Shown here piece by piece: positions 1 through 64,000 of a DNA stretch of 64,000 nt. Numbering within the stretch: the stretch's first letter is position 1; every line of letters begins with the position of its first letter. A model generated the notes under the pieces. The model saw only the letters and a list, made by a program, of their open reading frames with translations. It was not told where the DNA came from and did not search any database. Source of the DNA: Lachnospiraceae bacterium (GTDB lineage Bacteria; Bacillota; Clostridia; Lachnospirales; Lachnospiraceae); the NCBI GenBank assembly GCA_021771695.1, contig JAETON010000004.1:1-64000 (forward strand), given 5' to 3'. The position numbers and the translations under genes were made by a program.

Positions 1-39
1 CGGAGATAAAACATTACTATATTTCAAGTACAGGACACA

Positions 40-79
40 AAGTGCCACAACCCCAGTGTTTTCAAGGAGTGTGGCACTT
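40..79. terminator. Perfect 10-bp inverted repeat followed by a T-rich tract
   Basis: AAGTGCCACA (40-49) / TGTGGCACTT (70-79), followed by ATTTTTCTTTG. Confidence 0.6.
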
Positions 80-140
80 ATTTTTCTTTGTAACTGTCAA
101 AAACGAGATTATATCACACAAGGGCGTTTAACTGCAAGTA

Positions 141-168
141 AAGGCAGAACCTTTTATGATTCTGCCTT
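141..168 (-). terminator. Hairpin downstream of the flavin reductase-like gene
   Basis: AAGGCAGAA (141-149) / TTCTGCCTT (160-168), just 3' of the minus-strand CDS ending at 189. Confidence 0.6.
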
Positions 169-188
169 CTTTGGTCATCATTTTTGTT

Positions 189-713
189 TTATGAATCCTG
201 CCTTACAAGAATTTGTTCAATCTCCGCTGCATAAAGTACATGATAATCCTTATCCGGATACCATTCTTCATCCAACTGTTTTCCTCCTTCTACAAATCCG
301 GAAGGATCCATCGGCTGCGCGTACAGCTTCTTACAAATCAAAACAATCTTTGCTTCTTCAAAATAAGGAATTCCATTAGCATCTGTTGGTGTCAGACGAG
401 TCTTAGCAATCTTGTCTTCATCTCTTCCTGATACACTTCCTAAATAAGATAAATCTTTTTTGAAAGTATCATCATAAAATGATAGTGTAAATGATTCAGA
501 CTGATCAATAAACTCTTTTGTATAACGCTGCGGACGAATTACGGTTACCGCAACATTTTTACCCCACATAACACCGAATCCACCCCAGGATGCAGTCATG
601 GTATTTACTTTTCCTTCCTGATCTTTTGCAGTAACAAGCATCCATTCTTTTCCAATCAATCGAAATGCACTTTGTTCAAAATCTTCTGGTGCTACAATTG
701 CATATTCGCTCAT
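189..713 (-). CDS. Flavin reductase-like (FMN-binding split-barrel) family protein
   Basis: 174-aa ORF; NTMTASWGGFGVMWGKNVAVTVIRPQRYT matches the flavin reductase-like domain pattern. Confidence 0.8.
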   Translation of the reverse strand: MSEYAIVAPEDFEQSAFRLIGKEWMLVTAKDQEGKVNTMTASWGGFGVMWGKNVAVTVIRPQRYTKEFIDQSESFTLSFYDDTFKKDLSYLGSVSGRDEDKIAKTRLTPTDANGIPYFEEAKIVLICKKLYAQPMDPSGFVEGGKQLDEEWYPDKDYHVLYAAEIEQILVRQDS

Positions 714-787
714 GCTTTGTTATCTCCTTTCATGTACTGTATTATATTATTATAAATGATTTTCCATGAAATGTCACTTATAGTTTT

Positions 788-2032
788 CTATTTTAAAAGA
801 CTGCCGACTTCATCAAGAGAAACTTCGGTATTTTCTCCTGTTTCCATATTCTTAATTCTTCCCTTATTGTTGTTCAGCTCATCTTCTCCAATGATAATTG
901 TATTCTTTGCATGAATTTTATTTGCATATTTCATCTGTGCTTTGACACTTCTGGAAAGATAATCTGTTTCTACCACAAATCCTTCCTGACGAAGCTTTGT
1001 CACGATCTGATATGCTTTTGCTTTTGCCTGCTCTCCAAGGATTCCTACATATAGATCTATATCTCTATGACATGGAAGTTCTACATTTTCTTCTTCTAAG
1101 AAATAAATAATTCTTTCAACTCCCATTCCAAATCCAACGGAAGGCATAGAAGCTTTTCCATCAATTTCATGAACCAGATTATCATAACGTCCGCCGCCGC
1201 ACAAAGTAAATCCATCTTCATTTACAAATTCAAACACAGTCTTTGTATAATAATCTAATCCACGGACAATTTCTGTATCAATTTCATAAGGAATTCCAAG
1301 GCTGTCAAGCAGTGATTTCAGCTCATCAAAATGATTTTTACATTCGTCGTCCAAATAATCAATGGTTCGAGGTGCATCCTTGACAATTTCTTTACATTCC
1401 GGTACTTTACAGTCAATCACACGCAGAGGATTTTTCTCCATTCTCGCACGGCAGTCCGGACACAATTTATCTTCATGCTCTTTTAAATACGCAAGTAATG
1501 CTTTGTTGTATTCCCCACGGCACTTTTCACATCCAATACTGTTAATATGCAGTTTTGCATCCTTTAAACCAATTTTTTTAATAAAAGAAGAAACCAATGT
1601 AATCAATTCCACCTCTGCCAGTGGACTTTTGGAACCTACAAACTCAATTCCAAACTGATGATGCTGTCTTAAACGTCCGCTCTGCGGTTTTTCATAACGA
1701 AATGCCGGAGTAATATAAAACATTTTAATTGGCTGTGGATCATTCTGCATACCATGTTCCAAATAAGCACGGATTGCACCGGCAGTTCCTTCTGGTTTTA
1801 AAGTAATGCTTCGTTTTCCTTTATCTTCAAATGTATACATTTCTTTTTGCACAACATCCGTTGTCTCTCCTACACCTCTTTGAAAAAGTACCGTATGTTC
1901 AAAAACCGGTGTAATAATTTCATGAATATTATATGTGGCACACATTTCTTTAAATATATTTTCCAAATATGTGCGCTGATCCATTTCCTTTCCAAACCAG
2001 TCTTTTGTCCCTCTTGGTGCCTGTGTAATCAT
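788..2032 (-). CDS. hisS: Histidine--tRNA ligase
   Basis: 414 aa; [12 protein letters not shown]-terminus, class II motifs ([20 protein letters not shown]), [13 protein letters not shown] and GGGRYDNL. Confidence 0.96.
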
Positions 2033-2655
2033 GATTCTTCTTCCTCCTCTATCTCATCCAGAATTCCCTTTTCAACTACCTTTTCCATAACCCCGGAAAA
2101 AGCAACCCTCTGAAATGCCAAAAATACTTTCATATCAAAGTTTTTCACGTCATCAATAATAATATCCAATGCTGTCTCAACATCAAATCCATCACGATAA
2201 TCCCGATTGGAAATCAATGCACCGAATATATCACATACATGCATAATTCTTGCTGCAAGCGGTATTTCTTTTCCACTGATATTATGTGGATAACCGGTAC
2301 CGTCATAATGTTCATGATGATACAAAACTGCATCCAAAACAGTCTGGTTGTATCCATAATCCACCAAAATTGCGTATCCAATCGAAGGATGCATCCTCAT
2401 GTATCTGGTTTCATCGACTGCCAGAATTTCTTCCTCTTTTTCATTCATATAAAAATTCAGACGTACCTTTCCAATATCATGCAGCATTCCTGCTACAGCC
2501 AGATCATAACAGGTTTCATCACTAAGCCCAAGCTCCCTGCCTACCAAATAGGCAAGATTGCTTACAACGATTCCGTGGCTTACATAATCTGTAAGTTCTG
2601 CTTGAATTGGTGTCTCAATGTCTGTTCTTCCATAGCTGATTGCCATAAATAACAA
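2029..2655 (-). CDS. HD-domain (HD-GYP-like) phosphohydrolase
   Basis: HDIGKVRLN and [35 protein letters not shown] motifs; stop overlaps the hisS start. Confidence 0.85.
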
Positions 2656-2658
2656 CTC

Positions 2659-4095
2659 CTATTTTGGGTTCATCTTTACTTCTTTTCTATGAATCATTTC
2701 ATCAATTCGTGCGGTATAGCGAATCACATCTTTTAAATTCTCAATTCGATAGATTCGGCGATTTTTATCATCAATGATTTTCGATGATGTTCCCGCACCA
2801 ATTGCTATAATATCATGTAATTCCTCCATAATCAAAATATTATAGAGACATTCTTTTGATTTTTGGGAAAATCCGATATTTTCAAAATTTCCCGGAATAT
2901 TTTTCTGCCGGTATAAATAATACGGCTCCATATGCATCTGCCTTGCACATCGGGCTGCATACGCTGTCATTTCCTCCGTTGCTCCAAAATGATATGTGTC
3001 TTTCATACGATTTAATTTTGAAGAACGTTTCACTGCCAAAGAATGCATTGTAAAACTTTCCGGATTCAGTTCTTTCACCGCTTGACATGTGACTTCAAGT
3101 TCTTTCATACCTTCTTCCGGAAGCCCGCAGATAATATCCATATTAATATTATCAAATCCCGCTTCCCTTGCCATATAAAACTTCTCCCAGACATCTTTTA
3201 CCGAATGATTTCGACCAATTAATTTTAATGTCTTATCATTCATTGTCTGTGGATTAATGCTGATTCTCGTTACACCATATTTTACAAGAATACGAAGTTT
3301 CTCTGCATTTAAACTATCTGGTCTTCCCGCCTCTGCTGTAATTTCCATAATATCCGTAAATGGAAAATACTCGTTTAACCCATTCAGCAGATATTCCAAA
3401 TCTTTTACAGAAAGAGAAGTCGGGGTCCCGCCTCCAATATATAAAGTCTGCAGCTTCTTTCCTCGGTATGCTTTTTTTACAAAAGCTGCCTCTTTCAGCA
3501 GAGCATCCAAATACGCTTTTACCCTGTCTTGAAATGTATCAATGGGATATGAGGTAAAAGAACAATACAAACAAGTACTTGGACAAAATGGAATTCCCAC
3601 ATATAAACTGAACCCTTTTTTGTATGGAAATTTTGATAAAAGCTCTGTTTCTTTTGCTGCAACCTCTGTGCAAAGAGAAGCTTTTTCTTTGGATGCCAAA
3701 TATTCTGCTTGAAAATCACAAATCATCTGCTCCTTTGATTTTCCCTGTGCAAAACCGTCAAACACAATTTTCGTGGGGCGGATTCCTGTCAGCGTTCCCC
3801 ATGGCAGTTCCTTTTTCAGTGTTTGAGAAAAAATCTGATAAATTCCCCTTTTCATCCGGTTCTTAAAGATTTTTTTCTCTTTATAATTCCCCAGCAGCGT
3901 CATATGCCTGATTTGCTTTCCCTGCTGATATAAGTTTAATATGGTTTCATCTCTCTGATAGGAAACCTCGAAAATAAAATCATAAATAGAATCAACGGAA
4001 TCCGTCAATTCTATCTTTTCGCCAAGCATAAATGCTAATATTAAACTTCGTATATCATATTCATATATTGTTTCATTTTGAATTAATCCAATCAT
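2659..4095 (-). CDS. hemZ: Oxygen-independent coproporphyrinogen dehydrogenase-like radical SAM protein HemZ
   Basis: 478 aa; N-terminal extension followed by radical SAM CPSTCLYCSF and YIGGGTPTSL. Confidence 0.88.
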   Translation of the reverse strand: MIGLIQNETIYEYDIRSLILAFMLGEKIELTDSVDSIYDFIFEVSYQRDETILNLYQQGKQIRHMTLLGNYKEKKIFKNRMKRGIYQIFSQTLKKELPWGTLTGIRPTKIVFDGFAQGKSKEQMICDFQAEYLASKEKASLCTEVAAKETELLSKFPYKKGFSLYVGIPFCPSTCLYCSFTSYPIDTFQDRVKAYLDALLKEAAFVKKAYRGKKLQTLYIGGGTPTSLSVKDLEYLLNGLNEYFPFTDIMEITAEAGRPDSLNAEKLRILVKYGVTRISINPQTMNDKTLKLIGRNHSVKDVWEKFYMAREAGFDNINMDIICGLPEEGMKELEVTCQAVKELNPESFTMHSLAVKRSSKLNRMKDTYHFGATEEMTAYAARCARQMHMEPYYLYRQKNIPGNFENIGFSQKSKECLYNILIMEELHDIIAIGAGTSSKIIDDKNRRIYRIENLKDVIRYTARIDEMIHRKEVKMNPK

Positions 4096-4098
4096 AAG

Positions 4099-4746
4099 CT
4101 ATATCAAAAACGGGTTATTCCTGTTTTCTTCTCCAATTGTTGTTGGTGGTGTGTGTCCTGAAAAAACCTGTGTTTCAAACGGCAGTGTAAATAATTTGGT
4201 ACGGATTGCATGAAGCAGTGCATTCATGTCTCCTGTCGGAAAATCTGTTCTTCCAATACTCTGCTGGAACAACGTATCTCCAGAAATCAGCCATCCATCT
4301 TCTTCAAAATAATAACAGACTCCGCCTTTCGTATGTCCTGGAACATGAATACAAGTTACTTTACTCCCAAGAACCTCAATTTCTTCTCCATCTTTTACCA
4401 AATGAGTTGCTTTAAATGACAAATTCATTCCCATCATAGAAGAAAGATTTAAATCTGGATTTTCCAATACCTCTGCCTCATCTTCATGAATATAAATTGG
4501 GAGATTTTCTTTTTGCTCCATCAAATACGGCAATGCCATAATATGATCAAAATGCCCGTGAGTTAAACAAACTCCTGCTAAGTCTGCTTCTTCCTTTGCT
4601 AAAAGCTCCATGATTCGCTCTCCCTCATCTCCCGGATCGAAAACAAAAGCTTCTTTGGTCTCAGTATTTTCTACGATATAACAGTTGGTCTGCATTTGTC
4701 CAAGACAAACCCCGATTAATTTTAATTGTTCACTCATATCTCTCAC
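4099..4746 (-). CDS. MBL-fold metallo-hydrolase (glyoxalase II-like)
   Basis: THGHFDHI, GHTKGGVCYY and SGDTLFQQSIGRTDFP motifs. Confidence 0.9.
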   Translation of the reverse strand: MRDMSEQLKLIGVCLGQMQTNCYIVENTETKEAFVFDPGDEGERIMELLAKEEADLAGVCLTHGHFDHIMALPYLMEQKENLPIYIHEDEAEVLENPDLNLSSMMGMNLSFKATHLVKDGEEIEVLGSKVTCIHVPGHTKGGVCYYFEEDGWLISGDTLFQQSIGRTDFPTGDMNALLHAIRTKLFTLPFETQVFSGHTPPTTIGEENRNNPFLI

Positions 4747-7026
4747 CTATCCTGCTGTTCTTTCTATATCAATCACGCCCTCAACATTTCGGATTCTTGC
4801 AATAATACGATTTAACTGGCTGACTCCGGTAATATCAAATGACATGCTCAAAGTCGCTCTTCCCTTTTTATTGTTTGATACATTAATCGTAATAATATCA
4901 ATATCCAGCTCTAAGAAAATTTTAGATACATCCGCTAAAAGTCCTTTTCTGTTGTATGCATAAATATTAATTTCTGTCGTGTAAGTCTGTGTCGTATCTT
5001 CTTCACTAACCTGCCATTCTGCTTCAATCAGTCTTGCACGATCCATTTCTGACATACTCAAAAGATTGACACAGTCTGTTCGATGAATGGAAATCCCTCT
5101 GCCGCGGGTAATAAATCCAACAATCTCATCTCCCGGCACCGGGTTACAGCATTTAGAAAAACGTACCGCAACATCATGGGTCCCTTTTACCACAATACCG
5201 CCCTTTGATTTCACATCTTTCACTTTTTCAACAGCGGCTTCTGCTGTCTGTTCCAATACCTGTTCATCCGTAATTATCTGTTTTTGCATCTTGCGGTCTT
5301 CATCCAGCATCTTATTGATAACCTGACCTTCTTTTAATCCGCCATGCCCAACCGCTGCACAAACAGAATCCCAATCTTTAAATCCGTATTTTAACTGTAC
5401 TTTTTTCAAGTATTCCGGCTTCATTAATTTCCGCAGATTAATGCTTTTGCTCTTACAGTATTTTTCCAGAAGTTCTTTTCCACGTACGATATTCTCTTCT
5501 TTAAACTGATGCTTAAACCACTGATTAATCTTACTTCTTGCCTGCGCCGATTTAACGAGATTTAACCAATCTCTGCTCGGTCCCTTGGAATTTTGGGATG
5601 TAATAATTTCCACACGATCCCCATTCTGCAGTTTATATTCAAACGGCACCTGCCGTCCATTCACTCTGGCACCGACCATCTTATTTCCAACCGCACTATG
5701 GATGGAATAAGCAAAATCAATTGGTGTAGAACCATTTGCAAGATTCTTAACGTCCCCATTCGGAGTAAAACAATATACCTGCTCTGCAAACAAGTCCAAA
5801 TTGGTCTTTAAGAGACTGAGAAATTCTTTATTGTCATCCATATCTCTCTGCCATTCCAAAACTTCACGGAGCCAGCTTAATTTTTCTTCTTCTTTATTCA
5901 GTCCCGGTGTATTTTTATTTTCCTTATATTTCCAATGAGCTGCAATACCATATTCTGCAACACGATGCATTTCAAAGGTACGAATCTGTATTTCAAAAGG
6001 ATGCCCTTCCGGACCGATCAGCGTTGTATGCAGGGACTGATACATATTCTGCTTTGGCATTGCAATATAATCTTTAAATCTTCCCGGAATCGGTTTATAC
6101 ATTTCATGGATAATTCCCAGTGCTGCATAACAATCTTTTACCGTATCTACTTTAATACGCACGGCAAATAAATCATAAATCTGATCAATGGTCTTATTTT
6201 GATTCACCATTTTTTTGTAAATGCTAAAGAAATGTTTTACACGTCCGTCAATCTCTGCTTTAATTCCTGCCCGTCTGATATGCCCGCCGACTTCTTCTAC
6301 AATTTCCTTAATAAACGCTTCCCGCTCTTCTTTTCTGGAATTTAAAGAACGTTCCAAATCTTCATATACATCTGGTTTCAAATATTTTAACGATAAATCA
6401 TCCAATTCCACCTTAATCTTAGAAATTCCAAGGCGGTGGGCAATCGGTGCATAAATATCCATGGTTTCTCTGGATTTCTCTTTTTGCTTTTCCGGACGCA
6501 TAAACTGCATCGTCCGCATATTATGAAGCCGGTCTGCCAACTTAATCAAAATGACACGAATATCTTTTGCCATTGCCAAAAACATTTTTCTTAAATTTTC
6601 GGCCTGAACCTCAATTTTATCCTTTGAATAGCTTAATTGTCCAAGTTTTGTTACCCCATCCACTAAAAGAGCAACTTCTTCTCCAAACTGATTTACAATA
6701 TCTTCGTAACTTGTTTGGGTATCCTCCACAACATCATGGAGCAGCCCTGCCATCACTGTTTCTTTATCAAGTTCCAGTTCTGCAAGGATAATTGCAACAC
6801 AAATAGGATGAATAATATATGGCTCTCCTGACTTCCGCTTCTGTCCGTCATGGGCTCGAAACGCCACATCGTAGGCTTTTTTTACCTGTGCCACATCTTC
6901 TTCATCATATATATCCTGCATGGTAGAAATCAACTGTTCTCTAAGTTCCTCCGGCGGAGTAAAACTTTTAGGACTGCTGATATCCTTTTTCACCCTATTG
7001 ATACTTGTTTTGCTTTCCTGTTCCAT
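4747..7026 (-). CDS. relA: Bifunctional (p)ppGpp synthetase/hydrolase (RelA/SpoT)
   Basis: 759 aa; HD hydrolase (GLLHDVVEDT), synthetase (FKDYIAMPKQNMYQSLHTTL), TGS and ACT regions. Confidence 0.95.
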   Translation of the reverse strand: MEQESKTSINRVKKDISSPKSFTPPEELREQLISTMQDIYDEEDVAQVKKAYDVAFRAHDGQKRKSGEPYIIHPICVAIILAELELDKETVMAGLLHDVVEDTQTSYEDIVNQFGEEVALLVDGVTKLGQLSYSKDKIEVQAENLRKMFLAMAKDIRVILIKLADRLHNMRTMQFMRPEKQKEKSRETMDIYAPIAHRLGISKIKVELDDLSLKYLKPDVYEDLERSLNSRKEEREAFIKEIVEEVGGHIRRAGIKAEIDGRVKHFFSIYKKMVNQNKTIDQIYDLFAVRIKVDTVKDCYAALGIIHEMYKPIPGRFKDYIAMPKQNMYQSLHTTLIGPEGHPFEIQIRTFEMHRVAEYGIAAHWKYKENKNTPGLNKEEEKLSWLREVLEWQRDMDDNKEFLSLLKTNLDLFAEQVYCFTPNGDVKNLANGSTPIDFAYSIHSAVGNKMVGARVNGRQVPFEYKLQNGDRVEIITSQNSKGPSRDWLNLVKSAQARSKINQWFKHQFKEENIVRGKELLEKYCKSKSINLRKLMKPEYLKKVQLKYGFKDWDSVCAAVGHGGLKEGQVINKMLDEDRKMQKQIITDEQVLEQTAEAAVEKVKDVKSKGGIVVKGTHDVAVRFSKCCNPVPGDEIVGFITRGRGISIHRTDCVNLLSMSEMDRARLIEAEWQVSEEDTTQTYTTEINIYAYNRKGLLADVSKIFLELDIDIITINVSNNKKGRATLSMSFDITGVSQLNRIIARIRNVEGVIDIERTAG

Positions 7027-7044
7027 GAATACCTCTTTGTCCTC

Positions 7045-7473
7045 TTAATTCTTTTTCAGTTTAGATTCACAATAAATGCAACGGTAAATCTGTTTTTCTC
7101 GGTCAACTAATTTGAATACATGATCAATTTCTTGTTCAATGGATGTAATACATCTTGGATTTTTGCATTTTGCAATGTTGGTTATCTTTTCCGGCAGTTC
7201 CACTTTATGTTTAGATTTTAATGAACCATCCTCAATTACACAAACCGTAACATCCGGATCAATATATCCAAGCACATCGAAGTTCACCTCAAAATTATCA
7301 GATATTTTGATAATATCCTTTTTTCCCATTTTACTACTTTTTACATTTTTAATGATGGCAACACTGCAGTCCAGTTTATCTAATCCCAGACTTTTGTAAA
7401 TTTCCATCCCTCGTCCTGCCGTGATATGATCCAATACAATTCCATTCTTAATACTATCAATATTCATCTGCAC
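7045..7473 (-). CDS. pyrI: Aspartate carbamoyltransferase regulatory chain
   Basis: 142 aa; allosteric domain plus a zinc ligand set CKNPRC...CIYC; adjacent to pyrB. Confidence 0.93.
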
Positions 7474-8383
7474 TTACCCCCAACAAATCCATAATCAATG
7501 CCATTCTGACATGTTTTCCATTTAACGCCTGTCTAAAATAACATGCTCTTGGATCACTATCAACTTTTACAGAAATCTCATTTACACGCGGCAGCGGATG
7601 AAGAATCGATAAATCTTCTTTGGCATTTTTCAGTTTATCCAAATCTAAGATATAACTGTCTTTCAAGCGTACATAATCTGCTTCATTGAAAAAACGCTCT
7701 CTTTGAACTCTGGTCATATAAATGATATCCAGTTCCGGCATTACCTCTTCCATTCTTTCGACCTCACGGAACGAAATGCCTTTCCGCTCAAATACATCCT
7801 TCTTCAAATATTCCGGAATCTGAAGTTCTTCCGGTGAAATCATCACATAATTTATATTTTCATATCGAGACAATGCTTTGATTAAGGAATGAACCGTACG
7901 TCCAAACTTTAAATCTCCACAAAAACCAATGGTAAAATTATCAAGCCTTCCTTTTTCTCTGCGGATGGTTAAAAGATCAGTTAGTGTCTGTGTTGGATGG
8001 TTATGTCCGCCGTCCCCCGCATTAATAATCGGAATATCTACAAACTGTGATGCAACATAGGGGGCGCCTTCTTTTGGATGGCGCATCGCAATAATATCTG
8101 CATAACAAGCTACTGTTCTTGCAGTATCGGCAATACTCTCACCCTTTGCTGCAGAAGATGAATCCGCAGAAGAAAAACCAAGTACGCTGCCTCCTAATTC
8201 AAGCATCGCTGCTTCAAAACTAAGTCTTGTTCTTGTACTTGGCTCAAAAAACAATGTAGCAAGCTTTTTATACTTGCACACTTCCTGATATTTCTGGGGA
8301 TAATTAGAAATATCATCTGCCCGGTCTAACAGACGATCAATATCTTCTACACTTAAATCCATTGGATCAATCAAATGTCTCAT
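7457..8383 (-). CDS. pyrB: Aspartate carbamoyltransferase catalytic chain
   Basis: 308 aa; [40 protein letters not shown] and HPLPRVNEI. Confidence 0.96.
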
Positions 8384-8413
8384 AGCATTTTCCTCCTAAA
8401 AGCTTATGATTTC

Positions 8414-8442
8414 ATTCTACATTTTTCGACTCATAGTGTCAA
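8414..8442 (-). promoter_or_regulatory. Sigma-A-type promoter for pyrBI
   Basis: On the minus strand TTGACA-N17-TAGAAT, 31 bp upstream of the pyrB start. Confidence 0.7.
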
Positions 8443-8464
8443 TTGATTTACTTACTATTTTGCC

Positions 8465-9370
8465 TTATACATTAAGACCTGTCTGCTTTAATCTAAGAAT
8501 CCCTTTTTCCAGCATCTGTGCCGGACGGTATGACATTTTTGCTTTCCGAAGACCTTCCTCTCCCAAATCTTCTTCTCTATTTACATATTGGAATCCTTCC
8601 ATTTCATGTAACACAAACTGCTGATTAATCATCGGATATGCACCCTGCACATCTGGAAATGCCTTTTCAATATGCACTACAAACGTATCTGGATTTAATG
8701 CCGGTTCTCCGAGAGATAATCCGACAATCTTACCATCCGCACGAAGAATCCCTCCAACAAGTCCCAACTCCTTATAATAAATCAAACTGTTTTTGGATAC
8801 ACAAATTTCTTCGTGTTTATCAAGATCCTCCGGTGCACAATTTTGCATCTTCCATTCCATAAGCATTGCCAATGCTTCCAACTGGTTTTCATCATTTAAC
8901 CGTTCATATGACCATTCATGATTCTCTTTGAAACGATTAATATGATTCCTCTTTCCGTGAAGCTTTTTCCCTCGTAGAGTCGCCAGACTTTCCCTCTCAT
9001 AAATATAATCTGCCTCATCTCTGTCATATTCTATTTCAAAAATATCTCCAAACATATCTTTTATTTGTTCTTCCATTTCATGGGTAATACCATACATGAT
9101 AAATGGAATGCCCTGTTCTTCACAATACTGCATCAACATTTCAATTGCCTTTTTCTTATCTCCTTTTCCCATTGGATAAGAAAAATAAATTCCATCTTCA
9201 TCTTCTTCTTTTGCCACAAATAGACCATCCAGAATTGTATACTGGCATTGGTAAAACTGATTCCATAATATAATATTTGCGGGATTAAAATCACAGCTTC
9301 TGGTAGAATCCTGCTGTAAATAATAATCTAACTCTTTTTTGTCTTCCAAGGTTGGTGTCTTGAACTCCAT
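8465..9370 (-). CDS. DUF2156 / phosphatidylglycerol lysyltransferase-like GNAT-fold protein
   Basis: 301 aa; LHGKRNHINRF, GLSLGEPALNPDTFVVHIEKAFPDVQGAYPMINQQF typical of DUF2156. Confidence 0.82.
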   Translation of the reverse strand: MEFKTPTLEDKKELDYYLQQDSTRSCDFNPANIILWNQFYQCQYTILDGLFVAKEEDEDGIYFSYPMGKGDKKKAIEMLMQYCEEQGIPFIMYGITHEMEEQIKDMFGDIFEIEYDRDEADYIYERESLATLRGKKLHGKRNHINRFKENHEWSYERLNDENQLEALAMLMEWKMQNCAPEDLDKHEEICVSKNSLIYYKELGLVGGILRADGKIVGLSLGEPALNPDTFVVHIEKAFPDVQGAYPMINQQFVLHEMEGFQYVNREEDLGEEGLRKAKMSYRPAQMLEKGILRLKQTGLNV

Positions 9371-9380
9371 GATGTACTCC

Positions 9381-9791
9381 TTATTTATGATATGGTTGAT
9401 TGTTAAGAATCCGATATGCCCGGTAAATCTGCTCTAACAAAGCAGTCCCCGTTAAAGATATATTCAACGAAAATGAAGATACATGAAATTCCTCCATATC
9501 CTCTTTCATTCCTTTGAAACTGCCTATACAGAAATTCAAACTGGATTTCCCTCGAATGGCAGCGTCTTGAATCATATCTGCAAATTCCGGACTCGTCATA
9601 CTTTTTTCCCCAGCAGTTACAAAAAACATCTTTTCACCTTTTTTTTGCAGTTTTTGAAACTGCCTTTCATTTTTTATATACTGCACAGAAACATTAGCAT
9701 ATGACTGAAGCCTCTTCAAATACTCATTCATAGCCTGCTCATATAATGCTTCCGGTTTCTTTTGAAGCAGATAAATATGTAATCTCATCAT
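9381..9791 (-). CDS. Divergent RlmH-like SPOUT protein retaining the RlmH C-terminal tail
   Basis: 136 aa; RlmH-like N-terminus, C-terminus LLEQIYRAYRILNNQPYHK; lacks canonical IGGSxG (IGSFKG instead) and MTFPHQ. Confidence 0.8.
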   Translation of the reverse strand: MMRLHIYLLQKKPEALYEQAMNEYLKRLQSYANVSVQYIKNERQFQKLQKKGEKMFFVTAGEKSMTSPEFADMIQDAAIRGKSSLNFCIGSFKGMKEDMEEFHVSSFSLNISLTGTALLEQIYRAYRILNNQPYHK

Positions 9792-9797
9792 AATTAA

Positions 9798-10454
9798 TCA
9801 TTCACTGCCTTTCAAAAAATCTTTCAATTTTTTATCTTTTTTCAACGCTTTTTCATACTCATTATTAATTTTATCAGTTAAATCTCTGATTTCCTGATGA
9901 TTTAAACTTTGTTTTTTGGCGTTTCTCATCTCATCTGTATAATGTTCTTCATTGTTGTAAATGACAAAAGACTTGCCTTTTTTTACAATATAATATGGTG
10001 TCATCCCCGGTGCCAGCGTATCAATACCTTTGATTTTTAATTGATATGTAACATATACAAGAAAAGAATTCTGGTCTGCACCATACTCTGCCTTATAAGA
10101 TAAATCCCGGTATTCCTCCACATACTGACTTAAACTTTCCTGTCTTTGGCGAAGTTCTATATCATCCTCTACCATAGGTTTTAAAGCATTTAAATCATTC
10201 TTCTGCATATATTCATAATAATCTGCCATGAAGCTTTTTACTTCTGTGAATTCATCTTCTTTTTCCTCTTTGGTATCTTCTTTCGGTGCAATCGTCTCTG
10301 TACTGCCATTAGAACTTTCTTCCCGAAATATTTTTTCATTTGTAATCTTGTCCGTATGAAGCTGGTCCAATTTTAAAAATAACAAAAAACAGGCAGCAAA
10401 AAAGAATACCCAGCTAAATACGATAATAACAATTGTTGATTTTTTTAATTTCAA
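9798..10454 (-). CDS. Membrane-anchored hypothetical protein
   Basis: 218 aa; single N-terminal TM (TIVIIVFSWVFFFAACFLLFL), acidic linker, soluble C-terminal domain. Confidence 0.7.
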   Translation of the reverse strand: MKLKKSTIVIIVFSWVFFFAACFLLFLKLDQLHTDKITNEKIFREESSNGSTETIAPKEDTKEEKEDEFTEVKSFMADYYEYMQKNDLNALKPMVEDDIELRQRQESLSQYVEEYRDLSYKAEYGADQNSFLVYVTYQLKIKGIDTLAPGMTPYYIVKKGKSFVIYNNEEHYTDEMRNAKKQSLNHQEIRDLTDKINNEYEKALKKDKKLKDFLKGSE

Positions 10455-10563
10455 AATAAATCCTCCAGTCCATAAACAGTATCACCTGAGATTTCTCTCT
10501 ATTATACCATTTTTGAAAATAAAGGCAAAGAAATTTAAAAAAAAGTAAAAGCAGATTCTAAAA

Positions 10564-10590
10564 TTGACAATAAGTTCAGAAAAATATAAC
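10564..10590 (+). promoter_or_regulatory. Putative promoter for the truncated rlmH
   Basis: TTGACA (10564-10569) and TATAAC (10585-10590), short 15-bp spacer; an alternative -10 TAACAT gives a 17-bp spacer. Confidence 0.45.
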
Positions 10591-10622
10591 ATAGATACCA
10601 TCAAAATATGAAGGAGACTGTC

Positions 10623-11069
10623 ATGAAACTGCAAATTATCTGTGTTGGAAAATTAAAAGAAGATTATTTAAAAAAATTGATTTCACATTATGCAAAAGAA
10701 ATACAAAAAAAATATGCTTTTGAAATCATAGAACTTCCAGATGAAAAAACACCAGACAACGCCAGTAAAAAAGAAGAGTTAAAAATAAAAGAAACCGAAG
10801 GAAAACGTATTTTATCAAAAATTCCTCCGGACAGCTTTGTAATTCCATTGTGTATTGAGGGAAAACCCTTTTCTACCAAAGAGTTTCAACAAAAGTGGCA
10901 AAATCTTTTACAAAGCAATATTCCTTGTACCACATTTATCATTGGCGGTTCCCTTGGATTATCAAAAGAAGTGGTCTCCCGCGGCAAATTGAAACTGAGC
11001 TTTAGCAAAATGACATTCCCTCACCAACTAATGCGCTTGATTTTAATTGAACAATTAAGCCTGCTCTAA
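10623..11069 (+). CDS. rlmH: RlmH-type 23S rRNA pseudouridine-1915 N3-methyltransferase lacking the conserved C-terminal tail
   Basis: MKLQIICVGKLKEDYLKK..IIELPDEKTP..FIIGGSLGLSKEV..LSFSKMTFPHQLMRLILIEQ, then stops at LSLL. Start at 10623 is preferred over the ORF-track start at 10608 because of the GGAG RBS. Confidence 0.88.
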   Translation: MKLQIICVGKLKEDYLKKLISHYAKEIQKKYAFEIIELPDEKTPDNASKKEELKIKETEGKRILSKIPPDSFVIPLCIEGKPFSTKEFQQKWQNLLQSNIPCTTFIIGGSLGLSKEVVSRGKLKLSFSKMTFPHQLMRLILIEQLSLL

Positions 11070-11468
11070 TGCAGCTTCAAACATCCGGTAAATTTCCGGG
11101 TGTTCTTTTTTAACATTGATTGGCTTTAAATCCTTCGTCACCATTCCATGAGTTGTTTTTCCTGTTGCAATCAAGTCCTCTCCTCTTGTTACTTTATAGG
11201 AAAATTCAAGACGTACAGGTGTCAGTTTCGTAAGTAATGTATGAATCTGCAGTTGATCTTCATAAAATGCTGCCTTTTTATATTTACATTCCAACCCTGT
11301 CAATGGTGTAATAATTCCTTTCTTTTCTACTTCTGTATAAGTAATACCTGCTGCTTTGATATAATGTGTTCTTGCCAATTCAAACCAAACTGCATAATTA
11401 CTGTGATGAGCGATGCCCATTTGATCTGTCTCTGCATACCGCACTTCAATTGTTGAAATATGTTCCAT
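11055..11468 (-). CDS. Acyl-CoA thioesterase (hotdog fold, YbgC/FadM-like)
   Basis: 137 aa; VRYAETDQMGIAHHSNYAVWFELAR signature. Confidence 0.92.
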   Translation of the reverse strand: MEHISTIEVRYAETDQMGIAHHSNYAVWFELARTHYIKAAGITYTEVEKKGIITPLTGLECKYKKAAFYEDQLQIHTLLTKLTPVRLEFSYKVTRGEDLIATGKTTHGMVTKDLKPINVKKEHPEIYRMFEAALEQA

Positions 11469-11506
11469 GATACAGCCTCCCTGCTTTTTTCTTTATTGTA
11501 ATCAAT

Positions 11507-12868
11507 CTAATTTTTCTTGTCAAAACATCCTTCCTTCTTTTTCTCCCCTAAAATACGACGGTACAAGAAAATAGCAGTGCCTGCTGCCACAAATTCAGCA
11601 ATCCAAAAAGCATTCCATGTTCCATCTGCCCCAAAAATGTTTCCCATAATATATGCGGCTGGTATAATGACGATAACATATCGAATCAAAGATATGGAAA
11701 ATGACTGCACACCTTTTCCAAGAGCCTCAAAAGCTCCTGCCGATACTACAGACACGGAAGACACAAGAAATCCAACACTGATAATCCGTAATGCTTTTGT
11801 TCCAATTTGTACTGTCTCTGGATTAGAAGTAAACATTTTCATCAGTGTCCCCGGAATTCCTAAACATAAAACAGTTCCAAAAACCATAATCGACGCAATC
11901 ATCAACATGGATATTTTATAAATTTTCTGTACTCTTTCATACTCTCCCGCACCATAATTGTAACTAAGCAGTGGACGCATTCCTTGTACAACACCATTTG
12001 CAGTTAAATATAAAAATGTTTGTAATTTGTAATAAATTCCAAGAACCACAACATAACTTTGAGAAAATGCAGAAAGCAGTCCATTGAAAGCAGAAACCAA
12101 AACAGATGGAAGTGCCATATTTAAGGTTGCAGGAATGCCGATAGAATATATCCGAAAGCAAAGTTCCCGATTTAATTTTACATATTTCTTTGATAACTGC
12201 ACATCTAGAGGACGGTAAATGTAAAACCATAAATAAATAAACAATGTTGCTGTCTGTCCAATTCCCGTTGCCAAAGCAGCTCCTTGTATCCCTAATTTCG
12301 GCATTGGCCCAAGACCAAATATAAAAATCGGATCTAATATGATATTAATAATACATCCGCTTAATAAACTAATCATTGTAATTGTCATTTTACCAACTGC
12401 TTGAAAAATCTTTTCAAATGTAATTCCTGCCATAATAATTACAGAAAAGCACAAAACGATTACAGAGTACCGCATTCCCATATCTATTACTTCTTGATTG
12501 GAAGTAAACATTTTTAAAAACCAAGACATAGCCAAAAGCCCAAGAACATTTAAAATGACTCCATGGATAATATTTAAGATCATTCCCTGTGTAACTGCTG
12601 CATCCGCCCTCTCTTTTTCACCAGCTCCCAAATGTAACGCAGCCACTGCATTAATTCCAACACCAATACCAACTGCAATAGACATAATTAAATTCTGTAC
12701 CGGATATACCAAAGACAACGCTGTCATTGCATTTTCGCTAATTTTTGCAACGAAAATACTATCTACGATATTGTAAAGTGAATTGACAAACATAGAAATA
12801 ATCATCGGCAGCGCCATTTTCATTAACAATGGCAGTATTTTACTTTCTTTCATATAAGTTTGATTCAT
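11507..12868 (-). CDS. MATE family efflux transporter
   Basis: 453 aa, multiple TM segments; MALPMIISMFVNSLYNIVDSIFVAKIS, GLGPMPKLGIQGAALATGIGQ. Confidence 0.92.
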   Translation of the reverse strand: MNQTYMKESKILPLLMKMALPMIISMFVNSLYNIVDSIFVAKISENAMTALSLVYPVQNLIMSIAVGIGVGINAVAALHLGAGEKERADAAVTQGMILNIIHGVILNVLGLLAMSWFLKMFTSNQEVIDMGMRYSVIVLCFSVIIMAGITFEKIFQAVGKMTITMISLLSGCIINIILDPIFIFGLGPMPKLGIQGAALATGIGQTATLFIYLWFYIYRPLDVQLSKKYVKLNRELCFRIYSIGIPATLNMALPSVLVSAFNGLLSAFSQSYVVVLGIYYKLQTFLYLTANGVVQGMRPLLSYNYGAGEYERVQKIYKISMLMIASIMVFGTVLCLGIPGTLMKMFTSNPETVQIGTKALRIISVGFLVSSVSVVSAGAFEALGKGVQSFSISLIRYVIVIIPAAYIMGNIFGADGTWNAFWIAEFVAAGTAIFLYRRILGEKKKEGCFDKKN

Positions 12869-12898
12869 TATTTTTAACCTTCCTTTCCTAATAAAAGA

Positions 12899-12953
12899 AA
12901 AAGACTATAGATTCCTGTTTAAAGCTCAGAAACAGTAAAATCTATAGTCTTTT
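12899..12953 (-). terminator. Long two-tier hairpin between tRNA-Arg and the MATE gene
   Basis: 15-bp perfect outer stem AAAAGACTATAGATT / AATCTATAGTCTTTT, inner stem CTGTTT/AAACAG, T-rich 3' side on the minus strand. Confidence 0.75.
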
Positions 12954-12992
12954 ATTTTAAGACAACGAATATTCAATTCATCCAAAATATAA

Positions 12993-13065
12993 TGCACCAG
13001 GCGGGAGTCGAACCCGCGGCCAACAGCTTCGGAGGCTGCCACTCTATCCACTGAGTTACTGGTAC
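12993..13065 (-). tRNA. tRNA-Arg (CCG anticodon)
   Basis: Acceptor GTACCAG/CTGGTGC, D-arm ACTC..GAGT, anticodon arm GCAGC-CTCCGAA-GCTGT, T-arm CGGGTTCGACTCCCG; CCA not encoded. Confidence 0.93.
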
Positions 13066-13170
13066 ATAAGCTATATTATATTACAATAACTCGAGATATT
13101 TTGCAAGTCTTTTTTCATTTCTGTATGGCATCCCAATGAATCGATTGATAAATTCTGTTACGGAATGTTT

Positions 13171-14559
13171 CTATGCATCTTTCACTATTTCATCCATATG
13201 TACAGCCGCAATTTCAGACGTATAAAACATTTTCCTTGCTGTTTTCTTATATAGAACGTATGCAATGATTAAAGAAATCACATCAGCGGCAGGCTGTGTC
13301 CATACCAATCCTGTCATTCCCATAATCGCTTTCAACAGGAATGCAACAGGAATAAATATAATCCCCTGTCTGCTCACATTGATAATAAGGGCTGATGTTA
13401 CTGCACCCATAGCTTGAAGAGCATTCGTAAGCACATAGAACACACCAAACAATATGCTTGTAGTGAGCAGTATCCTTGAAAACTGCACGGCATATCCAAA
13501 GGCGATAGAATCCGTTAGAAATGCACTGACAACCTGATTCGTAAACAGATAGCAGATTCCGGTTAAAATCACACTCAACAGAAAGGCAAATATTAATGAA
13601 AATCTTAATATCTTTTTGAAGCGTTCCCATAATTTGGCACCTACGCAATATCCCAAAATCGGCTGAACACCCTGACCTAATCCCATACAGGCCATACCCG
13701 TAATGGTAACAACTTTCATTGCAACGCCCATAGCCGCAATCGCCATATCCCCGTATTCCGACATCTGGCTGTTAATGATGATTTGAGAAACACTCATAAG
13801 CACAGAACCGAGGGCAGCAGGCACACCAATGGCGAGGACAGCACTTGCAACCTTATCTTTTACTGTGAACTTTTTAATACTGATGCTGAGTGATGATTTT
13901 CCGCTGAGAAAATATAGGATATAATATCCTGCACCAACAACATTTCCTATTACCGTGGCAATTGCCGCACCCGCTATGTTCCAGCCAAATCCTAATATTA
14001 GAATCGGGTCAAGAATTACATTTAATAAATTACCGATAAGAGTTCCCATCATGGCTTTTGTTGATTCCCCCTCTGTTCTTATTATATTGGAATAACAGTT
14101 GGATATCAACACAAACGGTCCGCAGCATACAACAATCATCAAATAAGTTTTTGCCAAATTCCAAGTATCTGTACTTGCACCCACCAATGATAAAATAGGC
14201 TCAATAAAAACAAGCATACAAACTGACATCATAACACCAACTGCTGTACATCCCCACATACAAAACGAGGAAACCTGTTTTGCATATTCCGTTCTACCTT
14301 CACCCATAGCTCTTGATATAACAGAAGTACCGCCAATACCAAACATCGTTCCCAACGCCATAAATATTAAAAAAACAGGTGTCGCCAAGGATACTGCTGC
14401 TACTTGTAAATCATTATGTGTTTGGCCAATAAAAAAGGTATCTGCCAAATTATAGACCAATACCATCAGCATAGCTGCCATAGCAGGCAATGCGTTTTTG
14501 AATACAGCCTCAGATACAGGCGCATTACTGAAAAGTTCCATAGATTTTTTGTTATTCAT
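13171..14559 (-). CDS. MATE family efflux transporter (MarR-linked)
   Basis: MATE TM pattern. Start MNNKKSMELFSNAPV at 14559 has RBS GGAGG at 14568-14572; the ORF-track extension to 14652 would cover an operator. Confidence 0.9.
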   Translation of the reverse strand: MNNKKSMELFSNAPVSEAVFKNALPAMAAMLMVLVYNLADTFFIGQTHNDLQVAAVSLATPVFLIFMALGTMFGIGGTSVISRAMGEGRTEYAKQVSSFCMWGCTAVGVMMSVCMLVFIEPILSLVGASTDTWNLAKTYLMIVVCCGPFVLISNCYSNIIRTEGESTKAMMGTLIGNLLNVILDPILILGFGWNIAGAAIATVIGNVVGAGYYILYFLSGKSSLSISIKKFTVKDKVASAVLAIGVPAALGSVLMSVSQIIINSQMSEYGDMAIAAMGVAMKVVTITGMACMGLGQGVQPILGYCVGAKLWERFKKILRFSLIFAFLLSVILTGICYLFTNQVVSAFLTDSIAFGYAVQFSRILLTTSILFGVFYVLTNALQAMGAVTSALIINVSRQGIIFIPVAFLLKAIMGMTGLVWTQPAADVISLIIAYVLYKKTARKMFYTSEIAAVHMDEIVKDA

Positions 14560-14581
14560 TCTCAAATCCTCCATATGTATT

Positions 14582-14599
14582 TCAATTGCTTGCGATTGA
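14582..14599. promoter_or_regulatory. Palindromic operator upstream of the MATE gene
   Basis: TCAATTGCTTGCGATTGA; near-identical palindrome at 15127-15144; extra half-site TGCGATTGATA at 14605-14615. Confidence 0.7.
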
Positions 14600-14648
14600 T
14601 AGTATGCGATTGATAAATTTTGTTTTAATGCCTGCGTCAGACAGGCAT

Positions 14649-15080
14649 TCATTTCCTTTGGATAGATTCATTTACTTTTCTAAGCAGTAAGTAAAAGGCA
14701 TCCCTTTCATTTTCAGTAAGAGAGGATAGGAGTTCTGTTTCCGTTTGCTCCATCTCTGTCTCGGCGTCAGTACAATATTGCACACCTAAGGCCGTGATTT
14801 CAACGAATTTCATCCTTTTATCCTCTTTGTCCTCTGAAACAGCTACCAGTTCTTTTTGCTCCAAGCGTGAAATCAATCCGACTGTAGTAGATTGAGCTAA
14901 TGTAAGCCTTTTTTCCAATTCCTTGAACGAAAGCTTTTTCTCAGGTACATTGATGAGAGTTATCAGTACATTCATCTGCGAAAAAGTTAGTCCTTTTTTC
15001 TTCAACTGATTATTTCCACTTTTCTCCAAAATATTATGAATCTGATGAATCAATAAACCACATTTTTCTCTTTGTGCCAC
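14649..15080 (-). CDS. MarR family transcriptional regulator
   Basis: Winged-helix MarR pattern (LTFSQMNVLITLINVPEKKLSFKELEKRLTLAQSTTVGLISRLEQKELV). GTG start at 15080 with RBS GGAGGG is preferred over ATG 15104, which overlaps the -10 box. Confidence 0.85.
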   Translation of the reverse strand: MAQREKCGLLIHQIHNILEKSGNNQLKKKGLTFSQMNVLITLINVPEKKLSFKELEKRLTLAQSTTVGLISRLEQKELVAVSEDKEDKRMKFVEITALGVQYCTDAETEMEQTETELLSSLTENERDAFYLLLRKVNESIQRK

Positions 15081-15102
15081 CCAATCCCTCCAATCTGAAT
15101 TC

Positions 15103-15144
15103 ATTATATCACAACTTTCTAAGAAGTCAATAGCAAGCGATTGA
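15103..15144 (-). promoter_or_regulatory. marR promoter with overlapping palindromic operator
   Basis: Minus strand TTGACT-N16-TATAAT (125-130 / 103-108 in 15xxx); palindrome TCAATAGCAAGCGATTGA at 15127-15144 overlaps the -35. Confidence 0.75.
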
Positions 15145-15180
15145 TTTTAAATAAGCAGCAAAGCGTTTACACCCTGCCGC

Positions 15181-15834
15181 TTAACTGTTCAAAAACCGTC
15201 TTTGCCATTTTGCATTTCCAACAGATATGAAACTCCCATCACCAATTCCCAATGCTGTTTTTGCAAGCATATCTGCCAAATCATTATATTTGTCATTGGA
15301 ATGTCCTTTTACTTTTATAAACTTCACTTGAAGTTTTGACTTCATTTGCTCATAAAACTCTTTGTATGTACGTGTTCCCTCTTTATTTGTTTTCCATTCA
15401 CCTGTACACCATTTCTGGATTCCCTCATAATCATAATAAATCACCAGTTTAGAAAAATGATTTTGAACAGCATACCGCATAGCTGCCTCTGATCCTTTAA
15501 TCTCTCCTGCTACATTTCTCATAGACGCCAATTCTCGATTCTCAAATTTTTCTGCATAATAGGTTTCTTCTCCATTAAAAAGCAGTACCATGCCATAAGA
15601 AAATTCTTTTTGGGAATTGTCGTAACTTCCGTCTACATAAGCAATCAATGTATTTTCATCAATTTCCATTTGTTCATTTTGACTGGGATTCATAAACTCC
15701 TTCGCTTCATCTAATGTTTGAAAACTCTTGTATTGCGCACTGGAAAAGCCTGATGTCTGTGCCTTGCATTCATCCCATGTCTGATATATTCCGGGCTTTC
15801 TGCCCTTTTTTACTGCATAAAATTTTTTTGCCAT
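15181..15834 (-). CDS. RNase H with N-terminal viroplasmin (caulimovirus VI-type) domain
   Basis: KKFYAVKKGRKPGIYQTWDECKAQTSGFSSAQYKSF plus RNase HI core (AYVDGSYD, KVKGHSNDKYNDLADMLA). Confidence 0.93.
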   Translation of the reverse strand: MAKKFYAVKKGRKPGIYQTWDECKAQTSGFSSAQYKSFQTLDEAKEFMNPSQNEQMEIDENTLIAYVDGSYDNSQKEFSYGMVLLFNGEETYYAEKFENRELASMRNVAGEIKGSEAAMRYAVQNHFSKLVIYYDYEGIQKWCTGEWKTNKEGTRTYKEFYEQMKSKLQVKFIKVKGHSNDKYNDLADMLAKTALGIGDGSFISVGNAKWQRRFLNS

Positions 15835-16043
15835 ATTTTCCTTATCCTTTCTGGGAACAATTTGGTCTTATTTTACTATGTCTGCGGTTTATTGTAAATC
15901 TCTTTTCCACTAAAAATATAGTTATATAGATATTGCATATATTCAAACATTTTTAGAATCGTCTTTCTGTAGATATTGTTTGCAAAATATGGTATAATTA
16001 ATTAAAAATTTTGGAATATTTGAATAAATTTTGGAGGTGTCAA

Positions 16044-17711
16044 ATGGCCAAAAAGAAAGTAACAAAAACTACAACTAAGAAAAAAGTCCCAGTGGAAAAA
16101 ACAATAAAAAAAGCTCCTGCAAAAACATCTGCAGAGAAAGTTGAAATTGAGGCTGTTCAAGAATCAAAAGATGACAAAGAAATAAAAACAAAAGAAACGA
16201 TATCAGAAGAAATAATCACAGAGGTTATAGAAGAATCGCAGCCCGAAGTATACACAACCCCAAGAAGAAGTGTTGCATTTATAGGTTCAGAATGTTACCC
16301 ATTTGTAAAAACCGGCGGTTTGGGAGATGTTATGTATGCTCTTCCAAAGGCATTGGTAAAACAAAATTGCGATGTAAAAGTAATTCTTCCTCGTTACAAA
16401 TGCATTCCTTGGGAATATCAAGAAAAAATGATATACCGTGGATCCTTTGAAATGGATTTATGTGCAGACGGCAGATCCTTCTATGTTGGAATTATGGAAT
16501 ATGTTTGGGATGGTGTTGTATATGACTTTATCGACAATGAAGAGTTTTTCAGCGACGGAAATCCATACACAAATCTTATTGATGACATTCCAAAATACTG
16601 CTATTTTTCAAAAGCTGCACTTGCTGCATTAAACTACATGGATTGGATTCCTGACATTATCCATTGCCATGACTGGCAGGCAGCCTTAACACCAGTGTAT
16701 TTAAGAACATTGTTTGAGAACACAAAACTGGCTTCTGCAAAAACGATTTTAACCATTCATAACTTACGGTTCCAGGGAATTTACAATATCCCTACTATCC
16801 AATATTGGTCCGGACTTCCAGATTATGTATTTAACAAAGATGCATTAAAGGAAGGTTATGAAGATGCAAATATGTTAAAAGGCGGATTAACTTATTCTAA
16901 TATCATTACAACCGTCAGCAATACTTATGCAGGAGAGATTCAAACTCCATACTATGGTGAAAAATTAGATGCTCATTTAAGATACCATTCCAATAAATTA
17001 AGAGGTATCGTAAATGGTATTGACTATGATATTTGGAATACCTATACAGATTCCAGATTATATACCAATTATAATCTCAGCAATGTATTGGATAAGAAAA
17101 GAGAAAACAAACTTAATTTACAAGATGAGTTGGGACTGGCTCAAGATGAGCATAAATTTGTCATTGGATTAATTTCTAGATTGACAAACCAAAAAGGACT
17201 GGATTTGGTGAACTCTATCATTCCTGAAATCATGGATGAGCACACACAAATTGTCATATTAGGAACCGGAGACTCTGTTTACGAAGATTCTTTCAGATAT
17301 TATGAGAATGCTTACAAAGGAAATGTTTGTTCTAATATCATGTATGACGAAACAAGAGCTCACAAGATTTATGCAGGTGCAGATGCCTTGTTAGTACCTT
17401 CGCAGTTTGAACCTTGCGGATTGACACAATTAATTGCCATGCATTATGGTACCATACCGATTGTCCGTGAAACCGGCGGATTAAAAGATACAGTAGAACC
17501 ATATAATATGTATTTTAATACAGGAAATGGTTTCACATTTGATAATTATGATGCCGGCTTATTATTAGATGCAATCAACAGAGCAAAAACATTATATTTC
17601 ACAGACCGCTGGCGTTGGGACGAAATGGTTCAACGGGATATGGATAAAAATTTATCTTGGGATAATTCTGCAAAACAATATAAAGATTTATACTTAGAAT
17701 TAACATGGTAA
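16044..17711 (+). CDS. glgA: Glycogen synthase (GT5) with a charged N-terminal extension
   Basis: FIGSECYPFVKTGGLGDVMYALPKAL, HCHDWQAAL, PSQFEPCGLTQLIAMHYGTIPIVRETGGL; start MAKKKVTK at 16044 with TTGGAGGTG RBS. Confidence 0.94.
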   Translation: MAKKKVTKTTTKKKVPVEKTIKKAPAKTSAEKVEIEAVQESKDDKEIKTKETISEEIITEVIEESQPEVYTTPRRSVAFIGSECYPFVKTGGLGDVMYALPKALVKQNCDVKVILPRYKCIPWEYQEKMIYRGSFEMDLCADGRSFYVGIMEYVWDGVVYDFIDNEEFFSDGNPYTNLIDDIPKYCYFSKAALAALNYMDWIPDIIHCHDWQAALTPVYLRTLFENTKLASAKTILTIHNLRFQGIYNIPTIQYWSGLPDYVFNKDALKEGYEDANMLKGGLTYSNIITTVSNTYAGEIQTPYYGEKLDAHLRYHSNKLRGIVNGIDYDIWNTYTDSRLYTNYNLSNVLDKKRENKLNLQDELGLAQDEHKFVIGLISRLTNQKGLDLVNSIIPEIMDEHTQIVILGTGDSVYEDSFRYYENAYKGNVCSNIMYDETRAHKIYAGADALLVPSQFEPCGLTQLIAMHYGTIPIVRETGGLKDTVEPYNMYFNTGNGFTFDNYDAGLLLDAINRAKTLYFTDRWRWDEMVQRDMDKNLSWDNSAKQYKDLYLELTW

Positions 17712-17732
17712 GGTTACTGATTTTATAAAAAA

Positions 17733-17760
17733 TAAAACTGGAGAAAAAACTCCAGTTTTA
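17733..17760. terminator. Bidirectional terminator between glgA and the zinc metallopeptidase gene
   Basis: TAAAACTGGAG-AAAAAA-CTCCAGTTTTA followed by TTTTT. Confidence 0.9.
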
Positions 17761-17782
17761 TTTTTCTATGAATCGTTATTTA

Positions 17783-18493
17783 CTAATCCCTGTCACTTCC
17801 TCCAAATAATAAAATCAAACGAAGTAAACTTAGAAGTGCTGCCGCTGCCCCTGCCACATAAGTCAAAGCTGCAGCAGAAAGAACTTTTCTTGTCTGCTCC
17901 ACTTCTTCTCCATACATAATTCCAGTATTCCCTAAAATCTTTAAAGCTCTGCTGGATGCATTAAACTCTACCGGCAGTGTAATCAACTGAAAGATTACTG
18001 CAAAAGAAAATAAAATAATTCCAACATTAATCAATGTCTGATTCATACTAAGGAAAATACCTGCTATAATGAATACCCATGATAAATTTGAACCAAGATT
18101 TACAATCGGAACTAAAGCTCCCCGAATCGTTAATGGTGCATACCCCTGCTGGTGCTGTACCGCATGCCCGCATTCATGAGCCGCCACTCCAATTGCTGCA
18201 ATGGAATCTGAGCCATATGTTGAATCAGAAAGACGCAGCACTTTATTTTTCGGATCATAATGATCTGTCAAATTTCCTCCAACTCTCTCTACGGAAACAT
18301 CATAAATTCCAGCCTGCCTTAAAATTCGTTCTGCCGCCTGTGAACCTGTCAATCCACAATGGCAGCGTACTCTGGAATACCTGCGGAATGTAGAATTCAT
18401 TTTAGAAGATGCAATCATCGTAATAATTGCACCGATAATAATTAAAATATAAGTCCTGTCAAAATAAAATCCATATGGGTAATACATAAACAT
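17783..18493 (-). CDS. Zinc metallopeptidase (YugP family, membrane)
   Basis: 236 aa; GVAAHECGHAVQHQQGY zinc site; several TM segments. Confidence 0.92.
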   Translation of the reverse strand: MFMYYPYGFYFDRTYILIIIGAIITMIASSKMNSTFRRYSRVRCHCGLTGSQAAERILRQAGIYDVSVERVGGNLTDHYDPKNKVLRLSDSTYGSDSIAAIGVAAHECGHAVQHQQGYAPLTIRGALVPIVNLGSNLSWVFIIAGIFLSMNQTLINVGIILFSFAVIFQLITLPVEFNASSRALKILGNTGIMYGEEVEQTRKVLSAAALTYVAGAAAALLSLLRLILLFGGSDRD

Positions 18494-18589
18494 TCCCTTC
18501 CTTCTTCATATCTCTGCTAAAAATTATACCGTTAGTATATAACGAAATCAAGAGAGTTTATACTTTCTTTATAGTTCTTTCATATATTG

Positions 18590-19423
18590 TCATAATTTCA
18601 ATGCTTTTACAGGACATTCATCTATACATTTCATGCATAAAACACATTCTGTTCCATTTTCTCTTTTTCTTGAATTATTTGTAACATCTACATCCATCAT
18701 ACATACCTTTTTACACTTTCCACAGGAAATACATTTCTTTTCATCTACAGTAATTCGCATATAAGCAAAATAGCTGGCTGGTTTTAAAAATACTGTAATT
18801 GGGCAAATATATTTACAAAATGCCCGATTATCTTTTAACATAACTGCAAGTGAAATTCCAACAGCATAGTACAATGTATTCCCAATAATGAAACTCCAAA
18901 ACATAATTTTATTTAAATTAGGAACATGTAATAAAAATAATGCCCCGACAAATAACAACGAAACACTAAATGTAATATATCGAATATATCCTAATTTCTT
19001 TCGTGAACCCTGAGGCTGCTTATATGGCAGTAAATCGAGAATCATTGCTGTCCAGCAGGCATAGCCGCACCATCCTCTTCCAAACAAAAACGGTCCAAAT
19101 AATTTTGCAACTGCATAATGAATCGTTGCAGCTTCAAATACTCCTAAAAACAAATAATACCAAAAACCTTCTATCTGCATATTTTCATTGCAAATGATTC
19201 CCAAGTACACCAGCATATACAAACCAACACCGAACTGAACAACCAATCTTGCATGTTGATATTTTTTTGTATACAAAAATAATCCCAAAGCAAGAAATCC
19301 GCCGATATATGTAAAATTAAACAAATAAAAAATGTTATCTAATATCAGCCATAATGAAACAGCTGTTGTCTCAAAAATGAAGAATATAATCATTGACGAA
19401 GAATATTTTTTTAATTTTTCCAT
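18590..19423 (-). CDS. 4Fe-4S binding polytopic membrane protein (NapH/NosR-like)
   Basis: FGRGWCGYACWTAM, two ferredoxin motifs CISCGKCKKVC and CVLCMKCIDEC; start MEKLKKY with GGAGAG RBS. Confidence 0.83.
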   Translation of the reverse strand: MEKLKKYSSSMIIFFIFETTAVSLWLILDNIFYLFNFTYIGGFLALGLFLYTKKYQHARLVVQFGVGLYMLVYLGIICNENMQIEGFWYYLFLGVFEAATIHYAVAKLFGPFLFGRGWCGYACWTAMILDLLPYKQPQGSRKKLGYIRYITFSVSLLFVGALFLLHVPNLNKIMFWSFIIGNTLYYAVGISLAVMLKDNRAFCKYICPITVFLKPASYFAYMRITVDEKKCISCGKCKKVCMMDVDVTNNSRKRENGTECVLCMKCIDECPVKALKL

Positions 19424-19485
19424 AGTGCTCTCCTTTTCATATATCATAACATATTATTCTAAAGAAAAACTCCTATATAATAAAA

Positions 19486-19522
19486 AACCTCTCATTATGC
19501 TGTTTTTACATAATGAAAGGTT
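19486..19522 (-). terminator. Terminator downstream of yebC
   Basis: AACCTCTCATTATG / CATAATGAAAGGTT (one mismatch), T-run on the minus strand. Confidence 0.8.
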
Positions 19523-19543
19523 CCTTGTTCTGCTTGTGCAAAA

Positions 19544-20272
19544 TTATTCATCCCAGTTGTGATATACTTCTTGGACGTCGTCGTCTTCGTCTAATAAGTC
19601 TAATGTTTTCTGAATGTTTTTAATGTCATCTTCATTGGTTAATTCCACCATAGTTCCCGGAATCATGGTGACGTTGGCATCTGCCATTGGAATTTCTTCT
19701 TTTTCCAGTGCTTCACGTACCTCGCTGAAGTCTTCTGGTGTTGTAAGAACTTCAAAGCTGTCTTCTTCCTCTACAAAGTCCTCTGCTCCTGCGTCTAATG
19801 CAATCATCATTAAATCATCTGCTTCCATTTCACAGTCTTCTTTGGATATGATAATCTGTCCTTTTTTCTCAAACATATAGGATACACAGCCCGGTGTTCC
19901 AACATTTCCATTTCCTTTGGTAAATGCACTTCTTACATTGGATGCTGTCCGGTTTTTATTATCGGTTAATGTATCAACAATAATAGCAACACCACTTGGT
20001 CCATAACCTTCATATGTAATCTGTTCATAATTAACTGCATCAGCATTTCCTGCTGCCTTTTTGATACCACGTTCAATTGTATCATTCGGCATGTTGTTCG
20101 CTTTTGCTTTTGCAATGACATCGCGAAGTCTGCTGTTATTATCCGGATCAGGTCCGCCTTCTTTTACTGCTACTGCAATTTCTCTTCCAATGACAGTAAA
20201 GATTTTTCCTTTCTTTGCATCATTTTTTTCTTTTTTGTGTTTAATGTTTGCAAATTTACTGTGTCCTGACAT
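19544..20272 (-). CDS. yebC: YebC/PmpR family (TACO1-like) protein
   Basis: [32 protein letters not shown]. Confidence 0.95.
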
Positions 20273-21209
20273 CTGTATCTTCCTTCCTTTTCCTTTTTTC
20301 TACTTTTACCTGTTTTATCATTTTTTCATGGATATCAATAGATTTAAATGAATATCCCTCATAAATGATTTCTATTTCTTCATTGTCCTCTGGTAAATGT
20401 CCCAGCTGATCAATTAAAAATCCATTTAAAGTTTCAATATCATCGGTATGAAACTTAATATTCAGTATTTCTTCAAGTTCTTCCAAGCGGGTGCTTCCTT
20501 TTACAACATAAATATCTGCCCATCCAAGTTTCGTAATATTTTTATCTTCTACATCGTATTCATCCAAAATATTTCCTACAATTACTTCCAGCATATCCTC
20601 CATGGATACAATTCCTTCTGTCTGGCTGTATTCATCAATAACTACTGCCATATGAATTTTCTTTGTCTGCATTTCTTGAAACAATGCAGATAAATTCATC
20701 GTCTGATGTACATAAAACGGCTCTCTGGCAATTTCAGATAATTTTGCTTCTTTTCGATTTAAATACGCATCCATCACATCCTTTAAATAAAGCACTCCAA
20801 TAATATTATCAATATCATCTTCATACAACGGATATCTGGAATACGGTTCATCAATCATAAGATTCAATACTTTTTCAATTGGCATAGCTGCATCAATGGC
20901 AGAAATTTTCTTTCTAGATGTCATTACATCTGTTACGTCCTTATCACCAAATTCAAAAATATTGGTAATCATCTTTGCTTCATCCTCTAAAATTGCCCCC
21001 TGCTCATGACCTTCATTGACAATGTTCATGATTTCTTCTTCGTATTCATTATCCTCTTCTTCATCATGTTCCTGCTCTGAAGCTTTTAATTTCTTTTTCT
21101 GCTCTTTTAGATTTTCTTTGTATCTCCAGAAAAAACAGCCTGCCGCAAAACCAAGCACAGCTGCTGCCAATAATATCACTAAAAGCATCGAGTCATTCAA
21201 TTCTCCCAT
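20256..21209 (-). CDS. Hemolysin/CorC-type CBS-domain transporter-associated protein
   Basis: Single TM, tandem CBS ([34 protein letters not shown]), CorC_HlyC C-terminus. Confidence 0.88.
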
Positions 21210-21322
21210 AATTATTTTCTCCTTCTTGCGAAAAATTAAATCCAGGCACAATCATTGTGCTTCTTACAAGGCTTAGATAAATATACCATTTTCGCAGAAA
21301 AAGGTCAATGTCTGGCACTTTT

Positions 21323-21676
21323 CTATGTATCAAGACTTAGGCTGATTCTTAATGCCCGGTCTACTTGATTTAAAAAAGAACAATTTAAATGACAAACCTT
21401 TTCTCTAAGCCTGCTTTTATCAATAGTCCGAATCTGTTCCAATAAAATTACAGAATCTTTTTCTAATTGACATCTTCTGCAGTCCAGCGGGACGTGTGTC
21501 GGTAATTTTGCTTTATTCATCTTGCTTGTAATCGCAGCACAAATCACCGTTGGACTATACCGGTTTCCTGCATCATTTTGTAAAATAATAACAGGTCGGA
21601 TACCCCCTTGTTCAGAACCAACAACAGGTCTTAAATCTGCATAAAATATATCTCCTCGCTTAATTACCAAAGCCAT
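21323..21676 (-). CDS. MazF/PemK family endoribonuclease toxin (NdoA-like)
   Basis: [47 protein letters not shown]; sits just downstream of alr. Confidence 0.93.
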
Positions 21677-21744
21677 CACTCTCCATTTCCTTCTTTATCA
21701 GTTTATGAAGAGTATTCACATTTCTTTCAAAAGTATTCAAAGAA

Positions 21745-22896
21745 TTACTTCATTTCTTTCAATTCTCCATTCCGGATATATACCCTTGGCACTCGTTTGC
21801 TGATACCACAAACAATTTCATAATTGATCGTTCCTGCAATATCTGCAACTTCTTCTACGGAAATTTGATTGTCTCCATCCGTTCCAATTAATGTTACATC
21901 ATCCAGAACAGATACCCCTTCTATATCTGTCACATCCACCATAAATTGATCCATACAGATTCTTCCGATAATCGGAGCATATTGTCCTCGAATCAATACT
22001 CTTCCTTTGGAAGACAATACTCTTGGATATCCGTCGGCATACCCTACCGGAATTGTAGCGATTTTCGTTTTGCGTGTTGTGATAAATGTATGATTATAGC
22101 TGACACCCTCTCCCGCTTCCACCTCTTTTATATGGACAATATGGGTTTTCAATTCCATTGCCGGTTTTAAATCCAATATATCTTTTGCTACTTCATTTGA
22201 TGGATACAATCCATAGGTAATAATTCCGGAACGAACCATATCCATTCTCCAGTCATCCATATCTATAATTGATGCACTATTGGATACATGTTTCACCGGA
22301 ATATCAATTCCTTCTTCAAAAAGCCAGCGGATAAATTTATCATATTCCGCTTTCTGTCTGCCGGCAGATGTTTTATCAGCTTCATCTGCACATGCAAAAT
22401 GTGTAAAAATTCCCTCTATTTTAATATTCGGAAGTTTAGAAATCTTTTTCACAATTTCTAAAGATTCCTTGGTTGGTTTAAACCCAATTCGATTCATGCC
22501 AGTGTCTAATTTTATATGAACTTTTGCATCTTTTCCAAGTGCAGAAGCAATTTTCGATAAAGATTCTGCCATTTCAAAACAAAAAACAGTTGGTTCTATT
22601 TCATATTGTATCAATGAACTATACTGATATTCTGAAGTATAACCTAAAATTACAATCGGCTGTTTGATGCCATGGTTTCTTAACGTAATTCCCTCTTCCA
22701 AAATAGCGACTGCAAATGCATCCACTCCGATTTGATTTAATTCTTTGGCAATCGGCACTGCTCCATGTCCATAACCATCTGCTTTAATAACCGGCATTAC
22801 TTTCACTTCTGGGCCAATGACTCTTTTTACTTCATTAATATTATGACAGACAGCATCCAGATCAATCACTGCATGTACCCTATAATACTGATTCAT
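21745..22896 (-). CDS. alr: Alanine racemase
   Basis: VMPVIKADGYGHGAVPIAKEL PLP-lysine motif; VGYADGYPRVLSSKG; GRICMDQFMVDVTD. Confidence 0.96.
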   Translation of the reverse strand: MNQYYRVHAVIDLDAVCHNINEVKRVIGPEVKVMPVIKADGYGHGAVPIAKELNQIGVDAFAVAILEEGITLRNHGIKQPIVILGYTSEYQYSSLIQYEIEPTVFCFEMAESLSKIASALGKDAKVHIKLDTGMNRIGFKPTKESLEIVKKISKLPNIKIEGIFTHFACADEADKTSAGRQKAEYDKFIRWLFEEGIDIPVKHVSNSASIIDMDDWRMDMVRSGIITYGLYPSNEVAKDILDLKPAMELKTHIVHIKEVEAGEGVSYNHTFITTRKTKIATIPVGYADGYPRVLSSKGRVLIRGQYAPIIGRICMDQFMVDVTDIEGVSVLDDVTLIGTDGDNQISVEEVADIAGTINYEIVCGISKRVPRVYIRNGELKEMK

Positions 22897-24361
22897 GTTT
22901 TCCTCCCGTTACATCTTGTATATGTTGTAAAATGTCTGATGCAATCATGCTGTAAGAACCTTTTTCATCTCTTGCCGCATCTCCCGCAAGTCCATGAAGA
23001 TAAACCCCTCGAATGGCTGCTTCATATACCGGCACCCCGCTGCCCAGAAGACCTGCAATCATCCCTGCCAGAACATCGCCGCTGCCTCCGGCTGCCATTC
23101 CGTGGTTTCCACTTTGATTCATATACAGCATTTCTCCTTCTTTTGCTACAACAGTTGCCGCATCTTTTAAAACAACCGTCCCATGAAATTTATTTGCAAT
23201 TTCTTTTGCTGCCCTGCAGACATCTTCTTTTATATTTTTTATATCTTGATTTAAAAGTCTGGCACCTTCCAGTAAATGCGGTGTCAAAATCAAGCCATAT
23301 GGATAATCAATTTCCATATGACAATGGCTGATCGTATTTAATCCATCCGCGTCAATCACCAACGGTTTCCTTCCATATTCCAAAATCGTCTCCAGCATTG
23401 TTTTCGTCTCCATAGAAACACCCATTCCCGGGCCGAATAAAATACAGTCGCACCAATTTAATGACTCCATTAACTGACTTCTTTCTCCAAATAAACATTC
23501 CGGCAGTCTTGTCTGCAAAATATTGCGATTAGAAGCATCTGATAAAATTTTTACCAATCCTGCTCCCATCCGCATAGCGGCTTCTCCTGCAAAGCAGGCG
23601 GCTCCAGACATGGTTTCATTTCCAGCAGCCACTAAAATCTTTCCATAACTTCCTTTATTAGAATCAGCTTTTCGTTCCGGCATCAGGTTCTGTTCATTTT
23701 CAAACGTAAATGCAGATGCATATTCCTGAATAATTCGTTTATGAAATCCAATGGAAACTAATCTAGTATGACCGCAATAATTTCGTCCCGGATACAAAAG
23801 ATGCCCTCTTTTATATCCTCCAAAAGTGACCGTTTGGGCCGCCTTCACCGCACATCCTAATACTTTTCCGCTGTCTCCGCTGATTCCGGAAGGAATGTCA
23901 ATGGCAACGACTGGTTTACCAGATGCATTGATTCTATCAATCACATCCTTATAAATCCCTCCTACATCTCTAGAAAGTCCTACTCCAAAAATACCTTCCA
24001 CAATCAAATCATATGAAGCAAAATCCATTGTTTCACAAGGTCTATATCCCAGATTATTTAAAATGGAACATTGAAGCTTTAAATCATTTGATGCTTTCTC
24101 CAAATTTCCCGTAATCTGATAATCTACCAAATAATCTTGTTCCAAAAGAATTCTGGCAGCCGCCAGTGCATCTCCTCCATTATTTCCAATCCCTGCAATC
24201 ACAAGAATTTTACTGTTATGGTCGGCATATTCCATCACACAGTCTGCCACAGCTTTTGAGGCGCGCTCCATCAGCACCAAACCGGGAATCCCAATTTCAT
24301 GAATGGTTTTTTTATCAATATCCTGCATTTCCTGATTTTTTAATACATATTTCATAAACAT
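22880..24361 (-). CDS. nnrD: Bifunctional NAD(P)HX epimerase/dehydratase
   Basis: 493 aa; YjeF N-domain (GIGNNGGDALAAARIL) and ADP-dependent dehydratase (GSGDVLAGMIAGLL). Confidence 0.93.
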   Translation of the reverse strand: MFMKYVLKNQEMQDIDKKTIHEIGIPGLVLMERASKAVADCVMEYADHNSKILVIAGIGNNGGDALAAARILLEQDYLVDYQITGNLEKASNDLKLQCSILNNLGYRPCETMDFASYDLIVEGIFGVGLSRDVGGIYKDVIDRINASGKPVVAIDIPSGISGDSGKVLGCAVKAAQTVTFGGYKRGHLLYPGRNYCGHTRLVSIGFHKRIIQEYASAFTFENEQNLMPERKADSNKGSYGKILVAAGNETMSGAACFAGEAAMRMGAGLVKILSDASNRNILQTRLPECLFGERSQLMESLNWCDCILFGPGMGVSMETKTMLETILEYGRKPLVIDADGLNTISHCHMEIDYPYGLILTPHLLEGARLLNQDIKNIKEDVCRAAKEIANKFHGTVVLKDAATVVAKEGEMLYMNQSGNHGMAAGGSGDVLAGMIAGLLGSGVPVYEAAIRGVYLHGLAGDAARDEKGSYSMIASDILQHIQDVTGGKHESVL

Positions 24362-24714
24362 TCTCCTATTGCAAATGCCTGCACAAAACCGGCTGAATTT
24401 GTAATTGACACATGAATCCGGTCAATCTGCTGTTTTTTTGCCAATTCTTCTGCCTTGCCGGAAAGTTTCACATATGGCGCTCCACTTTCGTCCCGCAGCA
24501 CTTCTATTTCAAATGGTTCCACACCGAAAAAGCCGGTCCCAAACACTTTGGAAACGGCTTCTTTTACAGCAAAATTGCCAGCTAAAGTCGCAGCATGATT
24601 CTTTGCATAAGTTAATTCATCTTTTGTAAATATTCGATCCATTCGCCGATGTCTTGTCAGCATTTTCTGAATCCTGTTGATTTCCAGAAAATCTGTTCCT
24701 ATTCCGGTAATCAT
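24352..24714 (-). CDS. acpS: Holo-[acyl-carrier-protein] synthase
   Basis: MITGIGTDFLEINRI ... LAGNFAVKEAVSKVFGTG. Confidence 0.95.
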   Translation of the reverse strand: MITGIGTDFLEINRIQKMLTRHRRMDRIFTKDELTYAKNHAATLAGNFAVKEAVSKVFGTGFFGVEPFEIEVLRDESGAPYVKLSGKAEELAKKQQIDRIHVSITNSAGFVQAFAIGECL

Positions 24715-24716
24715 CC

Positions 24717-25367
24717 TTATTCCTCATTTTCTTCCCGGCTATGTATATTGTAAGTCAATGTCATCAAACTTTCTGCAAGATGAACATTCTCTACAGTAAC
24801 ATTTTCCGGCAGATGCAGATCAATTGGAGCAAAGTTCCAAAATCCGCGGATTCCCCATCCTACCATCTTCTTAGCAATCGCAGGAGCCTGATCTTTTGGC
24901 AAGGTCAATGCTGCAATCTTAATGTCATTATTCTTAATAAAGCTCTCCATCTCATCAATATCCAGCACTTTAACTCCTCTTACTGAAATACCGATTAGTT
25001 TTGGATTTACATCGAATAATGCCATGACTTTATATCCATAGTCTTCATTAAAAGATTGATAGTTCGCCAATGCCTGCCCGAGATTCCCGGCACCTACGAT
25101 AATCATATCATTTCTTTGATCCAGACCTAAAATCTTTCCAATCTCTGTATATAGATTATCTACATTATATCCATATCCCTGTTGTCCGAATCCCCCAAAG
25201 TTATTTAAATCCTGACGTATCTGTGATGCAGTCACCATCATCCGTTCACTCAGTTCCTTAGAAGAAATTCTGGTAATATTTTTGGCCCTTAATCCGCCAA
25301 GATAACGAAAATATCTTGGAAGCCGTTTAATTACTGCTGATGAAATATTCTTATTAGCATTCCCCAT
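24717..25367 (-). CDS. rex: Redox-sensing transcriptional repressor Rex
   Basis: AVIKRLPRYFRYLGGL, QIRQDLNNFGGFGQQGYGYNV, GAGNLGQALANY; start MGNANK with GGAGG RBS. Confidence 0.95.
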   Translation of the reverse strand: MGNANKNISSAVIKRLPRYFRYLGGLRAKNITRISSKELSERMMVTASQIRQDLNNFGGFGQQGYGYNVDNLYTEIGKILGLDQRNDMIIVGAGNLGQALANYQSFNEDYGYKVMALFDVNPKLIGISVRGVKVLDIDEMESFIKNNDIKIAALTLPKDQAPAIAKKMVGWGIRGFWNFAPIDLHLPENVTVENVHLAESLMTLTYNIHSREENEE

Positions 25368-25399
25368 GTTATTTCCTCCAAACATTTTTTCTATGTACA

Positions 25400-25428
25400 A
25401 TTATATAAGATTGTCTAATATCTGTCAA
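25400..25428 (-). promoter_or_regulatory. Consensus sigma-A promoter for rex-acpS-nnrD-alr
   Basis: Minus strand TTGACA-N17-TATAAT, both hexamers matching consensus. Confidence 0.85.
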
Positions 25429-25529
25429 TCTTTCCGACACCTTTCCACAATGAAATTATTCCATTTTTTCTAGAAATATGATATTCTATTTTTTAGTGTC
25501 TTTATCTAGTTTATAGAAAGGAGCAAACT

Positions 25530-27425
25530 ATGGTTTTATCATGCCAGAACATTTGCAAAACATTTGTGGAAAAACCGATTCTTAACCATATTTCTTTCCA
25601 CTTAAATGAAAATGACCGCCTTGCAATTATTGGATATAACGGTGCAGGGAAATCAACGCTTTTAAAAATCCTTGTTGGTGAATTAAGTGCAGACGAAGGG
25701 GAAATCTCCATGAAAAAAGATGCTTCTCTTGGTTATCTTGCTCAGCATCAGGATCATAGTTTTCATCGAACAATTTTTGATGAACTGCTTTCCGTTAAAC
25801 AGGAAATTATCGAACTGGATCACCAAATGCGTGTCTATGAACAGGAAATGGAGCATTTATCCGGAGAAGCTTTGGAACAAAAAATGAACCAATATACCAA
25901 TGCTACTCATAGATTCGAGCAATTAAACGGATTTGCATACAAAAGCGAAATTACCGGAATCTTAAAAGGATTGGGCTTCACAGAAGAAGATTTCAAAAAG
26001 CAAATTAATACGTTATCCGGTGGTCAAATGACCAGAGTAGCACTCGGCAAATTATTGTTAAAAAATCCAGACATTCTTTTATTAGATGAGCCGACCAACC
26101 ATTTGGATGTAGAATCCATCCGCTGGCTGGAAAATTATCTTTCTCATTACAACGGAGCTGTTATTATTGTATCCCATGACCGCTATTTTCTGGACAAAAT
26201 TGTGAATAAAGTGATGGAAATTGAATTTGGAAAAGCAATGCTTTTTACTGGAAATTATACACAATTTATTGGAAAACGGGATCAAATTAAAGCAATCCGT
26301 CAAAAGGAATATGAAAACCAACAGCAGGAAATTAAACACCAGCAGGAAGTTATAAAAAAACTCAAACAGTTTAACCGCGAGAAATCCATCCGGCGTGCAG
26401 AAAGCCGTGAAAAGGCTTTAAGCAAAATAGAAGTATTAGAAAAACCTATGGAATACAATGCCGATATGCGGTTATCTATTGAACCAGAAATTATCAGTGG
26501 AAATGATGTCTTAACATTAAAAAATATAGAAAAATCTTTTGGTTCCAGACCACTATTCCATCATATCAGTTGTCATATTTTCCGCGGAGAACGTGTGGCA
26601 CTCATTGGTCCGAACGGAACTGGAAAAACTACTCTTTTAAAAATTATTTGCAAAAAGATCCGTAAAAACAGCGGAACCATTCAATTGGGAACCGGTGTTT
26701 CCATTGGCTATTACGATCAGGCACAGGACAATCTGGATGATTCCAAAACAATCTTTGATGAGATTTCTGATACATATCCGGATTTAACCAATACCAAAAT
26801 CCGAAATACTTTGGCTGCCTTTTTATTTTATGGGGAAGATGTCTTCCGCCCCATTTCATCTTTAAGCGGAGGAGAAAAAGGACGCGTTTCTCTTGCAAAA
26901 CTTATGCTTTCTCATGCAAATTTCCTAATTTTAGATGAACCAACAAACCATTTGGACATTCATTCCAAAGAGATTTTAGAATCTGCCATGAATCTTTATA
27001 CGGGAACTATTTTTTACGTTTCCCATGATCGTTACTTTATTAATAAAACGGCAACTAGAATTCTGGAAATTTCAAAAAACGGCTTGACTTCTTATGCTGG
27101 AAATTATCAAGATTATCTTTCTCAAAAAGAAAAAGAAATGATAACTGCTGCAGAAGAAAAAGCAGCAGAAATTCCTACGGAATCTAAATTAAACTGGCAG
27201 CAGCAAAAAGAGGAACAGGCAAAACAGAGGAAAAGAGAAAATCGTCTGAAAAAAATTGAAGACACCATTACCGGATTAGAAGAACGCCAACAGGAAGTTG
27301 AAAACCAAATGGCTCTTCCTGAAATTGCAACAGACGTTGGAAAACTTGTAGAATTAAGCAATGAACAGGCTTCCATTACTGCTTCTTTGGAAGAATTATA
27401 CGAAGAATGGGAAAGTCTTTGCTAA
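25530..27425 (+). CDS. ABC-F family ATPase
   Basis: Two ABC domains (GYNGAGKST, GPNGTGKTT), LSGGQMTR and LSGGEKGR signatures, inter-domain linker, no TM. Confidence 0.94.
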   Translation: MVLSCQNICKTFVEKPILNHISFHLNENDRLAIIGYNGAGKSTLLKILVGELSADEGEISMKKDASLGYLAQHQDHSFHRTIFDELLSVKQEIIELDHQMRVYEQEMEHLSGEALEQKMNQYTNATHRFEQLNGFAYKSEITGILKGLGFTEEDFKKQINTLSGGQMTRVALGKLLLKNPDILLLDEPTNHLDVESIRWLENYLSHYNGAVIIVSHDRYFLDKIVNKVMEIEFGKAMLFTGNYTQFIGKRDQIKAIRQKEYENQQQEIKHQQEVIKKLKQFNREKSIRRAESREKALSKIEVLEKPMEYNADMRLSIEPEIISGNDVLTLKNIEKSFGSRPLFHHISCHIFRGERVALIGPNGTGKTTLLKIICKKIRKNSGTIQLGTGVSIGYYDQAQDNLDDSKTIFDEISDTYPDLTNTKIRNTLAAFLFYGEDVFRPISSLSGGEKGRVSLAKLMLSHANFLILDEPTNHLDIHSKEILESAMNLYTGTIFYVSHDRYFINKTATRILEISKNGLTSYAGNYQDYLSQKEKEMITAAEEKAAEIPTESKLNWQQQKEEQAKQRKRENRLKKIEDTITGLEERQQEVENQMALPEIATDVGKLVELSNEQASITASLEELYEEWESLC

Positions 27426-27479
27426 ATTTTCCAAAAAGGTATATAATAAAATGATATAACAAAACACAGGGAGGTTATT

Positions 27480-28496
27480 ATGAAGTTATTATCCTTTGTT
27501 GTACCTTGTTACAACTCTCAGGAATATATGCGCCACTGCATTGATACTTTACTTATCGGAGGGGAAGACATTGAAATCTTGATTGTCAATGACGGTTCAT
27601 CTGATAACACTGCCGCGATTGCAGAAGAATATCAGAAAAAGTATCCAACCATCTGCCGTGCCATCCATCAGGAAAATAAAGGTCATGGCGGTGCAGTTAA
27701 TACAGGAATCGCCAACGCCAAAGGTATTTATCTAAAAGTTGTTGACAGCGATGACTGGGTAAACGAAACTGCATACAATAAAATTTTAGATACACTTTCT
27801 GATTTTTATGAAAAAGGTACGGTGCTTGATATGCTGTTATCTAACTATGTTTATGAGAAACAGGGCGTCAAAAGAAAGACAGTCATCCATTATCGTCATG
27901 CAATTCCAAAAGAAAAAGTTTTCCGCTGGGATAATGTGAAACGTTTTCCGTTGGGACAGTATATTTTAATGCATTCTGTAATTTACAGAACTGCACTGCT
28001 TCGTGAATGTCAGTTGGAACTTCCAGAGCATACATTCTATGTTGATAATATTTACGTTTACAAGCCACTCCCTTATGTTAAGACTATGTATTATTTAGAC
28101 GTAAATTTCTATCGCTACTTTATTGGCCGTGATGATCAGTCTGTCAATGAAGCAAATATGATCAAACGAATTGACCAGCAATTTTATGTTACAAAGGTTA
28201 TGATTGATTACATGTCAGGTTTTCATATAACGAAAAAACCATTGGCACGTTATATGCGCCATTATTTATCCATTATCATGTGTATTTCTTCTATCATAGC
28301 AATCAAATCCGGAAAAAAAGAACATTTGCAGATGAAGAAAGATTTATGGAAATATCTTTACGACAAGGACAAGAAGCTTTACCGAAAAATTCGTCACAGT
28401 ATTGTTGGCTACGCAGTAAATCTTCCAGGATACGGAGGAAGAAAGACAACGATTGGTATCTATAAAGCCGCAAGAAAATTTGTTGGATTTAACTAA
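27480..28496 (+). CDS. Glycosyltransferase family 2
   Basis: VVPCYNSQEYMRHCIDTLL, ILIVNDGSSDNT, KVVDSDDWV. Confidence 0.93.
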   Translation: MKLLSFVVPCYNSQEYMRHCIDTLLIGGEDIEILIVNDGSSDNTAAIAEEYQKKYPTICRAIHQENKGHGGAVNTGIANAKGIYLKVVDSDDWVNETAYNKILDTLSDFYEKGTVLDMLLSNYVYEKQGVKRKTVIHYRHAIPKEKVFRWDNVKRFPLGQYILMHSVIYRTALLRECQLELPEHTFYVDNIYVYKPLPYVKTMYYLDVNFYRYFIGRDDQSVNEANMIKRIDQQFYVTKVMIDYMSGFHITKKPLARYMRHYLSIIMCISSIIAIKSGKKEHLQMKKDLWKYLYDKDKKLYRKIRHSIVGYAVNLPGYGGRKTTIGIYKAARKFVGFN

Positions 28497-28500
28497 GGAA

Positions 28501-28530
28501 AAGAAGTATATCTTTTTTGGTATACTTCTT
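28501..28530 (+). terminator. Terminator downstream of the GT2 gene
   Basis: AAGAAGTATAtcTTTTTTggTATACTTCTT followed by TTTT. Confidence 0.9.
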
Positions 28531-28589
28531 TTTTGTTGCCATTTTTTTTGGCTGACGTATTCTATTAATATGATATTCAGGAGGGAAAA

Positions 28590-29489
28590 ATGCTAAAACC
28601 TATTTCATTGCAAGTCCATGCAGATTCAGCACACCAGCGTGGCCTTATGGGAAAAGATATTGGTATTGCTTTTCTTGATACCGGACTTTTCCCTCATAAA
28701 GATTTTTCTCCAATCAGCCAGCGTATTACAGCATTTGCCGATTTTGTAAATGGCAGAATTTCCTGCTACGATGATAATGGACACGGCACACACATTACAG
28801 GCATTGCCGCTTCTTCCGGTCTGATTGGAAATTCATTTCTTGGAATTGCTCCGAAATCCAACATTATTTCCGTAAAAGTATTGGATTCCTTTGGAAATGG
28901 TATTCAATCTTCATTTCTACAAGGGCTTGAATGGATTCACCAAAACTACAAAAAATATAACATTCGAGTCGTCAATATTTCCATCGGAACAGCCGACACT
29001 GATGCAGATGAATCTTCTAATAAAATGCTGCTTCATGTAAATCAGCTTTGGGATGATGGATTAATCGTCTGTATTGCCGGAGGAAACCGCGGTCCCAGCG
29101 GTCAAACCATTACTGTTCCGGGAAACAGCCGTAAAATCATCACCGTTGGTGCCAGTGATGATTCTATGAAAATCATTGGAAACTATCGGTTTTCCCGCAA
29201 TTATTCCGGCAGAGGGCCTACAAAATCCTGTATTATGAAACCGGACGTAGTTGCGCCGGGAACCAATATCTTTTCCTGCGGTTTCGGGAACCAATATACT
29301 ATAAAAAGCGGAACTTCTATGGCTGCTCCTGTAGTTTCGGGTGCTATGGCACTTCTGCTGGAAAAGTATCCTTATTACTCAAATAAGAATGCAAAAATGA
29401 AACTAAAACACAACTGCGATAAATTAAAAACCCCCAGACACCATCAAGGCTGGGGGCAGGTCAATCTGCAAAAGTTATTAGATTTATAA
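28590..29489 (+). CDS. S8 family (subtilisin-like) serine peptidase without signal peptide
   Basis: Catalytic motifs AFLDTG, GHGTHITGI, SGTSMAAPVVSGAMAL; N-terminus MLKPISLQVHADSAH is not a signal sequence. Confidence 0.92.
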   Translation: MLKPISLQVHADSAHQRGLMGKDIGIAFLDTGLFPHKDFSPISQRITAFADFVNGRISCYDDNGHGTHITGIAASSGLIGNSFLGIAPKSNIISVKVLDSFGNGIQSSFLQGLEWIHQNYKKYNIRVVNISIGTADTDADESSNKMLLHVNQLWDDGLIVCIAGGNRGPSGQTITVPGNSRKIITVGASDDSMKIIGNYRFSRNYSGRGPTKSCIMKPDVVAPGTNIFSCGFGNQYTIKSGTSMAAPVVSGAMALLLEKYPYYSNKNAKMKLKHNCDKLKTPRHHQGWGQVNLQKLLDL

Positions 29490-30620
29490 TAAGAATTCGC
29501 ATAAAATCTGATTACTGATTAGAATTCCCTGTTCTGTCAAAGATAATCTTTGGTTTTTTTCTTTCATCCATCCTTGTTTTATGGCATTCTCTATAACATC
29601 TTGATAGAGAGTGTCCAAGGATTGATGAAATTTTTCCTTAAATTCCTGTTTTGAAACTCCTTCTGTTTTCCGAAGTCCTAAAAACATAAATTCTTCTATC
29701 TGTGCCTCTATGGAGAGTTCTTCTGCCTGCTGCCAAGGCTTTTCAAAAGTCATAAGCTCCAGATAGTCTTTCATTTTCGATGGATTATCAAAACGTTTTT
29801 GATCTAAATAAGAAGATGCATTTAACCCGGCTCCCAAATACGGAATGCCTGACCAATATCCAAGATTATGCCGGCATTCTTTTCCCGGCAGAGAATAATT
29901 TGATATTTCATACTTTTCATATCCGTATTCTCCAAGAATCTCTCCTGTCATCGCATACATCTGCACTTCATCTTCCTCCGATGGAAGATCCTGTTCTAAT
30001 TTTGGATTTTGGGCAAACGGTGTCCCGTCTTCCACAATTAAGCTATATGCTGAAATATGTTCCGGTTTTAAACTGGCTGCAGCCCTAAGAGTTTCTTCAT
30101 AAGATGTCATCGTTTGTTTCGGTATTCCACTCATTAAATCGATATTGATATTTTCAAATCCCGTCATCCTTGCAAGTTCATAGCTGTTTAAAAAATCTTC
30201 ATATGTATGAATCCTGCCCAAATAACGAAGTTCCTCTTCTTTGGTACTTTGAAGTCCAAAACTCAACCGCTGGATTCCTGCCTGATAATATTTTTGTAAT
30301 TTTTGCTGATCAACAGTTCCCGGATTCGCCTCCATAGTGATTTCAATCTTTGGTTCCCATGCAAAATACTCTTTGATACACTCACACAAACAGCAAATAT
30401 ATTCTGCATCTATACAGGATGGAGTACCGCCGCCGATAAATATAGAAGAAAGCATTGTTCCAGAAAGACGTTTTCCCCAAAAACCGATTTCCCGATACAG
30501 CTGTTTCATATAAGCATCTATAGTTTCCTTTGATGCTTGAAAAGAACAAAAATCACAATAATTACATTTCTGTATACAGAAAGGGATATGCACATAAAGT
30601 TCCATCTTCTTAGTCTTCAT
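29484..30620 (-). CDS. hemW: Radical SAM heme chaperone HemW
   Basis: [30 protein letters not shown]. Confidence 0.93.
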
Positions 30621-32421
30621 CCAGCTTTAACACGCTCATAAATGCTTCCTGTGGAATTTCTACATTTCCAACCTGACGCATCCGCTTCTTTCCTTTTTTC
30701 TGTTTTTCCAACAGTTTTCTCTTTCTGGAAATATCCCCGCCGTAACATTTTGCAAGGACATCTTTTCTCATCGCTTTTACCGTTTCACGGGCAATAATTT
30801 TGCTTCCAATGGCTGCCTGAATTGGAATTTCAAATAAGTGCCTTGGAATCTCTTCTTTCAGTTTTGAACACATTTTTCTTCCACGTTCATAAGCTGTATC
30901 TTCATGAACAATAAAGGAAAGGGCATCCACTTCTTCTTTATTTATCAAAATATCCAATTTTACAAGGCTTGCTGTCTCGTAGCCTTTCATCTCGTAATCC
31001 AAAGAAGCATATCCTCTGGAACGTGATTTTAAGGCATCAAAGAAATCATAAATAATCTCATTTAACGGCAGCTCATATCGAAGCAGTGCTCTGGTTTCTT
31101 CCATGTATTCCATACCAAGATATACACCCCTGCGTTCTTGACAAAGTCCCATAATCGCACCAACAAATTCAGAGGTTACCATAATCTCTGCTGTTACGAT
31201 AGGTTCTTCCATATGGTCAATCTCAGACGGATCGGGCAGGTTGGATGGATTTGTCAGTTCTACTACAGTGCCGTCCGTTTTGTAAACTTTATAAATAACA
31301 CCCGGTGCCGTTGTTACCAAGTCCAAATTATATTCTCTCTCCAAACGTTCCTGTATAATTTCCAAATGCAGTAATCCTAAAAATCCACAGCGGAATCCAA
31401 ATCCAAGGGCAATGGATGTCTCTGGTTCAAACTGCAGTGCTGCATCATTTAACTGTAATTTTTCCAATGCATCTCTTAAATCCGGATATTTTGCTCCATC
31501 CGTCGGATAAAGTCCACAGTAAACCATTGGATTTACTTTCTTGTATCCCGGCAGCGGCTCAGAACATGGATAATTGGCATCTGTAATAGTATCACCAACT
31601 CTGGTTCCCTGTACATTTTTTAAACTGGCAGTTACATATCCTACCATTCCAGCAGAAAGTTCATCGCAAGGGATAAACTGCCCTGCACCAAAAGTTCCGA
31701 TTTCCACGACTTCTGCTGACTCTCCAGTAGCCATCATCTTCATCTTCGTACCAACTTTTATCGTTCCTTCTTTAATTCTCGTAAAAATAATAACTCCTTT
31801 ATATGCATCATAAATACTATCAAAAATCAATCCCTGCAGCGGTCCTTTAGGATCTCCTTTTGGTGCCGGAATCAGCTGAACGATCTGTTCTAATACCTGT
31901 TCTACATTCAATCCGCTTTTCGCCGAAACAAGCGGTGCATCCTCTGCATCAATTCCAATAACATCCTCAATCTCTGATTTTACCCTTTCCGGTTCTGCAC
32001 TTGGCAGATCAATTTTATTAATTACCGGCATAATTTCCAAATCATGATCCAGTGCAAGGTAAACATTTGCCAAAGTCTGAGCTTCAATTCCCTGTGCCGC
32101 ATCTACGACAAGAATCGCACCTTCACAAGCCGCCAGACTTCTGGATACCTCATAGTTAAAATCCACATGTCCCGGTGTATCAATAAGATTAAAAATATAT
32201 TCCTCTCCGTCCTCTGCTTTATATACAATACGTACTGCCTGAGATTTGATGGTAATTCCTCTTTCTCTCTCTAAATCCATATTATCCAGAACCTGCTCCT
32301 GCATTTCTCTATCTGTCAATGTCCCTGTCATCTGAATAATACGATCAGCCAAAGTTGATTTTCCATGATCGATATGTGCAATAATACAAAAATTCCGAAT
32401 CTTACTCTGATCGATAGCCAT
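30610..32421 (-). CDS. lepA: Elongation factor 4
   Basis: 603 aa; [22 protein letters not shown]-terminal [37 protein letters not shown]. Confidence 0.97.
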
Positions 32422-32484
32422 AAGTTCCTCCTAAATACATCAAGTACGCCCGGCTGTCTGCCTTTCACGGCGCTAATTAGTTTA

Positions 32485-33591
32485 TTATAGCACACTACTT
32501 AACAATTCAGCAAGTAAACTCATGGATGCTTTTGCCTGTTTTACCGTATTGTTTTGCGCCCCTACCTCTACCAGCAGGCTCCTTCCCCGATAATGCAGAT
32601 TATAGCGGTATCCTTTCATATAAATCTTTCTTGTGAATCCTGGATATTTTTTCGCAGCCTGCGCCTGCAGCTGAAGACTAAATGCCATATTGGTCTTTTT
32701 ATTCGGATTTTTCAAATATGGAATATCTCCATTTTTTGCCGTTCTGCTGACACCATTAAAAAACATAATCTGTGCCATCTTCGTACCATTTTGTATTGTA
32801 ACAAGTTTTGTACTTTCCTTGACTCCATCCCTGTGAAGATCAATAACAACTTGAATTCCCGGATATTTCTTTAAATAGCGTTCAATAGCTTCCGCTGCAT
32901 AATTATACGCCTTTGAACGTTCCTCTTTCCCATTTCTCATATCATAGACACTGCGGTCATGAATGACACTGATTCCTTTTTCCTTCAGTTTATTTGTCAA
33001 TTCATCTCCGACACCAATGACTGTATCTCCTTTCTTTCCACGGCGGCTGTCTTTATATTCTTCGCTTCCATGTGTATGATAAATGAGTACCTGCGGTGAT
33101 GTTGTTTTTTTCAAGCTTAAATCCATATTTAACAGTACCTTTCCATTGATTTCACTGTTGGTAACCATGGTGGTACTGTCTACTTGATAAATATGCTTTC
33201 TCAAATATACTGGATTTTCCCATTTCTTCAAATGAAATTTCTCATTTTCTTTTGCCACTTCTTCTACTTTTCCATCGGTTGCTTCATCGTCTTCAAAATG
33301 ATAATACTCTTTTGATACTAAATCTGCTCCCGATGTCTTTTTATAATCCTCACTGTATTTTAAAACCGGCACTACATCATTTCGATAAGTTGTAATAATA
33401 CCAGATAAGACTGTCCCATAAACAGGCTGGCGCTTTTTATGCCATAACGGGAATAATCCTTCCACCAATCCATTGTAATAATCATAAATTGCTTCTGATG
33501 CAAATTCCTGATTCCAAAACATCTGTATTACAAAAAAAACAGCAAACAAAACGATACAAAGATTCATGATAAGTTTCTTCTTTTTTTCCAT
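32485..33591 (-). CDS. spoIIP: Stage II sporulation protein P
   Basis: PQVLIYHTHGSEEY, VVIDLHRDG, LLVEVGAQNNT. Confidence 0.93.
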   Translation of the reverse strand: MEKKKKLIMNLCIVLFAVFFVIQMFWNQEFASEAIYDYYNGLVEGLFPLWHKKRQPVYGTVLSGIITTYRNDVVPVLKYSEDYKKTSGADLVSKEYYHFEDDEATDGKVEEVAKENEKFHLKKWENPVYLRKHIYQVDSTTMVTNSEINGKVLLNMDLSLKKTTSPQVLIYHTHGSEEYKDSRRGKKGDTVIGVGDELTNKLKEKGISVIHDRSVYDMRNGKEERSKAYNYAAEAIERYLKKYPGIQVVIDLHRDGVKESTKLVTIQNGTKMAQIMFFNGVSRTAKNGDIPYLKNPNKKTNMAFSLQLQAQAAKKYPGFTRKIYMKGYRYNLHYRGRSLLVEVGAQNNTVKQAKASMSLLAELLSSVL

Positions 33592-33600
33592 ACTTCCATT

Positions 33601-34464
33601 TTATTCATAATTCCCGTGAATATGCAGTAATTGATTAATTCCCTCGGAAATCGTATAACTGATTCGATTCATGGACTCATCAATATTTTTTGGTGTTACA
33701 TGCATGGAAATAAATTCTTCATCTAAACGTGCATAAGCCTTTTCCTGATCTTTAGCTTCCAGCAAATCATTGATAATGGCTGGAACAGAAATCACCGTTG
33801 GTACTCCAACTGCCAAAACCGGAATCCCAACCGTATGTTTTGTAATTTCATTCCGATGATTTCCCACTCCGGAACCCGGTGCAATTCCAGTATCACTGAT
33901 CTGTATGGTGCGGTTTAGACGATTGGAACTTCTGGCCGCCAAAGCATCAATGGCAATCATAACATCCGGTTTCGTTTTTTCTACTAAAGCTTCTAAAATC
34001 TCACTGGTTTCAATCCCTGTCTGCGCCATGACTCCCGGAGCGATTGCACTTAATTCCATGGCAGAATTCAATAACCCCTCTTTTTTTAAATGCCTTGTCA
34101 CATAAAGGTTTTCTACAACTTTAGGTCCCAGTGAATCCGCTGTTACCCCTGCATTTCCAAGTCCCGCTACTAAAACTTTGGCATTTCTAGGAATTAAGTC
34201 TTTTAAATTTAAAAACAGCGCTTCACTCATTTCCCGATGAAATCCGCCGTCATTTCTTGCCAAATCTTTTGTCTCAATGGTAATATATTGACCTTTCGGC
34301 TTTCCAAGAGCCTCTTCTCCCTTTTTATTTTTAATAATAATTTTTGTCTCTTTCATATGATTGGAAGTATCAATTCTGGTCTTTACCGTAACTCCAGACA
34401 ACAAAGATTCTTCTTCCATTTCTTCTTTTAATTCCAAAGCTAAATCCGTACGGTTCTGCATCAC
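33601..34464 (-). CDS. gpr: Spore germination protease GPR
   Basis: RTDLALEL N-terminus, VAGLGNAGVTADSLGPKV, PDVMIAIDALAARS. Confidence 0.95.
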   Translation of the reverse strand: MMQNRTDLALELKEEMEEESLLSGVTVKTRIDTSNHMKETKIIIKNKKGEEALGKPKGQYITIETKDLARNDGGFHREMSEALFLNLKDLIPRNAKVLVAGLGNAGVTADSLGPKVVENLYVTRHLKKEGLLNSAMELSAIAPGVMAQTGIETSEILEALVEKTKPDVMIAIDALAARSSNRLNRTIQISDTGIAPGSGVGNHRNEITKHTVGIPVLAVGVPTVISVPAIINDLLEAKDQEKAYARLDEEFISMHVTPKNIDESMNRISYTISEGINQLLHIHGNYE

Positions 34465-34528
34465 ATTTCTCCTTTTTCCCTTAGTATTGTATTTTTGAAA
34501 AAAATTATGTGATTTTTGAATTAGAATA

Positions 34529-34557
34529 TTGACAAATTCTACATTGTTCTATAAAAT
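34529..34557 (+). promoter_or_regulatory. rpsT promoter
   Basis: TTGACA-N17-TAAAAT. Confidence 0.75.
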
Positions 34558-34653
34558 ATAACAGTATGTTTGTCTATGGCTTAACCGTGTCTCGCTGTAG
34601 ATGAATACCGAAACGAATAAATAAATGAAATTATTATATTGGAGGTGCCCACA

Positions 34654-34917
34654 TTGGCAAACATTAAATCAGCAAAGAAAAGAATCAAAGTTATTGAAAC
34701 AAAAACAGCAAGAAATAAAGCTATTAAAACAAAAGTAAAAACTTACATTAAAAAAGTAGAAGCAGCAATCGCAGCTGGAGACAAAGCTGCAGCAGACAAA
34801 GCATTAACTGCATGTATCGCAGAAATCAATAAAGCTGCATCTAAAGGAATTTTCCACAAAAATACAGCTTCTAGAAAAATCTCTCGTTTAACAAAAGCTG
34901 TAAACAAAGTAGCTTAA
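34654..34917 (+). CDS. rpsT: 30S ribosomal protein S20 (TTG start)
   Basis: (M)ANIKSAKKRIKVIETKTARNKA; TTG at 34654 preceded by GGAGGTG, so the ORF-track start at 34639 sits on the RBS. Confidence 0.96.
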   Translation: MANIKSAKKRIKVIETKTARNKAIKTKVKTYIKKVEAAIAAGDKAAADKALTACIAEINKAASKGIFHKNTASRKISRLTKAVNKVA

Positions 34918-34964
34918 TTTTATATTATATAGATTAACAAAAAGAAGAGCAGCCGTCAGCTCAA

Positions 34965-34985
34965 TGTCATTAAGTTAAGATGACA
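34965..34985. repeat. Short inverted repeat, possible mobile-element end
   Basis: TGTCAT-TAAGTTAAG-ATGACA, about 55 bp before the IS4-like remnant. Confidence 0.45.
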
Positions 34986-34990
34986 AATCA

Positions 34991-35022
34991 AGATCTCTAT
35001 ATCAGAAGTGATATGGAGGTCT
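34991..35022 (+). terminator. Terminator downstream of rpsT
   Basis: AGATCTCTATATCA-GAAG-TGATATGGAGGTCT followed by a T-run. Confidence 0.85.
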
Positions 35023-35041
35023 TTTTTTCTGTAACAAAGGA

Positions 35042-35239
35042 TTGACAATGTTTATGATTTATGTGGCCGCTTTTGCTATTGAAATCATAACCCATTCTCT
35101 TAAAAAAGTGATATCTGATTTAGCTGCCAATCCTTCACTCTTTCTCAGAAATCCGGATGTTGATTTTTCTAGAAACAGGAAAATTGATTTTAACGTAAAT
35201 ACTCCTTTAACCGCACCTTTCATAACCTTAATTTTTTAA
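35042..35239 (+). pseudogene. N-terminal remnant of an IS4-family transposase
   Basis: ITHSLKKVISDLAANPSLFLRNPDVDFSRNRKIDF resembles IS4-type transposase N-termini; homology ends abruptly after KIDF. Confidence 0.65.
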
Positions 35240-35426
35240 ACAGCTTTTTTCTTACTTCCATCCCTGACTGTTGCTGTAAATTGTCACCGTTTTCTCTTTG
35301 TTATTTTACGTCATATACGCCGGCAAGTATGACTGACCAGAACATAGAGTTTTTTCGTCTTTTTAAATAATACCCACGAAGCTGAGAAAGAAAATAAGTC
35401 TGCCCACACCTCCAACCTATTGGAAC

Positions 35427-36332
35427 TTAATCAAAATGGTAATGTGATTCTTTGTAATATCCATACTTTTCCAGATTAAAATCGGATTTGCTTAATGATG
35501 GCAGCCCTTTTGTATTGTAAACATATACTCCCGGCATCATTTCTTTGGCTCCTTTTTTACCAATCAGGAATGCATAGTATCCACCTGCATCATCATTTAA
35601 TTGTGCATCCACAATATACCATTTACCTCTCATCTTTACCATATTCCATTGATGAGATGGGTTCATTGCCTTTTTATTAGCATGTACATATTTACATGGA
35701 ACTCCTGCACCATCACATAAGGCTTTCAACGCTCTCGCATAACCGGAACACTGTGCTTTTTTATATTTTAAAGCACCTAATGCCGTATTTGCATACTTGA
35801 CATTCCATCCCTTCGTCTGATAAGAACAAATCGTACATAGATAATCATGTGCATTTAACAATTTTTCAAACTGTGTATAATTTGGCTGTGTATAAACATT
35901 TACAAAATTTGCAACCTTATCTTTGACAGTCTTCAACTGCTTTTTTGATAATCTTGGACCATAAACAGATCCCTTTTTATAATTCCCCGATACTTTCACC
36001 TTTGTGATAAGATTACTTTCTACAGTACCGGATGCAGTTTTTGCTTTCACCTTATAATAATACGTTTTTGACTCTCTGATTTTCTTATCCACGTAACTTG
36101 TCTTTGAAGCGGATAATGTTTTTAGCTTCTTGTATGATCCTTTCTTCTTCTTTGAACGAAAAACCGTATAATTTTTACTATCTGAAAGCTTTTTCCATTT
36201 CAAAGTAACACTCGAAGCTTTCGCAGAAGATATACGTAGATTTATGTGTGGCAGTTCACTAGCACGCACACTAAACCCAGAAAACAAAACCATACAAAAA
36301 ACCGTTACATTCGTTAACAACAACTTTTTCAT
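35427..36332 (-). CDS. Secreted protein with fibronectin III-like and transglutaminase-like domains
   Basis: Signal peptide MKKLLLTNVTVFCMVLFSGFSVRA; FN3-like region; Cys/His/Asp motifs KAQCSGYARAL, PSHQWNMVKM, WYIVDAQLND. Confidence 0.85.
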   Translation of the reverse strand: MKKLLLTNVTVFCMVLFSGFSVRASELPHINLRISSAKASSVTLKWKKLSDSKNYTVFRSKKKKGSYKKLKTLSASKTSYVDKKIRESKTYYYKVKAKTASGTVESNLITKVKVSGNYKKGSVYGPRLSKKQLKTVKDKVANFVNVYTQPNYTQFEKLLNAHDYLCTICSYQTKGWNVKYANTALGALKYKKAQCSGYARALKALCDGAGVPCKYVHANKKAMNPSHQWNMVKMRGKWYIVDAQLNDDAGGYYAFLIGKKGAKEMMPGVYVYNTKGLPSLSKSDFNLEKYGYYKESHYHFD

Positions 36333-36355
36333 ATAATCCTCCTCGTCTGCTCTTC

Positions 36356-36805
36356 TTATATCATTTTCATCCACTTCATCAAATATTCTTTTTCTCCAGT
36401 TTCTTCTTCCCTCTGCTCTCCTAGAATTTGAAAGCCTTCTCTTCTATAAAATCCAAGCGCCGATTTATTTTTCTCATAAACATGCAGTACCAGTTCATCC
36501 TGAATTTCTTTTATATCATCCAAAAGCATCTTTCCAATTCCTTGGGAACGGTACTTTTCATCTACAAAAATTCCTGCAATATAATTTCCCATCAAACCAA
36601 GGAATCCAAGAATTTTTCTCTCGTTTTTCCAGACAAACAGTTCCGCTTGAGGCATCATTGTTTTTACTTCCTCAAAATGAAACATCCAGTAATCTTTAGA
36701 AATAAAGTCATGTGCCTGCAGATTACTTTCAAACCACAGTTTCATAATATCATCTAAATCCTTTCCTTCAGACACCGAAACAATTTTCTCTATCTTTCCT
36801 TGCAT
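36356..36805 (-). CDS. GNAT family N-acetyltransferase
   Basis: IAGIFVDEKYRSQGIGKMLLDDIKE, NKSALGFYRREGFQ. Confidence 0.9.
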   Translation of the reverse strand: MQGKIEKIVSVSEGKDLDDIMKLWFESNLQAHDFISKDYWMFHFEEVKTMMPQAELFVWKNERKILGFLGLMGNYIAGIFVDEKYRSQGIGKMLLDDIKEIQDELVLHVYEKNKSALGFYRREGFQILGEQREEETGEKEYLMKWMKMI

Positions 36806-37284
36806 ACGTCAACCCAGTTCTTATAATTTGAATATTTCTCAAGTTCCGGAATGGTAAGTTCAATAGCGCTGTTTCCGCTTCCACATGCCGGAAATACCGT
36901 TTCAAACCGCTTTAAAGATTCATCCAAATAAATATCTACACCCTCATTTACTGCAAAAGGACATACTCCCCCAACGGCATGTCCAATTAAATCGGCTGCC
37001 TGTTCCTGAGTCATCATTTTTGCTTTTTTCCCAAAATATTTTTTGTATTTCGCATTTGCAATTTTTACATCTCCTGCTGTCACAATCAAAATCGGCTGTT
37101 CCCCAGCCAAAAATGAAAGAGTTTTTGCAATTCTTGCCTCCTCACAGTGCAATGCTTCCGCTGCAAGTGCCACTGTAGCACTGGATTCATCCAGTTCTTG
37201 TATGCGGTCTTCCATATGAAATTGTTGAAAATATGCTTTTACTTTCTCGATAGACATAATGTTCCTCCTATCGGCTGAATTCAA
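36790..37284 (-). CDS. YbaK/EbsC family aminoacyl-tRNA deacylase
   Basis: IAKTLSFLAGEQPILIVTAGDVKIANAKYKKYFGKKAKMM, GHAVGGVCPFAV. Confidence 0.9.
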   Translation of the reverse strand: MNSADRRNIMSIEKVKAYFQQFHMEDRIQELDESSATVALAAEALHCEEARIAKTLSFLAGEQPILIVTAGDVKIANAKYKKYFGKKAKMMTQEQAADLIGHAVGGVCPFAVNEGVDIYLDESLKRFETVFPACGSGNSAIELTIPELEKYSNYKNWVDVCKER

Positions 37285-38269
37285 TTAATAGTAACTCTAC
37301 TCCTACTCTATCACTGATGATACCACTTTTAATCTGCTCTTCTGTTTTTGCACATGCCTCTACCATTTGATACAGTGTATTCATTTGAAATAATTTCGCT
37401 TGATCCTTTAATTTTCCAACAACAAATGGTGGTACTTTTATTTTTTTTGCAATTGTTCCATTGTTATTTCCACGGCTGTCTAAATCTTTTACCTGTATCA
37501 ATTGGTTGCACTGCCTTACCAAAAGTGCCAGAATTCCAAACGGTGATTCTTTCAACTCAATCAAATCATAATACAACGTTAATACCTTATCTCTCTGTTT
37601 TTTGGCAATTGCCTCCAGCATAACAAAAATCTGATTGGTAGTCTGAGATGATGTCAAGTCTTCTAAATCTTTCTGTGTAATCTCTGCCCTGCTGTCTGTA
37701 TAAGAAATCAGCTTTTCCAACTCATTTTTTAAAGTGAACATATCAGAGCCGCATCGATAAAGAAAACTCCGAAGCGTCTTAGGAGACATCTGCTTTCCTT
37801 CTTTTTTTAATAAGGACAAAATCCATTTTCCTAAATCTTTTTCATTGGCTGCTTCAAAAGATACTGCATGTCCTTCTTTTGAAAGATATTTATAAATCTT
37901 TGAACGCTTATCCACCATATCTTCAATGAAAATCATCACTGTCGTATCCGCACATTCCTTCAATTGCTCCAGAAATGCATCATTTGCCTTTTTCCCAAGC
38001 CCCGTTTGATCCAAAATAATTAAACGATGATCACTAAAAAAAGGAAGGGTCTTTGCAAGTTCCGTTACTTCTTCCGGATCTGTCTTTTTGCCTTCAAAAT
38101 ACGAATAATTTATTGTGTCCTCTGGTGAAATTAACGCTTTATAAAGCTGTTCTTTCATCTGGGAAACCATATATTTTTCACTTCCATAAAACAGATAAAA
38201 TTTCGGATATTCATTCTTCTTTATATGTTCTAAAATCTTTTTCATAAAATGTTTGATGTCTCCTGTCAT
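37268..38269 (-). CDS. holA: DNA polymerase III subunit delta
   Basis: YLFYGSEKYMVSQ, GSDMFTLKNELEKLISY; position next to comEC. Confidence 0.92.
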   Translation of the reverse strand: MTGDIKHFMKKILEHIKKNEYPKFYLFYGSEKYMVSQMKEQLYKALISPEDTINYSYFEGKKTDPEEVTELAKTLPFFSDHRLIILDQTGLGKKANDAFLEQLKECADTTVMIFIEDMVDKRSKIYKYLSKEGHAVSFEAANEKDLGKWILSLLKKEGKQMSPKTLRSFLYRCGSDMFTLKNELEKLISYTDSRAEITQKDLEDLTSSQTTNQIFVMLEAIAKKQRDKVLTLYYDLIELKESPFGILALLVRQCNQLIQVKDLDSRGNNNGTIAKKIKVPPFVVGKLKDQAKLFQMNTLYQMVEACAKTEEQIKSGIISDRVGVELLLIEFSR

Positions 38270-38317
38270 TGATATTTCATGTCTTAGAATTATATCATAT
38301 AAACATCTTTTTGTTAA

Positions 38318-40501
38318 TCAATCCATCACTTCTTCCAATGTAACTGCCCCCTGCTGATCGGTTCTTTTTACTCTACTTCCATACTTTCTAAGCCGTTTCA
38401 GCACCTCTTCATGTGGATGCCCGTACCGGTTCTTTTTCCCACAGGAAATAACCGTTAATTCAGGCTTTGTTAATTTCAAAAACGTTTCCGAAGTTGAATT
38501 TCTAGAACCATGATGAGCAATTTTTAAAATCTCTGTCTTTTGCAGCCCGTCCTTTAACAATATTTCTTCTCCTTCTTTTTCCACATCCCCGGTTAGCAGC
38601 AGCTTTCTGCCAATCATCTCTCCCTGTAAAACAATGGATGCTGCATTTTTTTCTAACTGACTGTTTGCTTCCGGATGCAGAACTTTTAATGAAAAATCTT
38701 TTCCATAAATTTTCTTTCCTTTGGATAAATAGAATAATTTCGTTCCATTTTTTATCGCTGCCTTTTCAATTTTTTTATATGCAGTATCTTTGGAAATCTT
38801 AGGCATTCCTAAATACTCAATTTTTCCCATTCCCAGCAATTCTAAAATCCCTGAATAATGATCTGCATCCATGTGTGTGATAATTGCTATTTTTATTTTT
38901 TGATAACCACAGTATTTCAAATATGGTAAAACCCGGTATCTTCCAATATGTTTAACACTGCTGCTTCCGCCGTCTACCATAAACATTCCTCCGGCAGTTT
39001 CTGCCATCATGCAGTCTCCTTGCCCTACATCTAAAAATGTAATATTTCTTGGCTGCATCATTGGAATCACTGTCATCAGCAAAATTCCTGCATAAATTCC
39101 AAGAATCCGGATATGAAATCCTATTTTGATATCTTTTTTCAAACTTAATAGAAAAATAAAATAACAAATACATACCCAAAGAAATGGAACTTTTCCAACC
39201 GTCCATAATCCATAATCCTGTTTCGATATCCATATTACAATCTGAAACATCCACTGCACCATCCGGTGAATTGGCAATACTGGAAACCAAACAAATAACA
39301 ACGTCATAGAAAATGCTGCGGATGCTATCGGAACTGCAGCCACATTTGCTAAAAAAGATAAGATTGGTGTTTCATACTGTAAATAAATTGTCACAGGAAG
39401 CATTCCCATTTGTATAGCCATAGGAAATACCATTCTCTTTTTGATCTGTCCCTGCATTCCGTTCCATTCCGGCTCGATTTGCTGAATACAGCCAATGGCC
39501 AAAACCGCTGTAAATGACAAAATAAATCCGCTGTCCCAAATGTAAAACGGACGTCTGGTTAAAATAACAATTCCTGCGAACGAAGCGGAAGATAAAATAT
39601 CATAAGATTTCCCTAAAATTTGTGACAAAAAATACACACCAAGCATAAGAAATGCCCGAATAGATGATACTGATAATCCTGTAAGTATACAATAATATCC
39701 TGCAGTGAAAATTCCTGCAAAAGAACTTATACAAAAATTAAATCCTATTCTCCGAAATATTCGATAAATACCTCTTCCTGCCAATGAAATATGGAGGCCT
39801 GATACAGCCAATAAATGAATTAACCCGCTTTCTTTAAAATCATCTTTTTGTACATCACTGATTTCTGATTTATCTCCTAAAAGCATTCCCTGTACAAAAG
39901 ATACAGCTTCTTTCCCATATTGTTGATGAATCTGTTTTTTTATAAATTGCCTTGTCTGTACCACTCCAATGGATATATTTTTTGAACTATAATCTAAGAT
40001 TTGAATTTGATCTGCAAAAGATATGTAATAGATTCCTTTACTAAAATAATAATTTTTCGATGAAAACTGTCCGGGATTTGAAGCCGCCTCCTGCATCTCT
40101 ATAGAAGCCCATACTTGAATTTTGTCACCGGGATAAATAATTTCATTTCCGGAATAATACAAAATTATTTTTCCCTCCATGCCATCTCTTTTTAAAATGC
40201 AGGCTGTTCCTTTTTCTCTTTCTATTGTGTCTATTACCTCTCCTTGATATTTTTGTAAAGAAACAGATTTTATTTGTTCTATTTCACGATCCGCTGCCGC
40301 ATTTTGAATAAAGAAAAGACAGACTCCAAAAACTATCCCCACCAGTATCAAAAGATATCTTCGATCCTTTTTTACAAGAATCAAAAGAATCATGCCAAAA
40401 AAAATAGAATAAAAAACCGCTGATGCGGACATCCCATTCCACACAGCGGCCATCCCGGATAAATATCCGGTAAATATAAGAACCATCGGTCTTTTTTTCA
40501 T
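38318..40501 (-). CDS. comEC: DNA internalization-related competence protein ComEC/Rec2
   Basis: 727 aa; polytopic competence domain (LLAVSGLHISL) plus MBL domain (VGQGDCMMAE, THMDADHYSG). Confidence 0.94.
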   Translation of the reverse strand: MKKRPMVLIFTGYLSGMAAVWNGMSASAVFYSIFFGMILLILVKKDRRYLLILVGIVFGVCLFFIQNAAADREIEQIKSVSLQKYQGEVIDTIEREKGTACILKRDGMEGKIILYYSGNEIIYPGDKIQVWASIEMQEAASNPGQFSSKNYYFSKGIYYISFADQIQILDYSSKNISIGVVQTRQFIKKQIHQQYGKEAVSFVQGMLLGDKSEISDVQKDDFKESGLIHLLAVSGLHISLAGRGIYRIFRRIGFNFCISSFAGIFTAGYYCILTGLSVSSIRAFLMLGVYFLSQILGKSYDILSSASFAGIVILTRRPFYIWDSGFILSFTAVLAIGCIQQIEPEWNGMQGQIKKRMVFPMAIQMGMLPVTIYLQYETPILSFLANVAAVPIASAAFSMTLLFVWFPVLPIHRMVQWMFQIVIWISKQDYGLWTVGKVPFLWVCICYFIFLLSLKKDIKIGFHIRILGIYAGILLMTVIPMMQPRNITFLDVGQGDCMMAETAGGMFMVDGGSSSVKHIGRYRVLPYLKYCGYQKIKIAIITHMDADHYSGILELLGMGKIEYLGMPKISKDTAYKKIEKAAIKNGTKLFYLSKGKKIYGKDFSLKVLHPEANSQLEKNAASIVLQGEMIGRKLLLTGDVEKEGEEILLKDGLQKTEILKIAHHGSRNSTSETFLKLTKPELTVISCGKKNRYGHPHEEVLKRLRKYGSRVKRTDQQGAVTLEEVMD

Positions 40502-40504
40502 AAA

Positions 40505-41023
40505 TTACTTCATCGGCAATTCTCCAAACACAAAACTATCGCGTCCCAATGCTCCCATTGCCTTTCCATCCGTATCCAGCATAGCCTGACCGGAAATTGA
40601 AAAAGACACATAATTGATTTCTTTTATTTGCGTCAATGTATACACAATCCCTGCACGACAGATTAAATCTTCGTTCGCTTCTATTTTCTTATATCCTGTA
40701 GAAAAATCAACTTGAACCACATTACTGCTCACCGTTACATTATTCATAATAACACGCTCTGGAATTGCAGACTTGTATTCACTGTCCTCACGGATTTTCT
40801 GCATTTCTTTTAATAACATTTCAACTTTTTGCTGAGGATTGCTCTTTAAATTTATATCCTTCTTTACAGAAACCAAACGGGTGCAATCGTTATTTGTATA
40901 ATAAATTGCCACTCCTTCTTGATTTGAACGTTTGCTTGTTTTCTTCTCTGAACGGCATCCTGTAAATACAGCCATAAGACACACGCAGCACAAGAAAGCA
41001 ATACTGATTTTTCTTCTCTTCAT
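40505..41023 (-). CDS. GerMN-domain lipoprotein
   Basis: Lipobox VFTGC; GerMN-like fold (AIYYTNNDCTRLV ... VVQVDFSTGYKK..QIKEINYVSFSISGQ). Confidence 0.83.
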   Translation of the reverse strand: MKRRKISIAFLCCVCLMAVFTGCRSEKKTSKRSNQEGVAIYYTNNDCTRLVSVKKDINLKSNPQQKVEMLLKEMQKIREDSEYKSAIPERVIMNNVTVSSNVVQVDFSTGYKKIEANEDLICRAGIVYTLTQIKEINYVSFSISGQAMLDTDGKAMGALGRDSFVFGELPMK

Positions 41024-41032
41024 GTCAACCTC

Positions 41033-42433
41033 CTATGCCTTGTATTTCAGAGGGATTCTCATAGTAAACGTTGTTCCTTCTCCCACTTTACTGTAAATCT
41101 TAATTTCACCTTTATGCATTAATACAGCATTCTGGGTAATTGCAAGTCCTAATCCTGTTCCTCCGGTATCTCTGGATCTGGCTTTATCTACCCGGTAAAA
41201 ACGGTCAAATACCTGATCTTGACAGTCCTCTGGAATTCCTACACCTGAATCCGCAACCTTTACATAAAAATATTTATGGTCTGCATTCAGAGTCACACGA
41301 ACCCATCCATCATCTTTATTATACTTAATGCCGTTTTCAATCAAATTCGATAACGCCAAAGTCAGTTTCACTTCATCAATTTCTGCTGTTACCGGACGGA
41401 AACTTTCAAAAATCAGCTCAATATTACGCTGACTGGCAATCGGTTTTAACCTTTTCATAATAATTTCCAGCAATTCATTAATATTTACATTGGCAATCTC
41501 CAATTTTGCTGCTTTTTTATCCATCTTAACCAAGGACAGTAAATCAGAAATAATTACATTTTCCCTGTCAATCTCTGCCACCATATCTTCCATAAACTCA
41601 CGATATAATTCCGCTGGAACTTGATCTCCCTGCTGTAAAAGCGAATCCGCTAAAACTTTCATAGAAGTCATCGGTGTTTTCAGCTCATGGGATACATTTG
41701 ATACAAATTCCTGTCTGGAATCCTCCAATGTCTGCATCCTTGAAAGAATTTCATTGAATCTATGAATAATGTGTTTAATTTCCGTAAATCCAACTTCCGT
41801 TACTGATTCATCTTCATGCCCTGCAGCAATAAAATCTACGTCCTTCTGGATTTTCCGTAAATCTTTCGTCAAAAAATAACTCAACACAAACGAAAATGAT
41901 AAACCAAAAATGATAAATGCTACCAGCAGCATATTTCTTCTGCGGCTCATCTCTGCACTAGCTGATATTATATCTTTTTGTGGAATCGTTGCCATCACTG
42001 CTCCAAGAACCTTTTTTTTTCCTTGGATTTTTGAAACAATCGGAATCATCACTTCAATATAAGAACCCTTATCACCAACAACCCTTTTCTTCTTTCCTTC
42101 CATGATATTTCGTATATCTTTATTTAGGAAAAATTTATCTTGAAAGTCTGTGCGGGTATCTTTGATAATCTTATAATTACTTTTTATGACAATAATCCGC
42201 CCTTTCATATTTGCAGCAAGTTCATCTGTCTGGGTAGAAAGAGAGTTGGAGCTGTCATCTAATATAAAGTCAACCCCAACTACCTGATTCCCCAGCCATT
42301 TACACTGGTTCTCTATACTGTCGATCTTCTGATCCAATGCCTTTTCACTATATCCGTCATTCAAAAACTTACTGAACAACACAGAAATAAAAACTGACAG
42401 GGCAAACACAGTAATAAAAATCGTAAACTGCAT
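41033..42433 (-). CDS. Membrane sensor histidine kinase (HAMP/HisKA/HATPase)
   Basis: FVSNVSHELKTPMTSMKVLADSLL, NLIENGIKYN, DTGGTGLGLAI. Confidence 0.95.
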   Translation of the reverse strand: MQFTIFITVFALSVFISVLFSKFLNDGYSEKALDQKIDSIENQCKWLGNQVVGVDFILDDSSNSLSTQTDELAANMKGRIIVIKSNYKIIKDTRTDFQDKFFLNKDIRNIMEGKKKRVVGDKGSYIEVMIPIVSKIQGKKKVLGAVMATIPQKDIISASAEMSRRRNMLLVAFIIFGLSFSFVLSYFLTKDLRKIQKDVDFIAAGHEDESVTEVGFTEIKHIIHRFNEILSRMQTLEDSRQEFVSNVSHELKTPMTSMKVLADSLLQQGDQVPAELYREFMEDMVAEIDRENVIISDLLSLVKMDKKAAKLEIANVNINELLEIIMKRLKPIASQRNIELIFESFRPVTAEIDEVKLTLALSNLIENGIKYNKDDGWVRVTLNADHKYFYVKVADSGVGIPEDCQDQVFDRFYRVDKARSRDTGGTGLGLAITQNAVLMHKGEIKIYSKVGEGTTFTMRIPLKYKA

Positions 42434-42461
42434 ACTATGTAAGAAGGCGAATCTGTCCTTC

Positions 42462-43151
42462 TTACGCTTGAAAATAGTAACCTACCCCCCATTTTGTATG
42501 TACATAATCCGGCACTCCCGGATTCACTTCGATTTTTTCTCTTAATCTTCGGATATGAACATCTACTGTTCTTGCATCTCCCGGATAATCATATCCCCAA
42601 ACCGTATTCAGAAGATCTTCTCTGCTGTACACTTTATTCGGATGGAACACAAGCAGTTCTAAAAGATCAAATTCTTTTGCTGTCAAATTCACTTCTTTGC
42701 CGTGAATATGGACTCTCCGGCTTTCACAATCAATTTTCAGTCCTCTGCTTTCTACAACTTTTGGAGAATCTTCCACTGGAGCATCATGGTGAGTACTTCG
42801 GCGCATGATGGCTTTAATTCTGGCTTTCACCTCTAAAATATTGAATGGTTTTGTAATATAGTCATCCGCACCATATTCTAAGCCAAGAATCTTATCCATA
42901 TCTTCTCCTTTGGCTGTCAGCATAATAATCGGAACATTAGAAAATTCACGAATCGCCTGACATACTTCAAATCCGGTTAGTCCCGGCAGCATAACATCTA
43001 AAAGAATGATATCATATGCCTTTTCTTTTGCCATCGCCAGCGCTTCTTCTCCGTCATAGGCACAATCCACCTGCATTTCATCCTGCTCAAGGCTGAACTT
43101 AATTCCCTTTACAATTAGTTTTTCATCATCAACAACCAATACCTTTCTCAT
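42462..43151 (-). CDS. OmpR/PhoB-family response regulator
   Basis: VLVVDDEKLIVKGI, DIILLDVMLPGLTG, winged-helix C-terminus. Confidence 0.96.
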   Translation of the reverse strand: MRKVLVVDDEKLIVKGIKFSLEQDEMQVDCAYDGEEALAMAKEKAYDIILLDVMLPGLTGFEVCQAIREFSNVPIIMLTAKGEDMDKILGLEYGADDYITKPFNILEVKARIKAIMRRSTHHDAPVEDSPKVVESRGLKIDCESRRVHIHGKEVNLTAKEFDLLELLVFHPNKVYSREDLLNTVWGYDYPGDARTVDVHIRRLREKIEVNPGVPDYVHTKWGVGYYFQA

Positions 43152-43168
43152 GTCTTACACCTCTATAT

Positions 43169-43744
43169 TTATATTGTTATATTACCTTTCAACTTATTAT
43201 AGATTCCCTCTTTAATCCCCTGGATCTTCATAATATCTTCGGTATTTGAAAAAGGACCATGTTCCTCTCTGTAAGCAATAATGGACTGAGCTTTGGCTTC
43301 ACCGATTCCCGGCAGTGACATCAATTCTTCTTTGCCTGCAGTATTAATATTAATCTTGCCGGCATCAGATTCCGCTCTCTCTTTTTGGGATGAGTTCTTC
43401 TGACTGGCTTCAGTTTTCGATGGAATGTATATCTGCTGACCGTCTTTCATCTTCTGCGCTTGATTAATACTATCCGGAGATGCTTTAGAGGTTAATCCTC
43501 CTGCCGCTTCCACTGCTGATACAATTCTTGCATCTTTTGGAAACTTATACACTCCCGGATGCTTCACCTGTCCACAGATATAAACGTAAATTTTGGACAC
43601 TTCCGAAGACGTACTGGCCGCCGCCGTCTTCTCCTGTCTGACTGTTACATCTCTTCCTCTGGAACATCCTGCTGTGAAAATAAAAACCATCAGTAAAATA
43701 CTAATCTTTCGGACTCTTTTTAACAACGTAAACCTCCTGGTCAT
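43169..43744 (-). CDS. comEA: ComEA family helix-hairpin-helix DNA-binding protein
   Basis: SLBB region plus INTAGKEELMSLPGIGEAKAQSIIAYREEHGPF HhH motifs. Confidence 0.92.
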   Translation of the reverse strand: MTRRFTLLKRVRKISILLMVFIFTAGCSRGRDVTVRQEKTAAASTSSEVSKIYVYICGQVKHPGVYKFPKDARIVSAVEAAGGLTSKASPDSINQAQKMKDGQQIYIPSKTEASQKNSSQKERAESDAGKININTAGKEELMSLPGIGEAKAQSIIAYREEHGPFSNTEDIMKIQGIKEGIYNKLKGNITI

Positions 43745-43828
43745 TACAAAGAGTTCGGAACATGCAAATCTTACTGCTATTATAACGAAAATAATAATAC
43801 TTTACAAGAGATATTTCTCCCTCTCTAT

Positions 43829-44266
43829 CTATGATTTCCATTTAAAAATCACCATACCCGCAACAAATAAAACTACACCTATCAATTTTACCCATTGAAA
43901 TCCTGTTTTTTCTGTGCCAAACAATCCAAAAACTTCTATTAAATAGGATACCACGGTTTGTGATGCAACAATCAGCATCGCAGACTGTGCAGGCCCCAGT
44001 GCCGCAATACTTTTAATAACTGTAAACGTAATCCCCGCTCCCATGATTCCCCCAAGAAGCAGATATTTTGGTGTCACTTTTGTAAGCATCATAAAACTCT
44101 GGCTGCGCTCTGTAAATATCCATATGAGAATACACGCAAGAAATCCTGTAAACTGTACAAAAGAACTGGTAGTCCATGTACTGCTTTGTTTTGTGACTTC
44201 TGTGTTAAAAACTCCCTGTACACTCATTAATGCACCGGAAATTAATGCAATGATGAATCCAAACAT
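43829..44266 (-). CDS. DMT family transporter (YdcZ-like)
   Basis: 145 aa, several TMs; GALMSVQGVFNTEVTKQSSTW. Confidence 0.88.
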   Translation of the reverse strand: MFGFIIALISGALMSVQGVFNTEVTKQSSTWTTSSFVQFTGFLACILIWIFTERSQSFMMLTKVTPKYLLLGGIMGAGITFTVIKSIAALGPAQSAMLIVASQTVVSYLIEVFGLFGTEKTGFQWVKLIGVVLFVAGMVIFKWKS

Positions 44267-44347
44267 AAAAAAACCTCCATTTCAAACTAAGAATTCCATT
44301 TTATATAATCTTAGTTTTTCCATGAAGATTTTTTCTATTCATTTCAA

Positions 44348-45535
44348 TTAAAAGCAGTCTTTTAAAATGGTTATCATTTCATCTACATGTTTTTTTTCAA
44401 TCACCAGCGGCGGCACAAAACGGATAACATTATTTCCTGCTGAAATAAGAATCAAACCTTTTTCTAATGCCTTTTTCACAATATCACCCACCGGCTTTTC
44501 CGGAGCAAATTCTAATCCCTGCATAAGAGCAATTCCGCGATGTCCTGTAATAAAATCATAGGACTCCTTCAATTCTTCCAGTTTTTCAAAAAGATATTTC
44601 CCAACTTCTTTTGCGTGTTCCGGTATTTTCAATTCTTCAAACTGATCAAAAACTGCATTCACTGCTGCACATGCAAAAGGATTTCCTCCATACGTTGTTC
44701 CATGGTCTCCCGGCACTAAAGCTCCGTCTGCTTTTTCATTGACAACAAAGGCCCCTACAGGAACCCCGCAGCCAAGTGCCTTTGCCAAAGCCAGCACATC
44801 TGGTTTTACACCGTAAAGATCATGCGCAAACATAGAACCGCAGCGTCCCATTCCGCATTGTACTTCATCAAAAATCAGCAAAATATCTTTTTCATCACAT
44901 ACTTTTCGTAAACCTTGTAAAAATTCTTGATCCGCGGGATAAATACCGCCTTCTCCCTGCACAACCTCACAAATAATACCACATGTTTTATCTGTAATTT
45001 TGGAAACAACATCTTCCAAATTATTAAATTCTGCAAATACTGCCCGCATCTCTTTTGGGACAAAACCTTCTTGATAATGCGGATTTCCTGTTACCGATAA
45101 AGCTCCTTCACTTCTTCCATGAAACGAATGATTCATAGCAATAAACTCATAATCTTTGGAAGAATCTTTCTTATAAGCATATTTTCTTGCAACCTTCAAC
45201 GCACCTTCAATTGCTTCTGTACCACTATTTGTAAAAAATACTTTTTGCATATTTGCTGCTTCCACAATCTTTTTTGCAGCTTTTACGGCAGGTACATTAT
45301 AGTACAAGTTTGATGTATGGATTAACTGGTCAATTTGATATTTTAACGCATCATTGTATGCTTTATTTCCATAACCTAACGCAAAAACAGCAATCCCTGC
45401 ACCAAAATCTAAATATTTTTTTTGGCCTACATCGTAAAGATAGACGCCTTCTCCTTTTTCAAAAACGACAGGGAACCGATTGTATGTTTTTAATATGTAC
45501 TTTTCTCCCTGTGCCATATATTCATTTTGTGTCAT
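44348..45535 (-). CDS. argD: Acetylornithine aminotransferase
   Basis: DFGAGIAVFALGYG, FFTNSGTEAIEGALKVARKYA; arg gene context. Confidence 0.95.
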   Translation of the reverse strand: MTQNEYMAQGEKYILKTYNRFPVVFEKGEGVYLYDVGQKKYLDFGAGIAVFALGYGNKAYNDALKYQIDQLIHTSNLYYNVPAVKAAKKIVEAANMQKVFFTNSGTEAIEGALKVARKYAYKKDSSKDYEFIAMNHSFHGRSEGALSVTGNPHYQEGFVPKEMRAVFAEFNNLEDVVSKITDKTCGIICEVVQGEGGIYPADQEFLQGLRKVCDEKDILLIFDEVQCGMGRCGSMFAHDLYGVKPDVLALAKALGCGVPVGAFVVNEKADGALVPGDHGTTYGGNPFACAAVNAVFDQFEELKIPEHAKEVGKYLFEKLEELKESYDFITGHRGIALMQGLEFAPEKPVGDIVKKALEKGLILISAGNNVIRFVPPLVIEKKHVDEMITILKDCF

Positions 45536-45543
45536 AGTCCCTC

Positions 45544-46452
45544 CTAAAATAACGGTTTATCAAATAACGGCTCTTTCAAAATCGCAGTTCCGATACCCTT
45601 TTCGGTAAAGAATTCCAGCAGCAGACAATTTTGAACACGTCCATCCAAAATATGAACTCTGGCAACTCCATTTTCAATGGCCTCAATACAGTTATTTAAT
45701 TTCGGAAGCATTCCTCCGCCCACAACTCCATTGTCAATAAATTCTCTTGCCTGTGACAAATCCATTTCAGAAATTAAGGTTGATTTATCTTCCGGATCTA
45801 CAAATACACCTTCTATATCTGTTAAAAATACCAGTTTTTCCGCATTTAATGCAGAAGCTACTGCACAAGCCGTATCATCTGCATTGATATTATACCCTTC
45901 AAAATTTTCTCCCAATCCAATTGGTGAAATAACTGGTACAATATCATCTTCAATCAATGCTTCCAAAAGGTCTGTATTGACTTCTGTCACTTCTCCTACA
46001 TAGCCTAAATCTTTTCCAGGCATCTCTTTTTTCTTTACGCGTATCATTTCTGCATCTTTTCCAGATAATCCCACAGCTCTAATTCCCATTTCTCCCATCA
46101 TGGCAACTAACTGCTGATTTACTTTAAATAAAACCATTTCTGCCACTTCCATGGTTTCTTTATCTGTCACACGCAGTCCATGATAAAATTCCGGCTCTTT
46201 TCCAGACATACGAACCCATTTACTGATTTCTTTGCCCCCGCCGTGAACAATAATCGGCTTCATACCTACTAATTTCAGAAGTGCCACATCACGAATGACA
46301 CTTTTCTGTAAATTTTTATCTTTCATTGCACTTCCGCCATATTTTACAACTACATAGCAATTATTAAATCTGCGGATATATGGCAGTGCTTCAATTAAAA
46401 CTTTTGCTTTTTCCTGTGATTCTTCAATCAAATCCATTTTTTGTTCCATCAT
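45544..46452 (-). CDS. argB: Acetylglutamate kinase
   Basis: [38 protein letters not shown]. Confidence 0.96.
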
Positions 46453-46467
46453 CTTTCTCCTTTATTT

Positions 46468-47694
46468 TTATGATCTGTAATCTGCATTGATGCTCACATA
46501 ATCATGTGTCAAATCACATCCCCATGCAGTTGCCTCACTTTCTCCATTATGTACATGAATATCCGCAGTTACCACATCCTCAGATAAAATTTTCGTAGCT
46601 TCATCTTCCGAGTAATCTGTTGCAATACCGTCTTTTACAATCTCAATACATCCTGCTTCACTTTTTAATGTAATATCAACTTTCTCTGGATCAAAATCAA
46701 CGCCGGAATACCCCAATGCACAAAGAATTCTTCCCCAGTTGGCATCTTTCCCATAAATAGCCGCTTTTGTAAGACTGGAGGTCACAACAGATTTACTCAA
46801 AATCTTTGCATTTTCCTTTGTATCTGCTCCTGCTACGTGTACCTCAAACAATCTGGTACATCCTTCCCCATCTGCTGCAATCTGTTTTGCAAGAGACTGA
46901 TTTACAAAAAGCAGTCCTTCTTTCAATGCTTCATAACCTGCATTCTTTTCTGTAATTTTTACATTTTCAGCCATGCCATTTGCCAAAACAAACACCGTAT
47001 CATTGGTTGATGTATCTCCGTCTACGGAAATCATATTAAAAGTATCTTCAATCAATTCTCTTTGCAGCTCTAGTAATAATGTTTTATCAATTGCCGCATC
47101 TGTTGTAATAAAACCAAGCATGGTTCCCATATTTGGATGAATCATCCCAGAACCTTTACACATACCTCCAATAGTAACTTCTTTTCCATCAATTTCTACC
47201 ACAACCGCTGCTTCTTTCGGTTTTGTATCTGTGGTAAGAATTGCCCACGAAGCATCCTGACTGCTTTGACGATCATGTTTTAATTCTGGAATCAGCTTCC
47301 GGATTCCCTCTTCAATCACTTCCATTGGAAGCTGCTGTCCAATGACTCCTGTAGAACCAATGGCTACTTCTTCTGTTTCCAGCCCTAAAAGTTCCGCTGC
47401 CAGTTTCGCTTCTTTTTCTGTATTTTCATATCCTTGATTTCCAGTACAGGCATTGGCAATTCCTGTATTGACTACCACTGCACGAACCGTTTCCTGTTCT
47501 TTTACAAGTTTTTGTCCCCAAAGAACAGGTGCTGCCTTTACAACATTTCTTGTAAAAGTTCCTGCAATCACTGCTGGCTGCTCACTAAAAATCATTGCCA
47601 TATCTTTATTCGTTTTTCCCGGTTTGATTCCTGCCCGAAGTCCTGCTGCCAGAAATCCTTTTGGAGAAGTCACTCCGCCATCAATTATTTTCAT
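46468..47694 (-). CDS. argJ: Glutamate N-acetyltransferase/amino-acid acetyltransferase
   Basis: KGSGMIHPNMGTMLGFITTDA; start MKIIDGGV at 47694 has an AGGAG RBS. Confidence 0.95.
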   Translation of the reverse strand: MKIIDGGVTSPKGFLAAGLRAGIKPGKTNKDMAMIFSEQPAVIAGTFTRNVVKAAPVLWGQKLVKEQETVRAVVVNTGIANACTGNQGYENTEKEAKLAAELLGLETEEVAIGSTGVIGQQLPMEVIEEGIRKLIPELKHDRQSSQDASWAILTTDTKPKEAAVVVEIDGKEVTIGGMCKGSGMIHPNMGTMLGFITTDAAIDKTLLLELQRELIEDTFNMISVDGDTSTNDTVFVLANGMAENVKITEKNAGYEALKEGLLFVNQSLAKQIAADGEGCTRLFEVHVAGADTKENAKILSKSVVTSSLTKAAIYGKDANWGRILCALGYSGVDFDPEKVDITLKSEAGCIEIVKDGIATDYSEDEATKILSEDVVTADIHVHNGESEATAWGCDLTHDYVSINADYRS

Positions 47695-47713
47695 ATTTTC
47701 TCCTTCTATCATC

Positions 47714-48754
47714 CTATGGAAACATTGGTACTAATTCCAATCCTTCGTTTTCTTTTAATCCAAACATAAGATTCATATTTTGTACTGCCTGTCCTGCAGC
47801 TCCTTTTACAAGGTTATCCATAGCTCCCATCATAATGATTCGATTGGTTCGTTTATCAATTTTGAAGTTCACATCTACATAATTGCTGCCTTCTACCCAT
47901 CTGGTTTCCGGGCATACATCCTTATCTAGAACACGCACAAAATATTCATCCTTATAATAAGAATCATAGACTGCTTTCACTTCTTCATAACTGACATCCC
48001 TTTTTAATGAAGCATAAGCCGTAACTAAAATTCCTCTGTTCATTGGAACCAAATGTGGTGTAAAGTTTAATAAAACTTCTTCCCCAGATGCATAACTTAA
48101 CTGATCTTCAATCTCTGGTGTATGTCTATGAGAAGCAACTCCATAGGCTTTGATATTTTCATTCACTTCACAATACAAATTGTTTACTTTTGCTCCACGT
48201 CCAGCTCCGGATGTTCCTGATTTTGCATCAATAATTACAGTATTCATATCAATCAATCCTTCTTTTGCCATAGGATAAATAGATAATGTAGAACATGTTG
48301 GGTAACATCCCGGATTTGCAATCAATCTTGCCTTTGCAATATCTTTCCGATTTATCTCACAAAGTCCATAAACTGCTTCTTTAATAAATTCCGGACTTTG
48401 ATGTTTGATTCCATACCATTCTTCATATCGGTTCACATCTTTTATACGAAAGTCTGCACTTAAATCAATAATTTTTACTTTTGATAATACTTCTTCTGAT
48501 ACAAGGGAACTGCATAACCCCTGTGGAGTTGCTGTAAAAATCACGTCTGCTTTCTCAGCCAGTTCATCCATGTTATCATCTAAACATTTATCATCGACGA
48601 TTTGAAACATATTATGAAACACATCATAATATCTCTGATCTATGTAACTTCTGGAACCGTACCAGACAATTTCTGCATCTTTATGCTGTGTAAGAAGTCT
48701 TACCAACTCCTGTCCCGCATATCCGGTGGAACCAATAATTCCTGCTTTTATCAT
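47714..48754 (-). CDS. argC: N-acetyl-gamma-glutamyl-phosphate reductase
   Basis: IIGSTGYAGQELVRLL, NPGCYPTCS, HRHTPEIEDQL. Confidence 0.96.
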   Translation of the reverse strand: MIKAGIIGSTGYAGQELVRLLTQHKDAEIVWYGSRSYIDQRYYDVFHNMFQIVDDKCLDDNMDELAEKADVIFTATPQGLCSSLVSEEVLSKVKIIDLSADFRIKDVNRYEEWYGIKHQSPEFIKEAVYGLCEINRKDIAKARLIANPGCYPTCSTLSIYPMAKEGLIDMNTVIIDAKSGTSGAGRGAKVNNLYCEVNENIKAYGVASHRHTPEIEDQLSYASGEEVLLNFTPHLVPMNRGILVTAYASLKRDVSYEEVKAVYDSYYKDEYFVRVLDKDVCPETRWVEGSNYVDVNFKIDKRTNRIIMMGAMDNLVKGAAGQAVQNMNLMFGLKENEGLELVPMFP

Positions 48755-48778
48755 CTTATTCTCCTCATTTCATCTTCT

Positions 48779-48920
48779 ATAATAATGTGTAATTTGAAAG
48801 TCATGCAAATTAGTATACAACTGGAATGTAAAATATGCAACACTTTTGCATAAATATACAAATATTTTTTATTTTATGCATATTTTTTACACAAATATTC
48901 ATTAGAAATGAAAAAAGTTC
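48779..48920. promoter_or_regulatory. AT-rich divergent argC/argG control region with candidate ARG boxes
   Basis: Repeated motifs TGCATAAATATACAAA, TATGCATATTTTTTAC and AAATATTCATTAG, loosely resembling ArgR half-sites. Confidence 0.4.
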
Positions 48921-48949
48921 TTGCAAAACATTGAAATATGACGTATATT
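48921..48949 (+). promoter_or_regulatory. argG promoter
   Basis: TTGCAA-N17-TATATT. Confidence 0.6.
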
Positions 48950-48992
48950 ATTAAGCAGACATTACTTAACATATTAGGAGGAAGTATTTAAA

Positions 48993-50213
48993 ATGAAAGA
49001 AAAAGTTGTTTTAGCATATTCCGGCGGACTGGATACAACCGCTATTATCCCTTGGTTAAAAGAAAATTATAATTATGAAGTTATCTGCTGCTGTGTTGAC
49101 TGCGGACAGGAAGAAGAATTAGACGGACTGGAAGAAAGAGCAAAATACTCAGGAGCATCTAAATTATATATCGTAGATATTACAGATGAATTCTGTGATG
49201 ATTACATTGTTCCTTGTGTACAGGCTGGAGCCGTTTATGAAAACAAATATTTACTTGGAACATCTATGGCTCGTCCGGGTATTGCAAAAGCATTGGTTGA
49301 TGTTGCACGTAAAGAAGGTGCAACTGCTATCTGCCATGGTGCTACTGGAAAGGGAAATGACCAGATACGTTTTGAATTAGGTATCAAAGCTTTAGCTCCT
49401 GACCTTAAAATTATCGCAGCATGGAGAGATGACAAGTGGACTATGGATTCTCGTGAATCTGAAATTGAATACTGCAAGGCTCACGGCATTGATCTTCCAT
49501 TCTCTGCTGACCAGAGCTACAGCCGTGACCGTAATTTATGGCACATCAGTCATGAAGGTCTGGAATTGGAAGATCCTGCCAACGAACCAAATTACGACCA
49601 TTTGTTAGTTTTAGGGGTATCTCCTGAAAAGGCTCCAGATGAAGGCGAATATGTAACAATGACATTTAAAAAAGGGATTCCTACATCTATCAACGGCCAA
49701 GAAATGAAAGTATCTGACATTATCCGTAAATTAAATGAACTGGGCGGGAAACACGGTATCGGTATTGTAGATATCGTAGAAAACCGTGTCGTAGGTATGA
49801 AATCCCGTGGTGTTTATGAAACTCCAGGCGGAACAATCTTAATGGAAGCACATGACCAGTTAGAAGAACTTGTATTGGACCGTGCTACTATGGAAGTGAA
49901 AAAAGATATGGCTAACAAACTGGCTCAGATTGTATACGAAGGCAAATGGTTTACTCCACTTCGTGAAGCAATTCAGGCTTTTGTGGAATCTACACAGGAA
50001 TATGTAACTGGTGAAGTAAAATTCAAACTTTACAAAGGAAATATTATCAAAGCTGGTACTACTTCTCCATATTCTTTGTACAGTGAATCTCTTGCATCTT
50101 TCACAACAGGTGATTTATATGATCACCATGATGCAGAAGGATTTATCACATTATTTGGTCTTCCATTAAAAGTTCGTGCTATGAAAATGCAGGAAACTGA
50201 AAAAGATAAATAA
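48993..50213 (+). CDS. argG: Argininosuccinate synthase
   Basis: [31 protein letters not shown]. Confidence 0.97.
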
Positions 50214-50240
50214 AAACAATCTCAAACTTTTTACAAAATC

Positions 50241-50273
50241 ATCGGAGGAATCCTGATAACGGATTTCTCCGAT
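50241..50273 (+). terminator. Terminator downstream of argG
   Basis: ATCGGAGGAATCC / GGATTTCTCCGAT followed by TTGTTGT. Confidence 0.7.
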
Positions 50274-50353
50274 TTGTTGTTATCCGACAATTATATACTT
50301 TCCTTCATTCTTATTTTGAAATATTGAATATTCCCAAGGGTATTTCCCCTAAC

Positions 50354-50797
50354 TTATAAAATCTTATAATGTGGTTTTTCCTCTTGAAATAATTTATACC
50401 GCAGAAAATCATCCATCACAATGGCAGCGCTGGATACAAAAAACCATAATACAGAATACAGCAGACAAATTTGTCCCATAAAATTATAAGGAAGATGCGA
50501 ATAATCCCAAATATCCATTTTCAGCCATACATTCACAATCAACCCTGTAATAAATTCTAAAATTGTAATAATCACTGCCGATAAGACCATCTGACTTACA
50601 AAACTCATTTTTATTTTCACATTTTCATTTAAAAGCCCACAACACACAAAGCAGGCACCCCCGCATAAAAACATGGTATAATGTGAATAACCTCTTACTG
50701 CCACTTCTAAAAAAAAGTAGGCCATTCCGCCTATGACAAATAATATGATGTGTTTTTCAATTTGAAGTCTTTTTTCCATAATCCCACCTATCTTCAC
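50354..50797 (-). CDS. Putative ABC transporter permease family membrane protein
   Basis: 147 aa, about 4 TM segments; EFITGLIVNVWLKMDIWDYSHLPYNFMGQICLLYSVLWF signature. Confidence 0.75.
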   Translation of the reverse strand: MKIGGIMEKRLQIEKHIILFVIGGMAYFFLEVAVRGYSHYTMFLCGGACFVCCGLLNENVKIKMSFVSQMVLSAVIITILEFITGLIVNVWLKMDIWDYSHLPYNFMGQICLLYSVLWFFVSSAAIVMDDFLRYKLFQEEKPHYKIL

Positions 50798-50955
50798 ACT
50801 TTTTCAACCACATTTATTGTGTACCTTTCTATCTACATATATTCTTAAGAAAATCAAAATATTATGGTAAAATATCACTGTTTCGTGTAAAATGAAAAAA
50901 GTATAAATGCATTTTAGCTGCAAAAGATATTAATAGAGAAAAGAGGAAATTATTT

Positions 50956-52338
50956 ATGGCACAATTATGGGGCGGTCGTTTCACAAAAGAAACTGACCAA
51001 TTAGTTTACAACTTCAACGCATCCATTTCTTTTGATCAAAAATTTTATAAACAAGATATTCAAGGAAGCATTGCACATGTAACGATGCTCGCCAGCGTCG
51101 GCATTTTGACAGACAAAGAAAAAGACCAGATTATTGCCGGGTTAAATGGTATTTTAAATGATATTGAAACTGGAGCTGTCGAAATCACTAGTGAATATGA
51201 AGATATTCACAGCTTTGTGGAAGCAAATTTAATTGACCGCATCGGGGATGTTGGAAAAAAACTTCATACCGGACGCAGCCGAAACGATCAGGTTGCTTTA
51301 GATATGAAACTTTACACCAGAGATGAGATTGTTGAAATCAAAGAACTGATCAAAGAATTCATGCATACACTTCATAAGATTATGAAAGAAAATATTGATA
51401 CTTTTATGCCTGGTTTTACCCACTTGCAAAAAGCCCAGCCAGTGACTTTGGCACATCATGTCGGTGCATATATGGAAATGTTGAAAAGAGATTACAGCCG
51501 TTTATGCGACATTTATGACCGCATGAACTATTGTCCATTAGGCTCCGGTGCTTTAGCAGGAACAACCTATCCTTTAGACCGTGAGCAAACAGCCGAACTC
51601 CTTGGATTTTACGGACCTACTCTAAATAGTATGGATTCCGTTTCTGACCGCGATTACGTGATTGAATTGTTATCTGCATTATCTACAATTATGATGCATT
51701 TAAGCCGTTTCAGCGAAGAGATTATCATCTGGAACTCCAATGAATACCAGTTTGTTTCCATTGATGATGGCTTTAGTACCGGTAGCAGTATCATGCCTCA
51801 GAAAAAAAATCCAGATATCGCAGAATTAGTCCGAGGAAAAACCGGACGAGTTTATGGTGCATTAACTTCTATTTTAACTACAATGAAAGGAATTCCTTTA
51901 GCATATAACAAAGATATGCAGGAAGACAAAGAGTTAACTTTTGATGCCATTGACACTGCCAAAGGATGTATTTCTTTATTCCATGGCATGATAAAAACAA
52001 TGACCTTTCATTATTCCAATATGGAATCCAGTGCAAAAAATGGATTTACCAACGCAACAGATGCTGCTGATTATCTGGTAAATCACGGTGTACCTTTCCG
52101 TGACGCTCACGGAATTGTTGGACAATTGGTACTTCTCTGTATTGAGAAAAATATTTCTTTAGATGAATTGCCGCTGGATGAATATCAAGCAATCAGTCCG
52201 GTCTTTGAAAATGATATTTACGAGGCCATCAGCATGAAGACTTGTGTAGAAAAACGTAATACCATTGGGGCACCAGGACATGATGCCATGGAAAAAGTCA
52301 TTGCACTAAATGAAGCATATTTGGCGGATTTAAAATAA
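50956..52338 (+). CDS. argH: Argininosuccinate lyase
   Basis: [30 protein letters not shown]. Confidence 0.97.
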
Positions 52339-52351
52339 ATAAGGAGCCTTT

Positions 52352-54049
52352 ATGAAAAAAAGATGTTTTCTGGCAGCATTTCTTTTATCACTTACCTTTT
52401 TATGGGGATGCGGCATAGAACTTACAAGCTCAGTAAAACTTAATAAAAATTTTTCAGGTACAAGGACCATGTCTTGTACCTTTTCTACCAATGATTTTAC
52501 CCGTTTCTTTCAAGGAACTGAAGAAGATTTAGATCAGGTTATGAAAGATTCCTGCCCGTCTCAGCTGCATTATCAAAAGTCTGCAAAAGACGGACAAAAA
52601 ATCTATACTTTTACGCTGGCTTTTTCCTCCTTAAAGGACTATGAAGAAAAAACAGAAGCAATTCTTAATTTTGCACCGGAAATCACTTACCAATATGGTG
52701 ATTCTCCCTTTGTACAAGGTTTCATTTACAAAGAAAACTTTTCATCCAAAGATTTAATGGCATGGCTTTATACAGCTTTATATGAAAAAAAATACGTCGA
52801 TCAACAGTCCGTCGATGAATTATGGGATTTAAAGAAAACAACAATTTCTTTTCTTGGAAAAACTTATGAAACTGAAGATAAAATTTCCATTGATGAAATG
52901 CAGTATGCAGAACTTTCTTCCATCAAAATGTATACAAAAACCAGCAAAAATGGACAGCTTACACGAAAGATTGATTTTTATATTCCCAAAAAAACACTGG
53001 ATCAAAATTCCGGAAAAATCCAATCCTATTTTTCAAATAGAAAAACAACATGGTCCAATTGGAAAAGCGGAAAAATACTAACAATTTCTTTTTCAGAAGA
53101 TAATTTCACCGACCTTGCTGCTAAAACCAGAGAAATTCTCGATTCCAAGCAATGGTTTGGTACTTACCATGTTTCATGTAAATCCGGCAGTCCTTTTGAC
53201 TTTGATTTTGATTATAAGGAGTCTATGGATTTTTCAAATTTTGTCCAAAAAAACGGTACAATTCCGGTAACCTGTACCTTTAACAACAAAGAATTATTGG
53301 ATACATCCATAAAAACAAAAACTCTCCAATTTTCCTCCAGTCAACAACAGCCAATAGAAAAATACAATATTATTACTGTATGGAAAAACGAAAAAGATAT
53401 CCGCCGTAAAATTTCTTTTTCTTTTGACGCTTCTATCAATAAGCGGCAGTTATCTAAATTAAAGAAAGCCTTTTCAGGAAAAACAATCTCTAATGTATCT
53501 TTAAATAGAGAAAATGTCATGGTGCTTTCCATGTACCAGTCTGGCTCTGTAGAAGATTGTAATTTTGATATCTCAAGAATCTTTCATGATTCTTCTATGG
53601 ATATTTCCAATAAAAAATCTTTTTTCCGTGGAACAGTCACATCTTTTAAAGATACCATCGCATTTTCTTCTGGAAATAAGAAAATTCACGGAACTTATAC
53701 CTTTATATCTGTTCACCCAAAACAGTCAGTAAAAGTATCCGTCTCACCAAAAAAATCAGTCAAAAATACTGTATCACAGAATCTTTCCAGCCGTCAGGCA
53801 TCTGGTTTAATTCATTCTGATGAAACTGTACGGGATCTGCATCAGTATCAACTGACTGGCGACCATTTTACGGTATCTTTTCAGGGGAATTTGGCAGTCA
53901 GCAATTGGACAGCTATATTGAAGATTTTTATTCCGATTCTGCTTTTGGCAGTCATAAGTATTTTCATTTATGTAAAGCAAAGCTGGATTATCTTATATGC
54001 ACAAAAATTAAAAACTTTCATTGAAGGTCATATAGAAAAGAAAAAATAA
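52352..54049 (+). CDS. Large hypothetical lipoprotein with C-terminal TM and internal repeats
   Basis: 565 aa; lipobox LTFLWGCG; three similar beta-rich segments; C-terminal TM (ILKIFIPILLLAVISIFIYV). Confidence 0.7.
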   Translation: MKKRCFLAAFLLSLTFLWGCGIELTSSVKLNKNFSGTRTMSCTFSTNDFTRFFQGTEEDLDQVMKDSCPSQLHYQKSAKDGQKIYTFTLAFSSLKDYEEKTEAILNFAPEITYQYGDSPFVQGFIYKENFSSKDLMAWLYTALYEKKYVDQQSVDELWDLKKTTISFLGKTYETEDKISIDEMQYAELSSIKMYTKTSKNGQLTRKIDFYIPKKTLDQNSGKIQSYFSNRKTTWSNWKSGKILTISFSEDNFTDLAAKTREILDSKQWFGTYHVSCKSGSPFDFDFDYKESMDFSNFVQKNGTIPVTCTFNNKELLDTSIKTKTLQFSSSQQQPIEKYNIITVWKNEKDIRRKISFSFDASINKRQLSKLKKAFSGKTISNVSLNRENVMVLSMYQSGSVEDCNFDISRIFHDSSMDISNKKSFFRGTVTSFKDTIAFSSGNKKIHGTYTFISVHPKQSVKVSVSPKKSVKNTVSQNLSSRQASGLIHSDETVRDLHQYQLTGDHFTVSFQGNLAVSNWTAILKIFIPILLLAVISIFIYVKQSWIILYAQKLKTFIEGHIEKKK

Positions 54050-54093
54050 AAGGAAAGGCTGTGATAAATCATTTTACCTCAGCCTTTCCTTTT
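54050..54093. terminator. Terminator shared by convergent genes
   Basis: AAGGAAAGGCTG / CAGCCTTTCCTT followed by TTTTT. Confidence 0.85.
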
Positions 54094-54095
54094 TA

Positions 54096-54947
54096 TTACT
54101 GTGCTGCTTCTATTTCCGACTTGATGCATACATCTAATTTCTGATACGGAATTTCAATTCCTTCCTCATCAAACCGCATTTTGATCGCTTCATTTAATCT
54201 CCATTTTGCTGCTGTGTATTCCTGCGTCGGAACCCAGCAGCGGATTCCTAACGTAACTGCACTATCATCCAAACTGCTGACAAAAATATTCACACCCTCT
54301 TGATCCATAATCTTCTTTTCCTGCTCTGCAATGTCTGATAAAATTTCTTTTGCTTTCTTTATATTTGTATCATAACTGACACCAACCGTAAGATCAATCA
54401 AACGGCGGTCTTGATTGGTGTTATTGATTAAATTAGAATTACTCAACGTTCCATTTGGAATTACAATCACTCGGTTATCAATGGTCTTTAATTTTGTATA
54501 AAAAATATCCATAGCAGCAACAACACCCTCACAGCCGGTTCCATCTACTACAATATAATCCCCTACTTGAAATGGCTTTAATACAAGTAACAGAACTCCT
54601 CCCGCAACATTGGAAAGACTTCCCTGCAGTGCAAGACCTACTGCTACACCAGCAGAACCAAGTAATGCAATTACAGAACTTCCTTGTACTCCCAATTCCT
54701 GTACTGCCATAAAAATCACAACACAGCGCAATGCAATTTTCGTAAAGGAACAAGAAAAAGTAATCACTCCATAATCAACTTCTCTTCTCTCCATTCCTCT
54801 TTTCAGAAAATCAACCAAAACTCTTACTAATTTAAATCCAATTCCTAAAATAAGAAGTGCTATGATAAGTTTCCCTGAGAAATTTATCATCCAATCAATA
54901 TAATGATCCAATATTTTTTCCCATTTTATATTTGCTTTTAACAACAT
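54096..54947 (-). CDS. Small-conductance mechanosensitive channel (MscS family)
   Basis: GSAGVAVGLALQGSLSNVAGGVLLLVLKPFQVGDYI; start MLLKANIKW at 54947 with GAGG RBS. Confidence 0.95.
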   Translation of the reverse strand: MLLKANIKWEKILDHYIDWMINFSGKLIIALLILGIGFKLVRVLVDFLKRGMERREVDYGVITFSCSFTKIALRCVVIFMAVQELGVQGSSVIALLGSAGVAVGLALQGSLSNVAGGVLLLVLKPFQVGDYIVVDGTGCEGVVAAMDIFYTKLKTIDNRVIVIPNGTLSNSNLINNTNQDRRLIDLTVGVSYDTNIKKAKEILSDIAEQEKKIMDQEGVNIFVSSLDDSAVTLGIRCWVPTQEYTAAKWRLNEAIKMRFDEEGIEIPYQKLDVCIKSEIEAAQ

Positions 54948-54987
54948 CTTATGTTCCTCTTTTCTCTTGCATGTATTTAATTTAAAA

Positions 54988-55008
54988 GAAACACGCACAG
55001 CGTGTTTC
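54988..55008 (-). terminator. Terminator downstream of the CHAP/Ig-like gene
   Basis: GAAACACGC ACA GCGTGTTTC, T-rich on the minus-strand 3' side. Confidence 0.75.
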
Positions 55009-55018
55009 TTTATCATAC

Positions 55019-56086
55019 CTATTTTACTGTCACTTTACAAGTCTTTTTCGTATTCGTTCCCGGAATCCAAGCTGTAATTACAGCCGTTCCTTTCTTTTTC
55101 TTCTTTACAACTCCTTTGGAAGTTACTGTTGCAACTTTCTTATTGCTTGTCTTATATTTTAACTTATCTGAAGCCCTTTTATTATAAATCGTTCCTTTTA
55201 AAGCAAACTGTTTAACTTTTACAAAAGTTAATCTGCTGGCCTTTAAAGAAATTATTCTCGGTCCATAAGTAACTGTCACTTTACATGTTTTTGAAATAGA
55301 AGTTCCTTTGATTTTCGCCGTAATATAGGTTGTCCCTGTACGGAGTCCCTTAATTGTTCCCAAAGAGGACACAGAAGCAATCTTTGGATGACTGCTGGTA
55401 AAAATCACCGAATCGCCGGGACGTTTATTTCCAATCACTGCCTTCAACTGATATGTAAAATATGTTTTTACAGATACATTGCTTTTATTTAAAGTTAATG
55501 TCTGTTTCTTGGCTGTAACTGCAGATGATGCAGAGGGTTTTTTCCCTGTATTGCTATTGTTTGGATAATAGCGGAAATACACTGCTTTTCCATATCCTTT
55601 ATTATTTCCTACAGAACTATGTACTCCAACCTCATGATCACTGACTGCATAAGTTGTTTTTCCCTCTGTCCATTTCCAATTCTGCTCCAATAATACAACC
55701 TTGGAACCGCTGACTTTCTGAACAATTGCCCAATGATTACACTTTCTGGAAGCATTGGGATATCCAACGATATCACCTGCTGCCGGAGACGCTGTTTTCT
55801 TAAACACACCTCCATCTATCACAGGAGTACAGTTATAAAGAAGATTATATGGTGTTTTGCCGTATACTTTGCTATAATACCGTTTTACCAATGCAGCACA
55901 AGAATATGTAGTATCTGAACCATCACTTCCGCCCGGACGATATAATGCATCAACTCCTTGAAATTGGTCAACAACCTGTTTCGGTTTTGTAACTTTTACC
56001 GTTGATTGTCCAGCAGATACTTGTATGATATTCCATCCAAAAACCATCGTCACTGCGAAACATAGATATAAAAGCTTTTTCTTCAT
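55019..56086 (-). CDS. Secreted CHAP-domain protein with bacterial Ig-like (BIG2-type) repeats
   Basis: Signal peptide; CHAP-like (YSCAALVKRYY, GDIVGYP, CNHWAIVQKV); two repeats of K..ASV(S/T)S.G.(I/V)KG...T.ITA. Confidence 0.82.
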   Translation of the reverse strand: MKKKLLYLCFAVTMVFGWNIIQVSAGQSTVKVTKPKQVVDQFQGVDALYRPGGSDGSDTTYSCAALVKRYYSKVYGKTPYNLLYNCTPVIDGGVFKKTASPAAGDIVGYPNASRKCNHWAIVQKVSGSKVVLLEQNWKWTEGKTTYAVSDHEVGVHSSVGNNKGYGKAVYFRYYPNNSNTGKKPSASSAVTAKKQTLTLNKSNVSVKTYFTYQLKAVIGNKRPGDSVIFTSSHPKIASVSSLGTIKGLRTGTTYITAKIKGTSISKTCKVTVTYGPRIISLKASRLTFVKVKQFALKGTIYNKRASDKLKYKTSNKKVATVTSKGVVKKKKKGTAVITAWIPGTNTKKTCKVTVK

Positions 56087-56222
56087 AATTTCATTCTTTT
56101 CCTTTTTACTTCTTCATTTTATACTGTTTCATTATAATACATCTTAACAAATATTACAATACTATGAACTTCTTTTCACAATTTTCTAAGAATGAAAAAC
56201 TTTTTTAAAATTTTGTTGAAAA

Positions 56223-56254
56223 AAAAGAGATTTTCTCGAAAGAAAATCTCTTTT
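56223..56254 (-). terminator. Terminator downstream of asd
   Basis: AAAAGAGATTTTCT CGAA AGAAAATCTCTTTT. Confidence 0.9.
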
Positions 56255-56263
56255 ATCCACATA

Positions 56264-57349
56264 TTATTTTTTTGTAATATATCCTTTTGCCTTTAAAGTT
56301 TCTGCACAAAGAACGGCTCCTCCAGCTGCTCCGCGGACTGTATTGTGGGAAAGTCCCACAAATTTATAATCATATACAGAATCTTCACGCAAACGTCCAA
56401 TGGAAACACCCATACCGTTTTCATAATCTACATCTGCTTTTACCTGCGGGCGATTATCTTCTTCTAAATACTGAATCATTTGTTTTGGTGCACTTGGCAG
56501 ATTCAGTTCCTGAGGAAGTCCGCTGAAATTCACTAATTTTTCAATTAACTGTTCTTTGGTTGGTTTCTTCTTGAATTTTACAAATACCGCTGCTGTATGT
56601 CCATTCAGAACCGGAACACGGATACACTGTGTTGTAATCACTGGAGATTCCGCCTTTACAATCACGCCGTTTTCAATATGTCCCCAAAGACGAAGCGGTT
56701 CCTGTTCACTTTTTTCTTCTTCCCCGCCAATATATGGAATGATATTCTCAACCATTTCCGGCCAATCTTTAAATGTTTTTCCTGCTCCGGAAATTGCCTG
56801 ATATGTAGTTGCAACAACTTCATATGGCTCAAATTCTTTCCATGCAGTTAAAACCGGTGCATAACTTTGAATCGAACAGTTTGGTTTCACTGCAACGAAA
56901 CCTTTGGTTGTTCCAAGACGTTTCTTCTGGCTCTCGATAACTTCAAAGTGTTCTGGATTGATTTCAGGAACTACCATTGGAACATCTGGTGTCCAGCGGT
57001 GTGCACTGTTATTAGATACAACTGGTGTTTCCGTCTTTGCATATTCTTCTTCAATTCTCTTAATTTCATCTTTCGACATATCCACTGCACTAAAAACAAA
57101 GTCAACGCTAGAAGCTACTTCTTCTACTTCATTTACATTTTTCACAACGATGTTTTTTACTGCTTCCGGCATTGGAGTATCCATTTTCCAACGTCCTCCA
57201 ACTGCTTCTTCATATGTTTTTCCTGCAGAACGTGGACTTGCAGCTAATGTCTTTACCTCAAACCATGGGTGATTTTCCAGTAAAGCGATAAATCTCTGTC
57301 CAACCATTCCTGTTGCACCAAGGATACCTACCTGTAATTTTTCACTCAT
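56264..57349 (-). CDS. asd: Aspartate-semialdehyde dehydrogenase (archaeal/fungal-type subfamily)
   Basis: VGILGATGMVGQRFIALL, KPNCSIQSYAPVLTA, GLSHNTVRGAAGGAVLCAE. Confidence 0.92.
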   Translation of the reverse strand: MSEKLQVGILGATGMVGQRFIALLENHPWFEVKTLAASPRSAGKTYEEAVGGRWKMDTPMPEAVKNIVVKNVNEVEEVASSVDFVFSAVDMSKDEIKRIEEEYAKTETPVVSNNSAHRWTPDVPMVVPEINPEHFEVIESQKKRLGTTKGFVAVKPNCSIQSYAPVLTAWKEFEPYEVVATTYQAISGAGKTFKDWPEMVENIIPYIGGEEEKSEQEPLRLWGHIENGVIVKAESPVITTQCIRVPVLNGHTAAVFVKFKKKPTKEQLIEKLVNFSGLPQELNLPSAPKQMIQYLEEDNRPQVKADVDYENGMGVSIGRLREDSVYDYKFVGLSHNTVRGAAGGAVLCAETLKAKGYITKK

Positions 57350-57360
57350 TTTTCTTTCTC

Positions 57361-58521
57361 CTATAATACTCTTACTCGAACAACACCATCAACTTTTTTC
57401 ATTTTTTCAATGACTTCTTTTGTAGGTTTCTTTCCAATATCCAGCATAGAGTATGCCCAATTTCCTTTTGATTTATTTAACATATTTTCAATATTGAAAT
57501 CTTCTCCTGCAACAATTGCAGTCAGCTGGCCAAGCATGTTTGGAAGATTTTTATGGTGAATCGTAATTCTGGCTGCTGATTCGATATTTCCAAGATCGCA
57601 GTTTGGATAGTTTACAGAGTTTACGATATTTCCATTTTCCAAATAATTCATCAGCTGCTCTACTGCCATTTCTGCACAGTTATCTTCTGATTCCTCTGTA
57701 GATGCTCCAAGATGCGGAATGGTAATGACTCCTTTTGCACCTGCAATTGTCTCATTTGGGAAATCTGTCACATATTTTGCAACTTTTCCTGAGGCAAGTC
57801 CTTTCATAACTGCCTCATTGTCAACTAATTCTCCTCTTGCAAAATTCAGAATCTTTACTCCATCCTTCATTTTGTAAATTGCTTCTTCATTAATCATACC
57901 TCTTGTAGAATCCATACAAGGTACATGAAGAGTAATAAAATCACATTTTGTAAAAATTTCATCCAAAGAGCTGCTATGATTTACCATACGGGACAGACTC
58001 CATGCGGAACGAACAGATACATATGGATCATATCCATAAACTTTCATTCCCAAGCGGTTACAAATATTTGCTACCAATACACCAATTGCACCAAGTCCAA
58101 CAACACCAATTGTCTTTCCTTTTAATTCATTTCCTGCAAAAGCCTTTTTCTGTTTCTCTACTTCTTTCGCAAGATCTGCTTTTTTTGCATTTTTCTGAAC
58201 CCAGTTATACCCGCCGATAATATCACGAGAAGCCAGTAAAAGTCCTGCAACAACCAGTTCTTTTACACCATTTGCATTTGCCCCCGGTGTATTAAATACA
58301 ACAATTCCTTTATCTGCATACTCATCCAGCGGAATATTGTTTACGCCTGCACCGGCTCTTGCAACTGCCAAAAGCTGATCTGATACATCAAGACCATGCA
58401 TCTTTGCACTTCTTACCAGTACCGCATCTGCTTCACTTAAATAATTTACGATTTCAAAATTTCCGGTAAATAAATCCAATCCCTGTTTAGATATTGGATT
58501 TAAACATTTTACTGTATACAT
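57361..58521 (-). CDS. serA: D-3-phosphoglycerate dehydrogenase
   Basis: 386 aa; VVGLGAIGVLVANICNRLGMKVYGYDPY, C-terminal ACT-like domain. Confidence 0.93.
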   Translation of the reverse strand: MYTVKCLNPISKQGLDLFTGNFEIVNYLSEADAVLVRSAKMHGLDVSDQLLAVARAGAGVNNIPLDEYADKGIVVFNTPGANANGVKELVVAGLLLASRDIIGGYNWVQKNAKKADLAKEVEKQKKAFAGNELKGKTIGVVGLGAIGVLVANICNRLGMKVYGYDPYVSVRSAWSLSRMVNHSSSLDEIFTKCDFITLHVPCMDSTRGMINEEAIYKMKDGVKILNFARGELVDNEAVMKGLASGKVAKYVTDFPNETIAGAKGVITIPHLGASTEESEDNCAEMAVEQLMNYLENGNIVNSVNYPNCDLGNIESAARITIHHKNLPNMLGQLTAIVAGEDFNIENMLNKSKGNWAYSMLDIGKKPTKEVIEKMKKVDGVVRVRVL

Positions 58522-58530
58522 GACGTCTCC

Positions 58531-59613
58531 TTATTTATTCTCTTCTTCAAATTTTTTCATAAATGCAACTAATTTTTCAACACCCTCTTTTGGCATTGCA
58601 TTATAAATACTTGCACGCATTCCACCAACAGTTCTGTGGCCTTTCAGATTTTCAAAACCTGCTTCCTTTGCTTCTGCAACAAATTTTGCATCTAAATCTT
58701 TATCTCCTGTTACAAAAGGAACATTCATTAAAGAACGATCTTTCTTTTCTACTGTTCCTTTAAACAAAGCACTTTCATCTAAGAAATCATATAAAAGTTT
58801 CGCTTTTTCTTCATTGCGCTTCTTCATTGCTTCCAAACCACCCTGTTTTTTCAGCCATTTGAAAACTTTTCCACAAATATAAATACCATAACATGGTGGC
58901 GTATTATATAAAGAATCTGCATCTGCCTGTGTTTTCCATTTTAACATGGTTGGTGTTCCCGGAAGTACATCATCTGTAATCAAATCTTCACGAATAATAC
59001 AGACAACAACACCTGCTGGTCCAACATTCTTTTGAACACCAAAATAGATTACACCAAAATCTTCTACATTCACTGGTTCAGATAAAATGCAGGAAGACAT
59101 ATCTGCTACTAAAATTTTTCCCTTTGTATCTGGTTTTTCCCAGAATTTTGTTCCATAAATTGTATTATTGTAACATACATATACATAATCTGCATCTTCA
59201 GAAATTGGAAGATCACTGCAGTCTGGAATATAAGAAAATGTCTTATCTTCAGAAGAAGCTACGATATTTGCCTTTCCATATCTGCTTGCTTCCTGATATG
59301 CTTTCTTTGCCCACTGTCCTGTCACCACAAAATCTGCTACCTTATTTTTCATCAGATTCATAGGAATTGCAGAAAACTGCTGGGAAGCTCCTCCCTGCAG
59401 GAATAACACTTTATAGTTATCCGGAATATTCATTAATTCTCTTAAATCTGCTTCTGCAGTTTCAATAATATCAGAAAACATTTTAGATCTATGGCTCATC
59501 TCCATAACAGACATTCCACATCCCTGATAATCCAACATTTCCTCTGCTGCTTCTTTTAATACCTCTTCTGGCAGAACTGCCGGTCCTGCTGAAAAGTTAT
59601 ACACTCTTGCCAT
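58531..59613 (-). CDS. serC: Phosphoserine aminotransferase
   Basis: VYNFSAGPAVLPEEVL, GGASQQFSAIPMNL, RASIYNAMPKEGVEKL. Confidence 0.97.
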   Translation of the reverse strand: MARVYNFSAGPAVLPEEVLKEAAEEMLDYQGCGMSVMEMSHRSKMFSDIIETAEADLRELMNIPDNYKVLFLQGGASQQFSAIPMNLMKNKVADFVVTGQWAKKAYQEASRYGKANIVASSEDKTFSYIPDCSDLPISEDADYVYVCYNNTIYGTKFWEKPDTKGKILVADMSSCILSEPVNVEDFGVIYFGVQKNVGPAGVVVCIIREDLITDDVLPGTPTMLKWKTQADADSLYNTPPCYGIYICGKVFKWLKKQGGLEAMKKRNEEKAKLLYDFLDESALFKGTVEKKDRSLMNVPFVTGDKDLDAKFVAEAKEAGFENLKGHRTVGGMRASIYNAMPKEGVEKLVAFMKKFEEENK

Positions 59614-59640
59614 TACTCTCTCTCCTTTTATACTTCTTAT

Positions 59641-61332
59641 TTATTCTGTTTCCTTGGCTTCAAGGTCAGTTTTATCAAATGCATCTGCAATAGAACCACC
59701 TGGATTAACCATCGGCCATACTTTATCATCTAGGTCAATATGACAGTCCAAAACAACCGGACGTCCTGCATCCAATGCCTCTTCAAATGCAAATTCAAAC
59801 TCTTCTATTGTTGTGACTTTCTTTGCAATAACTCCAAATCCTTCTGCAACTTTTACAAAATCTACCGGATCTTCTAAAGTTGTATAGGAATAGCGTTCTT
59901 CATAGAACAAATCCTGCCACTGTCTTACCATTCCAAGTACACTGTTATTAATAATAACTTCAATAATTGGAATATTATATCTTGATGCTGTTGCAAGTTC
60001 ATTTAGGTTCATACGGAAACATCCATCACCTGCAATATTAATAACCGTTTTATCTGGATTTCCCATTTTAGCACCAAGGCTGGCTCCTAAACCATATCCC
60101 ATCGTGCCAAGTCCGCCGGAAGTCAAAAACTTCCTTGGTTTATCGTATTTAAAAAACTGAGCTGCCCACATCTGATGCTGTCCAACTTCTGTCGTAATAA
60201 TTGCATCACCTTTCGTTCTTTCGTAAATCTTTTCAATAATTTCCGGGCAGGTTAATCGTCCCTTATCGTAAGTCAATGGATATTTCACTTTATATTCCAT
60301 AATCTTCTTTACCCATGCATTATGGTTTTGCTGAGTTAAACGACGGTTCATGACAGTTAAAACAGCCTTGATATCTCCTATAATATATGCATATGTCATA
60401 ATGTTTTTATTGATTTCTACCGGATCAATATCGATTTGGAGAATTGCTGCATTTTTGGCAAATGTATTTGGATTTCCCAACACACGATCACTAAATCTGG
60501 TTCCAATTGCAATTAAAAGATCACATTCGGACACACCAAGATTTGATGTCTTCGTACCATGCATTCCAATCATTCCTGTATATAATGCATTAGAGCCGTC
60601 ATAAGCACCTTTTCCCATCAACGTATCACAAACAGGACAATGGACTTTCTCTGCAAATTCTTTAATTTCTTCCGCAGCATCCGAAATGACCGCACCTCCT
60701 CCTACAAGAATATACGGTTTTTTTGCTTCCTCAATCATACAGATTGCTGTCTGAATATCCAGCTCTCGAATATGCTCACTAGACCGAATAATCTTTGCAG
60801 GAACTATTTTCTCATACATTGCTTTCGCAGCAGTAACATCTTTTGGAATATCAATTAATACTGGTCCCGGTCTTCCAGTCTTTGCAATACGAAAGGCTCT
60901 GCGGATCGTATCTGCCAAATCATGTACATCTTTTACAATAAAATTATGTTTTGTAATCGGCAAAGTAACACCGGAAATATCTACCTCTTGAAAACTGTCT
61001 TTTCCAAGCAGACTGACACCAACATTACAAGTAATTACAACGATTGGAACAGAATCCATATAAGCAGTTGCAATTCCTGTGACTGTATTCGTTGCTCCCG
61101 GCCCTGAAGTTGCAAAGCATACTCCAACTTTTCCTGTCGATCTGGCATACCCGTCTGCCGCATGGGATGCTCCCTGTTCATGGGAAGTTAAAATATGATT
61201 AAAATCTTCTTTTTGTTTATATAATTCATCATAAATATTTAAAATCGCACCGCCCGGATACCCAAATACAGTATCAACACCCTGCTCTTTTAAACATTCT
61301 AAAACAATCTGAGCTCCAGTCAATTGTTTCAT
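59641..61332 (-). CDS. ilvB: Acetolactate synthase large subunit
   Basis: GAQIVLECLKEQGVDTVFGYPGGAILNIYD, GDGCFRMNLNELATASRYNIPI. Confidence 0.96.
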   Translation of the reverse strand: MKQLTGAQIVLECLKEQGVDTVFGYPGGAILNIYDELYKQKEDFNHILTSHEQGASHAADGYARSTGKVGVCFATSGPGATNTVTGIATAYMDSVPIVVITCNVGVSLLGKDSFQEVDISGVTLPITKHNFIVKDVHDLADTIRRAFRIAKTGRPGPVLIDIPKDVTAAKAMYEKIVPAKIIRSSEHIRELDIQTAICMIEEAKKPYILVGGGAVISDAAEEIKEFAEKVHCPVCDTLMGKGAYDGSNALYTGMIGMHGTKTSNLGVSECDLLIAIGTRFSDRVLGNPNTFAKNAAILQIDIDPVEINKNIMTYAYIIGDIKAVLTVMNRRLTQQNHNAWVKKIMEYKVKYPLTYDKGRLTCPEIIEKIYERTKGDAIITTEVGQHQMWAAQFFKYDKPRKFLTSGGLGTMGYGLGASLGAKMGNPDKTVINIAGDGCFRMNLNELATASRYNIPIIEVIINNSVLGMVRQWQDLFYEERYSYTTLEDPVDFVKVAEGFGVIAKKVTTIEEFEFAFEEALDAGRPVVLDCHIDLDDKVWPMVNPGGSIADAFDKTDLEAKETE

Positions 61333-61348
61333 TGGTTGACCTTCTTTC

Positions 61349-63019
61349 TTATTTATCTTGATTAATCTCTAAAATTGCACCACGGTTTCCTGATGTAACT
61401 AAAGAAGCATATCTTGCCAAATATCCTGTTGTAACTTTTGGTGTTCTAGGCTGCCATTTTTCTTTTCTCTGCTTCAATTCTTCATCAGATACTTTTACAT
61501 TTAATGTATTTGCATCAATATCAATAGAAATAATATCGCCTTCTTCTACAAAAGCAATTGGTCCGCCGACTGCTGCCTCTGGAGAAACATGTCCAATACA
61601 AGCCCCTCTGGATGCTCCAGAGAAACGTCCATCTGTAATTAAAGCAACACTGGAACCTAATCCCATTCCCATAATTGCAGAAGTAGGATTCAGCATTTCA
61701 CGCATACCAGGTCCGCCTTTTGGTCCCTCATAACGAATCACAACAACATCTCCCGGTTTAATATCTCCGCCTTTGATTGCTTTAATTGCATCTTCCTCAC
61801 AATCAAATACTCTTGCAGGTCCTTCCATTTTTAACATTTCCGGTGCTACTGCGGAACGTTTCACAACACCAGAATCCGGTGCCAGATTTCCTTTTAAAAC
61901 TGCAATTCCGCCAGTTTCACTATATGGATTGTCAATTGGACGGATAACATCCGGATTTCTATTTATACATCCTTCAATATTTTCTTTTACTGTCTTTCCT
62001 GTTACTGTGATCAAGTTTGTATGCAGCAGATTCTTCTTATTTAATTCATTCATAACTGCATAAACACCGCCGGCTTCATTCAAATCTTCCATATAAGTAT
62101 GTCCTGCCGGAGCAAGATGACATAAGTTTGGTGTTTTCGCACTAATTGCATTGGCTTTATCCAAATCCAGTTCCACCCCTGCTTCATGTGCAATTGCAGG
62201 TAAATGCAGCATACTGTTTGTACTGCATCCCAATGCCATATCTACAGTTAATGCATTTTCAAATGCCTTTTCTGTCATAATATCTCTTGGACGAATGTTC
62301 TTCTCTAATAATTCCATGACTTTCATACCTGCATGTTTTGCAAGACGAATTCTTTCAGAATATACTGCTGGAATTGTGCCATTTCCACGAAGTCCCATTC
62401 CCAATACTTCTGTCAGACAGTTCATAGAATTCGCTGTATACATTCCAGAACAAGAACCACAGCTTGGACATGCTTTATTTTCAAATTCATCCAATTCGTC
62501 TTTTGAAATTGTACCGGCCGCATAAGAACCTACTGCTTCAAACATACTGGACAAACTTGTTTTCTGTCCCTTTACGCGTCCGGCAAGCATTGGTCCGCCG
62601 CTGACGAACACCGTAGGTACGTTGACACGTGCCGCAGCCATCAAAAGCCCCGGTACATTTTTATCACAGTTTGGTACCATAACAAGTGCATCAAATTGAT
62701 GTGCAAGAGCCATACATTCTGTAGAATCTGCAATTAAATCACGGGTTACTAAAGAATATTTCATTCCAATATGTCCCATTGCAATTCCATCACATACTGC
62801 AATTGCAGGGAAAACAACTGGGGTTCCTCCAGCCATTGCAACACCCATTTTAACAGCTTCTACAATCTTGTCAATATTCATATGTCCAGGTACGATTTCA
62901 TTATATGAACTAACAATGCCGACCAATGGTTTTTGCATCTCTTCTTTCGTATACCCTAAAGCATTAAATAAAGATCTCTGAGGAGCAAACGCTTCTCCTT
63001 CTGTGTAAGTATTACCCAT
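61349..63019 (-). CDS. ilvD: Dihydroxy-acid dehydratase
   Basis: [52 protein letters not shown]. Confidence 0.97.
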
Positions 63020-63049
63020 AACTACCTCCTGATTTTAATAGATGCAGGA

Positions 63050-63070
63050 AAAGAGGGAATATCCCTCTTT
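63050..63070 (-). terminator. Tight hairpin between leuB and ilvD
   Basis: Perfect AAAGAGGGA-ATA-TCCCTCTTT; weak T-tract, could be processing or partial termination. Confidence 0.5.
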
Positions 63071-63097
63071 CGATTCCCTATCTTTTTTCTAAAATAT

Positions 63098-64000
63098 CTA
63101 TTTAATTTTTTCAATAATTAACTGTCCCATTTCTTTGCAGCCAACCTGCTTCATTCCATCAGACATAATATCTACCGTACGATATCCGTCTGCCAGAACT
63201 TCTTTTACTGCCTGCTCTACTGCATTTGCTTCTTCATCTAAATCAAAAGAATAACGAAGCATCATTGCAACAGATAAAATTGTTGCGATTGGATTTGCAA
63301 TATCCTGTCCGGCAATATCCGGAGCAGAACCATGACTAGGCTCATACAAACCAAATTTACCTTCTGCAAGACTGGCAGATGACAACATTCCGATAGAACC
63401 TGTAATCATACTTGCTTCATCTGATAAAATATCTCCAAACATGTTTTCTGTCAAGATGACATCAAACTGTTTTGGATTATTTACCAGCTGCATTGCACAA
63501 TTATCGACCAGCATATGTTCATATGTAACATCTTCATAGCCTTTTGCAACTTCTTCTACCACACTTCTCCAAAGTCTGGAGGAATCCAGCACATTTGCCT
63601 TGTCCACACTAATGACATGTTTTTTACGTTTTCTCGCTATATCAAACGCTTTTATTGCAATTCTCCGGATCTCGTCTTCACTATATGTTAATGTATCTGT
63701 TGCAACTTTGATACCATCAACTTCTTCTGTATGTCTTTCTCCAAAATAAAGACCGCCTGTTAATTCCCGCATAATGACCATATCAAATCCATCCCCAATG
63801 ATTTCATCACGGAGCGGACATGCCTTCTTTAATTCTTCATATAAATATGCCGGACGAATATTTGCAAACAATCCCAAAGATTTGCGAAGAGCCAAAAGAC
63901 CTGCTTCCGGTCTTAAATTTGCTGGTAACTGATACCATGGAGAAGTACTTGTATTTCCTCCAATGGATCCCATCAGCACTGCATCACTATTTCTTGCAAT
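63098..64000 (-). CDS. leuB: 3-isopropylmalate dehydrogenase (5' end beyond window)
   Basis: [39 protein letters not shown]; frame is open to the window edge; [21 protein letters not shown]. Confidence 0.96.

Follow-up and report, generated by a model that had tools for sequence, protein, structure and literature searches.

A tail-less RlmH and a short tailed homologue as the probable halves of one divided 23S rRNA methyltransferase in Anaerostipes and other bacteria

In the stretch of 64,000 nucleotides analysed here (the window), which comes from a Lachnospiraceae genome, two genes encode RlmH homologues: one is a tail-less RlmH and the other a short homologue that has the tail. They are referred to as L and S, respectively, hereafter. 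We consider it probable (about 0.83) that L and S form an obligate heterodimer with a single composite active site, which would methylate pseudouridine 1915 (Ψ1915) of 23S rRNA. The dimer, its activity and its substrate are inferred from the following observations: the gene content, the partition of residues between the two proteins, their RlmH folds, the purifying selection on both genes, their co-occurrence, the repeated loss of the tail, and an S-carrying element that truncates rlmH. In the proposed mechanism, L would supply the knotted AdoMet pocket (bights 1–3), and S would dock across the dimer interface, giving both the C-terminal tail (E138, R142, Y152, H153, K154) and the partner-side basic patch that binds H69 (K25/R26).

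RlmH (YbeA, OrfX) is the N3-methyltransferase of Ψ1915 in 23S rRNA and belongs to the Pfam family PF02590, in clade 4 of the SPOUT enzymes. It is normally a symmetric homodimer with two equivalent active sites, of which a single one is used on the 70S ribosome. The positions of L, S and their motifs are listed in Table 1. The open reading frame of L opens at 10608, and the ATG at 10623 is favoured as its start by an AAGGAG motif at about 10611–10616. L matched the Pfam model SPOUT_MTase (PF02590) with 149 bits (cut-off 27) over model positions 1–141 of 154, the last 13 positions being absent, and its truncated C-terminus overlaps the 3′ end of the convergent thioesterase gene. It also exceeded the cut-off of the NCBIfam RlmH model NF000985 (183.6; cut-off 172) and stayed under that of TIGR00246 (134.8; cut-off 149.7). 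S matched PF02590 with 82.7 bits (cut-off 27) over positions 1–154, and missed every cut-off of the NCBIfam equivalog models. An earlier note, made from the letters alone, had described the core motifs IIGGSLGL and LSFSKMTFPHQLMR in L, the lack of a tail of about 14 residues there, and, in S, a good tail (EQIYRAYRILNNQPYHK at its end) together with IGSFKG in place of IGGSxG and the loss of the TFPHQ segment. All of these descriptions were confirmed, that of the missing tail by the end of the PF02590 match. A point new to the present analysis is that the EYxKRL segment (E. coli R25/R26) has been retained by S but lost from L as well. The neighbouring genes are regarded as context only: membership of the 218-aa gene in the L/S system is not shown, and in several congeners the beginning of the LPG_synthase_C gene can also be made out behind S.

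Table 1. Genes and motifs discussed in the text (window coordinates, except for the last row)
Feature	Position	Strand	Remarks
L, tail-less RlmH, proposed AdoMet-binding subunit	10623..11069	+	148 aa; PF02590 and NF000985 matches
L, IIGGSLGL, AdoMet bight 2 (E. coli GGPEG 103–107)	10938..10961	+	G103/G104/G107/L108 100% in 32 L
L, LSFSKMTFPHQLMR, AdoMet bight 3 (E. coli 122–133)	10995..11036	+	T126/P128/H129/R133 100% in 32 L
L, truncated C-terminus LILIEQLSLL-stop	11037..11069	+	E138 kept, Y141–R154 lost
S, short RlmH homologue, proposed tail-donor subunit	9381..9791	-	136 aa; PF02590 match
S, EYLKRL (E. coli E22–R26), partner-side RNA-binding patch	9708..9725	-	K25, R26 equivalents 100% in 38 S
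S, catalytic tail EQIYRAYRILNNQPYHK (E. coli E138, R142, Y152, H153, R154)	9384..9434	-	residue conservation in 38 S
Gene between L and S	9798..10454	-	218 aa; N-terminal membrane segment; no known family; 6 nt upstream of S
LPG_synthase_C (PF09924) gene	8465..9370	-	directly downstream of S, 10 nt gap
4HBT/YbgC-type thioesterase	11055..11468	-	convergent with L; 15-nt overlap of the gene ends
Element with serine recombinase, complete type I restriction-modification set and S	G525:C15:5000-24000		

In the E. coli enzyme, monomer A binds AdoMet and monomer B gives the catalytic tail; R25, R26, R142 and R154 are the RNA-facing residues of monomer B, and mutants of E138, Y152, H153 and R154 are inactive (Koh et al. 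2017; PMC5430550). When 66 full-length RlmH, 32 L and 38 S proteins were aligned to E. coli RlmH, the residues of the two monomers were found to be sorted between L and S. On the AdoMet side (G103, G104, G107, L108, T126, P128, H129, R133), conservation is 98–100% in the full-length proteins and 100% in L, and L122 is likewise invariant in the 32 L; the corresponding values in S are 63% (G103), 29% (G104), 3% (G107), 8% (L108), 26% (T126), 5% (P128), 0% (H129) and 0% (R133). On the partner side (E22, R25, R26, Y141, R142, I146, Y152, H153, R154), conservation is 98–100% in the full-length proteins and 100% in S, with K at positions 25 and 154; the values in L are 9% (E22), 62% (R25), 19% (R26), 9% (Y141), 28% (R142), 9% (I146), 0% (Y152), 3% (H153) and 0% (R154). 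E138 is retained by both (94% in L and 97% in S), and the monomer A residues K42 and R43 were uninformative, since R43 is not conserved in the full-length proteins. L has lost the R25/R26 patch independently of its tail truncation, and this loss was not a criterion for finding the proteins. This partition is, at the level of sequence, the strongest evidence that L and S divide one enzyme; the reciprocal motif loss claimed in the earlier note turned out to be near absolute over the 32 L and 38 S.

The same partition bears on another reading, namely, that S is an autonomous homodimeric enzyme or an RNA-binding regulator acting on another substrate, while L uses some other tail. The signatures of all three AdoMet bights are missing from S (see H129, G107 and R133 above), which makes it improbable that S alone is a SPOUT enzyme, and the conserved residues of S are those given by the partner protomer. 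S does occur alongside full-length RlmH in Bacillus mediterraneensis and Paenibacillus alkaliterrae, and would thus not strictly need L, as far as gene content can tell; apart from these two bacilli, however, it was found with a tail-less RlmH. We regard an autonomous S as very unlikely.

As for the heterodimer, both of its proposed subunits are predicted to have the SPOUT knot fold, with solved RlmH structures as the first matches of both models. The AlphaFold2 model of L (pLDDT 92.6) deviates by 1.0–1.1 Å from S. aureus RlmH/OrfX; that of S (pLDDT 91.6), in which the helix after bight 2 is missing, has RlmH structures as its best PDB matches (TM about 0.8).

The window belongs to a draft genome of 2.85 Mb (99.96% complete), the close relatives of which are named Anaerostipes, a gut bacterium. 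A search of this whole draft found exactly two RlmH homologues, L and S, and no third rlmH. A single tail-less L and a single S were also found in each of 11 out of 11 Anaerostipes genomes, of which three are single-contig, and none of the 11 has a full-length copy. A full-length rlmH elsewhere in the genome, or in close relatives, had been put forward as an observation that would refute the pairing; neither objection survives. A local mutation or an assembly error as the cause of the tail loss in L is ruled out by the presence of the same pair in all 11 genomes. L and S are separated by 0.8–4 kb in most Anaerostipes, but by 23 and 38 kb in two of the genomes; linkage is thus not a requirement. 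Between close Anaerostipes pairs, dN/dS is 0.08–0.10 for L and 0.06–0.12 for S (more distant pairs are saturated); these low values indicate that both genes are under purifying selection, and hence maintained. The H69 target sequence is unchanged in three complete Anaerostipes genomes. It was absent from the window's own draft with two mismatches allowed, and the 23S gene seems to be missing from that assembly.

To see the pair in a wider context, 299 Lachnospiraceae genomes (298 genera) were surveyed, almost all of which have a single RlmH. The split pair was found in 10 of them, that is, in two Anaerostipes and eight other genera, and no full-length RlmH stands beside it in the latter eight; the remaining genomes with two matches proved to be contig fragments. 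A survey of the class (393 genomes) added the pair in further families (G349, G385 and G622, G418, G450, G563, G613), and genomes reached via named loci added Youngiibacter fragilis, several Lachnospiraceae and one Sumerlaeota bin, for which a binning error cannot be excluded. The two genes are adjacent and in the same direction in four genomes, and tail to tail within about 200 bp in several. The tail was present in 30 of 30 low-scoring single-copy genomes, the 3′ ends of single-copy rlmH having been examined only among the best matches listed. Among the intact assemblies examined, no L without S was found; S without L was seen in draft assemblies (G468 and an Epulonipiscium bin). The occurrence of either gene alone had also been named as a refutation: for L it is not met in intact assemblies, while S does stand beside full-length RlmH in the two bacilli. 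Four apparent exceptions to the co-occurrence (G105, G264, G073, G439) were traced to contig ends or frameshifts.

Three side observations were made in these surveys. One is a clostridial genome of 1.5 Mb (G516; C1:1494966-1495702), in which a strongly shortened L (129 aa) adjoins an S-like frame, the pair as a whole being strongly degraded; judging from these frames, it is possibly the most reduced split RlmH seen. Another is a clostridial genus (G646, G573) with a divergent full-length RlmH that ends in YDK or YNK, without H153, which is reported to be essential in E. coli. The last is that rlmH appears to be broken in G586 (C16:744-1109), where no S was found, and is present only as a fragment in G396 (C62); these lineages may have lost m3Ψ1915.

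A few such genomes with a broken or absent rlmH lend some support to a further reading, in which L is an RlmH in decay or in a new role, without methylation activity, S is a relic of unrelated function, and the two have no joint function. It is also true that L alone and S alone each lack residues essential in E. coli RlmH. Decay is, however, difficult to reconcile with the dN/dS of 0.06–0.12 for both genes, with the complete invariance of the AdoMet side in L and of the tail side in S across distant taxa, and with the strict co-occurrence and repeated joint appearance of the two genes. We judge it very unlikely, and retain the heterodimer as the preferred reading.

The history of the two genes was examined with RlmH trees. 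The S proteins of Lachnospiraceae, other Clostridia, bacilli and Sumerlaeota lie on one side of a branch with support of 99/99, and this distinct clade rejects S as a recent Anaerostipes duplicate. Thus, the subfunctionalisation proposed in the earlier note stands, on sequence evidence, as a division into an AdoMet-binding half and a tail-donor half, but not as an origin by local duplication. When the tail and EYxKRL columns were left out, tail-less RlmH occupied five places in the tree: the main clade, which includes Anaerostipes; G385/G450; G418; G525; and G395. The rlmH genes of the last two, which bear elements, fall inside their own families. A single origin of tail loss was rejected (p-AU 0.0029), with the reservation that the columns are few and the branches long. 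The tail would appear to have been lost in about five separate events, with S in the same genome each time; well-supported branches underlie only three of these contrasts, a number insufficient for a sign test. The distances among L and among S proteins are correlated (Mantel r 0.78 over all pairs and 0.57 with one per genus), which is expected from co-inheritance and reflects partly shared ancestry, and would be no proof of interaction when taken alone. The trees are limited by their long branches.

A possible agent of the tail loss was found at rlmH itself. SCCmec and the Enterococcus cassette chromosome (ECC) are CcrAB serine-recombinase elements located in the 3′ end of rlmH (PMC6222049). 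In G525, rlmH ends in ...INMGER-stop, only YHK being lost, and is followed by a 704-aa serine recombinase (Resolvase, Recombinase and Zn ribbon) and by HsdR/M/S genes; S lies near the far end of the element, and beyond it is the half-site GEPYHK-stop, so that the bounds span about 16 kb. This element resembles SCCmec and ECC in its large serine recombinase by rlmH, its insertion in the 3′ codons and its att half-sites at both ends; it differs from them in that rlmH is left without YHK and S is carried. By analogy with SCC, the island may be a composite one, since another half-site resembling that of rlmH (GELYHK) is located near contig position 601. The congeners of G525 have intact rlmH tails and no S: G717 shows an uninterrupted, empty site, and G370 (C17:45000-60000) has a related recombinase at the same site, where the junction re-encodes YHR. 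In G395, which belongs to another family, the junction sequence at the end of rlmH is the same, and S and the region upstream of it share 92% identity with their G525 counterparts over 460 bp; the rest of the element is gone. Citrate-lyase genes lie between the two genes in G395, but were rejected as cargo of the element, being unlike cargo; only the rlmH-side arm remains.

In B. mediterraneensis, S lies about 3 kb from a full-length rlmH with the altered end YHTKP, in an island with Mu/Tn7-like transposition genes and a defence-like pair of DUF2326 and ABC-3C domains. In P. alkaliterrae, where S adjoins a type I restriction gene, rlmH has an intact end (YHK). Carriage of S on phages or plasmids was discounted, the matches to the G525 S there being full-length RlmH by length; a scan of viral contigs gave one RlmH match, of full-length size and at a contig end (IMGVR_UViG_3300034684_000212), which is perhaps host DNA flanking a prophage. 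No recognised element was found at L/S in Anaerostipes.

These data lead to a proposal for the origin of the pair. SCC-like serine-recombinase elements would insert in the 3′ end of rlmH, remove the YHK codons and bring S as a replacement tail; with the tail supplied in trans by S, the rRNA methylation of the host would depend on the element. In Anaerostipes and others, the pair would now be fixed without a recognised element. That S began or spread on such rlmH-truncating elements, making host methylation element-dependent and creating the heterodimer several times, is put forward tentatively, at somewhat less than even odds: one genome (G525) shows the element origin clearly, and a second (G395) retains a remnant. 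Alternatively, S may be of chromosomal origin, with elements acquiring it later. On the best reading, SCC-like elements would account for at least part of the spread of S. The 3′ end of S, which encodes PYHK like the rlmH attachment site at which the elements insert, could also be taken to mean that S is kept mainly as a decoy attachment site, shielding rlmH from cassettes. Yet the selection acts at the amino acid level over the whole of S, including K25/R26 far from the 3′ end, and L is already truncated in the genomes with the pair, which leaves a decoy function scarcely credible.

Returning to the heterodimer, to our knowledge the known SPOUT methyltransferases are homodimers or monomers, and RlmH is the standard example of an asymmetric site used by a symmetric dimer. 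In the literature within reach of our search, which left out subscription papers, RlmH is described only as a homodimer, and neither a heterodimeric RlmH nor an rlmH element carrying a tail-donor RlmH was found. The L/S pair shares with RlmH/YbeA/OrfX the fold, the sequence family, the roles of the composite-site residues and the predicted target H69 (PMC5430550); the difference is that RlmH/YbeA/OrfX is encoded by one gene and forms a homodimer, each chain of which contains the two halves of the site, whereas in L/S the halves are in two genes. A partial parallel is the trypanosome AdoMetDC, which forms a heteromer with a catalytically dead paralogue, prozyme (PMC6221367). A catalytically incomplete paralogue is needed there for an active enzyme, as it would be in L/S, but AdoMetDC/prozyme consists of one catalytic subunit and an activating partner, while L and S would each give half of one site.

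The pair is of significance in several respects. One is practical: both genes are at risk of the label RlmH in annotation, although neither alone is expected to be active. Another is that a site split over two genes would amount to a test, by evolution, of the published composite-site model, the residues of the two protomers being sorted almost perfectly. The last is that the pair would represent a concrete route from a homodimer to an obligate heterodimer, taken in several lineages and associated in at least one of them with a mobile element that breaks rlmH and brings the spare part.
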